DNA from: Apostichopus japonicus
Taxonomy: Eukaryota; Echinodermata; Holothuroidea; Aspidochirotida; Stichopodidae
NCBI RefSeq assembly: GCF_037975245.1
Contig: NC_092577.1
Location: 23,772,398 to 23,836,397 of the forward strand
Reading direction: 5' to 3'
Length of the DNA stretch: 64,000 nucleotides
Shown here: one piece after another, positions 1 to 64,000 of the stretch
Position numbering within the stretch: position 1 is the first letter of the stretch
Layout of the letters: the number at the start of each line of letters is the position of its first letter
Made by a program: the position numbers and the translations under genes
Notes under the pieces: generated by a model
The model's database searches: none
What the model was told of the DNA's origin: nothing
The model's input: only the letters and a program-made list of their open reading frames with translations

Positions 1-258
1 AAGCCTTGCGTAGGAACTCTTCCCAGCAATATATGGTCTCCTCCTCCTTGTCACGATGTGCACAATTCTCTGACCACCTAATGTGAAACAACTTGTTGAC
101 AGAAGAGAAGGTGCTTTTTACGTGACCCGCCATGCGGGATACAAAACGTCACGGCCAAACGGCACTACCGAACCATCCCATTCTGACAAACGAGCCAAAA
201 AAACATGCGCCCGCCGACCTGCAGAGACAAAACGCCCAACCCCCCCCCACTGAAACAT

Positions 259-3200
259 TCAAAAACGTACAGAAGGACGACCCGCACGCAGCGAAACGAA
301 AAACCCCTCCCCAGCACACCAGCGTCCAAAAAAGGCAGCCCCAGATAAACGGCGAAAATCGCCTTCAATCTGAACGCGAATGTCGGACTTCACCGCCTCT
401 AGGACTGCCTGCCGACTGGCAAATTTCCCCCTAAAAACCAAATTACACCTATTCCGCCAAACATGTTTTTTTACAATAGAGCAAACAAAAATGATGCGGT
501 GCAACACAGCTACCGAACAAACTGGAGGGTCTACCCCATATAAAATAAAGCCCTGCCCTACCGACCATGAACGGTCTTCCCGTAACACGGTCGGTCCAGG
601 TCTGGAACCACTCCCATAAGTTTACTACAAAGTAACAATGCCAAAAAACATGAGCAGTACTCTCTAAGCTGTCACAGCCGGTCCTAGGGCACAGTCCATC
701 ACCCAATCGCCAATGATATCTTTTTAGGTTGGTCACCAAGGCACCGTGTGCAACTCTCCATGCAAGATCACGGAGCCTGTAACCATTCAGCCTTGAATGC
801 ACCGAACGCCATACTTCGGCAGAATGACGTCCCTGGACAAAAGTTGCATTCAAGGCCTTATCCCTCAACGAACTGTGAACGAGGGCCGGCTGTGACAGGT
901 CAACAGGGGGCAACTCAATCAGAGCGGAGCAGATGACACGCACCACCCTGTTTGGAGTACTACTATGCGGTTCTCTGTTGCTAAACAGCGCCGGGACCCA
1001 TCGACGCAGGTGCAAACCGCCCCAAAAACGTACAAAATCCTGGGTCAGTTACCGCTACAAACAACTGCTTAAATAACAAAAAGGTCAATTTACTTCCCAG
1101 ATGAACCACCCCTAGTCCCCCCTTCTCCAGTTTTTGGTACAATACCGCCCTCTTGACAAGCTCTGTACCCCCAGACCATATGAATGAAAAAATCGCCCTC
1201 TCCAACCGTACCAGGACGCGACGCGGAATAGGGTACACCGCGCCCGGGTACCATAAGATGGGCGAAACGAAACGATTAATAACAGTGACTTTCCCCAAGA
1301 TCGAAAGCCAGCGGGTGCCAAAGGTTTCGAGTCTGCTCTGAAATACCTCAGCCCTCTCGTTCCAGGTGACATCACAAGGTGCATCGTAGCCGAACCATAT
1401 ACCATTAATTTTGATATTCTGATCCGACCACGACGCACCGAATGGTAAGTCTCTGTATCTCCAGCTACCAAGACGAAGGCCCTTTGTCTTTTCTGGATTC
1501 AACTTCGCCCCGGTAGCTCTCTCAAAAATAGATAGATCCTGCGAGAGTGCGCGAAAGGAGCCGAGACTCGAAACAATACATGTCACGTCATCTGCATATT
1601 GAGCGCATTTCACTTTGGCACCCCCTGGCACAACGAATGGAACAAGTCTGGAGTCCCTTTCCAAAAGACGAGAGAGGGACTCGCTAAACAAAACATAAAG
1701 TAATGGAGACAGAGGGCACCCCTGGCGCACCCCCCTCTCTACGTTAAAAACCTCCGAACAAAACCCATTTACGATAACAGAACTGAAACTTTGTTCATAC
1801 AAAACAGAAATCCATTTACGAAAAACCGGGTGCAACTGAAACGTCTCCAATACATTCATTAAAAAACCGCGATCCACCATGTCAAAGGCCTTCTGCTGGT
1901 CCAGAGACACCAATGCACATGGCAGATCACGCTCAATAACATAGTCGGTCAAGTCGCGCATCAACCACAAGTTCTGCTGGATGCAATGACCCTTCACTGC
2001 ACAAGTCTGGAGATCACCAACAAGATGCGGCATAGCCCGTGCAAGGCGGTTGCACAACGCCTTAGCCAGCAACTTGTAGTCCACATTTAACAAGGTGATC
2101 GGACGCTTGTTATGGGGATCCAAGGGGTCCCCAGACTTGGGCAGCAAAGTAATCATGCCCAGACGTTGACTTTGGTTTAACAGTCCGTTTTGGAAGGCGT
2201 CTTCGAAGACGGCTCTGATGTCGGGTCCTATTATTGCCCAGAAGGTTCGGTAGAACTCCCTCGGAAGCCCGTCCGAACCCGGGGACTTGCCATTCTTCAT
2301 CTTCGAAAGCGCCTTCCAAAGCTCAACAGTGGTTATTCTGCCCCCCAAAATATCATTGACATCGTGGGGAACGGTTTTTGAGATTCCCCTCAATAAATCA
2401 GACTGTGCCGACAAGTCGACATTGCCACGCGTAAACAAACTCGAGTAATACTCTTTATATACGCGGACAATGCCGTGAGGGTCACTGACCACGGTCCCAT
2501 CAGTAGCGCGCACGGACGGGACGCGTCTGTCACCCGCCGATGAGCTAACGGACTGGTAAAACCTCAGTGAAGGGCGCTCCTCGGCTTCCACCGCTTCGAC
2601 ACGGGCCCTGACGCGGGCACCGTGGTACTTTTCATCGAGATACGTCTGCAAAGCGATGACTGCCGAAGGGTCGCCAAACTTCACCTCCGCGCACAGCTTC
2701 GAGAATTTTTCTCTTCGACGCCGTGCGCGGGTCACGCAATACTGAATTGCGTAGCGTTTGATGCGCGACTTGATATTATCCCACCACTGGGATGTAGAAG
2801 CAAAGGCCGGCTTCAATGTTTGCCATCCTTTGTACCTGGTCTCGAAACCCTGGCGGAATTCTGCCTCGCCAAGAATCCGACAGTTAAGCTTCCATAGGCC
2901 CCGCCCGATCGGGAAAATGGAAGGCAAAGTAAAACGTGCTACCACAGTATCATGGTCAGAGAGCGGACAGCTGAGCGTCTCGCAACCCGAAAGTTTAAAA
3001 CTCATGGGCGCATACACCCGATCTATCCTGGAGGCATCTTCTCCGTTAGGCCTCACCCACGTATACCCCGTACTACACGGGTGCATATGCCTCCATACAT
3101 CGGCCAAAAGGTGTGCCGAAGTAAATCTGTCCAGCTCTGTAATTCCAGCGTCAGGACTAGCAGACACAGAAGTTCCGAATCTGTCAAGACCTGAGTCTGG

Positions 3201-3637
3201 GACACAGTTAAAGTCTCCGACCATGACACACGGCGCACTACCAGGAACAAAGGAAGGCAGCGTGTTAAAGAAATCTCGTCTAGCAGAAGGCCGATTGGGA
3301 GCATACACATTGCAAATGGCGATGTTACCCTGTGGATACTTGAATAGAATGCAAACCAATCGGCCCTCGTGATCCGTCTCCACCCTAGTGGCACAACCCG
3401 CCTGACGAGCTGACAGAAGGATGACAGTGCCACAGGATGAAGACGAACCAAACGAAGCATGCAGCTCGCCACCCCACTCATAAGCCCATAGAGGGACATC
3501 TTCTTCCAAAATATGTGTTTCTTGCAGGCAAACGCAGTCGACCTCCATTGATTTACAATACTGGAAAATGCGACTGCGCTTGCGATGATCCCTCATGCCA
3601 TTCACGTTCAAAGTGGCAACTGAAAGTGTATGGGCCA
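259..3637 (-). pseudogene. LINE family A ORF2: APE endonuclease plus reverse transcriptase, frameshifted near its C-terminus
   Basis: From the ATG at 3637 (MAHTLSVATLNVNG) the frame stays open to 981. The APE endonuclease shows LNVNG, CLQETH, GDFNC and CPLSDHD. The reverse transcriptase shows LVSLDQQKAFDMVD (motif A), RGVRQGCPLSPLLYVLF (motif B) and CAQYADDVT (catalytic YADD). These are the enzymes for nicking the target and for target-primed reverse transcription. The C-terminal part continues in other frames over 449-1015 and 259-588 and ends with a Cys/His-rich stretch (CPRTGCDSLESTAHVFWHC) typical of L1/Tx1 tails. At least two frameshifts separate these blocks. All catalytic motifs visible in the main frame look intact. 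Confidence 0.85.
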
Positions 3638-3657
3638 TGAGAGGGCAGTGGGGCAAA

Positions 3658-4743
3658 CTACGAAGACGACGATTCCGTAAGCTTCAATCGCGCCCTAGAC
3701 GACATATCGTCGTCCGAGTCGTCACTTGAAGCCGACCTTTTAAGAGAGGGTTCCCCCATTTCGTCGTACCAGCTCGTTCCAGTGGCACGTTTCGGCTCGC
3801 TGATCACCGATTCACCGGAGTCGCTGTCAGACAGAGCCTCCGGAGGATCGATGACCACCGATTCTCCGTCAGACAAAGCCTCCGGATCTGGCGATACCGG
3901 CTGGGGACTGAACTGGACGAGTTGATGGGGGAAGCTGGTGGAGACTTTCTCGGTGCGGGCACGGGGTTGGGGTCTGCAACGACGGGGGTGGGTGAACCAG
4001 GTGCAGGGGAGGGTAAAATCCCACCAGATTCCCCTTCCTCTCGTGAAGTAGTAGGTGCGTCGGAACTTGACTTACCCCCACTCTTAGTCCTAGAGACATA
4101 AGAGGAGGGACAAGCTCGAAAGACATGTCCCTCCTTCCCACATAGTGAGCACACAACCTCGTTTGGGCAAGCGGTGCTATCATGCCCAAGACGAAGGCAG
4201 CGCCCACATTTCTTGTTTGGGCAGCCCTTGGCTTCGTGCCCGGTCTCCCCACACCTGAAGCAGGTACGGGGCTGACCGGGATACCGCACGTGGGCTTTAT
4301 GCCCTGCTATAAACAGGAAGGAGGGAATGTCCCTGTTTCAGGTCGATCCGAACCTGTCGGTGCCCGTTCAACACCCCAGGGGCTTGTGCATAGGAGCACA
4401 TTTTGGCAGCCTTGACAGCCCCAAACCGACCCAAAACCGTTACGACAAGTTCCTGCCGCACCTCTAGTCCTACGTGGATGACAGTTACCCATACGGATCG
4501 CTCGTATGGAGTAACTGTCATCCCCTCGACGTTACTCAGCAACGTGACACCTTTCTGACGGGCCACGTCACTGGTAAAACGTAAATCGTACGTATTACGA
4601 CCCTGGAGAGCTTGCAAAGCATCAACCTCTCCAGGCACAACAACACCCTTGCTCTTCAAAATACTAAAAACTTGCACCGGTGGAACCGCTTGTTCACCGG
4701 TGAACGACAACTTAACAATCCGAGAATCACGGCGCGATGCCAT
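3658..4743 (-). pseudogene. LINE family A ORF1 (zinc-knuckle RNA-binding protein), frameshifted
   Basis: ORF1 begins at the ATG at 4743 (protein start MASRRDS). A folded N-terminal half is followed by three CCHC knuckles near 4130-4280: CFRCGETGHEAKGC, CGRCLRLGHDSTAC and CSLCGKEGHVFRAC. The C-terminal tail to 3658 is rich in Ser, Pro and Asp. In LINEs such proteins bind the element RNA and form the retrotransposition particle. Compared with the intact family B ORF1 at 60336-61622, an extra G around 4325-4331 shifts the frame just before the knuckles. The stop at 3660-3658 is followed about 20 bases later by the ORF2 ATG. An upstream in-frame extension to 4896 lies in the 5' UTR and is not favoured as the start. 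Confidence 0.8.
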
Positions 4744-4966
4744 GATACCGAAGGTGGCTAGGCCACAGGGGAGTAACAAAAAACAAACTAAAGACAGGAT
4801 AGTGAAACAACAAACGATATACGAACTGAGGAAAACACACGAACACAAGCTGTCACACCCGCCTGGCGGGAAGTATAGCACAGTACAGCACAGCACAAAA
4901 ACAGCTGTAATAGATGAAGAGCGAGAGCAAAACGCGTCCGCACTCCACGAAAGCCAACTGCCAACT

Positions 4967-5585
4967 GTCCTGCTTGAGGTCGATCCGAACCTGTCGGTGC
5001 CCGTTGAACACCCCAGGGGCCTGTGCGTAGGAGCACATTTTAATAGCCTTGACAGCCCCGAACCGACCTAAAACAGTTGCGACAAGTTCTTGACGCACCT
5101 CTAATCCTACGTGGATGACAGTTACCCATACGGAACGTTCGTATGGAGTAACTGTCAAACCTTCAACCCCACTCAGCAACGTGACACCCTTCTGCCGGGT
5201 CACGTCACTGGTAAAACGTAGATCATACGTATTACGACCCTGGAGAGCTTGTAGAGCATCAACCTCTCCAGGCACAACAACACCCTTACTCTTTAAAATA
5301 CTAAAAACTTGCACCGGTGGAACCGCTTGTTCACCGGTGAAGGTCAACTTAACAATTTTCGAATCACGGCGCGATGCCATGATACCGAAGGTGGCTAGGC
5401 CACAGAGGAGTAACAAAAACAAACTATAAAGACAGGTTTAAACTTAAAACGATATACGATAACTATATACGACAAACGCACACACCCGCCTGGCGGGAAG
5501 TATAGCACAGTACAGTACAGTAAGGTAAGGTAAGAAAGTAGCTGTATCAGATGGAGAGCGAGAGCGAAACACGTCTGCACTCCAC
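4967..5585 (-). mobile_element. Inverted 5' segment of a second family A LINE (5' UTR plus ORF1 N-terminus)
   Basis: A minus-strand copy of the family A 5' end. The element start (GTGGAGTGCAGACG on the minus strand) lies at about 5585. The 5' UTR and the ORF1 N-terminal half follow, and the copy stops abruptly near 4967 after the residues VRIDLKQD. It is nearly identical to the matching part of copy A1 (for example the shared VFSILKSKGVVVPGEVDALQ). Its 5' end abuts, across about 20 bases, the plus-strand 3' segment beginning near 5606. That head-to-head layout fits one insertion with a 5' inversion rather than two separate events. Confidence 0.7.
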
Positions 5586-5605
5586 TATGTTGACATAGTG
5601 ACATA

Positions 5606-7362
5606 GTTTCAGTTGCACCCAAATTTTCGTAAATGGATTTCTGTTTTGTATGAACAAAGTTTCAGTTCTGTTATCGTAAATGGGTTTTGTTCGGAGGTTT
5701 TTAACGTAGAGAGGGGGGTGCGCCAGGGGTGCCCTCTGTCTCCATTACTTTATGTTTTGTTTAGCGAGTCCCTCTCTCGTCTTTTGGAAAGGGACTCCAG
5801 ACTTGTTCCATTCGTTGTGCCAGGGGGTGCCAAAGTGAAATGCGCTCAATATGCAGATGACGTGACATGTATTGTTTCGAGTCTCGGCTCCTTTCGCGCA
5901 CTCTCGCAGGATCTATCTATTTTTGAGAGAGCTACCGGGGCGAAGTTGAATCCAGAAAAGACAAAGGGCCTTCGTCTTGGTAGCTGGAGATACAGAAACT
6001 TACCATTCGGTGCGTCGTGGTCGGATCAGAATATCAAAGTTAATGGTATATGGTTCGGCTACGATGCACCTTGTGATGTCACCTGGAACGAGAGGGCTGA
6101 GGTATTTGAGAGCAGACTCGAAACCTTTGGCACCCGCTGGCTTTCGATCTTGGGGAAAGTCACTGTTATTAATCGTTTCGTTTCGCCCATCTTGTGGTAC
6201 CCTGGCGCGGTGTATCCTATTCCGCGTCGCGTCCTGGTACGGTTGGAGAGGGCGATTTTTTCATTCATATGGTCCGGTGGTACAGAGCTTGTCAAGAGGG
6301 CGGTATTGTACCAAAAACTGGAGAAGGGGGGACCGGGGGTGGTTCATCTGGGAAGTAAATTGACCTTTTTGTTATTTAAGCAGTTGTTTGTAGCGGTAAC
6401 TGACCCAGGGTTGCCTTGTTCATATTTTGTACGTTTTTGGGGCGGTTTGCACCTGCGTCGATGGGTCCCGGCGCTGTTTAGCAACAGAGCACCGCATAGT
6501 AGTACTCCAAACAGGGTGGTGCGTGTCATTTGCTCCGCTCTGATTGAGTTGCCCCCTGTTGACCTGTCACAGCCGGCCCTCGTTCACAGTTAGTTGCGGG
6601 ATACGGCCTTGAATGCAATTTTTGTACAGGGACGTCATCCTGTCGAAGTATGGCGTTCGGTGCATTCAAGGCTGAATGGTTGCAGGCTCCGTGACCTTGC
6701 ATGGAGAATTGCACACGGTGCCTTGGTGATCAATCTGAAAAGGTATCACTGGCGATTGGGTGATGGACTGTGCCCGAGGACCGGCTGTGACAGCTTAGAG
6801 AGTACTGCCCATGTTTTTTGGCATTGCCCCTTTGTTTTGAACTTGTGGGAGTGGTTTCAGTCCTGGACCGACCGTTTAACGGGAGACCGTTCCTGGTCGG
6901 TAGGACAGGGTTTTGTTTTGTATGGATTAGATCCTCCAGTTTGTTCCGTTGCTGTGTTGCAGCGTATTATTTATGTTTGTTCTGTTGTAAAAAAAACTTA
7001 TTTGGAGGAATAGATGTGATGTTGTTTTTAGGGGCAAATTTGCCAGTTGGCAGGCAGTCCTGGAGGCGGTGAAGTCTGACATTCGCCTTCAGGTCGAAGG
7101 CGATTTTCGCCGTTTATCTAGGGCTGCCTTTTTTGGACGGTGGTGTGCTGGGGAAGGGTGTTTTGTTTCGCTGCGTGCTGGTCGTCCTTTTGTAGTTTTT
7201 TAATATTTCAGTGGGGGGGTTGGGCGTTTTGTCTCTGCAGGTCGGTGAGCGTATGTACTTTTTTTGGCTCGCTTGACCTGAGGTTCGTTTGTAAGAATGG
7301 GATGGTTTGGTAGTGCCGTTTGGCCGTGACGTTTTGTATCCGGTATGACGGGTCACGTAAAA
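5606..7362 (+). mobile_element. 3' segment of a family A LINE (ORF2 from mid reverse transcriptase to 3' end)
   Basis: A plus-strand copy starting inside ORF2, at the residues FQLHPNFRKWISVLYEQ, and running to the family 3' end CACGTAAAAAGC at about 7362. It carries RT motifs RGVRQGCPLSPLLYVLF and CAQYADDVT, the C-terminal Cys/His stretch CPRTGCDSLESTAHVFWHC and the G-rich 3' UTR. A TAG near 6591 replaces a Ser codon found in copy A1, and a frameshift lies near 7000. Upstream it meets the inverted 5' segment at 4967-5585. Together they look like one twin-primed insertion of about 2.4 kb. Confidence 0.85.
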
Positions 7363-8488
7363 AGCGCTATTGTTACAGTGCGGCGTCTATCACTCTATCC
7401 GTCAACAATTGGTAAAACCGCTCCCACTCGCACAGTGTTTGATGGAATTTCATGGAACTTGGACACAAGGACCATTGGGTATAGGGCCATCAGAGATGGT
7501 CCAAAATTTGGGGCCAAAGGTCACCTGTGGGCCGTAATGGGCCATTTGTGGAAATACGCAAAATGCTTCTTCTCCTACAGATTCCATGGTACAATGTTGA
7601 GGGTTTGTCACGATAGTGCTATGGTAGTTTTACCTTCAGGGTGTTCATGAATTTGAGATCAAAGATCAACTAGGGGTCTTTTGTGGCCCGGGCCGCGGCC
7701 CTATATTTTCAAATTGCCCCTGTTCGTACAGTGTATGGCCAATTATAATGAAACGTGGTCACAATGTTCCTCGGGATGAGAGTTACGAGGGGTGTTCGGA
7801 AAATTGAGGTGAAAGGTCATTTAGGGGGTCATCGGGGGTCATTCTTTGTAATATTTTCAAATATCTCAATCTCCTCAACATTTTGATGGATCATATTCAA
7901 AGTTGAACTGATGATTGTTGGATTGTGTATGAATAAGGTGATGCCTAAAAATTTTTGGTCAAAAGTTAATTAATTACAATTAATCCCCATTGTTTAAAAA
8001 AATCTGAGCCTTCACTTTTTGCCAAAGCTCCTTTAATTTGTCTCCCAATCCCTGCAGTGTTTGTTTACATTTGTGGTTAAGCTCTGCAGAGGCTGTTAGT
8101 GGAATTAAAGCAGGACTGGGAGTTGTTATTAATTGTTGAACTGTAAGCATGAGAGCCCTATAGCCAATCAGCACTTGCCGATTCTTAGAAGTCTTTGAGC
8201 CTGAGGTATGTAGGCAGCTTGTGAAGTTATGTCTTGCAGGGAGTGCTTGTTATGTCTGCTAAGGTAGAGGGGAGAAAGTTTAATAGGGTAGGCCAGTGGT
8301 ATTGTTTGAGAGAGTGGGTAAAATAGGATTTAAAGGGGAAAATAGGAATTATAGCCAGTGGTGTGGCCAGGATTCTGCTAACAGAGGGGGGGGGGGGGGG
8401 TTATCCCTCACGGGCCCAAAATTGGTTTTGTGGGCCCTACATTTTTCAGCTCGAAAAGGTATGAGCTTCTGCACCATTGGTGCTCTAA
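7363..8488 (+). repeat. Dispersed repeat R1, copy 1
   Basis: About 1.1 kb that recurs, highly similar and in the same orientation, at about 41764-42808. Shared landmarks are GCTATTGTTACAGTG at the start, GGCCCGGGCCGCGGCCC near 7687, a G run near 8388 and the palindromic end GCACCATTGGTGCTCTA. Copy 2 lacks about 75 bases matching 8220-8290 here and has a shorter G run. No coding capacity is convincing: a short minus-strand frame at 7980-8174 is present in both copies but resembles nothing I know. The repeat begins directly at the 3' end of the preceding LINE. The class is unknown. No clear terminal inverted repeat was found. Confidence 0.8.
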
Positions 8489-8637
8489 GTTGGGGTGTGT
8501 GTTGTTGTGGGGTTATTGTTATGTTTCAAGGGGGTGATGCATGGAAGATCATTAAAGTAATAATGTTTAAACTTTTTACACATTTTGGAGTGGGTGAAAG
8601 GTCATTACTTGTCAGGAGAATCTTGAAAATCCTATAA

Positions 8638-8990
8638 ACACAATACCTCAAGAATGGTAATCTACAGCATCACTCATAATTTTGCACGTGACTTTCCCTA
8701 TAATGAGTGCAAGAACCCCATTGTTTTTTGTAAGGGTCAACTGTCACAATGGGTTATAGAGCTCAAATGGTGTCTTTCTCTGAGATGCTACAGTGTATCT
8801 CTAGATCTTCAGCCTTGGGAGAAGTGATATTTGCATGGTAAATTAGTACAGACAATATCTCAAGATTAGTATCTGCAGCAAACCTCATAAATATGGCATG
8901 TGATTTTACATAACAAGACCAAGAATCCCATGGGTTTCTGTTCAGGTCAAATTTCATTTGGGGTTATTAAAGATCTACATTGAGAGGTCT
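8638..8990 (+). repeat. Two degenerate units of a diverged repeat of roughly 170-180 bp
   Basis: Two related blocks contain the series CACAATACCTCAAGA / GACAATATCTCAAGA, a conserved AAGAAYCCCATKG and a GGTCAA half-site. The same kind of block (AATATCTCAAAAAGTGAAAG plus GGTCAAAG) forms the array at 11755-12310. No coding signal is seen. Confidence 0.55.
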
Positions 8991-10484
8991 ACAGTAGCTG
9001 ATCTACAACAAGAGATCATGTCACTTTATCATAACCATACTTGGCATACATTTTTGTCAACTTTTTTTCACTGCATGAACACAGGTTATTTCTACCCAAG
9101 GGTTTATGCCGATCCAATGTTCCATATCAGGTACTCAACCCTTTGTACTTTTGGTAGTCGCCAGTGGCAGTATGTGTGAAACATTTGAGTTTTACCTTCT
9201 GACTATAATTGTTTGTTTGTTTTATAAAAGGTTCTACAAGAATTCGTACAGCACACTTGAGGTTAGGGGTACAGCTCCGGGATATCAGGGAATCTTTTGT
9301 CCAGAAGCTGATGGACAAGATGACAGAGTTTCCTGGACCCTTCTATCAGCCATTATGTGTGATCGTTGACACCCTGGATGATACAACTCAGTTTAAGGAG
9401 AACAGTGCAAGTTTGAAGTATTACAGAAATAGAGCTACCGTTTTTGCTGATCACAGCCCACTGATCCAAAGCTGCTGTTATCCCAAGAAGATTATTTTTT
9501 ATGATTTGTTGTTAATTAAACAGCATTCTAATTTCTTGACCTTTCAATTGCTGCATTGTTGAATACCAGGCTTGCAGTTGGTAATTCAGTTGGTAATATC
9601 AGGCTAATGGATATCATTAGTAGGTCATCGGGGGATGCCACAATCTCCTTTGCTTCAGAGCGCCTGTCCCACCCTCTATCCAGCCCAGGAGGTCTACCAG
9701 AGCAGGATTTGCACCATTTTCAAGAACACTTTCTGAGTAAGCCAAGCTTTGGCAAATCGCCACCACAAAGATGGGTAATTTTGCCACAGCATGTCCTTGC
9801 GGGAAAAGGTAACCTCAGTCAGTTAAACATGGTACTTACATGAGAAATTTACTTGATGGGCTGGTTTTTGATGGGAGGATCATGTTTGCGACAGGCGAGC
9901 CAAAAATGCATTACGCTCGCTTTATACGATAGGCGTACTATTAACGGTGGAGCCAATCAACAAAGGCCTACAACACAAGATACTGCAAAAGTCTACTTAA
10001 ACCCATGTATGTTCGCTCAACTTGTATCGCAAGTAAGCTTGCACGTAAATTTCTACCGAAAACAACACACTAAGTCAATGGGAAAATCAAGCCTGGCCAT
10101 CTGTTTCTGAATTGTGACGCAGTTAAAACTGTCGACGGAAAAGTTTAATTTTTGCTGCCATCTTCGACCCGCTTGGTGAACTTGAGCAAGTTGAAAGTAG
10201 AAGTTGTTCCGTGACCAATGTCAATGGGAATTAAGTGTGTAGTAAAACTCGATCTTTCGACGTGTTATATATATACATGGGAGTTTTCCGTAAGCGGAGC
10301 GAACTTTGCAGAGGCTCATTGATTGTTGAGTATCTATTATCAAAGCATCAATATAGATCAGAACATTTGCGTAAGGGAAGGGGGATTAAGACATTAAGGG
10401 GGGAGAACAATAAACGTTCTTTGATAAAAGAAGTTCGTTGTTGATGATCAAGTCGGTTGCCGAAACTTTGAGGCTTTCCTGTAA

Positions 10485-10655
10485 GTGCTTTTTACGTGCT
10501 AAGAAAAACGGACACATACCAAAGTTCAACAAAAGCGAAAACAATCAAACAATCAAACAACAACTGAAAACCCATCAATCTCTCACTAACGCAGCGTTCA
10601 ACGTGTCGCGAAAAGGACACGGGCCCAAAGGCCAACAGAAGCAAAACAAATAAAA
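10485..10655 (-). mobile_element. Short 3'-UTR fragment of a family B LINE
   Basis: Minus-strand copy of the last ~170 bases of the family B LINE (compare 59971-60170). Read on the minus strand it ends in AGCACGTAAAAAGC. CTGTAAGT lies at both borders (about 10479-10486 and 10658-10666), so this is a severely 5'-truncated insertion with an apparent 8-bp target duplication. It sits in the long intron of the methyltransferase-like gene. Confidence 0.7.
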
Positions 10656-11754
10656 CACTGTAAGTTAGTCTTACACATGATTTCAACTTCTCAAATAAAG
10701 CTCTGTGCACTGTGGTCAGAGAACTATTGTTACGTGAAAAACCACATACCAGGAAAAGCAAAGTACAGCTTCTGTTACAAACAATAGCAGCGTTTCTCAA
10801 TTGGGAACTCGATGCTCATTACTTTCACGAAGGTTCTGTGGATGTGTGCACTCGAGCGTCAGCGATATGCAGGATGCATATAGGTTTTGCCGTAAACAAC
10901 TAACACTATATGGCGATAGCGTAAGTTAGGCCGTACTACCTATATGCTTATATCACACAAACAATTAGCGATAAAACATGGCGAGTAAGTTTAACGTTTT
11001 GTCTCGGTCGCCAGTTGGCGAGTAGTTTGAAAACAAATTGTCGAGGGCTGGTTGCAATGAACCTCTAAACATGTTACTTAGATGAGGATCTACATGACGG
11101 ACTGGTGTTTCATGGCAGGATTATATGTTTGCTCACTCAAGAAAGCATATTGAGTATTGTTTAACATTCTTTAACTAAAAATCAATAACGGGGCATATGA
11201 TATATCTTACTAAGGGCATCATGAATATTACTGTGTCATAGGCTACATATTCCTTCCAAAAGTTGTAACTGCACATACGAGCTGATGTTCGTCAAACTTG
11301 TTAAAAACAGTTATTTAAATCATGCCAAAAGAAACATCAATTACAAATTGATGCAACTACAATGATTTTTTTTTTGTCGATCTATTGCTGATTTTAGTCG
11401 AGAAATCGCAACACAACATTGTTTGAGTGTGATAATTCCCACTGCTCAATTTCAACGGCTGTAAATGGCGATATATCAATTATGATACGTCTGCACATGT
11501 CATGTAAGACTGATGAAAAAATGATGATCCCAAATGTATGCATGTTTATATAAAAACACAGTGAGAAAAATTATTCTCTTCTTACTTGTCAGATCCAGCT
11601 GTGCAGGAATATCTTTGAGACTTCTGGTATTGGAGATGACGAGGACAAATGGCTGTCGATTGTTTCTGCAGTACTTGGTCCAGTGAGTATTGATCTTAAT
11701 GTTTTATATTCCTTCCCGAAGGAATCTATGCGATGGTGATAGCGTGTTTGTGTG

Positions 11755-12310
11755 CGTGTGACGCCTTGGCTTGTAAACATGATATCTCAAGAAGTAAAAG
11801 TTGGTTGAACTTTAAACTTGGTATATGGGTAACCCTTAGTTAGCACATGATCCCTATTTTTTTTCATGAGGTCAAATGTCATTTGAGGTCAACAATGGTG
11901 AAAGTCTGAAAACCTTGTAAACACAATATCTCAAAAAGTGAAAGTTGGTTGAACTTGAAACTTAGAATGTGTATAGCCCTTAGTGTGTAGATGACCCTTA
12001 TTGTTTTTCATGGAGGTTAAAGGTTATTTTAGGTCAACAGAGGTCAAAGTCGGAAAACCTTGTAAACACGATATCTCAGGAAGTAAATGTCTGTTTAACT
12101 TTAAACTTAGTATGTGGGTAGCCCTTAGTGAGTAGATGATCCCTATTGTTTTTATGAAGTCAGCAGAGATCAAAGTCTGAAAACTTTGAAGTTGCTTAAA
12201 TATAACTTAAGCATATTTACCTCTTGGTGAATAGTTGATCCCTACTGTTTTTCATAGAGGTCAATGCTCCCTTTAGGTTAGAAGTAAGTTTGAATATGAT
12301 CACTGAGGAA
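11755..12310 (+). repeat. Degenerate tandem array, about 3.5 units of ~155-165 bp, in an intron
   Basis: Each unit starts near GTAAACAYRATATCTCA, runs through GTTGGTTGAACTT-AAACTT and AGCCCTTAGT-GAT-CCCTATTGTTTTTCAT, and ends in GAGGTCAA repeats. Unit starts fall near 11775, 11918 and 12062, with a partial unit after 12180. The AGGTCA-rich parts resemble nuclear-receptor half-sites, but the array looks like ordinary repeat DNA. Confidence 0.7.
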
Positions 12311-14559
12311 GTGAATGTTGGTTTGAACCTTAACCTGATATTTTTTAGGCATGCATGTGTTAATCAATATTCCAAGATGAGATGTTGAGCCACCATCGAG
12401 GTTTTCTGATCTAATGAATATACTCTAATGACACTTAAACTTGATAAATTTAACAAAATTCCAAACTAAACGCTTAAAAACAATAGCTGCTATTGTCACA
12501 TGGAATATTCGCACATTAGCTTAAACTCAAACTGAAACAGATAGTGGCAACGTCTTCACATCAATTCATTATTTGTAATATTTATTGAAACAAAATTTTG
12601 GTTTTAATCTGTATCCCAACAGGAAGGGAAGAAAGGAGTTGTGAAACTTTTGGTCAAGCTTGCTACACTAGACCATGACTCTTATCAGATGCTCCATCAA
12701 ATGTTGACGCTGCATAGCAATGGGAAATTGAAGGGGCAAAAACTTTCTCCTGTGGACATTGCCAATGGGCCTGACCTAAGGCCATATACGTTTGTTGGCC
12801 TACCAGAACTGCGACCGAGTGCCATTCAGCGGGTGCTGTTTGAAGTGAGGGACAACGTTATGTCAGTTTCGGAGATGCAGGAGGTGAAACTGCTGCACAA
12901 GTTGTTGAGAGTTCAACGTTTTTTTGTTGACCTGGTTGGTGCCACTAGCTGGGATATGATGCTCAGACTCGTTTTCCTCGGGGAAACTACGAGGGAAGTC
13001 TTGAAACACTTTTGCAAGTGTAATCTGCGTTCCACTCTAGGGGAACTAAAAACATTCTGCCGGCAACTACAGAGAGAAGAGGACATGAAATTTGATGGCT
13101 TCCAAGGTGCTGACGGTGCCATTGGTACTCTCCTCAATTGTGATGTGGCACTGTTTGAGGCACAGATGCTGGAGGACATTCCAGTATTCAGTGGATCATC
13201 GCTCATCATTCTTGACATGCCTGAGGTAAAGAATTAGTGCAGTTATTTTCAAATGTACCTTGAGTGTGGAAATGTTAAGCTCATATTGGAAAATTGCCTG
13301 ACAGAAACTGCAAATGGGTTGTGTGTATATAAATCAGACTATTCCATTTTTAATTATTAATCATTGTGCTCACGAAGCTCTCCAGAGGTGAATGAAACAA
13401 AAAGCTCAGAACCACTCTTGGTAACTTCATGGCCAAATTTGACCTATGTTGTCTCTGATCTTTTGAGGTCTGCAATTGAGAAATTTTAGTGCAAGTGTTA
13501 AATAATGTAGATTATCCATTTCCTGAACATTAGTTGTATCTCGTATCAGGCACCATCCTACCATTGTGATCCCAAAGAAACACTGTGTGGAAATATGTCC
13601 TTACATGTCTACAGTATACACAAAGATGCAGATCCACATTTCTGTGTCGATGGTGCGGTGGTGGATGACCGTCAGAAACCAATACAACTGTATTCATGAG
13701 TTGATACTTGCCTTCACTTGCCCCAAGGATTGGGTGATTGATGCTTGTAGTGGCACAGGTAACTGCCAGATGTAACTGGACAAATTACTTGTAAAAGAGC
13801 AGTTATGTAATCAGATGAAAATATGCTATGAGATGGATAGTTATTGCAAAGCAATAGATTTCCGATAAACTGCATTTTGATGAAGCTTCGAATTCAGAGT
13901 AAATTGACACCTAAGGTAACATTCCAATAGTGTCACGTATCAAGGTGGAATAGACAACAAGATTATAACAGGAAAGTAAAATATTTGAAGGACATTTGCC
14001 ATCACTGCATCACAGACCACCTACTGTGATCCCTCTCTCCGGGAGTGTTGCAGGGTTTTGCTGGCAAAAAGAAGTCACATTCAAACAGACATATCTAGAG
14101 TTAAGAAGAATATACTGAAATGCCGATTTCACCTAACGATGTGGAATATTTGTAACTTTCCTGGAAGTGCAACATTGCTTCCCTCCGGAATATCCCTTTA
14201 ATGATTTCAAATTAAAAGATGGGTAGTGATGACAACTAACACTGTTAGTAAAATATATCATAGAAGTTAAGATTAAAATTGTACTACATTTTTCTTTTGC
14301 AGGGACTGGATGTATCGCGGCTCTCAGAGAAGAAAGAAATGTGGTTGCTCTGGAGAAAGATGCGATGATCATGGAACACTTTAAATTGAGACTGAGCAAG
14401 GAATCTACCCAAGCAAAAAGAAAGGAAGATGCATCACAAGGAGAGGATGATGATGAAGAGACTTTAAATTTCCATATCTGGTATGAGGGTTTCTATGAGG
14501 GGTCGACTAGAAATTTTTCAAAATCCACATTTAAAAGGTTTGTGCTGTGCTTTTCATGA

Positions 14560-15090
14560 ATTCTTTGTAACATATTACAAACAGCAAGGAGGAAAATCGA
14601 TTATTACAACGTCAAAAATAGGGCATTTGTGGGGCTTATTATCTCTGAAATATTAAGTTTCTTGTGTTTATATCTTTAAGTTTACTTTTTGTTTAATTTT
14701 TTTAAGTTCTGCTTCCAATTATAGTTATATATTTTTGGTCTCAAAAATATTGCTTCTCATCTTCAACATGGAATTTCTGATTGTATGTAAAAAATTCGAA
14801 CTCAGAGAAATTGAAACACTTTTGTGAAACTTATTTTATTATTTAGATACCTATTCACAGGTTTTGTTATTGTTTCTTTTTTATATTTCATACTTGAAGG
14901 ATATTTTAATGTTTGAAAACACCTTAAATAGAAACAACATTTGACCTAAATATGTGGTATATGTAATTTGTTGGTGCTGATCCTTTCTCTGACTTTTCAT
15001 ACAAGTAAAGAAAATTTAGCAAATGCAGTGAATTGAAAGTATTTGCAACCACGTTTACTATGAAAATGTTATTAAGATACTGTTTGACTA
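14560..15090. other. No gene seen; AT-rich spacer
   Basis: Between the last recognised methyltransferase-like exon and the AT-rich repeats I see no convincing exon, RNA gene or element end. A continuation of the upstream gene here cannot be excluded. Confidence 0.4.
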
Positions 15091-15094
15091 TAAC

Positions 15095-15570
15095 ATGAAT
15101 AAAGAATTTTTAAAACGTTATCTAATGTTTCAATTACTGTGTTACAAAAACATTTATACAACATTGCATGTTTGGAAAAAACGTTACGATAGTGTTTATA
15201 AAGTGTTACACAATAATGTTTTCCCATAACATATTTCTACTGTTTATTTCAATGTCATGTGATAAAGTTTTTAAAACGTCATAATCATTTTATATAAATT
15301 TGTTGTTGAAAATGTTATTAAAACATTAAAACGTTTTAATGTTAGGAAATAACGTTATAATAACATAAAATATTACCAAGTTTTTCTGCGACATTTTCAA
15401 AACAAATGTACAGTCATAATGTTTTTAAAAATCATTTATGTTATTCAATTATGTTGTAGATATAATGTTAATAAAACAACATTAAACATTTCCATGTTTA
15501 CAAATAACGATTTTAATAAAATGTTATTTCCATGTTTTAATAAAACATTTATATAGCATTTCAGAAACGT
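15095..15570. repeat. AT-rich array of AACGTT / TTATAACAT-type degenerate repeats
   Basis: Short motifs such as AAAACGTTAT, AACATTAAAACGTTTTAATGTT and ATAACGTTATAATAACAT recur in both orientations, giving many small hairpins. No open frame is supported. It may be the remains of a small inverted-repeat transposon or a decayed satellite. Confidence 0.5.
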
Positions 15571-15589
15571 TATGTGTTTGCTGGATATG

Positions 15590-15775
15590 TACGGTGTATA
15601 TATATATGTATATATATATTGTATATTTATAAATATATTCCGTATATATACGGCATCTATATGTATATACGGCATATACGGTATATACGGCATATATACA
15701 TATACACATATATACATATACACACATACATATACATATACGCTATATATACGGTATATGTGTATGTAGGTCAGG
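15590..15775. repeat. TATATACGG / TATACATA microsatellite
   Basis: An almost pure alternating pyrimidine-purine run with repeated TATATACGGYA and ATACATATACAC units. It lies directly upstream of the RTE LINE 5' end. The open frames across it are products of the repeat, not genes. Confidence 0.85.
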
Positions 15776-18700
15776 TCTTACCTGCTACTGGTAACTTGTC
15801 AAACCAGTAGCACCTGTATCAGGGTCGAACTGTCAGCGACTAAACTGACAACCCCACCTTTTTCCTGGAGGAATCTAGTGAGGAGGGTGGCTGGACACCC
15901 TCATGGAATTAAAAAGAAGATCCATTTTCACAAGGGCGAACGAGCTGAAACTTGGGAGCCAACGGTCATCTAGCAAAAGCTGTTCATTATGTACAGTATT
16001 GTCATACTCACTGCCTTGTGAGTGCTTAAGGGTAGCGCTAGACTAAGGGATTAAACGCTGACAGAAAATTTGGAGTGGAGCCCCGTAGACGGTCTGAACT
16101 GTCATAGGCAATCTTTCCGGCAACCAGCCCAATGCCAGATGTATTGCTCTGCTCTCCTCTGGAGTACATTGGTGAGGTCGAGAGGGGGAACTTCAAGTAT
16201 AAGATCTACCTTGGGCAACTCAGGATCCCCATATGAACTGTCCAGGCTTTGGAGAGGACACTTCATCCTTGAGCTAGCAACACAAGGGCACAACACGGAA
16301 GACAGCAGTTGCGGGTTATCAATTCTCAATTGTCGTAGAGATGGACGCCACGGGTTGTCTTCGTCGGTGGGAGGAGTCAACTTCACTGATCAGCTACCGC
16401 CCGCCAAAACTGGACAGCCCCAGCCAGTAAGGTGCTGATCCGACACGGGCTACATTCTTCTTTGGGTGCAAGGGGCTTAGGGTGCTAAACACTGAACTGT
16501 GGACCGAAATATCTACGTTCCCAGCAACACAAGAAGAAATTTGAAGAAACTTCCAGCACTTCGTCTGGCAAGCCGGAATGTTACAACTATGACGCCAGGC
16601 ACTTCAGAAGATCTCCAGAACATCATCGACATCCGCAAAACAGCCGCCATTGATGCGGAGCTACAAGAGACAAGACTTGCAGATGATGGGTCAGTACAAG
16701 AGAAGGATTACACATTCTTCTGGAAAGGGAAAGCCAAGGAAGAGAGACGTGAACATGGAGTTGGATCTGCCTATGACAGAACCTCTCGTTGGTGGAACAG
16801 CGCTTGCTATCTCTCTCCATGAACACCAGTAAGGGCATAGTTAACCCGGTGGCTGCATATGCTCCAACTCTCGCTACCAGTCCTGATGTGAAAAACAAAT
16901 TCTACAGTGAACTCGATGAGCTCATTGGTCAACTCCCAGAATCGGAAGACCTCTACCTGCTAGGTCACTTCAATGCAAGAGTCGGTGCTGAACATGATTC
17001 CTGGCCCACATGCGTCGGTAACCATGGAGTAGGAAAGACCAATAAAATGGTCAAAGGAATTCTGGAACTCTGTTGCAACAGGAACATGTGCATTACAAAC
17101 ACCTACTTTCAGCACAAAGAAAAACAAAGTGTCCTGGATGCACCCGCGCTCACACCAGTGGCATCAGCTTGACCTGATCATCACTAGAAGAAGTCGCATT
17201 AGAGATGTGCATACAACCCGCAGCTACCATAGCGCTGACTGTGGTACCGACCACGCTCTAGTCATCACCTAAATTGTACTGCAGCCGAAAAGGATACATC
17301 ATGCCAAACCAAGAGGTCTCCCAAAGATCAACACTGCCTGTACTGCGGATACTGCAAAAACTCACAAATTCAACGCATCCATGAAGAACTTTGGTCCTGC
17401 TCTTCCTGATGAAACTGCAGAACCAAGATGGTGTCAGCTTAGCTCCTTCATCCACCAGTCAGCCATTGATGCTTTTGGGAGGAAGACAAGACAAAACACC
17501 GACTGGTATGATACCTACTTGAACGTTACTGAACCTGCAACAACAGCCAAGAGACAGGCTCTTATAAGATGAAAGCAAGATCCAAGTGCCAAGACCTTGA
17601 GTGCCCTTAGGAAATCTAGGGCTGAGAGTCAGAGGATTGCCAGGAAATGTGCTAATGATTATTTGGACTCAGCTGAGCACCTCCATCGAACAGGCCTCCA
17701 TCGGGGCCATGTATGAAGGAATCAGACAGGCAACTAGGCCAGCTGTAAAGAAGTCAGCACCCCTGAAGACAAAATCAGGTGAGATCATCACTGACCCAAA
17801 CAAGCAGATGGACAGATGGGTGGAGCATTACCTTGAGTTATACTCAACAGATAACACGGTCTCCGAAGATGCCATCAACTGCATCCCAGTCCTACCAGTA
17901 CAGTACTAGAGAACCTAGACGAGGAGCCTACAATGATTGAGCTTGAAAAAGCTATTGATGAACTATCCAGCGGCAAAGCTCCAGGAAATGATGCCATTCC
18001 ACCTGAGGTCATCAAAGAAGGAAAAGCTACACTTCTACCCCGTTTTCATGAGCTTATCTGCCTCTGCTGGAGAGAAGGACGGGTACCACAAAGCATGCAT
18101 GATGCCAAGATAGTGACCCTCTTCAAGAACAAGAGTGACGGGAGAAATTGCAACCATTTTGTTGGCAAGGTGTTCGCACGTGTGGTCCTAGCTAGACTTG
18201 AGGTGCCAGCTTACAGGTTGTATCCAGAATCCCAGTGTGGCTTCAGATGAGGAAGGTCCACTATCGAAATGATTTTCTCTGTGAGACAGCTCCAAGAAAA
18301 GTGCAGGGGACAGCAACAACCACTATTCCTAGCTTTCGTCGACCTTACCAAGGCTTTTGATCTTGTTAGCCGCAGTGGACTCTTCAAGCTGCTGCAGAGG
18401 ATAGGATTTCCTTCGACACTCCTCAGCATCATCATATCATTCCATACAAACATGAAGAGCACAGTCATCTTCAATGGCAGCACATCCAAACCCTTTGAGA
18501 CCAAAAGTGGAGTTAAGCAGGGCTGCGTGCTTGCACCAACCCTGTTCGGAATATTCTTCTCTTTGCTTCTGTCACATGCCTTCCAGACCTCTACTGATGG
18601 GATCTATATCCACACCAGACGCGATGGCAAACTATTAAACCTAGCCCGTCTGCGAGCCAAGACCAAGATCACTGTGTCCTGATAAGGGAGTTGCTCTTTG

Positions 18701-19576
18701 CTGATGATGCGGCTTTTACCAGCCACACCGAAGAGGGACCCCAGCATCTTATGGACTGCTTCTCCCAGGCATGCAGAGAATTTGGCTTAACCATCAGCTG
18801 AAAGAAAATAGAGGTCATGGTACAGAATCAGCAATCAGGATCCTTGACTCCACACTTGTAGTAGTGGTCAACATCAAATATCTGGGCTCTCTGATGTCAA
18901 GCAACTTGTCCCTGGATGGTGTGATCAACGGGTGCCCGCATTGGAAAAGCAGCCACAGTGATGTCTAAACTCAACACCAGAGTCTGGACGAATAACAACC
19001 TGACGCTGCACACCAAGCTCAAAGTCTACCAACCATGTGTTTTCAGCACTCTTCTCTATGCCAGCGAGACTTCAGCAACATATACCAGGCAAGAACACAG
19101 ACTAAATGCTTTCCATCTTAGATGCCTCCGCAAGATCATGGGCCACACATGGGAGGACAAGGTCACCAACAACAATATTCTGTGCAAGGCTAGGTCAACG
19201 TCAATCTATGCAATGCTCAGTGAACGTCGGGCTACGCTGGCTTGGACACGTCTCCCGAATGTACAAAGGACGCATCTCCAAGGACCTACTGTATGGTCAG
19301 TTGGAGTGTGGCACAAGATCCACAGTCGCCCACAGCTCAGATTCAAGGACTCGTGCAAAAGGGATCTCCTGTCAGCCCACATGGACATCAACACCTGGGA
19401 AGGCATAGTAGTAGATCGTCCCTCCTGGAGACATGAAGTGAAACAGGGAATAGATATAGCAGAGCAAGACAGAAGAGAGCAAAAAGACCTCAGGCGCCAA
19501 AGAAGGAAGGAATCTAGCTCTAGCTCAAAGGAAGATACCATCCATGTCTGCAATAAGGACTGTCAATCAAGGATAG
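15776..19576 (+). mobile_element. RTE-clade LINE, nearly complete but decayed
   Basis: The start near 15776 resembles RTE 5' leaders, with CAAACCAGTAGCACCTG and GTCAGCGACTAAACTGACA. A single ORF region follows with APE endonuclease and reverse transcriptase, ending in the RTE-type Cys/His tail CNKDCQSRIG near 19575. There it breaks off and continues directly into a Penelope-like sequence. Several stops and frameshifts are present. The strongest family markers are LRLASRNVTTMTPG and QETRLADDGSVQE (RTE/BovB-type endonucleases) and the C-terminal Cys/His tail. Confidence 0.8.
16499..19576 (+). pseudogene. RTE LINE ORF: APE endonuclease and reverse transcriptase, multiply broken
   Basis: Endonuclease blocks appear at 16550-17270, including LLGHFNARVG, where the catalytic GDFN has become GHFN. 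Reverse transcriptase blocks run from about 17930: SGKAPGNDAIPPEV, AFVDLTKAFDLVSR (motif A), SGVKQGCVLAPTLFG (motif B) and LLFADDAAF (catalytic ADD) near 18696. KYLGSLMSS follows near 18880, and the thumb/C-terminal region runs over 18958-19576. In-frame stops occur at 18248 and 18680 and frame changes near 16815, 17170 and 17570. The altered endonuclease aspartate and the many breaks indicate a dead copy. Confidence 0.8.
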
Positions 19577-20460
19577 GCATACCGCCAGCCATCGAAAGAG
19601 TCTCTGGGCTATCATCTAACCAGGACACAGTCAGGAAAGCAGCACCCACCTACAATCATGGCCTCCGGTCAGCTGGATACAACTGCACTATGAAATAGCA
19701 AACAAGGAAAACGAAAACACCAAACAGAACAAGAAGCGCAGTTCAAGGAAAATCACATGGTACAACCCCCCGTACAGCAAAAACGTAAAGACGAACGTTG
19801 GGGCGGACTTCCTAAAATTCATCAACAAGCACTTCCCACAGACCAACAAGCTACACAAAATCTTCAACAGATCAACAGTCAGAAACATGCAACAAATCAT
19901 CAAGTCACACAACAAGGTCATGAAAGAATCGAGCCAGCCACCCCCCCCCCCCAGGAAAAGTCATGCAACTGCCGAGTACACAGTTGCCTACTACGCGGCA
20001 ACTGCTTGGTTGACGTCATTTACAAAGCCACCGTCACGTCAGGCACCGACTACGCGTCATACATAGGTCTCGCGAGCACAGAATTTAAGAGATACAAGAA
20101 CCACACGAAATCATTCCGACACGACTGATATAAGAAAGAAACGAACTCTCTAAACACATCTAGCAACTCAAGGAGTTATTCAATACACTGGGAAATTGTG
20201 TCGGCCCAATACGCAAGCGGCAGTCCGGTCTATGAAATCTCTGCATGCAAGAAAAGCTCCAAATAACCACCCTCAAAGGGCAACACGCTCAGCAAGAGAA
20301 GCGAGCTCATCTCTACCTGTAGACATGGCAACAGACACAAAAGGAAACCACCCAGCCGAGTCAAACCCAAACGGTAGTTCGTGGAATAGCGACCCATACT
20401 TTATTACGGATCAGTACGCCTGACGATCGCTGTACAAGTAGTTGTACAAGCGTCAAACTC
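19577..20460 (+). mobile_element. Penelope-like element fragment: reverse transcriptase C-terminus plus GIY-YIG endonuclease
   Basis: The plus strand encodes pieces typical of the end of Penelope-like proteins: IPPAIERVSGLSSNQDTV, AAPTYNHGLRSAGYN, KITWYNPPYSKNVKTNVG, LHKIFNRSTVRNMQQIIKSH and then a Cys-rich CNCRVHSCLLRGNCLV. The GIY-YIG region has YIGLASTEFKRY and NHTKSFRH, and the tail has TLSKRSELISTCRH. Most of the reverse transcriptase core is missing, so the fragment is 5'-truncated and broken in several places. It follows the RTE LINE with no visible spacer. Confidence 0.8.
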
Positions 20461-20463
20461 CGA
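20417..20463 (+). ncRNA. Possible decayed hammerhead ribozyme core at the Penelope-like 3' end
   Basis: Just after the Penelope-like coding end, CTGACGA (20420-20426) matches the CUGANGA half of a hammerhead core. A stem follows: CGCTGTACAA pairs with TTGTACAAGCG around a GTAG loop. The second core box should read GAAA but reads CAAA, so activity is doubtful. Penelope-like elements are known to carry hammerhead motifs. The flanking stems were not established. Confidence 0.35.
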
Positions 20464-20489
20464 GAAGCAATGGACTCGTAATAGGTTTA

Positions 20490-20575
20490 ACGTTTATTAC
20501 AATATATATAAATATATCGTATCTATATATCGTATATACATGTTTATATGTATATACATGTAGGACACTATTCTA
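20490..20575. repeat. AT microsatellite
   Basis: ATATATATAAATATATCGTATCTATATATCG-type repeats between two retroelement fragments. A similar run occurs at 21600-21665. Confidence 0.8.
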
Positions 20576-20579
20576 CGTG

Positions 20580-21600
20580 AACATGTGGACACCCCTAGTA
20601 ATTATGCAAGGATTTGTTTTATGGACTTCAGTTCTGCATTTAATACCATTTGCTGGACATTATGAAGGCGTATGTCAGTGACAATGTAATTATACTACTT
20701 TATAATTTCCTGTTTCATCGTACACAGTTTGTTCACTGTAACAGTGTCAAGAGTGATACTCTCGTAAATAACAGTGGTGTCCCACAGGGTTGTTGCTTGT
20801 CCCCATTACTTTTTGAAATTTACACTCATTCATTAGTCTCATATTATGACAATGTTGATATCTTGAAGTATGCAGACGATACTGCCATAATTGGGATGTG
20901 CACCGATAAAAACCCAGTGTGTAAGAAATTATTTTGCAGCCAAAGAGTATACTGTCAATTGTTGCAAGGATAATTACATGCTTATTAATGGTAAGAAAAC
21001 CAAGGAAATGATTGTTGATTTCCGTGCAGTGCAAAGTCATGCCCCATTGTACATTGACAATAATGTGATTGAGGTTGTATCAGATTTTAAATATCTTGGA
21101 TTAACCTCCAGCAGCTCGCTTACTTGGAATACCAACGTGAACAATATGGCATAAAAAGCTAAACAGATTATATTGTATTCGTAGGCTCGCCGGCTTTGGC
21201 TTAGATTTTGATAAGCAGCTTTGGCTTTTTCAGACAATTGTGTTGTCTTTCCTTGTGTACTGTGGTCCAGTTTGTGGTTATCACCCTGTTCTAATGGACA
21301 ATTAGACTACTTGAATACATCCATGAAGTTGTATTCTACCATGACGGATGATTTTATTGATCGTATAATATGACAGTGTGCTTTTTCTATAGTCGAGGAT
21401 TCCGATCACCCTCTATTTGATTTCTACATGAAACCACGTAGATTTTACACGATCCCACGTATGCGGACAGAACGATTTAGGCGATCATTTTTACCTTACA
21501 ATTGTATGATACATAGATAACTTTTTAACCCTATTTTGAGATGCTGTTGTCCATTTTATTATACTGTAATTTTAGGATGAATATCAATAAATTTGACTTT
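20580..21600 (+). mobile_element. Rex1/Babar-like LINE, 3' half, broken
   Basis: Plus-strand reverse transcriptase fragments: NNSGVPQGCCLSPLLF (motif B, near 20770), DILKYADDTAIIG (catalytic YADD, near 20860), KKTKEMIVDFR and FKYLGLTSSSSLTWN. The C-terminal DHPLFDFYMKPRRF and RMRTERFRRSFLPYN follow near 21400-21500. The order and wording resemble Rex1/Babar LINEs. The 5' half is missing and several frame breaks and stops occur between the blocks. The end near 21590 (AATAAATTTGACTTTACTTTATAC) merges into an AT microsatellite. Confidence 0.75.
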
Positions 21601-21665
21601 ACTTTATACATGTATTTACATGTGTATATGTATTTATATGTATATACATATGTATATATATTTTT
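21600..21665. repeat. TATATG/TATACA microsatellite
   Basis: Repeats of ATGTATATACATATG type directly after the Rex1-like LINE end. This may be the tail the LINE created or its target. Confidence 0.75.
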
Positions 21666-24600
21666 GACTAAATTATGTCGTTAGGGGACAAACACTGGGA
21701 AAAAAATGTGTAATTTCGGACACAATTTTCATTTCACGAGCAGTTCTTTGAGATGATATCTCGGCGTTACCGCCGAAATCAAACCCCCTGCCAATACCAG
21801 AAGTGGCTATTGCATCCCGCCAGAGTGTGGAATACTCCATTTATTTATAGGAGCGTCCAGTCTTGATTACGAGGCAATTTAAAATTGCAAGAAATATAAT
21901 GAGTTGTCACATTCCACTTGTAAATTACGGGCATATCCTGCTATATGTCTCTTGTAGATTTCTACAGAATATGTTTTTATTATTTCTATACAGGTCCACA
22001 GTTACAATGATAAGTTAACTGAGAAAGAGTTAGTTTAGCATGTCATTTACGGAATAAACAGTGATTTTACTTTGGCAGAGTCAATTTAGGAGGCAAGCCC
22101 AGTTATTGCATCCACCGAACGATATTCCCAAGCTGATGGCGTAGGCCGAAGTTATCCTTCACTAACGCTATGCTACAGTTACAATAGGCATATCTACACT
22201 ACAGTAGGCCTACATACAGAACTGAAGTGCAGACTAATGTCTATTTGCAATCATTTCTTATTCTGATTATTTTATATTTTATTTAGTCTAATTCTTGATG
22301 TATATTCATATCTTATTTTTTCCGTTTTTCATTATTGTCTGTTGTGGTTTTTATAATGATTATCTTAATAAATCAATCATATGAACTTAGGCAGAGGGTT
22401 TATTGGCGTGCATGCATGATGGAGATTGAGCGAATAGTTGGTCACGTTTTGGTTCAATGTAGCCAAATGCTTGAAACAATTGAGATTTTTCTTCATACTT
22501 GTGAAATTAATTACATCTACTTCGATTACTGTTTTCTTCTTGAACGATGGTGCATATTTTTGGACAATGAAGTTAACTTTAATTGTGCTAGACATATGTG
22601 TCCTATTGGAATTACCCATGTGAAGAAGCTGACGTTTGATGCTGTCTAAAGAAATTAGGTAGGCTATTGCCTCGTCAATTAGTAGTAGGCCTAGGCCTGT
22701 ATTTTGGCCTAGCCTATATAGCGAACTGTTAAGCCTAGGCAGGCACAGGCCAAAGCATTTAGCACAATTTAGAAAAAATGGAAACATCAAACATACAAAG
22801 CTTTGAATCCAGCACTTGAAGCAATATCTCCCTGCTGCCCTTGTCCCAGGATTTTAAATAGGCATTGTGACTTATACCTACACTGTTCTTCACTCATGAT
22901 AATTAGTAAAAGGGTCAAATGCAGTCATCCCAATTTCCCCTGTATTTGGAAGCTTGTCTGGCTCTTTCCAACAAGACCATTGAATTGTTTCTGAAATGTT
23001 AAATTTATGGGAGATAAGTCCTTGGATCTATATGTCATTCATAATTCTTTTATATCATTCTTGACACATGAAAGTACTTTTCAGGGACATGAGATTTGAC
23101 AGGTTAAAAGTTCTGATGTTTTATAAGTTAGGCTCAGGGGTCGACTGATTATGCCCTTTAAATTAGGTTAGCAGTTATGGAAAGTTAAAGCCTGATCTAA
23201 GGGACATGTATAGGAAGCACTTTGGAGACCCTGTGTTGTAGAGTCACCACTATACATACGAAAAAAGGACTACATTGCTCCAGATGAATACATCAACCAA
23301 ATGAGATTGTGCACTCATGCTCCAGGTGGATATATCCGCCTTAGAGGAATGGTGTGTTCAATGTATTAGTTTGTAACACCGGTCCAATGCTGTTTTCATT
23401 TCTGAAATGTTTATATTAGAGTAGAGGATGCAATTCCGCAGAAATCTATGCTATACAGTTGCACTGATATTTTCGGAGCATTTTACAATTGGACATGGCT
23501 TGTTGCTGCAAGTAGTGGTACACTATAAAGGAGGCACTTGCTGAAATAATAGCTGATCTCGGCAGTGATGATGAGGGTTTTGCTCCTTGAATTCAGCATT
23601 ATAGTGATAATAGTTCAGATTATAATGTAGTGAAGTGAAATTTTGTTGTGTGCACCCGTTGAATATTTATATGTGTTGCGTAATAGCCAGTTTTTAGCGT
23701 TAGTTGTGTTTATAGCTTTTGCACGTGTGTTTTGCCAGTTCTGTATGCGCCGTTGTAATGGCCAGCAGCGTCTCTGCAGAGCTCCGGGGTTCGCCTCGTT
23801 ATCCCTTTCGTATTTTGTTAATTTTATTACTCTGGATCGTTAATTGCCCAGAGTTATTCATGTGAGGAGATGTCCCCCCTCTGAGAGGCAGGATGCCTCA
23901 GGTTTTGGACGGTTATCGGCTTCAGGCTCGAAGCCACTGGTATCCAAGATGGCGGTTCTTCCAATATACAGCGAACTGGCTAGCGTTCATGGAGTCTTGA
24001 TGTCCGCGAGCGCAGAGTCTTCTTCTTCAAGCGAGCTGTACACATTTTAGTAAGAGATAAGGTCATAAATATTGTTTTTAAGTGCTGTACTAACCCTTAT
24101 TGTTATTTAATTGAATTGTAGTTTTTAAGTGTTGCCCCTTTGGCTAGGTTGTGCTTTACTGTACAAAGTACATGTTAGGTTGTGTTTTTGGACCTTGGTC
24201 CTATGGGTTCGTAGTGTATTGTTTATCGTTAAGCACGTGGGAGTTATTGCGTACTTTTATACTGTAGTGTTACAGTACCGGTTGGGTTTTAGTTTACAGA
24301 AAATTATTGAAAGTTGATTATTGTACCTGTACTTTAGTATTGTACTGCTCGTGGTGTAAAGAGCGTATTCGTATTTTGTATTCTGAACATTATTGTTACT
24401 GTTCTTTATTAAAGTTATTGTCTCAGAGATTGTCCTTTATTCTTAGCCATTCTGGACAGCTATAGAGTGACAAGACTCTTGAGAGTTTTGTGGGTTCAGG
24501 AGGTGAAAATTCCTGCTGTCTAGGAACAGTAAGGTGAAAATCCTGTAATGGTTGCAGGTGGCATGTGTTGCCCTGACCATTATGAAGGTGCTAAAAGTCC

Positions 24601-26070
24601 TCGCCTGTTGGGAAACGTTTTGTATTTCCAAGTGCAGATTATTTCATTATGTTCATTATACATTTCGTACAGTATTGCATGTATTTTATTCTTTAATTGT
24701 ATTCATGTTGTATTAATATGTCACAGATTGAGCATAGGTTCTGTGGTTTTGAGTATAGGTTTTCCCCGAGGTAGGATAGTTTTAATTAGGTTAAAGAGTT
24801 TATTAAGCCATTTCAGTTCATTAAGCCATCTATTGTTCACATGTATATTTTTCATATTGTTAGAGTTTGTAATAAATTGTCAGCCGTTGTTTCAACGCAA
24901 GAAAACTATTGCAACCTCATTTATAACTTGTGAGTTCGAAGCGTAGGACCCTAAATCCGGTAATTTCCCCCGCCATCCGCGGTTCGCTTCAATAAGTTCA
25001 ATTTTTCAAAGTATATACCATAAGAATGTAAATTTAGTTTCAAACACTATTTATGTATGTGTTATGTTAGGCCTGAGCAAATGATTAATGCAACTAGTCT
25101 ACAAAGTGCCTATTATGCCTGGCCTGGTCCAGTTATTTGTGTAAGATTTGCTGAAGTGACAGGCTTTTAAATTTCCAAATATGACTACGTGCCACACGGT
25201 CAGAACAGGGGTAACGTGTGATGCAATGATAACGCCTTGAAAATGAGAATATGAAAGACACAGTTAAATTTCTCTTCTGTTTCTATCTTTTAACCTTTAA
25301 ATGTGTGCGTGAGTACGCACAAGACGACAAAGTCTGTGTATAATTACCTTGGCCTGACATGAGAATTTCACTGATTGACAACGACGGGTAATCTTTTTCT
25401 TTTGTTAGAAGTTACTATAAAAAGAACAAAACAAACAGGAAAATATCACAAGAATTTTATAGTTGAAAAGTATGATTCTGGAGACAGGACTCTCGGCCTA
25501 GTTTTGCTCAGTACAGGGTTCACAACAGGATGTAATCATGCTTACTTCAAAACACAGTTATTGCCAGATTGCATACCTAATAATAAATTTGTACATTTGA
25601 AATCAGTGTTTGCTGAAGATAAGATATGCAACTCTGTGGATTGCCCTTCTTTGATTTTTCATCTCAAACAGTCATGTGCAGGATTTGAATTGTTTTTTTT
25701 GGAAGAATTTGTTTCTTAAAAAAAAAGATGTTCATTCATAACGTAGTTTCTTATGTTTGGCATTGGCCAAGTTGACTTGTGGTTTGTTTCTAACAAACAA
25801 AACAACCAAGTGCAAGCAGTTTGGAGATGTGAAATGCCTGGTTAAAACATTGTGTCCCAGACTCACATTCCTGTGTTTGTAACATTGCTGACTACTATGC
25901 TTCTGAGAAACTGCTCTAAGTATCAGGCAGGTACACTGTAGGGGCTTAAAGAGACACAATTTGCATGATGGTGCAATTTAAACAGCTTTTTGTTGTAATA
26001 AATCGACAATTATGGAGAAAAAGGGCGAGTCGGGTCATGTCCCATTCGTCGCCGGTTGTTTAAATTTGGG
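21666..26070. other. No gene recognised in about 4.4 kb
   Basis: Only short frames are present and none resembles a known family. TAGGCCTA-type motifs cluster near 22190-22740. The stretch around 23640-24960 has a GC-rich block (23755-24040) followed by AT-rich DNA with AATAAA/ATTAAA sites, a texture seen in retroelement ends, but no paired end or coding block supports that. A short acidic frame near 23530-23590 could be a transposase N-terminus and is too weak to call. Confidence 0.4.
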
Positions 26071-26089
26071 TCAATTGTATTTACTGTTA

Positions 26090-26345
26090 TAGTGTAGCAG
26101 CATAGCAAACCTATTGTGCATTTTGTGATACATGAACATTAACATATTGCGAACATTTTTAGATATTGGGCCACTGGGAATTCTCTCTTTATGTCCGCCA
26201 TATTTGCGATTATCTGTGGGTCTAATGCTGCTATTTACTTCATTTTGGTGTCTAACTGTATGTTTTTTGGGGCAAGGAATCCAATGGTAACAATCAGCAT
26301 TGTGTATTTTACCAATGGGCCGCCATATTGGATTTCAAAATGGCT
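26090..26345 (+). repeat. Left member of a long inverted repeat flanking the Academ-like gene
   Basis: About 250 bases that recur in reverse complement at about 32345-32615. Shared landmarks are TTGTGCATTTTGTGATAC, CAGATATTGGGCCACT (left copy TAGATATTGGG), TTATGTCCGCCATATT, TGCTGCTATTTACTTCATTT and GGGGCAAGGAATCCAATGGT. The right copy has an extra ~35 bases forming a hairpin. Either these are long terminal inverted repeats of the element between them or a common repeat landed on both sides. Confidence 0.7.
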
Positions 26346-27289
26346 GCTTTACATTACATGGCCACTTCTCGATCTCCCTTTACCTGTTAAGCGCGCAAGA
26401 TTTGCGTTCCGGTTTCCGCCGATTTTCAAAAAATCCCAAATCCTACACCGAACACCCCCCAGACCTGGAAGATAGCTTGTTTGAAAGAAGATAGAATAAG
26501 CTTTCATTTGATGTTTTTTTTAGGGGGGGTTAGTGCATGAAAAATTTGTCCAAATTTCCCCCCAATGTTTGTTTACATTCCAAAAATGCCGAACACTGGC
26601 TACGCGTTGCAAAAAATGCAGCACCAAGCCCCAATCCCCCACCCCACCAAGTTTGCTGTTTTTATTTAGCTAAATATGTGTTCTAAGCAGTATGCATGGC
26701 ATTAGGCTCATTCCTAACTTAGTCTGGCCAAAATCTGCCCAAAAACTCCTTATTTCCTACACACAGAAATTAATTCATAGCTGCCAGCAGGAATGTCCTA
26801 CACAGGCCCCCAATGGCTTCCGTAGCAGCTGAGAACTTCCTGCTTACAACTCTGAAACAACAAGCTGTAGGGTGCTGGAAAGTTCCGGTAACTTCAGTCA
26901 AATTTTATACCCCTGAATGAGTTGTTCACATTCAAGCAGTCGAGTTGGCCAGTGAGGATTATTACAGAGAAGACCCCCAAAACAGATGAAATTTGCATGT
27001 TAAACACCTTTGGAATAAAACATAAAGCTTTGGTAAGAATAAAATATTGAAATAAATAAATTTAGGCCTAATTTTAGGAACCCTGTCATTAGGCCAGCAT
27101 GAGTCACCAACGTTAGTGCATACACTGTACATATAGTGTAGGGACTGGTTGTGCGAAAACCAAAAATTACTGACTGAATGAGGCTGAGTTAGTTTTAGGC
27201 ATAAAATAATGAGTTTTTGGTGGTTTTGGATGGAATAAGAAATGAAAGGAGGAAGAATAACTAACTTGTTCCGGGGAAATGTCAAGCAA

Positions 27290-27376
27290 AACGGCGTTTG
27301 GCGGTGCGGGTCGTTACGTGGAGGGGGCCGCACAGCCGCAACGCGGGGGTTCCGGCTAATTTGCATATATGCAAAT
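27290..27376. promoter_or_regulatory. CpG-rich block followed by a palindromic double octamer
   Basis: A GC- and CpG-rich stretch (about 27290-27355) is followed by the perfect 18-bp palindrome ATTTGCATATATGCAAAT at 27359-27376. ATTTGCAT is the POU-factor octamer, here in inverted duplicate. It lies about 350 bases before the ATG of the Academ-like gene and could be its promoter; no TATA box placement was verified. Confidence 0.35.
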
Positions 27377-27723
27377 GATAGTTTGTCGAATCGATTTTTT
27401 TTTTGATTTTTAGAAAGAGGAACTACTTCCGAACAAAATAGTCCAAGGTCATAATTGACAATGTTCAACCGATGTTCAGCCGGTGTGTGTCACTGTCACT
27501 GTATATAGTATTGGTAGTGCAGTACCAGTTAGTACTCCTTTCTGTACATTAATTAAGCTAAACTTAGAGAAGTTTAAGATAAATAGAGTTATAGTATTTG
27601 TAGTGGTAGCTGTAGTGGCAGTGATGATAACAGAAATGTTACTTTGTGTCATTCCAGGTTCATCGTGATGCATGCATGCCTGTAGACTGACGGTGCTGGT
27701 TGCTGTTCTGAAGACATTCCACC

Positions 27724-30700
27724 ATGTCCAAGAGGTTCAGACTAGCTCCTGAGCGAACTTCACCATCAACATCACCGCACCTCACCACAACTGACTGGAG
27801 GTTATGGCTCATATGTCAGGAGGACAAGACGGAGACACTGACCAAACCTGGCCAATCAAAGAGAAAAGACATTGGTAGTTGGTACAGTTCACTCGCAGAG
27901 AACTTGATCAAATTCAGTGAGCTTGGAGAGCTTCCAGGAACATTTCACTTAGAAAGACTCGATGATGGTCATGGTATTGAAGCTGCGATGGTTGCACACG
28001 GTGCACAATATCACCAGACGTGCAGGCTCCAGTACAACAACACCAAACTACAGAGGGCACAAAAGAGAGCACTGAAGAAAGAAGGTCAGAGCGATGAGGA
28101 ACAATCGGTGTGCAAACGCACCAGGGCACATTCACATTCATCGAGTACAGAGAAGGTCCCAGAAACTTGTTTCTTCTGTGGACAACCTGTTGGGGCTAAC
28201 AGTCTTCGAAAAGCTGCAACATTCCAAATGGACTGACGGGTACGTGCCTGTGCAACCCTTCTTGGTGATACAGAACTGCTTGGCCGTTTCAGTGGTTGGG
28301 ACATGGTAGCGTTGGACGCCCAGTATCACCCACAGTGCTTGATAGGACTTTATAACCGCACAAGAAAGGTCCAGTCAACAGGAGGACCACAGGACTCAGA
28401 CCAAGAGCGAGCAATGTCGGCAGTTGTCTTCGCTGAACTCGCCCTCTACATTGAAGAAACCAGACAAGATGAGGAGACGGCAACAGTATTCAGATTGGCT
28501 GATCTTGTCCACCTCTATCAGTCCAGAATGGAGCAGCTTGGAGTGCAGCTCGACACGAGAGTCCACTCCACACGACTGAAACAGAGACTGCTATCTCAGT
28601 TTCCTGACATGCGGGCACACACCAAGGGGAGAGACATCTTGATGGCATTTGAAGAAGATCTCGGTGCTGCTCTTGACAAAGCCTGCGAGCTGGACAGTGA
28701 TAGTGATGCAGTCCATCTTGCCCGTGCTGCACACATTGTTCGCCGTCACATGTTTGGAGAAGCCAAGCCCTTCACAGGATTCCCTGGAGGATGTCAAGAT
28801 GTGCCACCGTTGCTGCTTGCCCTAGTCACCAGATGGCAGACACTAACCTTGCAGCAATTACCGCAGCCCAGATACTGAAGTTCAACAGCGTAAAACACAA
28901 GCGAACACGTGGCAACACATCATCCACCTGTGTCAGGCACAGTGTTGCACAGGAGACCACACTTCCAACATACATCGGGATGATGTTGCATGCTCATACA
29001 CCCAAGAAGGAATTGGTCGACAGACTGTCACACCTTGGCCTCAGCATCTCTTATGATAGAGTGCTCCAACTCTCAGCACAGATGGGCAACAATGTCTGCC
29101 AACAGTTTCACAGAGAACAAGTGGTCTGCCCTCCGAAAATGCGTGGCGAAGTGTTCACAACTGCCGCTGTAGACAACATAGATCGCAACCCTAGTGCAAC
29201 AACATCAAAAGACTCCTTCCATGGTACCGCTATCTCCCTCATACAACATCCTTCTTACACTGGTGAAGGAATAAATCGGAGCATCGTCGTTGCTGGAGAT
29301 GCACGGTCCAAGACTGTCGCCCCTTTGCCGCACTATTATACTGATGTACCCCCTGTCACTAGCAGCATCAAAAAGTCGCCTGTCCCAGCTGCTGGAGTTG
29401 TGTCATTGGCCAGAGGAGACTTCAAACAGCAGACTGATGAAGAATACCAATGGCTAGGCAATGCAAAACAAGTCCTGGAAGACAACACTGGTACAGTGGA
29501 CAATGAAAACACATCTTGGGCTGCATTTCATGCCAGCCGACAGCCACCAGATGCTAGAGTCATCTGCCCCACGTCGCTGCTTCCACTCTTCCTGGAAAGT
29601 GCCCACACTGAGGCCATGATCCGGCATTCAATGGACGTTGTGAAGAATGCTGTAGAACACCTGAATCCTGGACAGACACCAGTGGTCACCTTGGATCAGC
29701 CACTGTTTGCTTTGGCCAAGCAGATACAGTGTAAGTGGCAAGAGAGTTATGGTGAAGACCACATAGTGGTGATGTTTGGTGGTCTCCACATAGAGATGGC
29801 GGCACTGAAAACACTGGGGGACTAGCTGCAAGGGAGTGGTTGGGTGCAAGCACTTGTGCGAGCGTCTCATGTCTTGCGCACAAGAAGAGCACATCGAGTG
29901 ACTGCAGCAGCACTGTACATCCTGCAACACCATGCCTTCAACCACTACTGTCTGGGAGAAACCAGGGATGCAGAGGACCTTCCTGCGTTTGGAGACATCC
30001 CCCAGTTTCGCTATTGGGCAACTGTGCTGGAACTAGAACTGTTGGTTCTAGTGTATGTGCGTTCTCTCAGGCAGGGATCGTTGATGATGTGCCTCGATGC
30101 TCTGACAGAGCTGGTCACCTGGTTCCACGCACTAGATCATACCCACTATGCTAGGTGGATACCAGTGCACCTGAAGGACATGGCCGAACTCACTACCAAA
30201 CACCCGGACGTAGCCAAGAAATTCAGTGAAGGCCATTTTCACAGTTCAGAAAACACAGAGGGTGTTCTCTTCAATCCCGATTGACCAGGCACATGAGCAG
30301 AATAATGCCTGCATCAAAGGAGACGGTGGCGCAGTTGGGCTCACTGACAACCCTAGTGCCCTTCGTCGCTGGATGGTTGCGGGACCAGAAGTTGCTTGGG
30401 TGATCGAAGAATTCCATGACGGGAACCAATACTGGAGACGGCAAACAGCAGACACACGTCATCATGATCAGACGCCAAGTGTACAGGCCTCATTTGTGAA
30501 AGATGTTCGCTCTCTCGTCGGTGTCCTAGAGGAGATGGGCAACCCATTCGAGGAGAACAGTCAGGATATAGTCACACTGGACACAAAGGACATCGCAGGT
30601 CCTGCAGCTTGGAGACCGTGATGAATGCCAAGAGGATTGGCCAAGAGCAGTTCGAGGCTTTCACCAGAGAGTGTCTGTTGGACAGAACAAAGGCATTGGA

Positions 30701-32196
30701 CGACCCCATTTGTCGTAACAAGCTGAAGGTGTTCAGCACTTCCACTCCAACAAGCCAGAGCAAAGATCAGCAACAGCTCGCCTCCGTCAAGAATGACCGT
30801 GAACTCTTCGCACGCCTGTACATTAGCTGCCAGACGAGGTATGGAAACCTTGAGGAGTTCTTTCGTCACGAGAACCAGGCATGTCCTCCTGCACTGTCTG
30901 CTGGTGGAAACCTCTTCACTGGTACCAAGAATAATCTCATCACATGCTTGGAAGAAGTCTCCAACCCCAAGACAGACTCCTGTCACTACCTGTATAGTGC
31001 TTGATGGAGCAGCCATCGTCCAGATGCTGAAGCCGGCTGCATTAAAGACCTTTGAAGAGCATGCACATCAGATCTTCATCCCATATATATCTACGAAACT
31101 GCAAAGTGTCACGTTTGGATCTGGTCTGGGATACTTACCTTGCTGATTCACTGAAAGGTAGTACACGTGCAAAGCGGGACAAGGCGTGCGGAGACGTGTG
31201 GTGGCCAACGCAGCCACACCAGGAAACTGACAGAACTTCCTACGAGTGGACAGCAACAAGACCGAGTTGTTCAGGTTCCTCTCAGCAGCTCTCATGGAAT
31301 GGTTTGACCAGGAGGACAAGCAACTCGTCATTACTGATGGAGAGGCAGTGCTCAGCAAGCCACTACTACCAGATCTGACCTCACTCGCCCCATGTAACCA
31401 TGAAGAGGCTGACAGTCGGACGTTGCTGCATGCATCTCATGCAGCCAAGCATGGACACCATTGAATAGTCATCCGGACTGTAGACACCGATGTTGTGGTG
31501 CTGGCAGTGTCCGTGGTACAGGAGTTGCAACCAGAAGACGAACTATGGCTGGCATTTGGAACAGGCCAAAGATTCCGATACCTAGCAGCACACGATATAG
31601 CAGCTGGACTGGGACGAGAGAAGGCTCGTGCACTGCCAATGTTCCACGCTCTAACTGCATGCGACACTGTGTCCAGTTTTCCCAGACGTGGCAACAAGAC
31701 TGCGTGGGCAGTCTGGACGGTACTGCCAGAACTCACTGAGGGGCTGCTGCTGCTGTCCTTCGCACCACGTGACATACCAAACGATGCAATATGCATCATC
31801 GAGAGGCTCGTGGTCCTGTTGTATGATCGAACCAGCAAATGCACAGACATTGACAAGGCCAGGAGAAAACTCTTCGCAAGGAAGAACGATGTGCAGCTGA
31901 TCCCTCCAACGAAGGCAGTTTTAGAGGAACATGTGAAGAGGGCAGTGTATCAAGGTGGACATGTGTGGGGTCAGATACTGCTGCCAGCACCAGAGCTCCC
32001 TCCACCAACCCACTGGGGTTGGTCAATAACTGGAGGACACTACACACCATACTGGACCAGGCTACCTGAGGCAGCTCATAGCTACATTGAGCTGCTTTCT
32101 TGCAAGTGCCAGAAAGGGTGTGTGAGGCGCTGCAAATGCAACAAGGCTGCCCTTCAGTGCACAGCCCTCTGTGTGTGTGAAGGGGACTGCACATGA
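27724..32196 (+). pseudogene. Academ-like DNA transposon protein with XPG/PIN-like nuclease motifs, decayed
   Basis: One long plus-strand coding region, apparently without introns, starts at MSKRFRLAPERTSPST (27724). It has a Cys/His-bearing N-terminal part (ETCFFCGQPVG near 28170), a middle region (PVVTLDQPLFALAKQIQ, VVMFGGLHIEMAALKTLGD, PIDQAHEQNN, LDHTHYARWIPVH) and a nuclease-like part (NHEEADSRTLLHASHAA, VIRTVDTDVVVLAVS, LPMFHALTACDTVSSF). It ends in a nine-Cys tail between CKCQKGCVRRCKC and CTALCVCEGDC. The EAD and TDV acidic motifs resemble XPG/FEN nucleases, the hallmark of Academ transposons; that assignment is inference. Stops lie at 28234, 29823 and 31462, and frame changes near 28800, 30240, 30600, 31000 and 31100-31200. 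It could also be a related uncharacterised transposon family. Confidence 0.65.
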
Positions 32197-32344
32197 CGAT
32201 GAGTCCACAACATACATGTACTGGTGGCAGTGCTGAACTTGTTAACATGACACTGTTTATGTACACGTATCTTCAGTACCGATATATACCTAGCCTCAGA
32301 TACCAAGTAGGCTGAGGGGGCTGCAGCCTCTTACCAGGCTGCAG

Positions 32345-32615
32345 CCCCTTTATGAATTGTGCATTGGATTGTGAAATTGGTACCATTGGATTCCTTGCCC
32401 CGAAAAACATACAGTTAGACACCAAAATGAAGTAAATAGCAGCATTACACCCATAGATAATCGCAAATGTAGATTTCAAATGGCGGCCATTTTGAAATCC
32501 AATATGGCGGACATAACGAGAGAATTCCGAGTGGCCCAATATCTGAATATGTTCGCAACATGTTAATATACATGTGTGCCAAATTTGGTGCTTGTATCAC
32601 AAAATGCACAATCCT
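32345..32615 (-). repeat. Right member of the long inverted repeat flanking the Academ-like gene
   Basis: Reverse-complement counterpart of 26090-26345. It holds an extra near-palindrome around 32468-32500 (GATTTCAAA-TGGCGGCCA-TTTTGAAATC), absent from the left copy. It starts about 150 bases after the transposon protein stop. Confidence 0.7.
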
Positions 32616-32619
32616 TTTC

Positions 32620-33125
32620 AATATTTGGGCTAAACCGCCCCACTATTAATGCAATCCATAGGTGATGAAAGCATGTCGTAGAGGAAAGTAAAATATATTC
32701 CTACAAATTGTCCACTAAAGAAGCATATGAATGAAGAAAGCTCCACCCCATGCGTACGAATTGAGTGGAAAATGTACACCACTCGGTCTTTATTATAAAT
32801 GAAGCATACACCATTGCGTATTATACAACACCAAATTGCATTCTGGTCATTTGATTGGTCAATTGCTCGTTGATTGCATGCAAAACCCGCTCTATTCCAC
32901 TCTATGAAATAGAAACATGGATTATACTTTTGTTGGTAGCACTTTTTTCAATGATAAGAGAGCAGAGAAACCTGTCTGTTCAAAACAATCGGTTGCATGA
33001 GTGCATTTGACATCCAATTATATCCAAATTTGAAGGTGTTGTATAAAACAAATAATGAATGGTTTCCATTCGTGCAATAATGCAAATATTCCATTTGTTG
33101 AAAGATGTAATTTCTTGCATTCAAC
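32620..33125. other. No gene seen
   Basis: AT-rich spacer between the inverted repeat and the THAP relic. No frame or element end was recognised. Confidence 0.4.
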
Positions 33126-33300
33126 TCGGCTGCAGTAATGTCATAACCCATGCAATTAGCCTTCATCGATGGCCGAAAGACGAAAAAACACGGCGATTAT
33201 GAGCAAGTTAGTGCAGAACACCAGCGCCTAACCAGTATACAGCTCCGTATGTAGCGAACACTTCACGGAAGCAGACTACGACCCCTCCTTTCTTATAAAA
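33126..33300 (+). pseudogene. THAP-type C2CH zinc finger relic
   Basis: The plus strand reads GCSNVITHAISLHRWPKDEK near 33130-33190, then, after frame disruption, SSVCSEHFTEADYDPSFLIK at 33241-33300. These are the two ends of a THAP finger: the first Cys, the HRxPKDE loop, and the final C-x2-H followed by F. THAP fingers bind DNA and occur in P-element-like transposases and host proteins. In-frame stops and at least one frame change lie between the two blocks, and no further domain follows, so it is a dead fragment. It lies about 460 bases outside the hAT element. Confidence 0.7.
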
Positions 33301-33751
33301 TAAAACAAATGGGCTTTAACGGGCTTTAAGTCATCCACATTCAAAACTCCGAAGACCAGATCGTTGAACAGGAAACCTCCAGTGGGGCAAGTGGCGATCC
33401 TTTGGAGGGCGCGCGGCCGAGCACAAATATACTAGTATTAGCGTTACTACACTGAAGTCGCCATAGACGAAGATATTTTGCTGTATCATCTAAATTAACA
33501 CCCCCCTCATTGCCCTATTGTGTAGTAATAAGCTATGAGGTTAGCTTCAGAAGGGATGGGTTACATCGTCTTCTGAAAAATGTCAGTGGCCCAATTTATT
33601 TCTGGAATATGCTGGGTCAGTTAGTTATGGCAATAATTTATTATTCGTATTCCAGGAAAACCTCTTTTTTTTTTGGAGAGGGAGTGGGTAAAAATAGGTA
33701 GCTAAAAAGATCATATTGCAAAGGGTGTTGAAATCTCGCAGCGATTTATTT
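33301..33751. other. No gene seen
   Basis: Spacer between the THAP relic and the hAT target duplication. Nothing recognisable. Confidence 0.4.
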
Positions 33752-34838
33752 TAAACACAGGGATGCTATCTAGTACGATTTTGCCGTATTTTGTACGGAA
33801 AATGGTCAAAAATACGATTTGGCGTTTTGTTCTCAAAACATACCATTTTCCATTATCAAAAATAAGTACAAAAGATAAACGACTGGCGGCTGCTAAATGA
33901 GACGAAAGCCAATCTGAGGGTTATAATGAATGCCCTGTGAATTATTACATTTTACACAATTACACAAGACTCGTATCTCGTAAGATAGCGCAATCGTGAT
34001 TGGTTCATCGAATGTAAACAACGCATTTGCGACCAATCGCCACGTTCCACACACAACTGGCTTGGTATTATCGATGCTTGCATTTTTACGCCGCCATTTT
34101 TAAGTTCGTCGAAGTTCACGGAGCTGAGCGCAAGTGAAGGATACCGTTAATCGTGTCGTGTTTTATACTTGGATGATTATGCCGTCTACTTCAGGAAAAG
34201 GAGCAAGGAAGCAGTGCTACAAACGCGAATACCCCGAGAAGTGGAAATCCGTAATAGAGCCATCGCGGAAAGGAGAGAGTTACGCAAGATGTAAAGTTTG
34301 TGCCACAGATTTCAGCATCTCCCATAGTGGGGCGTATGACATAGAAAATGACATAAAGACCAAGAAACATCGGAGTAATGCAGGAACACAAAGCACAAAT
34401 CGCCCTATTACCCAATTCCTGTCATCAGCATCTAATGAGGACTTTGCAGTAATCAGGGCTGAGACTTTATGGACACAATATGTCATTGACCATAACTTGC
34501 CTTTCACCTCTTCAGACGAGTTCACTGAGCTGGTGTCAAAAATGTTTGTAGACAGCAAAATTGCCTTGGACTTCAAGTCGGACCAAAACCACTGCCATTG
34601 CTCGGAACCTAGGGGAACAAACGCAAGGTGAGTTACTCATTTAGTTCTCATATGTAAACGTGTCTTAGTTGACCTCTACTGACCCCTGCAAGACCTTTCA
34701 CCCCTGCCCTCTTTTAAAACCAGTGAATTATTACTTTTAAATTGTGTATCATGTCTGGCAAACTTGACCTTGTAGGCTATGTAATAAAGGATATACAATT
34801 TTAAAAATGTCTCTTGCATACTAAAGTATACGAAAGTG

Positions 34839-36540
34839 TAGTGTTCAAACGATTATGCATAACAGAAAATACCAATTATTATGTTCATAATCGAACCGAT
34901 TCAGATTATTTGAAAAAGAGAAAAAAATCCCGTTTATACGAAATCGCCAATAAAGTTCCTAATAGAAACAATTATTTTGGTGATTTTCCTGTTTCCTTTT
35001 GCTTTCTTTGTAATACAAGGCTCTTAGGTATCATTTTCTTTGTACCAAATTACCTGTAAGGTTTCTCTGAAAGAAAGGTTTTTTTGGGGTAAATTTCGAA
35101 AATACGAAAATATGACATCCTACCTAGTCAGGACTGTGCTAAGCGAATGGCCTAACCACCTCGACGTGTATGTCACCTATTAATGGCTTCAAATGGGCTA
35201 AGAACTAGTTACTCAAAACATCCATCTCAAAAAGCATCTCATACAAACCATCTTTCTTCAATCTTAACCAAAGTGTAAATTTGAATTACATATTGCCTAC
35301 ATTCCGACATTATTTTGTACTTATTTTCAGTGTTATACCGTTTATGAACAAACAGAAATGTTACGAACTTGAAGTTAAACATACCTATTTGTTACCTATT
35401 TAACTCCATTCAAGTTCAATTAGAAAACGTATGCTCAGGCCAATCAAACTGAAAAGCAAATTGTACCATCGTAACTTCTTTCAAATTACTGTAAAATGTT
35501 ACGAGATTAATGTAAAGAAATAACAACAACTAGAAACTAGGCCAATATAAAATACAACATTCCCTCTAAGACATAGCACATATCTTCCAAACAAATGCCG
35601 AATTCCAGGAAATTGACAGTTGTAAGAGCTAAGCTACGGATTTTTTTGGTTGGCAAACCGATGGTTAGGCTACATTTCCCTTTGACTTAGTGTGGTTGTT
35701 AGGCTAACATGTGGTCGAAGGTTGCAGTACTTCATGGATATTTTAGTTCTAGCTAACTGCGTCACAATTTCAGCGAACAAAGAGATGCTTAGGCTTGATA
35801 TTCCCGTTGACTACGTGTGGTGTTCGGGTACCATGCGCGAGGATAACAGCAGGGAAAGTATGTAAAAAAGATACCCAAAGTATTGCTCTGTTTTTCTTTG
35901 AAAACGATGGTTGGGCTACATTTCCCATTGACTTAGTGTGGTTGTTAGGTTAACATGTGGTCGAAGATTGCAGTTTCCATGGATATTTTTATTTTTTATT
36001 TGCGACACAACTAGAGCGAATAAACAGATGGCTACGTTAGATTTCCCTGTTGACTTAGTGTGAAGTAGGGCTACCATGTGGTCGGAGATTTGTGGGGATT
36101 TTAGGTTATTGTCGCTGGTACTGAAATTGCTTCGTGTAGGCCGTAATTTGCCAGTGACTATGCGGCAAGTTCCCGGTGAATGTGCGCGACCCTCTCGCAC
36201 TGCTTCAAATTTACTGCGGGATTGTGAGAACTGTTTGCGCGATTCGCGCTGCTAAAGCAAACGCATGTCACAATTAATTTTACACAGACACCTGATATAA
36301 CGAGGGCGATTTTCCTTTAGTGATTATTTTAATATTTCGTAGTAAAAGAACAAACCTAATACATCAGTTGATATTTTCAACTTGCATTTGTTTTAGAATA
36401 ATGATATTTTCACCTTGCATATGCTTTTGAATAATCGGTATGACATAACTGGTGTTCCACGTAATTTTTACCGATTCCGATTATGTTCCGATTATGCAAT
36501 CATCGTACCGATTCCGATTTCGATAATCGTTTGAACACTA
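34839..36540. mobile_element. Non-autonomous hAT-type element nested in the hAT transposase intron
   Basis: The ends are inverted copies of TAGTGTTCAAACGATTAT (34839 inward, and from 36540 on the minus strand). They are flanked by the perfect 8-bp duplication CGAAAGTG at 34831-34838 and 36541-36548. TAGTG ends with an 8-bp duplication fit hAT elements. It is about 1.7 kb, has no transposase-like frame, and contains a ~122-bp minisatellite. It must have entered after, or together with, the host hAT element. Confidence 0.85.
35655..36150. repeat. Minisatellite, about four ~122-bp units, inside the nested hAT element
   Basis: Unit starts lie near 35658, 35781, 35902 and 36025. Each has the frame GATGNTTAGGCT-ATTTCCC-TTGACTTAGTGTGG-GGCTAACATGTGGTCGAAG, and alternating units are more alike (first with third), suggesting a higher-order ~245-bp unit. 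Confidence 0.8.
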
Positions 36541-38885
36541 CGAAAGTGCACATTTTAAATGGTCGTAACTCAAGATCAAAGCCTCCGGCAGACTGTTTAC
36601 ATAGTGGATTATGATCGGTGACACAACTTCATCGAACTGTTTGGTTCATATTGTTTTAATGTAAGGTCATACTTACCTAAGGTGAAAGGTCATCTGAGGT
36701 GAACTCATTAATAATAATGGATGGCCAGATACAGTACACAAATTGTTAAACCAGTGACAACTAGCCAACTTGTTTACAAATGTACATGTATTTATCCTTA
36801 ATTTTAATGTTGTGCTTTCTTTCAGATAATATTGCCGATCACCTGAGACAGACACCTTTCTCCTTTTCTACTGACGGCAGCTCAGATTATGGTAACGAAG
36901 AACAGCTCTACCCAGTGGTTGTCCGCTACTTTGATGAATCTTTGAAGACGATAGTTGGTGTTTTATTTGAAATTCGTACCACAAAAGATCGATCAACTGG
37001 TTCCAATATCTTCAAACTTCTAGATGCAGCATTTACAGCAAAGAAGATACCTTGGAAAAATTGCATCTGCTTTTCATGTGACAATGCTTCTGTAATGGTG
37101 GGATCCGTGAAGGGGTTGCTGCTTATGTGAAGAAGCAGAATCCTGATGTGTTTGTCTTAGGGTGTCTTTGTCACCGTCTACATTTGGCAGCGGAAATGAG
37201 AGCAGACACATTCACGCCATTCACGCCAGTTGACATATTAGTAAAAATATACTACTACTTGGAGAAGTCATCTAAACGGCATAAAGACATGAAAGAAGCG
37301 CAAGCTATGTGTGGCACAGCTAACCATAAGATCCTCAAACATGTCTGCACAAGATGGCTTTCATTGGAACATGCTTTGCATCGTTTACTTGAACAGTGGC
37401 CAGCATTGGTGTACTACTTCAAGAAGGAAGGTTATCGGTCTTGACAAGAAAGTAGTGTCACATAAGAGAAAGAATGAAAATGAGTCTGATCAAACCAAGA
37501 AACAGAAAAGCATGGATGCCAGCAGCCCAAGTCAAAGTTCTTCAAGGAGCAGTACATTTGCTAGTGCAATTGGGGCATTGAAGATACCAAAGAAGCAAAA
37601 AAGCACCAGCACAGCAACAACAAAGCCTCAGTCAACCAGCACAGCACAGCACAGCTTCAAAGTCTAAGTCAACCGGCAAAGCAACTTCAAAAGCAAAGCC
37701 AACCAGTGTACCATCTTCAAAACCAAAGACAAGTGGCAAAAAGGAAACCACAAAATCAAAGCCAGTGACTAATGCAGTGGCAAAGGCGGAGCAGTTCATG
37801 AACAGCTGACAGATTACCATAAACTATTCTGCTTGTTTATCAAATATACAATACCACTGTTGAACAATTTAAACTTCAAAGAGCTTCAAAGACGTGAACC
37901 AATGGTCCATATGATACATGGGAAGTTGAATGGTTTTCTGAAGGATGTCATGCTCAAATTTGTGAAACCAGCAGTCATCAAATCTTCAGCTAGCTTGAAA
38001 GAGTGCCACTATAATGAGAGAAATAATGAAAAGAGTGATGTAGACTTAATTCTGGGACATGAAGTGACAGACTTTATCAAATGTCATGAGTTCAGTGAGG
38101 GTCAACTGGAGGAGTTCTACACAGCTGTCAGGAATTACTTTATGTCAGTCTGTAGTTATGTCATTGCCACATTTCCTTTGAATGATGAAGTTCTGCAACA
38201 TGCAATGGTTGCTGATAAGGACAAAAGACTTGAAGTCGACTTCTCATCAGTGTCATACTTTGTAGACAGGTTTAAGTTTATGCAAGATGAATTAGATGAC
38301 TTGCAAGTTGAGTTTGCCCATTACCAGGTAGATGATGAGCTTGACATGAGTGAGAGCACAGCAGATTACTTTTGGGCACAGTTATCACAACAGAAGGACA
38401 AAGCAACTGGAGCAGTCAAGTACAAGCACCTACCTAGAGTCATGTTAATGATTCTCACTGTTGATCACAGCAATGCACAAGATGGGAGAATCTTCAGTGT
38501 CGTAAGAAAAAAAGCGACAGAATTCAGGCCAAATCTCAGTACCGAAGTACTTTCCAAAAGCCTTACATCTAAACTTTACTGGCAAGAAGCAGGGGTTCCC
38601 TGTTACAAACGGGAACTAAATCGGGAACTACTGCAGAAGTGCAAAAAGGCCACAGTGGAATATAATAACACAAGTATGTAGTATATTACAACACTACGTT
38701 TGTAAGTTTCATCAATTGTACACTTAATAAGATGTTATAGTCATGATGTATCAATTCTGCATAACAGATTTTTAACTCATAGACCTAAAAACAAGAGTTT
38801 AAACCGTCGGTTTAGTATGGCAAAATACATTTTTTGGGGTCTGAGTACAGTTTTCTGAGTTCAGAGGTTGGCATCCCTGTAAACA

Positions 38886-39600
38886 GTCAGAGAGCCAAAA
38901 TTCACACAACGTAGTTCAAATCTGAAATCATTCAACAAAGTTGATTCAATATCAGTTCTAGACAGTCATTCTGGACAATCTGAACAAGCCTGTGACTAAA
39001 CCAACATTAACAACAATCATTGTATTATATGACATCAAAGTAAAACTGTACTTTCCATAGACATTATAATTCTTATATTACACTAATGTAATTTGTGACA
39101 TCAAAGGAGGTTTAAAGAAAAACGACTTGCATGAAATTTTTGGCTTTAAGTCTAACAAAACAGATGCATTTCCATCGCTATCAATCGTGGTTATGACAAA
39201 ATTAATTACAATAAACCTCAAGCAAATAGAATAAAGCCTAATTTCAACCGAAAACACTGCACAACGCAAATCACATACAGCACTGACGCGCAACGTGAAG
39301 CACAGCATCACACGCATTAAAACAATCGAAGACCATTAAGGTACTGCTGAGTTTCTGAAGATAGATTGTTAAACCAGGGAGTTGTTATGGAATGGAGTTC
39401 TGTCTTCAGTGATTTTATCACCATGTCCTTAAAACCACCTGAGGATACACTACGCAGCCTATGTTAACCCTATGACTAAACACGAAGGTCAGGCCTCCCA
39501 GAGAGCGATCAGATTTCCTTTCAACCATATGAAGTTGCCGACTCAGGAGACTTGTTCAAAACGCCCTCTATAATTTGACCGTATCTAGCCGATTACTTCA
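38886..39600. other. No gene seen
   Basis: AT-rich spacer after the hAT element. No frame above background and no clear repeat. The left limit of the DIRS fossil may lie at its end, but was not found. Confidence 0.4.
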
Positions 39601-41739
39601 TGGGGCTTTCCCTGATACTTACCGCATGCGCAGTAGTTATTCTCTGTGGTGTCATTACCGAAACTTATGTGCAGTTGAAGAAGAAACAGTTACCTTTTTT
39701 TTCGTGAATACCCGAAATTCGAAAGATTTTTTTCAGTAAGTTATGCCAAATTATTCTTCATTGTTTTGTCGTAAATCGTACGGAATATTGGGAAATTTAG
39801 GCTAGAAAGAAGGGACTTTTTAGTCAATTCGCGCATCGGGTGTTGTTGCGAGCACTTGATGGTTGCTGTACGATACATGGCTTAATACTAGCCTAACCTA
39901 CATTATTGTTGTAGGCATACGTTACACTTTCAGGCGGCACACATCTTGCATGAGCAGTATTTTGCTGGCTTTATGCTTTAACTTGATTAAGCTTTGCAGT
40001 AGCAGTATTTTGCTGTCTATCTGCGTTCAGCTTAACTTAATATTAGCAGTACTTGCTAATTACGTTATAACTACCCAATTGGCATTTTGCTTCGGGGTTT
40101 GATTTTTAATTGTGATGGACTTCTGGTTCTGGTACACAAATCGCAACAAGCAATGTAAAAGATATGCTTGCTGAAATGCAGGCACAGATTAAATTGTTGT
40201 GCCAGAAAGTTATTCCTGGCAATAAAGAAATAGACAAAAATGAGGTAGCAACCTCTGCTGAAAATCGACCTCTTTCTGAGGCTTGTTCTCTTCCCCCTCA
40301 CAATCAGGAGGGGATATCTTTGGACTATGATGATGAGCTTCTAGACTTATTGAACTCACCATATGATACTGCTAATGAGAATGATGATCTCATCTCTCCT
40401 CTTGAAAGTTCTTCAGAACTTGAAAAGCAAACTGTAAAAATCTCTACGGAGGAACAAACTGCTTTTAGTAATATTGTTTCTGGCCTAGATTTCCGCAATA
40501 TAGTCGGTAATGTGGAACTAGAAAAGGTTGCAAATTTGGTCACAAATGTTTGGTCCAAAAAATTGGCACCACAAAAACTGAAAGAAAAGATGGAAAAATA
40601 TCAACATCCAAGCAATATGTAACTATTGTAGACATCTCAGGTCAACAAATTGATCTGGGACAATATTCAGCTGCAAGCTAGAACCAAAGATTTGAGATTA
40701 CAAAAGATACAGTCAGGGAACGTTAAGGCTATGATTGCTCTGACTTATCTAATTAATGATGTATTGACTGGCAAGGCTGGTCAGGATAAGGAGAATGTCC
40801 TGTTGAAGTTGACAGATGCCTTGGCCTTCCTTGGTTCATCTAACATAGACTTAAACCATGATCTATTCAAGCCGGAACTTAAGGCAGAGTAGAAAAATTC
40901 AAACTCAGTGCCTATGTCTACTCTGTTATTTGGGGATGACATATCGCAGCAAGTGCGTGACATAACCGATGCAAATAGAATGAGCAAGTGTTGCTGAACT
41001 CCTACTAGGGGGAGAGCTAGAGGTGGAGGTTTTACAGGTAAAATCAATTATCGTGGCCCATACAGGAGGCAACAGACGCTACCAGCCTTTTTTAGGCCAG
41101 CGTCAAGAAAGCGTCGAGAAATCCTCAGAAAAGCCTGAGCAATTAACAAGAGGTAAGGTATGTGTCAATTCTGTTAGTGTACATTTCTTTACAGCCTTGT
41201 AAAACAAAGCAATTACCCATTGGCGGCCGTTTGAAACATTTTATACAGCACTGGCAAGAAATCACAACTGACTCGGTTATACTAAGTTGTGTTCATGGCT
41301 ATGACATCGAATTTGATGAACAAAAGCAAATTCAGTATAATAGATCCAAAACAAAATATATATGCTCTAATTCAACTGAAGCTTGATTTAGGTAATGAAA
41401 TATCCAAGCTTTGGGAAAAGAATGTTTTGGAAGAAACGTCCCATTCCCAAGGGGAATTTATTTCATCAGTGTTTGTGAGGCCTAAGCCAGATGGTTCTTT
41501 CTGAATGATATTGAATTTAAAGAACCTAAATGAAAGTGTCAAAGATTACCATTTTTAAAATGGATACTTTGCAGGCTGCATTACGGCTAGTAGAGCCGCA
41601 GTGTTTGATGGCTTCAATTGACCTGAAGGACGCCTATTATTCACTACCTATTAGTTCTTAAAGTCGAAAATTTTTGAGACTTGCGTTCAAAGGCATAATT
41701 GCCTACCAAATGGGTTGGCCTCAGCACCTCGCATTTTGA

Positions 41740-42808
41740 GCTCATACCAGCATGCTAGTGTGAGCTATTGTTACAGTGCAGCGTCTATCACTCTATCCGT
41801 CAACAATTGGTAAAACCGCTCCCACTCGCAGTGTTTCATGGAATTTCATGAAACTTGGACACAAGGACCATTGGGTCTAGGGCCATCAGAGATGGTCCAA
41901 AATTTGGGGCCAAAGGTCACCTGTGGGCCGTAATGGGCCATTTTGTGGAAATACGCAAAATGCTTCTCCTACAGATTCCATGGTACATTGTTGAGGGTTT
42001 GTCACGATAGATAGTACAATGGTAGTTTTACCTTCAGGGTGTTCATGAATTTGAGATCAAAGATTAACTAGGGGTCTTTTGTGGCCCGGGCCGCGGCCCT
42101 ATATTTTCAAATTGCTCCTGTTCGTACAGCGTATGGCCAATTATAATGAAACTTGGTCACAACGTTCCTCGGGATGAGAGTTACGAGGGGTGTTCGAAAA
42201 ATTGAGGTCAAATGTCATTCTTTGTAATATTTTCAATATCTCAATCTCCTCAAGATTTTGATGGATCATATTCAAAGTTGAACTGATGATTGTTGGATTG
42301 TGTATGAATAAGTTGATGCCTACAAATTTTTGGTCAAAAGTTAATTAATTACAATTAATCCCCATTGTTGAAAAAAATCTGAGCCTTCACTTTTTGCCAA
42401 AGCTCCTTTAATTTGTCTCCCAGTCTCTGCAGTGTTTGTTTACATTTGTGGTTAAGCTCTGCAGAGGCTGTTAGTGGAATTACAGTAGGACTGGGACTGG
42501 GAGTTGTTATTAACTGTTGAACTGTAAGCATGAGAGCCCTATAGCCAATCACCACTTACCGATTCTTAGAAGTCTTTGAGCCTGAGGTTTGTAGGCAGTT
42601 TAATAGGGTAGGTCAGTGAGTGGTATTGTTTGAGAGAGTGGGTAAAATAGGATTTAAAGGGGAAAGCAGGAATTATAGCCAGTGGTGTGGCCAGGATTCT
42701 GCTAACGGAGGGGGGGGGGTATCCCTCATGGGCCCAAAATTGGGTTTGTGGGCCCTACATTTTTCAGCTCGAAAGGGTATGAGCTTCTGCACCATTGGTG
42801 CTCTAGTT
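41740..42808 (+). repeat. Dispersed repeat R1, copy 2, inserted in the DIRS reverse transcriptase region
   Basis: Highly similar to 7363-8488, from GCTATTGTTACAGTG (41764) to GCACCATTGGTGCTCTA (42792-42808). The junction on the left may lie slightly further out, near 41740, because reverse-transcriptase-like sequence stops there. It has a 75-base internal deletion relative to copy 1. Since it splits the DIRS fossil, R1 moved or was copied after the DIRS insertion. Confidence 0.75.
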
Positions 42809-45492
42809 ACTAAACTACTCAAACCTATTCTGGCTGAGCTCAGGAAATTGGGTATTTCTTGCCTGAGCTATATTGATGATATTTATATGCAGGCTAATAC
42901 CAAAAGTGCATGTGTTTCTGCAGTGCATACAGTTGTACATTTTTTTCAGAAATTAGGCTTCATCATTCGTCCCGGATTTGTGCTTCATTCCCAACATATG
43001 ACTGTTCGGCCAAAACCCAAAAGGATAGAATCTGCCTGAGATACAAAAATTTAAGGGCAAACACAAAAAGACTATCAGGTACTTGGCAAATATCATTGGC
43101 ATCCTTGTCTCTGTTTTCCCAGGAGTTAAATATGGACCCCCTTCATTACAGGGATATGGAAAAACTTCAAGATTTCTCTGTTGAAAAAAATACAAGGGAA
43201 ATTTTGATACAGAAATAGAATTGGCGGAGGGGGACTATACAGAGCTGAAATGGTGGTTAGAGTCCCTTCCGCTTGCATGCATGTATATCTTAGAGCCTAA
43301 CCCAGATATTGTATTAGAAACTGATGCTTCTCTGGTAGGATGGGGTGCTTTTTGCCCGACCCTCTCTACACGGTCACAAGGAGAGTGGAATACCGTTGAG
43401 AAAACATATCACATAAATTTGCTTGAACTCCTTGCTATCTATTTTGCTCTAAAAACGTTATGCTTAAAGGGTGATCATATGCATATAAGAATTTTATCTG
43501 ACAGCTCGACAGCTGTTGCATACATTAAGGCTATGGGAGGTACCCATTCGTCACAATGTAAGAAAATAGCAAAAGCTATATGGGAATGGTCTGCATCAAA
43601 CAAAGTGTGGTTGTCTTCTTGTTACTTGCCGGGCAAGCTTAATGTCCATGCTGACATGCTGTCCCGTACATTTGAGAGTAAGACAGAATGGATGCTAAAT
43701 CCAGAAATATTTCAACCAGTTTCTTCCCTGTGGGGGAACTTTGATATTGATTTATTTGCATCTCGTACAAATAAAGAACTCGCTCCCTTTGCTTCATTGC
43801 GACCAGACCCAGATGCCTTATTCATTGATGCATTCTCCTTTAATTGGCATAGGTACATCTTTTATGCTCTTCCCCCCTTTAGCCTAATTGCCAGAGTACT
43901 GCCAAAAATACAAAGGGACCAGGCAAGAGGAGTAATTGTGGTACCTTTATGGTCAACTCAGAACTGGTACACAAAACTGTTACACATGACCATAGCTATT
44001 CCAAGGTATTTACCGCTGGGGAAAGAAGTCTTACTTCTATCCGAAGACAGAAGCAAACTACACCCCCTTCATCACAACCTTCAGTTGGTTGCATGACTGA
44101 TGTCTGGCAACGCTTCCGAAACCTTGACATTCCACAAGAAACTTCCAGAATCCTCATGACATCCTGGAGGGTATCCACTCAAAAACAGTACAGCACTTAT
44201 CAAGATATGTGGTTTAAGTTCTGTTCAAGGAAACAGATTGATTCACTTCATCCCTCTGTAAATCAGGTGCTTGACTTTCTAACGAGTCTTTACAATGCTG
44301 GTATAGTACCATTAACACTGCACGGTCATCGCTTTCTGCATTATTGGATCATGTACAAAGAAATACTATTGGCTCATATCCTCTCATCAGCCGTTTTCTC
44401 AAAGGAATTTTTGAATTGAGAACCCCATACCCCAGATACACAATTTGGGACGTGTCTATTGTGTTGAACTATCTCCGGTCTCTTCATCCTACATCATCAT
44501 TGACTTGAAAGCAATTAACCTATAAGTTAGTAATGCTTTGTTATCTGCTCAGAGACTACAAACTCTGCAATTATTAGATGTCAATAATCTTCATTTGGAT
44601 GGGAAGGAAGCTGTTTTCTTCTTACCTAATAAATTAAAGCAGTCACGGCCTGGTTCCAATCCATTAAGAGTTGTGTTGGCATCATACCAGGCTGACATGA
44701 CTCTTGATGTTTATCATGTACTTCAGCATTATATTAACGTCACATCCTCATTAAGAGGAGCGGAATCGCAACTTTTCATTAGTTCCACCACATAAACCAG
44801 TAACGAGAAATACTTTATCACGATGGATTAAACTTGTTTTGGAGCAGGCTGGGGTTCATGTAGTTCAATATGCGGCCCATAGTACCAGGGCAGCCTCTAC
44901 ATCCGCTGCAGATTCAAGAAATCTGCCTGTAGATGATATTTTACGTACAGTAGGGTGGGCCTCGGGAAGAACCTTTGTTCAGTATTACAAAAAGCCTATT
45001 GTCAGTAACAAAACTTTTGCGATGGCAGTTTTGGATGCATAAGTGTACAAGTTTTTTTACTATATGCGTTACATTAAAAGTGTGGTATAATTTTACAGAT
45101 GGGTTATGTATAGTTTTGAGTTGATATACATACTTGAAGATGTAGAAGTGATGTGTAACCACGTTTTGAATATTCCTCAAAGAGGATGCTATGTTAGATT
45201 TTATTCACATGAATGGGGATTTCCAAAGTATGGAAAGTAAGAATGTTATGTTATCCTTTGTACCAAGTGGTAATAAAATTACCTCAGTTCTTGTTAAAAA
45301 GAAAAGAAATGTTTCTGTTGCTCCGCAAGCAAATTAAAAAGGATACAAACTTTGAATTTGCGTTCGTTTGTAATCTTTCTGTTCGTATGCGTTTGAACAC
45401 TGCTTTGAAATGTCAAGTAGTTCCGTAGTGAAGTGTAATGGGGAAGTAGAATCGTTGAATTAAACGAGACCATAGGTTGAAGTTTGATTGAG

Positions 45493-45691
45493 ATTCTACT
45501 GAGACATTCAGGAACGAAGGGATTACTTGCCCTCCCATGTAATGCATTCTCATGCAAGATTATTACCACATAATTTTCCCTCCCAGAAGTTCGTGGTGTT
45601 CAATCGCATATTGTAACTTTAAAAACTGAAGCTAATCCTCAATTATACAATCTCAAGTAATCCCTTCGTTCGTGTAATGTCTCAGTAGAAT
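45493..45691. repeat. Inverted repeat at the DIRS right end
   Basis: Left arm 45493-45528 (ATTCTACTGAGACATT then AACGAAGGGATTACTT) and right arm 45655-45691, its near-complement, separated by about 125 bases. This would fold into a long hairpin. Its position right after the recombinase region suggests a DIRS terminus. Confidence 0.7.
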
Positions 45692-45700
45692 TTAACGATT

Positions 45701-46755
45701 ATACACTGTGGTACCTGTGGTAAGCCAAGGACTAACGTCAGTTGTTAATTTTTAAGTTGTAAGAACATTTCATTCGTTGTTTTGGGAAATTTTGTCATTT
45801 TACCGGGTATTATAACCCGGAAAGTTTCAATCGAGAGAACGGGTTACTGCTTGGTTCCCAAGTCAAGACTAAAGTGTAAACGTAGCAAGGTCTATATGCC
45901 AATATAGCCTTATACTACATTAATACAAATAGCTCTAACCTACATAAAATTAGCCAAATAAATAGCCTACTGTATTCTGAATAAGTTCAGCTCATGCCTT
46001 CAGATAGTCCCCATAATATTTTGGTCTATAACTCGTGCAAGTGAGCAATGAGAGTGATCATATGACATGATTGTTTGCACAATCCTTCTGAATGATATAA
46101 TATATTTCTCAGGCTAATGAATTTTATTCACCACAGTTTAAAAATATTTACAGACCTGCAAATGGCACCTTTCTTTGTATGTAGCAGCATTTCATCCTTC
46201 AACAAATCCAAATAAATGTTGATGCATGTGTACAGAGCATGAACCTATACACTAGGCACAAAGCAGAATTTTTCATAGCAAAACAAATGAGTAAACATAT
46301 TTGTTCTTGGTGATTTTAGCAGACTTAAGGAAGAAGTCTTAATCCAACCTGTATGCAATTTATCATGCAAAATTTTTATCAATCTTGAGTGTTCCTCAGG
46401 CACTTTATCATGGGAACTATCATGTTGAAATGATACATATTTGCAGGTTATGTTGGCCTTCTTGCCAGGTGTCCACAGGGCAAATGATGGGATGCATGAA
46501 ATCATGGGATGGATAAATTAGGGGTGTGCTATACACCTACGATTACTAATATCCTCTGATTTGCAGAGAAACACACAGTGTATGAACTACTGCATGAAAT
46601 AAAAGGGTAAATGCATAATTGTAGGTATTTCAAACTATCAGAAACTTGAAATGAGTTTGGAGTCCTGTCCACTCATACATTGTTGTTTTCTAAGGAATGT
46701 ATCCCCCGAAAACCTAACCTACATTGTTTGCAATATCCACGAAACTTAGCAACTA
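45701..46755. other. No gene seen
   Basis: AT-rich spacer between the DIRS and Ty3/gypsy fossils. It may include the left end of the latter, but no terminal repeat was recognised. Confidence 0.35.
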
Positions 46756-47753
46756 AAACCTCATGTCAAAAGTCAATAAAAAAAATAATATATGCTTAAT
46801 TCCTTTCATGCCCAAGTATAACACTTTATTTACTGACAAAGGTCTTTTGGCGTACTATAACCTAACTGATGCAGATGCTATTGACTTTCAAAAACTGAAA
46901 ACCGTGTTGCTTAAACGTTACGAACTCACTGAAGGCTTTCGTAATAACTTTCAAACAGCTAAACCTGAACAAAGTGAGTGTGCATCACAATGTTACTCGA
47001 ATTAAAAATTACCTTCAAAGATGGGTACTATTGTCTGGGACACCGAATACTGTTGACGGAATGTATGAATTATGGTTGAAGGATCAATTTTTGCATAGTT
47101 GCCCTAAGGAGTTAAAAGAAAGACAACCCCCAGTATAGCAAGCTTGTGTAAAATTGCAGACCAATACATTGAAGCCCATCATAGTTGGTATGCCCACCCT
47201 AAAGAAAGAATTCGTTGCAGGCAGGGGCAAACCAGGTACACGTGGTCAGGTTATTAATTCAAGAAGTTATGAAAATAATCGACTATATCAAACAAATGAT
47301 TGAAACTCTATAAGAAACGTAACTTTGCGGGAGGCAAGGTCTTTGTAGTTGAAACGGAAACATTAGGTTTCATGAAAATAGATACTAACGATCCACATGT
47401 GTGATTAAAGCAAAGGAGAGAGGATTCTTTAAGTTAGATTGTGGGTTGGAGATACCTATTCTACGAGCTTCTTGTTTAGATATAAAAGACCCAAATATGC
47501 CCATTGAAAGAGGCAAAATTGGTCACAAGGTAGTTAATGTTCTAAGAAGATACAGGGTGCAAGGGCAGTTCAGTTCTCGTGGAGTGCGGACGTGTTTTCG
47601 GCTGCTCTCCACTTTTCGTTGACCACACCTTTTTGTGTTTTTACGTTGGCCTTTCATTAGTTTGCAGTTTGTGTTAGTGTAGTTTGTGTGTTTTGGGTTT
47701 GCTTCGTTTTGGTTTTTGTACAGGTGCGTGGCTTTGCCACACCCCTAGCTGTC

Positions 47754-48796
47754 ATGGCGGCTCGCCGTGACAGCAAAATCGTATTGTTGAGTTTTTCGGG
47801 GGAGGCTAAGGTCGTCCCCGGACAAGTTCTTTCAGTTTTGCGTTCTGTTGGTTTAAAAGTCCCTGGAGAGGTTGACGCGCTTCAGCGTAAACCTCTCCGG
47901 GGTATGAATTGTTTTGATGTTCGTTTTACCTCGGAGGCTGCCCGCGTCCGAGGCGTCCATGTGTTGGAGGGAGTCGAGGGACTGAAGGTCACACCGTACG
48001 ACAGTTCGGTGTGGGTGACAGCCCTCCATCTCCCTCTGGACATGTCTGAACGGAATTCCTTGAATGTAAGGGTGTAAAGACCGGGACCAGACGAGTTAGA
48101 TTACAACTCAAGTCCGATATCCCCTCTACCTTGTGGGCTAATGGGCACAGGGCCCACGTTGCATACCCGGGCCAGCCTCGCACTTGTTGGAGATGTGGGC
48201 TGGAAGGGCATGAGGCCAGGTTGTGCCCGAACAAGCGGTGTAGCCGCTGTTTACAGGTTGGGCATACCCTGGCCGAGTGTAAAGGGGATGTCGTATGTAA
48301 CTCGTGTTCGTGTCCGACCTCTCCCCTGATCGAACTTGCCGAGACTGCCAGCCTGCCCACTGAGGCAGAGCAGGACAAAACGGCGGAGATGGTACTAGCG
48401 GAGTGGCACGCGGCGCAGGATGCCGCTTGTACTGGTTCACCGGTAGCTACGCCCGCTATCGGTGATACTAGTCGGGCCCCGAGTCAACCGGCCCAAGAGA
48501 CATTAAGTGGCCCAGATTCTGACTCGCCAATGGAGGACTGTACTACAGCCTTATTAGTTGTGGCTAAGGAGTCCTCCGATTGGTTTGATGAGACAAAACA
48601 CGCCACTGATCTCACTGACTCGAGCGGCCCTTCCACCCTGCCCGCAGTCGCTTCCACTATACCGGACACGATGGTCGCTAGTGGACCTCCTGTTCCTTGT
48701 GACGAGGAGCTAAGAGGTCTGCTAGGTCGTAGGAAAAGGGGAAACACCGCTAAGGGCCTGAAAAGAGCCGTATTGGGAAAACATCGCAGGTTATGA
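47754..48796 (+). pseudogene. LINE family B ORF1, two internal deletions
   Basis: It starts at MAARRDSKIVLLSFSG (47754). Compared with the intact family B ORF1 at 60336-61622, about 76 bases are missing after LPLDMSE (near 48050), which shifts the frame, and a second deletion near 48307 removes the third CCHC knuckle and about 57 residues in total. Two knuckles remain: CWRCGLEGHEARLC and CSRCLQVGHTLAEC. The C-terminal tail is rich in Thr/Ser/Pro/Ala. The stop TGA overlaps the ORF2 ATG. Confidence 0.85.
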
Positions 48797-51700
48797 CACC
48801 AGACACCTTATCCCTCGTCACCCTTAATGTGAATGGGATGAGGGGTACCCCAAAAAGGCGACGGATTTTACAGTTTTGCAAGTTGCTCCAAGTGGATGTG
48901 GTCCTTTTGCAAGATACCCACATATCTTGTGAGATTGATCATCTTTGTTCCTTGGAGTGGGGAGGAGGCCTTTATGCCTCCTGTGGATCAGGGGCATCTT
49001 GCGGGACTGTAATTTTGGTGTCCCCAAAACTGTGTCATTGTGTGGGAAAAGTGGAGAAAGACCATGAAGGTCGGGTGGTGTGCATACACTTAAGGCTCAC
49101 GCGGGGTGAGTTGGTGGTTTGCAATGTGTATGCCCCCAACCGGCCAGCATGTAGGAAAAATTTCTTCACGGTGTTGCCATCCTTTGTACCGGGTAAGGCA
49201 AATTGTATCCTTGGGGGGGACTTTAACTGTGTCCCTCACTCTGCGTTAGACAGACGTTCGAGGAAAGAGTCTCCCAATTGTACCACCGGCATGATTGAGC
49301 TAGGCTTGTTTGTCAAGCACCGAGATCTTGTGGATGTTTGGAGGTCCCAAAATCCCCAGGTGGTTACTTGTACGTGGCATAAACCAGATGGAACAGTTTC
49401 ATCCAGACTCGACAGGTTTTATGCCCCGCGCAAGTTTCCTCGATCTCGGTGCTCGATTATTTCATGTCCTTTATCTGACCATGACGCTGTTGTTTTGCGC
49501 TTGCAGCTGCCGGAGTCCTTTCATGTGGAGAAGGGATTTTGGCGGCTGAACACGGAAATTGTTAAAGAGCAAAACTTCATGGAGCAATTTGTCGAGAAGT
49601 ACAGAGGATGGCAGTCCCTCAAGCCTGCTTTTCCCAATGCGTTAGTCTGGTGGGACGAGGTCAAGTCCCTCATCAAGCAGTTCGCAATCAGGTATTGTGT
49701 TGAGAGAGCTCACCAACGGAGATTCAAGTTCCATTCCTTGTGCAATAGAGCAAGGGATGGTTCATCGTCTGATCTGCATGCACTTGGAGTGTTTCTCGAT
49801 GAGAAACTGCATGGAGCCCGAGTGCGTGCCAGAATCCAGTTTGTTGAGGCGGACGAGAAGCCCACTATTCGTTTTTACCGGGACGACACCAAGTCTGTGG
49901 TTGACCGCAGAATAAGGGCAGTGTGTCATCCTGGTGGGGTCGTCGTGGAGAGCCCGCAGGCAGTCCTAGGGGTATTTGGGTCGTTCTTTTCGAACCTGTA
50001 CTCCAGGGCTGTTGTCTGGTATAGACAAGGCCCCCCTGAGAGTAAAAATGATAGCTTGGGCTCGAATCTCTCCGTTGGTGAGCTCTGGACAGCGGTAGCA
50101 GCGATGAAGAAGGGAAAGTCCCCCGGTCCCGATGGCCTCCCGGCAGAGTTCTATAGGACCTTCTGGGAGGTCCTCGGTGGGGACTTGAGAGATGTGTTCG
50201 CTACCGCTTTCCAGTTGAATTACATGAGCCAAACACAGCGGGTTGGAAATATTGTTCTCCTCCCAAAGTCAGGAGACCCTTTGGACCCTAGAAATAGGCG
50301 TCCAATTACGCTGTTAAATGTGGACTACAAAATCCTGGCCAAAGCATTAGGAAATCGCTTATCGGACGTGATGCCGGATATTGTAGGTCCTCTCCAGACT
50401 TGTGCTATGCGAGGCAAGTGTATTCAACATAACCTCTGGTTGATGAGAGACTTGATCGAGTTTGTTAAAGTTCGTGATTTGCCATGTGCACTGGTCTCAC
50501 TGGACCAGGAAAAGGCCTTTGACATGGTAGATCACGACTTCCTGTTCAGAACCTTACAGTCCTTCGGATTGAACTCCGTATATATTCGTTGGGTCTCGTT
50601 ACTATACAAGGACGTCACGAGCATTGTCACTGTTAACGGATTAACTTCTGGTCCCTTCCCGGTTCGAAGAGGAGTCCGTCAGGGTTGTCCCCTCTCCCCG
50701 TTGTTGTATGTTCTCTTCAGCGAAACGCTCAGTACCTCGCTGGACAGATGCTTTGGATTTCGACCCTTCAACGTACCGGGTGGGGCTAGAGTTAAATGCG
50801 TGCAGTATGCCGATGACGTCACTTGTATTGTGTCGGACCTCGCCTCCTTCAAGCCTTTATCGAAGGTTTTGACCACCTTCCAAGAGGCTACTGGTGCCAG
50901 ACTGAACAAGTCCAAGACCAAAGGGCTGCGATTGGGAGGTTGGCGCGGTCAATCCCTCCCGTTCGATGCTACTTGGTCAGATGTCATGATCAAGGTAAAT
51001 GGCATCTGGCTAGGTTATGGTGCCCCGGAGGCCACCACTTGGGCCGAGAAGGCTGATCAGGTGGAGGCAAGGCTCGACACATTCAGTCACAGGTGGCTCT
51101 CCCTCCCTGGGAAGGTTACAGTTGTAAATAGGTTTATTGTTCCTCTCCTTTGGTATCCTGGTACGGTGATCGCCGCACCGGATCATGCCTTGGTGCGACT
51201 GGAGAGGATCATTTTTTATTTCATTTGGGGAAAGCGCAAACCAAACCTTGTCAAAAGGACCGTTCTGTATAAGACCCCCTTGAGCGGTGGGCTTGGTTTG
51301 GTCCACCTACCATCTAAACTGCGCTTTCTCCTCTTGAAAGGTGTTTTTGTTGCTTTTTAAAATCCTTTCCCTTTGCTTTTTTTGTTAGGTACTGGGGTGG
51401 GTTTCTTTTTCGACACCACTGGCCCGGATCCTTTTCCAATAACCGGGCAAATGCGACACGCCCTTCTGGGGTCTATACTCAGATTGGTGACTCTCTTCGT
51501 AGAATCAAAGAAGAGGGTGGGCCACATGTTCTGCTGAACGTGGCCCCCTCTGTGTTATACCCACCATTGTTTCGTTCAATGCTCGCGCCTGTGTGCCCGT
51601 CTGCTTGCCGGACCGCCATCTCTCCACATGTGTGGCGGTCTGTGTGTTGCAAGTCACTAGATAGCCGTCTCAGGGACTTGGCGTGGAGGATTGCACATGG

Positions 51701-52187
51701 GGTCCTCATCACTAACCATTTTCGCCTAGTCAGGTGGCGATTAGGTGATGGGATTTGTCCCCGTGTGGGCTGTAAAGCCATCGAGACTATGCAACACCTT
51801 TTGCTGGAGTGTCCCTTTGTCCGGTTGGTGTGGGATTGGTTTCACGCCTTCGTTATTGGTGTTATTGGTTGCACACAGTGGGCCATTAGTAGTGATTTTG
51901 TTTGGTATGGTTTGTTGCCCCCTGTGTGCCCAACCTGGGTTAGGGATCTGCTGTTGTTGTTTGCCGCTGTCATCAGGAGACACATCTGGAACAGCAGATG
52001 CCGCCTAGTTTTCGACGGGGACGTCTGGAGGGCAGAGGATGTTGTCTCCCTCGTGCAGAGTGACATCAGGTTGCGCATGGAGGCGGACCATGCACGGCTT
52101 CCCGACACTGCCTTTCGTAGACGCTGGCGCAAGCCCGTCGTCTACTATCGGGACGGCGTTCCCCGGATGCAATTTGGAGTGAGTTAG
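48793..52187 (+). pseudogene. LINE family B ORF2: APE endonuclease plus reverse transcriptase, one frameshift
   Basis: From the ATG at 48793 the frame is open to 51360 (855 residues). The endonuclease shows LVTLNVNGMRG, LLQDTH (Asp in place of the usual Glu of QETH), GGDFNCVP and CPLSDHDAVV. The reverse transcriptase shows LVSLDQEKAFDMVDHDF, RGVRQGCPLSPLLYVLF and CVQYADDVTCIV. A single-base loss in a T run near 51355 ends the main frame; the C-terminal part goes on in another frame to 52187 with CPRVGCKAIETMQHLLLEC and RKPVVYYRDGVPRMQFG. The protein nicks target DNA and copies the RNA at the nick. The altered QDTH residue may also reduce activity. Confidence 0.87.
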
Positions 52188-53220
52188 TTGGTAGGTGTGG
52201 GGGCTGTGTGGTCGTTACATATTATAGGTTGGTTTAATTTTTCTCTTTGTGGTTTGGGGTTGGCTTTTTGGGGCCTGTTTGTAGTGTTTTATTTGTTTTG
52301 CTTCTGTTGGCCTTTGGGTCCGTGCCCTTTTCGCGTCACGTTTAACGCTGCGTTAGTGAGAGATTGATGGGTTTCAGTTGTTGCTTTACAGACTGGGTTT
52401 GTTTTTGCTTTAGTTGACCTTTGGTCCGTGTCCGTTTCTTAGCACGTAAAAAGCACACGCAAGGGCGCGGTTGTAGACGAAAAGTATGTCCATCCATCAC
52501 AATCTACTGGCGAACACAAGATATGTACATTTATGGACAGGACTATTATTATGCGATATCCAGTTGTCCAAATCGAAGTAGACACTCCATTCTATGTGTG
52601 GAAACTAGAAGCTGCTTGTATGAAAACTCCAATTTGCGACTTGGTTTTAGGAAACAATATCCCAAGGATTAAGAATCCGTTTCAAATTAATCAGGGTTCA
52701 TACGGGGAAGATATAGTAAACGTACCCCAATCCCAGGAAAAGGAAATACAACAAGAATCTGAACTCACCGCAGTGGTAGAAACTAGAGGTCAACAAATGA
52801 AGAAAATAAACCAAGGAAACCTCTAAGAGTGGTTGAGGCGGATCAATTTAATGTGACCCCAAGTATTTTGCAGGATAAACAAGAAAATGACCCTACGCTA
52901 GATAAAAGTAGGAAAATTAGCGGATACAGGGGAACATAAATCGGGAAAGAAGGGTAAAACGGTTGAGTAATTTAAAGAAGATGACATTTTGTATAGGAGG
53001 TTGAAAGACGAATTTGGGAAGAGTTTGCAGCTAGTGGTGGTACCTCATAAACTTAGGAATCAAGTACTAAACAGCTCACGAAAAAACAGCTCACGAATCA
53101 AGTACTAAAAACAGCTCACAGCTAGGGGGACACCACGGTTCTAAACGAACACTGGATAAAATATTAAGTAACTTCTATTGGCCGGGTATAGGAGCACATG
53201 TTAGACGGTCTTGCCAATCT

Positions 53221-53398
53221 ACTTTTTAAGAAAAAGTCACCCAGGAAAGAACCTGGGCACGAAAACCAAACGACTGATCCGCTCTCAGCCCCAGTCCCTT
53301 GCATCGGGACTGTGACTGTGTGATCATCGTCAGGTGTGCCATCACCATTCCCGAAGGGAACAGATACTACACATGATCTTAGCCAAAAGGCCGAGAAG
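53221..53398 (-). ncRNA. U2-snRNA-headed SINE (retroposed structured RNA)
   Basis: Read on the minus strand from 53398, CTTCTCGGCCTTTTGGCTAA then GATCATGTGTAGTATCTGTT matches the conserved first ~45 bases of U2 snRNA, including the GTAGTA branch-point-pairing motif, with one clear difference in the AAGTGTAG part. After that it is not U2. Three strong hairpins follow: TTCCC-TTC-GGGAA, CAGTCCC-GATGCAA-GGGACTG and CCCAGG-TTCTTT-CCTGGG, then a T/A-rich end. It is flanked by a 24-base duplication with one mismatch (53197-53220 and 53399-53422). The duplication and fused body indicate LINE-mediated retroposition of an snRNA-derived SINE rather than a U2 gene. Confidence 0.8.
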
Positions 53399-53578
53399 CA
53401 TGTTAGACGGTATTGCCAATCTTGTGATATGTGTTAAAGGACCATATCAAAAGGAAGAATAACCAAAGTCCCACTAGGTGACATGCCTTTAATTAACACC
53501 CATTCGAGCGCGTAGCTATCGACTTAGTAGGACCAATTAAACAAGTGACTGATAAGGGACATAGGTACATCTTTGTAC

Positions 53579-53850
53579 ATCTTCGCCGTTTATTTGGGGC
53601 TGCCTTTTTTGGACGCTGGTGTGCTGGGGAGGGGTTTTTCGTTTCGCTGCGTGCGGGTCGTCCTTTTTTAGGTTTTTGAATGTTTGAGTGGGGGGGGGGG
53701 TTGGGCGTTTTGTCTCTGCAGGTCGGCGGGCGTATGTTTTTTTTTTGGCTCGCTAGACCTGAGTTTCGTTTTTCAGAATGGGATGGTTCGATAGTACGTG
53801 CCGTTTGGCCGTGACGTTTTGTATCCCGCATGGCGGGTCACGTAAAAAGC
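53579..53850 (+). mobile_element. 5'-truncated family A LINE (ORF2 end plus 3' UTR)
   Basis: About 270 bases matching 7105-7362, starting in the last codons of ORF2 and ending CACGTAAAAAGC. ACATCTTTGTAC occurs on both sides (53567-53578 and 53851-53862), a perfect 12-bp target duplication. It lies in the integrase-like part of the gypsy fossil. Confidence 0.85.
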
Positions 53851-53982
53851 ACATCTTTGTACTCATGGATTATGCAACCAGGTATCCGGAAGCGACCCCT
53901 CTTAACACTGAGGCGGTAGCAGGAGAACTGCTAACAATGTACAGTAGGTTAGGGATTCCTCGAGAGGTACCCAGCAAGCAAG

Positions 53983-54190
53983 CCGAAGTCGGCCCGACGG
54001 CGGGCCGCCGTAGATTTGGCAGACGGCAAGTCGGCGGACCGCGGGCGTAAACGCCGCCGGACCACCGGCGGCTCAAGGCTGGCCCCGCCGGCGGCTCAAA
54101 GCAGGCCCACCGGCGGCTGGCCGACGGCAAATCAGCAGCCCTGGGGTGGCACGCCGCTGGACCGCCCGCAATTCGAGGCTCGTCCACAGT
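53983..54190. repeat. GC-rich block with repeated CGGCGGCTCAA / GCCGACGGC motifs
   Basis: About 200 bases, strongly GC-rich in otherwise AT-rich DNA. Internal near-repeats include CCGGCGGCTCAAGG, CCGGCGGCTCAAAG and CACCGGCGGCTGGCC, plus GGCAGACGGCAAGTCGGCGG. It begins where the gypsy integrase-like sequence ends. It may be a minisatellite-bearing insertion; its origin is unknown. Confidence 0.65.
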
Positions 54191-55385
54191 CGTATACTGA
54201 GTGTTTCGTCGGTGGTATGCCGATGTCTTTCAATTATTTTTTTCTTCCATTTATACTTTATATTTATACTGAGACCCCGCTGTAATAGTCAAATAGATTA
54301 TTTTCAAAAATTGTGACGGTTGATGAAATATGGAATTCGCATTACATTTCCAGCTGGAAACTAGTCACTGCATGTGTGTAGATTTAAGTGGGACATTTTC
54401 GAAAGTTTTATTAATTGAATATCCAGAAACACTGTAGGGGACAACAAAACTTTGTATTCCAGATATAACGACAGTTAAGTGAAACCAAAATTTTAATAAA
54501 AACATAAGACAAGGAGCATTGAAATAACATTGTCACAATTTATTAATTTAATGCATTTTCCCTTAATTACTAGATGGTTTTAGCCATTTATGAACAATTA
54601 ACTTTAATTATTTCATAAAGCCACAGAATGAAGCAAAAGAGTGAAGCAAATTTATCAAAACACTTGCCATCATAATATCTAATGAAGACGCCCACAGTGC
54701 GCCGAAATAGAAACAGTGTAGAAAGGAACAATGCGCTCGGCGTTCCCTCCATTTTTTGCTTAATTATACTGTGGACCATCACAAAGCTGTTTCAACAAGA
54801 ATAAAGCAAAATCAGTACATTATATGTTGACTTTGCAACCGGATTGATATGATATGAGAAAACTTGTTTTTACAAACGGAACGTTTCACCCTCCCTGCCG
54901 TACCCTCCCCCCCCCCCTCGGCCACCACTTATTTGGTAATACAGGGACACCAATTTGTTATATTTTATACCAGAGCATTAATATCAGGGACTTTGGAGAA
55001 CTTGAACCCTTTGCTCGGAATATCATGATCATTCCGTACCTCGCATTGTTGGCCTTTACATCTCATTATGAGCTACAGTTTCGTTAAATACACATGTAAT
55101 TAAACAATACTACGACTGAAGAGTATTTCTCTTGAGGGAAAACTCAGTATAACAACCAAATATTCTTACAAAAAGTATCATAGGGGAGAGATACAGTATA
55201 TGCAATAATTGGACGTACTGGTGATAAATCTTGACTAGTGGTTAAGTATGTCAAATACTACCAAAAAGATGAGCCAAAATATATGACCATATTGCATGGT
55301 AAGCATGCATTTGCATATATCGTGAGGAACATAGTAGATTCTGCAACATAAGAAAATTATGAAGAGTGTAACAATGTAAGTGTAA
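54191..55385. other. No gene seen
   Basis: AT-rich spacer with only short frames. No transposon terminus was recognised, although the left end of the CACTA-like element might be here. Confidence 0.4.
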
Positions 55386-55455
55386 CAGTTTAATATATCT
55401 GCAGAAATAAAAGCCATGTATACATGGCTTTTATTTCTGCAGATATATTAAACTG
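55386..55455. repeat. 70-bp perfect palindrome with AATAAA in each arm
   Basis: Arms 55386-55420 and 55421-55455 are exact reverse complements with no spacer (centre CATGTA|TACATG). Each arm reads GCAGAAATAAAAGCC outward to inward, so a poly(A) signal AATAAA is present on both strands. It starts 13 bases after the stop of the DUF4806-type gene and would fold into its 3' UTR. Confidence 0.9.
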
Positions 55456-55468
55456 CCGAAGGATACAG

Positions 55469-58400
55469 CTATAACGAAAGGTTATTCCTCCTGTTCAGAG
55501 CCAAACTGAACGTCGAAGTGGCGTTGTTGTCTTGCCTTACGTCCTCCTCTCTATCAGAGGCTCCTTTAAAGAACTTTACAAATTCCCTTTGTATTTCCAC
55601 TGCAGTGGAGTTGGAAGTTGGTTGGTTCTTCCTTATAGCTTCTACAGTTAAAAAAAAGAAGAAAGTCAAAAAGAAACCTTTTAGTTCCTTACATTGAAAG
55701 AACATGCAGGTAAGTTCTTCATAATAATACATCGTTTGTGTATATTTTAGAGAAAAGGGAACTTCGTCCTTTTAATATGAACTACAACCATGAAACCAGC
55801 AAATTCCAGGTAGTTTTCCTGAGTGTGTGAGCCACGAGTTTCGCGCCCCAGGTTGCAGCTCCCACGTACCGGAGCACGTTCGTCAGTTCATTTGCGGGCT
55901 TTAGGGTATTCTGTATTGGCCCCAAATTATAGCATGCTATAATCTTAGTATTGAAGGTGAAGCACATATGAATTAAGTCTCTGCCGAAGATATCTTGGTA
56001 TACAATTATCAACTAATAGCCTTATCTAATATGCATATCATAATAGGCCTAAGTGCTTGTCTACTGATTTTTTCTTGGCCGTGGATCTGTCCGTTATCAA
56101 TCGAAAGCGATGCCGGGGACGTTCTCGTTACAATAAAGCAAACAGATACGGGAAAATAGCTTTGCAAAAAGTAAGGCGTACATAATGTAAAGTAAGCAAA
56201 TATTCAATAAATTGTACGAACTTTCTAAAACTTTTCGAAGGAACAGGTCCTTAAACGCCAACTTCTCCCCTTGACCTGTCCAATGAATGCATTTGGCTAC
56301 ATTATTTTGGATCAATTCCTGCAGCATCCTCCTTACTGCTACAGGCAAGATCTGCCCACCTACTGACGACAGTGTCAAAATCTGGAAGAAAACAGTTGTG
56401 AATCTTTGAGTCTTCATGGAAGCCAGAATTTTCTGAGGACTGCGTTATGCTCCAACTAGCTTCAACTTGACGTTTTTTCCAGCATGCTTATTTTACACCA
56501 GAAACGTGCACGAGACAGTGAGTGATACAATCTACCATAAATCAATAGCTTATTCCACATCCTGTATTCGTCTAAAGTAATATTGCTCCAAATTATATCG
56601 TGAACTGTCCAACTTTGAATACCTGTTGTCTATACGTACAACGACAACAACTACTTCTATGACTTCGCAAAAACAATGCAAGAAGTCATGCCGTTACTAT
56701 CGAGTAACGATTACTTTACTGTGCAGGCACTACAATTTTCAAGGTTCTACCATTGATAAGGTATGTATTACTGTAGTATAGGTTTTTCAATAGTATAGTG
56801 GAAGGTTCGGTAAATGACTAGGCTAATGTAGCTCAATTGACAAGGTTTACTGAATCAAACCTGTCAACCTGTTTGACCCCAAAATAGGGAGAATAACATT
56901 TTTCATGGCCAAAAAATAGGGAGCACAAGGGGAAAATCGGGAGGTTGGTCATTTTCAACTGAAATGATATAAATACTCCTAAATAAGTATAGGCCCTAGT
57001 CTACTTATGCAATACAGTGAGAGAATCTTCCAATCAGTGTTTCTTGTTGTAGTTTGCAGCAGCTGACTTCGCTTTCTACAGGGTTTCTTTAGTAGGCTTC
57101 CATTTGAAACAGGGAACAGTGGACTCTGGGTACTGTAACTTCATGGCTAGTATGCTAGATAGAGTCCCATCAAGCTTGAGACTTAACCGACTGTCTGTCT
57201 TGTTCTTGCGAACTACACTCAATAGCCTTTCCTGTTCAGCGTTACTGTGGGAATTACTAAGCATAGGACTAATTGTTGGCTATTTTCAGAAATGTCGCAA
57301 GTGATGAAACATTAAAAAACCGGGAGACTCCCGCTAAAACCGGGAGAGTTGACGAGTCTGCTAAATACTTCTTAATTGACGCACCCTCGTTATTTGCTAA
57401 GCTATATTAGTAAGTGGTGAGTTCTTATTTCATACAGTACAACCTATTTATTTATATATAGTGTATGTAATTTCCTTCTTACATAGGACAAAGTATGGGC
57501 AATTACCAAACGTTTCTCCACATTAAAATCAGTCCGGGCAAGTTCATCCAGAGCTGTCAGAAGTGGAACAGATGAAAGGGGCAAGTTTACATCATCTGGC
57601 AGTTCCTCCAAATCCAAATGGGAGGTCTTAAGGGATTGAATTAAATGGGAATTTGCAACTGTTTGGCGCTTCAGGTCCCTTACTTCAGCTTTTATTTCTG
57701 CCAAAATCATAAGGATCTTCTTCTGAGTTGCTCAGACAAAATCAGAGAAAGTTTCGTAAAAGCAACATCAGATGTTAAAAGTAGTCACTTTGAAGTGGAA
57801 GTGCAATGTGAGAATAGCAGACTGGTACTGTATATACATTGCATTCCCTGGCACAGAAGTACCAGTAATTAAGAAAAAGAGAAATATTTAGCCTTAGTAA
57901 ACAGTAACTGGAGTAATAGTTTGCATGGTTGCCACATTACCAGTCACCAAGGCTTGGTCAGCAGGTCAAAGAAATGTGCATTATAGCAGTACTTGAACCT
58001 TTACAAATGCAGATCATGTACAATGCTTTGTTTAAATTGACGGTACTACACACCATTAACAATCAAATCTGGGGTTGACATGGGAGATATGTTCCGACTG
58101 GACCCTGCTAGTGACTGGGTAGACCCGGTAGAGTGCCTTGCACTTATTGGTGATACGACAGCATCAGGAAAATTTTGCCTCTGTGATTGAGGATTTATAT
58201 TGGAGGTCAATGGCGTTGTGAGGGGAACCAATGGCTGAATCGGTGGAGGCAGGGTGAAATTCTCAGCTTCTTCTTCTGTATCGTCAGAGGAAGACACATA
58301 CCGGCGATTTTGCCTATGAGTATGAAAAGGAAATAGACATTGAGTAAGTACATCACAGATATTGCCTTTACCATAACATCCATGTTGAGAGTATTGTGTC

Positions 58401-59341
58401 TGATTTGAACATATGGGATTTTTATGTCCGATATGATTTAAGCTGATTATAGGTCAATTTAAATATGGAGCTAGAGTTCATAAAATATTACTGAACTTTC
58501 TGAGTTTCATACTTGTTAAGTCAGTAAGGATGGCACTTTTGGTTTAAGTTGTTTGAGTGAGACTGTACTGTATGTTCACTGTCAGCATCTCTATGAGAAA
58601 GATCAATGATGGTAATTTTGGAATGTACAGTATAACCTGCATTTATTTTTGTAGCAGTTTTGCTTGGTATATTTAAATCGAACATTAGCATATTTATATA
58701 TTGGACACTTACAACTTCCTGCGCTTTGATGGCCTCTCATCTTCATTTTCAGTAGCTAAGTCTGAAGTCTCCTCAGCCCTTGTCAATAAGATCATTGCCC
58801 GTGCATAGGAACCTGAAGAAATGAAACAATTGAAAAAAATCTTGATAGTGGGCATTTGTGATGAACTAGTAAACTACTGTACACTATACAGTGGTATGGT
58901 CCTATCTGTAAATGAAAGGTTTTAATCTCGTACAGAACACACATGTACAGAAAGATACACTTTTCTCAGTTTCAACATTTACGTCGTGGAGATTTACAAC
59001 ACTATACAGTGAGATACTGTGGTCTTTGTAGCACCTTGATCCATCAAAGTAACCACAAAGCATAATGTTATTGAAAGAAACATTGTTATTGCAAATCATT
59101 TTACACTTTCATTTAAATTAATTGTGTTTACAATACCTGTTGTTGACAGAACCCGAATGGTATGTCTCGTCCAAGATGCTTGCGGGGCTTCCACTGACTT
59201 GACTGCCTTCTCAAACCTTGTAGAAGATTTATATGGTGGCCAGAAGCATTCTCTTTCGCCAGTTCTCCATTGCGATGGAATGACTCCTACACCGTCTTCA
59301 CCAGCAAAGGCAACAACCAAGAAAGTTTGAGTATCAGACAT
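55469..59341 (-). CDS. DUF4806-type protein, six exons, apparently intact (379 aa)
   Basis: Minus-strand exons: 59341-59137, 58812-58713, 58313-58052, 57722-57483, 56381-56222 and 55641-55469. All junctions have GT/AG, phases agree, and the total is 1,140 bases including the stop. It starts MSDTQTFLVVAFAGEDGVGV, then FWPPYKSSTRFEKAVKS near residues 33-49. The middle is acidic and basic (RPSKRRKL, SSSDDTEEEAE) and Ser/Pro-rich. A helical segment, ILAEIKAEVRDLKRQ, precedes the DUF4806-like C-terminal part: LSSVGGQILPVAVRRMLQEL, NNVAKCIHWTGQ, KLAFKDLFLRKVLE, then AIRKNQPTSNSTAVEIQREF. The function is unknown; the RPSKRRKL stretch could be a nuclear signal. Its ATG lies 35 bases after the stop of the CACTA-like transposase on the same strand, which suggests a transposon companion gene. 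Confidence 0.75.
56872..57352 (-). mobile_element. hAT remnant with hATC domain in an intron of the DUF4806-type gene
   Basis: The minus-strand frame at 57264-57076 reads SNSHSNAEQERLLSVVRKNK and ends YPESTVPCFKWKP, a C-terminal hAT dimerisation (hATC) block related to the one at about 38460. The flanks CCGGGAGACTCCCGC and CGGGAG near 57320-57350 and TGTCAACCTGTTTGACCCC near 56873 resemble hAT ends, but a duplication was not confirmed. It is an internally deleted fossil between exons 4 and 5. Confidence 0.65.
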
Positions 59342-59970
59342 GCTGAAAGACAGTAATGATCAGGTACGGTACAAATTCAAAAATGGAGGAGTGGCACTAC
59401 CACAAAGCTTTTCTTCCGAGGAATAAGGACATATTTTTCCAGGATACTTGAGATTGGAGCATACTGTAGTTTCCCACTGAGTAATTTGATCTTGAATAGG
59501 CCAAGTTTGGTGGAATCCAGTGGATATGTCCAAAATTTGTCTTTGTGACAAAACTTTTCATATAAGATGAACTTGCTGCCATCGCTGACAAAGAAGTTTC
59601 TGGCAAGAACAATTTCTTCACCAATTTTAACACAGTTGTCCCCCATAGATATTTTGATAGTGCAATCTTGAAGGTTGAGTACTTTGTATTGTGAGGAAGT
59701 TACCATGGTCTCATGAATCTGTCCACCATTGTGGGGCTGCTCAAAAAGTTCTTTGCTTTTAGTAGGAAATGCTACATGGTTTTCAGAAAGACGTCGAATA
59801 ACTTGTTGTAAGGGGTAATTTGCATTCCTAACCATTCTTTTTATCTGTCCCAAATAACTTTCGAAAGGGAAACAGGATACATTGTCCAATGCACCGTATT
59901 GTTGTACATCTTCTTTCAAATGCACAAGTCCATGTACATTGTATGTAATCATGTCATTGCCATAGAGAGT

Positions 59971-61813
59971 GTGCTTTTTACGTGCAAAGAAACGGACACG
60001 GACCAAAGGTCAACAAAACCAAAAACAATCCGTCTGTTTAACAACCACCAAAAACCCAACTGAAAACCCACAAACAGAAATCTCTCACTAACCCACAAAT
60101 GTATAAAATATAGCGTTTAACGTGACCGTGAAAAGGACACGGACCCAAAGGCCAACAGAACCAAAACAATAAAGCTCCACAAACCAGCCCCAAAAAGCCA
60201 ACACCAAACCACAAACAGAAAACCCCCAACCCATATTATGTAAGGACCACACAAACCCCCCACCCCACACATAACAACTAACTCCAAAACTCATCCGGGG
60301 TACGCCGTCCCGATAGCAGACGACAGGCTTGCGCATTACCTGCGAAATTTTCCCAATACGGGTCTTTTCAAGCCCCTAACAGTATTCCCCCTTTTCTTAC
60401 GAGGGAGCAGAGTTCTTAACTCCTCGTCAACCTTGGTCGAGTGGACCTCCCTGTCAGGAACAGGAGGTCCACTAGCGACCATCGTGTCCGGTATAGCGGA
60501 AGCGGCTGCGGGTAGGGTGGAAGGGCCACTCGAGTCAATGAGATCAGTGGCCTGTTTTGTCTCATCAAACCAATCGGAGGACTCCTTAGCCACAACTAAT
60601 AAGGCTGTAGTACAGTCCTCCATTGGCGAGTCAGAATCTGGGCCACTTAATGTCTCTTGGGCCGGTTGACTCGGGGCCCGACTAGTATCACCGATAGCGG
60701 GCGTAGCTACCGGTGAACCAGTACAAGCGGCATCCTGCGCCGCGTGCCACTCCGCTAGTACCATCTCCGCCGTTTTGTCCTGCTCTGCCTCAGTGGGCAG
60801 GCTGGCAGTCTCGGCAAGTTCGATCAGGGGAGAGGTCGGACACGAAAGGGGGAACAAAGCCTCCATCGGGGCGCTAGCGTCGGACACTGGGGCGATGACA
60901 GGAGCATCATGTGGTACGGTGTCAGAGGCCGGGACCGCTTCAACCACGCCCGTAGCCACTCTCGCGGCGTATGAGCGGTCTGGGCATAAACGGGCGAGAT
61001 GGCCCGTTTTCCCACACGAGTTGCAAACGATATCCCCTTTACACTCGGCCAGGGTATGCCCAACCTGTAAACAGCGGCTACACCGCTTGTTCGGGCACAA
61101 CCTGGCCTCATGCCCTTCCAGCCCACACCTCCAACAAGTGCGAGGCTGGCCCGGGTATGCAACGTGGGCCCTGTGCCCATTAGCCCACAAGGTAGAGGGG
61201 ATATCGGACTTGAGTTCAACTCTAACTCGTCTAGTCCCGGTCTTGACACCCATACATTCAAGGAATTCCAGCTCCTCGTAGCCGGTCACTTTCCCGAAAC
61301 GCCCCAGTGTCCGCACAACAACCTGTTCAGACATGTCCAGAGGGAGATGGAGGACTGTCACCCACACCGAACTATCATACGGTGTGACCTTCAGTCCCTC
61401 CACTCCCTCCAACACATGGACGCCTCGGACGCGGGCAGCCTCCGAGGTAAACCGTACATCAAAACAATTCATACCCCGGAGAGGTTTACGCTGAAGCGCG
61501 TCAACCTCTCCAGGGACCTTTAAACCAACAGAACGCAAAACTGAAAAAACTTGTACGGGGACGACCTTAGCCTCCCCCGAAAAACTCAACAATACGATTT
61601 TGCTGTCACGGCGAGCCGCCATGACAGCTAGGGGTGTGGCAAAGCCACGCACCTATACACAAACCAAAACGAAACAAACCCAAAACACACAAACTACACT
61701 AAAACAAACTGTAAACTAATGAAGGGCCAACGTAAAAACACAATAAGTGTGGTCAACGAAAGGTGGAGAGCAGCCGAAAACACGTCCGCACTCCACGAGA
61801 ACTGAACTGAACT
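59971..61813 (-). mobile_element. Half-LINE: family B element with ORF1 and 3' end only (copy B2)
   Basis: The 5' end (read on the minus strand, GTTCTCGTGGAGTGCGGACG) lies near 61813 and the 3' end GCACGTAAAAAGC at 59971. An intact ORF1 is followed directly, at about 60336, by the last ~17 codons of ORF2 (RKPVVCYRDGVPRMSFG) and the 3' UTR; about 3.2 kb of ORF2 is gone. CCATAGAGAGT occurs at both borders (59960-59970 and 61814-61824), with two further near-copies on the 5' side. The clean join and target duplication suggest it moved in this short form, using ORF2 from another copy. Confidence 0.85.
60336..61622 (-). CDS. LINE family B ORF1 protein, intact (428 aa, three zinc knuckles)
   Basis: Starts MAARRDSKIVLLSFSG at the ATG at 61622; an upstream in-frame ATG (61652) would add ten residues, but the MAARRD start matches copy B1 and the family A ORF1. 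The N-terminal half (residues 1-150) is probably an RNA-recognition-type fold, with VVVRTLGRFGKVTGYEELEF. Three CCHC knuckles follow at about residues 165-215: CWRCGLEGHEARLC, CSRCLQVGHTLAEC and CNSCGKTGHLARLC. The rest is a disordered Ser/Pro/Ala/Asp-rich tail ending in basic KKRGNTVRGLKRPVLGKFRR. It would bind LINE RNA and coat the retrotransposition particle. It is the only full-length LINE ORF in the window. Confidence 0.87.
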   Translation of the reverse strand: MAARRDSKIVLLSFSGEAKVVPVQVFSVLRSVGLKVPGEVDALQRKPLRGMNCFDVRFTSEAARVRGVHVLEGVEGLKVTPYDSSVWVTVLHLPLDMSEQVVVRTLGRFGKVTGYEELEFLECMGVKTGTRRVRVELKSDIPSTLWANGHRAHVAYPGQPRTCWRCGLEGHEARLCPNKRCSRCLQVGHTLAECKGDIVCNSCGKTGHLARLCPDRSYAARVATGVVEAVPASDTVPHDAPVIAPVSDASAPMEALFPLSCPTSPLIELAETASLPTEAEQDKTAEMVLAEWHAAQDAACTGSPVATPAIGDTSRAPSQPAQETLSGPDSDSPMEDCTTALLVVAKESSDWFDETKQATDLIDSSGPSTLPAAASAIPDTMVASGPPVPDREVHSTKVDEELRTLLPRKKRGNTVRGLKRPVLGKFRR

Positions 61814-63285
61814 CCATAGAGAGTTGCCATAGAGAACTGCCATAGAGAGTTGCATAGTGCTTGATGAAAGTAACAATTAACTGATGACCAAGCTGAGAGT
61901 AACTGCTACAGTTGAATGGACTCAAATATATAAACATAGCAACAGCAACATAGCAAGCATGAAATTTTCATAAAATGGCTTTGGAATGATTCTGTAAAGA
62001 ACAACTGGACCGGTGTACAAAAGAAATTGCCGAAGCTCTGTGGCTTTCCACCGTTCAAACTCATTCAGAGATCGAGGTTGGCGAGCAAATTCACGTGGTA
62101 GAGCACCATTCAACGATTGCAATTTTGCAGAAATTTCTCTGATAAGTTGAGGGCTCTGTCTTGTCTTTAGTGGACCTTTCAACCAAAGCTTTACCAGTCT
62201 GCGTGTCACTCCCAAACATACTAGGTGCATGTAGTCTAAAGGGAAGTTGGATACCATACCCAATGAAAGTTGGGATAGTGGAGTTTCCCCTAGATGATGA
62301 TTTTCATCTAGCATATTTCTAAATGACTGGTCAGTGCGATGATCTGCTTCTGGAAAGTTACTTTGTTGATGTACACGCCTCTCTGAACACATCTTTCACA
62401 GCCGGAGTAGCCACTATGACCCTCGATGTTTTTGACCATGGCTCTTGCAGGGGCATCACATATGATTGCTGTCATAACCACTGTAAGCTTTTCTCCCTGA
62501 AATTGAATACCATTTTGCTCAACATTTTGGTAGTCTGCTACAAATTCATTAAAAAATTCCAAATCAGTTGGTTTCCTTCTCCCATAGTACAAGCCAATCA
62601 CAAAAGGACACTTTCTCTCACATGCAGTGATCATACCTAATATGGGCCAAAACTGCGAGTTTGAGCTTTTGAATAGAGGTAAACCATCAATGTTTACATG
62701 CAACGTTATTGTTTTGTATTTACTACTTAGGGACTTTTGTCTTGAGTTCAGAATAGAGGTAATTCCATTCTCAATCCCAACATGGTAATATTCACCTCCT
62801 GAGACAATTGTTGTGTCCACTTTGGTTTGCGTGCCTAGTAAAGTTCTAGGGTCTTTTGGAAGGTCAGGATGGTCATTTTGAAGAATGACAAGGAGCTCAG
62901 AGAGTGAAGCATGAGAAATATTATACTTTGAGGCCCATTGCCCAAGGTCAATTTTCAGTGTGGAATTTATTTCATCACTTCCATCAATTTCACCATCTGA
63001 GTCAGAATATAGTTCATGAACATCTGAGTGAAAGGTCTGGAACAAATCACTGTCAACACCATCAGCATCATCATTTTCAGACAACTGTTCCAGTTGGTGC
63101 AACTGCTGCAGTTGGCTCGTTTTTTGCTTGATATGTAAAGATTTTTAATTGTCCTTCCTGGTGTTATCTATTGGTCCAGAGAAATTATTTTGCCCGCAAG
63201 ATTCATCTGATATTGTTTGTATGTAGTTTAACACTTCATTGATTTTTCTTCTCTTGGTGCGATATGATTGTGGACCATGATCCAT

Positions 63286-64000
63286 GATGAGCTATGAGGG
63301 AGATACACCAAGTTTGGAACAGTTACAGTACAAACAGTATAGATTAGGTGGTGAATGTTTAGTTTAGTTTTGTAGAAAAAAGGATCAGGAAGGACAATTA
63401 AGTCCCCATCAAAGACCCTATTGGAGAGAAGGAACCGATACACAAAAAGGGACACCTGATTACAATGCTTAAAATGATTGTGTGAAGTTGTTTCAAAAAT
63501 TTGCCTTGTATTACTTGTTGAAAACCAAATCCCAATTGCAATTGTTCACCAGTATCCTTCAGTCTATTAGATAAGTAATAAGTGTAATGCATCATATATG
63601 TATTTATACCATGTCCATTTTAAATAAGCCTTTCTTCACTATTTTAGCTTCTTTATCTTATGGTTTCGAATGTTAAAATGTATATTTTAGTAACAGAAAT
63701 TCAGTTAGCATTTGTTGATTGCCAAATTATTCGTTAAATAAAGGGGAGTTTTAACTTTACAACCTTTGCAAGCAATACTGTTTCTATGAATGTTATTTTT
63801 CAAGGTGTGAGTGCAGGAGGGAACTTTTCACATTAAGGCAAGTCCCATTCCACAGTCAAGGGTGGCTGAAAGCGGCTACAAATTACAACCCTTAAACGGG
63901 AAAGTCCTACTTCTAGAAGGAAAAAATGGTGTATGCCTTTTAGGCAGTTTGTCCAAATTCCCTTTTGAAAAAAATGAACTGTGCTCAGTTGGCTGCCTAG
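63286..64000. other. Upstream region of the CACTA-like transposase; no gene seen
   Basis: AT-rich DNA with short frames only. It should include the transposase promoter and perhaps the right transposon end, but neither CACTA-type termini nor a clear TATA placement could be established before the window ends. Confidence 0.4.

Follow-up and report, generated by a model that had tools for sequence, protein, structure and literature searches.

Background

SINEU, which Kojima reportedly described in 2015, is said to comprise crocodilian elements whose heads derive from U1 or U2 snRNA, and we know of no SINEU outside that group. Literature passages derive SINEU from U1 and U2, and list SINEU and SINE28 jointly from avian, crocodilian and mammalian genomes in wording that gives no clear assignment of either. 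Small nuclear RNAs are also found in chimeric retropseudogenes. In a 2026 survey (PMC13174262), U6 accounts for 70.9% of the 253 catalogued chimeric LINE-1 insertions of known type, and U1 and U2 snRNA are cited among the RNAs built into SINEs. Doucet et al. (PMC4476161) describe U5 that is internally truncated and fused either to L1 or to unique sequence. In fungi, the MINE elements of Magnaporthe join WEIRD RNA to the MGL LINE, and the excerpted account (PMC2104539) explains them by template switching and gives flanking repeats of 10–20 bp. A further class of elements, the LINEs Keno and Utopia, targets U2 genes themselves; the reported hosts of Keno (PMC4640811) are frogs, fish, lancelet and hydra.

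Here, we describe a composite of U2 nt 4–45 and a 137-nt body that interrupts a gypsy element and is flanked by a 24-nt target duplication. It lies in a 64-kb stretch of DNA, the whole of which was analysed and is referred to below as the window. We favor its interpretation as a non-autonomous retroposon with a U2-derived head, that is, a U2-headed SINE of the SINEU kind seen here as a single copy, and consider the case for this reading to be evenly poised.

Comparison with the known systems shows partial likeness to several of them. Like SINEU as described from crocodilians, the insert has a sense U2-derived 5′ head on an unrelated body and is short, non-coding and retroposed with a target duplication. 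In this comparison, made by description only, it differs from SINEU in that a single copy was seen, in a CpG content that is not amniote-like, and in a 3′ end that resembles that of an L1-like LINE. The CpG observed/expected ratio is 0.66 over the window and 0.48–0.90 in six segments, compared to about 0.2–0.3 in amniotes, which argues against an amniote, and hence a crocodilian, host but does not separate fish, lamprey and invertebrates. As in the snRNA/LINE chimeric retropseudogenes (PMC4476161, PMC13174262), a 5′ piece of a snRNA and another retroposed sequence lie within one target duplication, and internal truncation is described there for U5. The chimeras in these passages are mostly full-length U6 followed by identifiable LINE-1, whereas the insert consists of 3′-truncated U2 and a body matching no Rfam family, with no poly(A). 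MINE elements, as excerpted, share with the insert a non-coding RNA head on a retroposon 3′ part; unlike the insert, they have a full-length head (WEIRD RNA, 1.1 kb), their 3′ part comes from a LINE, and 31 copies are known. With Keno and Utopia, the insert shares the joining of U2 to retrotransposon sequence near U2 nt 39 (passages of PMC4640811). Those elements insert into U2 genes; the insert, in contrast, bears the U2 sequence within itself and lies in a gypsy element, where a target duplication of its own flanks it.

Results and discussion

A 178-nt insert splits a Ty3/gypsy integrase domain

The 226-base region 53197–53422 is bounded by a 24-nt direct repeat with a start-to-start spacing of 202 nt. 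The minus-strand bases flanking the two repeat copies are A versus T on one side and C versus T on the other, so neither copy can be extended on either side and the insert is exactly 178 nt long. The features at this site are:

53221..53398, minus strand: insert of 178 nt with its 5′ end at 53398, bounded exactly by the direct repeat
53399..53422, minus strand: target duplication, 5′ copy relative to the insert, 23/24 identical to the other copy
53197..53220, minus strand: target duplication, 3′ copy relative to the insert, 23/24
53102..53566, plus strand: decayed Ty3/gypsy integrase that received the insert; its joined flanks restore Integrase_H2C2
53579..53850, plus strand: 5′-truncated LINE A 3′ end in the same gypsy copy, with a 12-nt target duplication ACATCTTTGTAC, ending TAAAAAGC

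When the flanks were joined via one copy of the duplication, a single frame reading NFYWPGIGAHVRRSCQSCDMC resulted, and a 38-residue stretch of it matched Integrase_H2C2 (PF17921) at 45.9 bits, compared to a cut-off of 25.5. Since the empty site restores this domain, the insert splits what was formerly a continuous domain and is a retroposed insert, not a U2 gene. An earlier reading made from the sequence only had proposed a 24-base duplication with one mismatch at 53197–53220 and 53399–53422 and had taken the insert to be retroposed. The duplication has that identity and its ends are exact; retroposition is borne out by the duplication, the exact ends and the restored domain together. The single mismatch between the duplication copies and the single mismatch to U2 suggest that the insertion is fairly young, as far as sequence divergence can indicate age.

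Two other features of the gypsy element were observed. The LINE A end listed above lies about 145 bases downstream of the insert, with the first copy of its duplication at 53567, and short imperfect repeats of AAACAGCTCACGAA occupy 53069–53122, just upstream of the insertion.

The insert begins with the 5′ part of U2

The head was compared with two U2 references, human U2 and a complete U2 gene on the contaminant contig L001. The latter is one of two contaminant U2 loci, the other being cut off, that a universal U2 pattern found in a prokaryote genome collection; the same pattern found nothing in IMG/VR.

53358..53399, minus strand: U2-derived head, U2 nt 4–45, 41/42 identical by U2 alignment; RF00004, 47.2 bits

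In pairwise alignment, the 42 positions of the head are the first 41 nt of the insert plus the last base of the duplication (53399, a G corresponding to U2 nt 4), which is thus common to the head and the target duplication. The identity of 41/42 was obtained with both references. The head is in the sense orientation and starts 3 nt from the U2 5′ end, and its sole difference is an A to T change at U2 nt 30, immediately upstream of GTAGTA. In the Rfam search, RF00004 (U2) matched the insert with an E value of 2.7e-6 and was the only match reaching its gathering threshold (here, a score of 46) across the window; the alignment covers the first 45 U2 positions, skips nearly all remaining positions of the model and closes with ACC. 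These results agree with the sequence-only reading, in which the first ~45 bases on the minus strand were assigned to U2 snRNA including the branch-point-pairing GTAGTA.

Elsewhere in the window, a perfect 70-base palindrome without spacer (55386–55455) starts with CAGTTTAATATATCTGCAG, which is similar to U2 stem-loop II (CAGTTTAATATCTG) apart from 2 additional bases. No Rfam match was found there, and the likeness is probably due to chance.

The body is not U2 and its structure is modestly unusual

The remainder of the insert contains two further features:

53221..53357, minus strand: body of 137 nt, with no Rfam family and no significant match to the remaining U2
53221..53237, minus strand: terminal hairpin ACTTTTT-CTT-AAAAAGT, containing the LINE-like end TAAAAAGT

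No Rfam family matched the body at E values up to 2, and no tRNA was found in the window with ARAGORN. These data bear on whether the locus could be a divergent or internally deleted copy of a U2 gene, either a U2 variant or a plain U2 pseudogene, which we consider very improbable. Such a copy would account for the first bases of the body (CCTTCGGGAATGGTG), which agree with the 3′ end of human U2 at 12 of 15 positions, and for the ACC that closes the Rfam alignment. However, the 12/15 match is at background level, as the score of the body against the rest of human U2 (9) was equalled by 123 of 200 shuffles, and against the rest of L001 U2 the best match falls elsewhere and was equalled by 109 of 300. 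U2 stem-loop II is also missing, and no Sm-site match has fewer than two mismatches. A non-U2 body had been proposed before, and the absence of an Rfam match and the chance-level scores against both references uphold it.

Three specific assignments were rejected: an internally deleted U2, by the background scores against human and L001 U2; a functional U2 variant, by the missing stem-loop II and Sm-site matches that all have at least two mismatches; and a tRNA-type SINE, by the negative ARAGORN and Rfam searches.

Regarding structure, the body contains the hairpin repeats CCC-TTC-GGG, AGTCCC-n7-GGGACT and CCCAGG-n6-CCTGGG, and a fourth, ACTTTTT-CTT-AAAAAGT, which was absent from the earlier reading, closes the 3′ end of the insert. 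Folded with 4 flanking bases, the insert has a z-score of -4.55, and none of 200 dinucleotide shuffles reached equal stability. Folded alone, the body has a z-score of -2.9, a value reached by 10 of 150 random 137-nt segments of the window, and in its best structure the arms of the first and third hairpins pair together. The hairpins are therefore real, yet the structure of the body is only modestly unusual. The three hairpin repeats of the earlier reading are borne out.

Transcription signals point away from polymerase III

The combination of A and B boxes that forms the internal polymerase III promoter of a classical SINE was not found in the insert, the tRNA search also being negative. The best B-box match has 3 mismatches among 9 specified bases. 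Since A-box-like matches with 1 mismatch occur at insert positions 14 (within U2) and 58, there is still a small chance of an internal polymerase III promoter. Because SINEU heads derive from polymerase II genes, the missing promoter lowers only the assignment to a classical SINE. Runs of at least four T occur at insert position 11 (in U2), at 134 (T4) and at 164 (T5). Because the insert runs on past the T5 at 164, polymerase III probably did not make its source RNA.

The 3′ end of the insert resembles that of L1-like LINEs

The window contains two LINE families, A and B, which have long open frames and carry endonuclease and reverse transcriptase domains. The endonuclease belongs to the Exo_endo_phos family, and zinc-knuckle-like motifs, judged by eye, are present in frames near both. 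In a search of solved structures, which covered the LINE B protein, the best match was the LINE-1 ORF2 protein (8sxt, E 6e-74), compared to E 3.6e-21 for the best R2 protein. No relatives of the LINE B protein were confirmed in IMG/VR.

For each family, three LINE 3′ ends were located, and all six finish with the 12-mer CACGTAAAAAGC. In 3′-anchored alignment this 12-mer is all that families A and B have in common (score 12), and these 12 shared bases exceed what the insert shares with either. The L1-like ends read TAAAAAGC followed by 0–2 bases: LINE B2 ends with TAAAAAGCAC ahead of its 13-nt duplication, two bases past the shared octamer, and the duplication of LINE A3 is compatible with either end. 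Target duplications, searched as exact words only, were found for two of the six copies.

The insert ends with CTTAAAAAGT. Its final octamer (TAAAAAGT), which stops exactly at the duplication boundary, agrees with the LINE end TAAAAAGC in 7 of 8 bases. At up to 1 mismatch, TAAAAAGC occurs at 81 places among ~128,000 positions on both strands of the window, and the 74 that are neither the six LINE ends nor the insert amount to about 6e-4 per position. In 3′-anchored alignments of 60 nt, the score of the insert was reached by single-base shuffles in 0 of 300 trials for A2 and B2, 1 of 300 for A1 and A3, 5 of 300 for B1 and 4 of 300 for B3. Without anchoring, the body showed no significant alignment to the 3′ regions of five of the six LINE copies (45 to 120 of 200 shuffles equal) and came near significance for B2 (5 of 200). 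The statement in the earlier reading that the insert lacks the end of the local LINEs thus holds for the 12-mer CACGTAAAAAGC, which is absent, and fails for the last 8 bases. We regard the likeness of the 3′ ends as moderate sequence evidence that an L1-like LINE mobilised the insert, and grade the link no higher because A-rich ends are common among retroposons. Against the link stand the LINE B2 end two bases past the octamer and the non-significant wider alignment for five of the six copies. The terminal hairpin could also have produced AAAAAGT in another way, for example by a fold-back origin of ACTTTTT/AAAAAGT.

These LINEs also bear on a reading in which insertion of an element akin to Keno or Utopia into a U2 gene placed U2 nt 1–45 upstream of the element's 3′ portion, the U2 promoter transcribed the fusion, and LINE machinery retroposed it. 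It would jointly account for the U2 head, the LINE-like end and polymerase II transcription, and in the relevant part of PMC4640811 the U2 sequence downstream of Utopia starts at nt 39, with the same 3′ flank for Keno; a head ending at nt 45 would result from a 7-nt duplication at that site. Keno is described there with an apurinic-type endonuclease, and the local LINEs carry Exo_endo_phos, LINE B being L1-like. Neither Keno nor Utopia was identified in the window, however, the duplications reported for Utopia in that part are none (arthropods) or 20 bp (reptiles) rather than 7, and the body lacks significant alignment to five of the six local LINE 3′ regions. We consider this history unlikely.

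Several observations concern the LINEs themselves. The ends at 52443–52454 and 53839–53850 and the four others carry the fixed CACGTAAAAAGC, not poly(A), although the two families are otherwise different, and are a candidate for stringent 3′-end recognition in an L1-like lineage. Two LINE A copies in 113–7365 face each other with their 5′ sides and have separate 3′ ends (113–5585, minus strand; 5606–7365, plus strand), and are 92.7% identical across a 1,764-column alignment. Within the minus-strand copy, 4332–4948 and 4969–5585 form a direct duplication (85.6%).

One copy was found in the window

No further copy of the insert was found in the 64-kb window, the next best matches having E 0.48 with blastn and E 1.5 with nhmmer. 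Five exact 20–21-mers from the body or the head–body junction had no match in IMG/VR, and a 20-mer from the body that included two ambiguity codes had none in the prokaryote genome collection. Neither collection is expected to contain the host, and exact words overlook diverged copies, so these searches carry little weight. Finding a single copy in 64 kb would fit a genome-wide total anywhere between one and many thousands.

As an observation on other repeats, 26122–26294 and 32376–32583 form a dispersed pair (76%) in opposite orientation. The latter copy has an extra ~35 bases with a near-palindrome GATTTCAAAATGGCCGCCATTTGAAATC, possibly a small mobile insert.

The copy number is where the U2-headed SINE meets its most serious competitor, a one-off chimeric retropseudogene, to which we give a substantial chance that falls a little short of even. 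Here, a single target-primed reverse transcription, begun by a LINE enzyme at the 3′ terminus of some other transcript (LINE, SINE or cellular RNA), would have switched to U2 at nt 45, and the product would never have multiplied. The single copy in the window is consistent with this, and the insert is, like a snRNA chimeric retropseudogene, a single composite insertion inside one target duplication. Such events are also well precedented. U1–U6 chimeras with LINE-1 are described in the survey passages (PMC13174262), and those of PMC4476161 describe U6 chimeras whose partner is a LINE (L1, L2 or RTE) or a SINE (Mon-1 or AnolisSINE2), as well as a U5 copy joined to sequence of unknown origin that occurs once in the genome; the internal switching proposed there for U5 leaves 3′-truncated snRNA pieces, like the insert. 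In the same passages, however, the U2/L1 chimera surveyed is inverted and template switching is almost confined to U6 and U6atac, and by this mammalian yardstick a sense U2 piece cut at nt 45 is unusual. In any one window, moreover, copies of a family should be met more often than single events.

A possible route to a U2-headed SINE

If the insert is a U2-headed SINE, its source RNA would have been a fixed composite, and other copies would hence exist. The U2 head may stem from a template switch to an internal site of U2 RNA, near nt 45, while the body RNA was being reverse-transcribed. Transcription was presumably by polymerase II, either from a source locus beside a U2 promoter or from chance promoters, because the polymerase II promoter of U2 genes is external and the T4 and T5 runs would tend to stop polymerase III early. 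The machinery would be that of an L1-like LINE of the same genome, which would start at 3′ ends that read TAAAAAG(C/T). A fuller version of this proposal is a U2-headed SINE family independent of the crocodilian SINEU, moved by an L1-like, non-poly(A) LINE through its TAAAAAG(C/T) end and perhaps originating in a U2 gene that a U2-targeting LINE had entered; we advance it tentatively and consider it somewhat doubtful. A separate origin had been raised in the sequence-only reading for an apparent invertebrate, a host assignment that is conjectural given what the CpG ratio can distinguish.

Conclusions

If the insert proves to be a one-off, a 3′-truncated, sense-orientation case of U2 joins the known template-switch chimeras. 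Should a family exist, snRNA-headed SINEs would extend beyond crocodilians, RNA made by polymerase II could be a recurrent source of SINE heads, and such a SINE would be paired with an L1-like LINE that has a fixed-sequence, non-poly(A) end.
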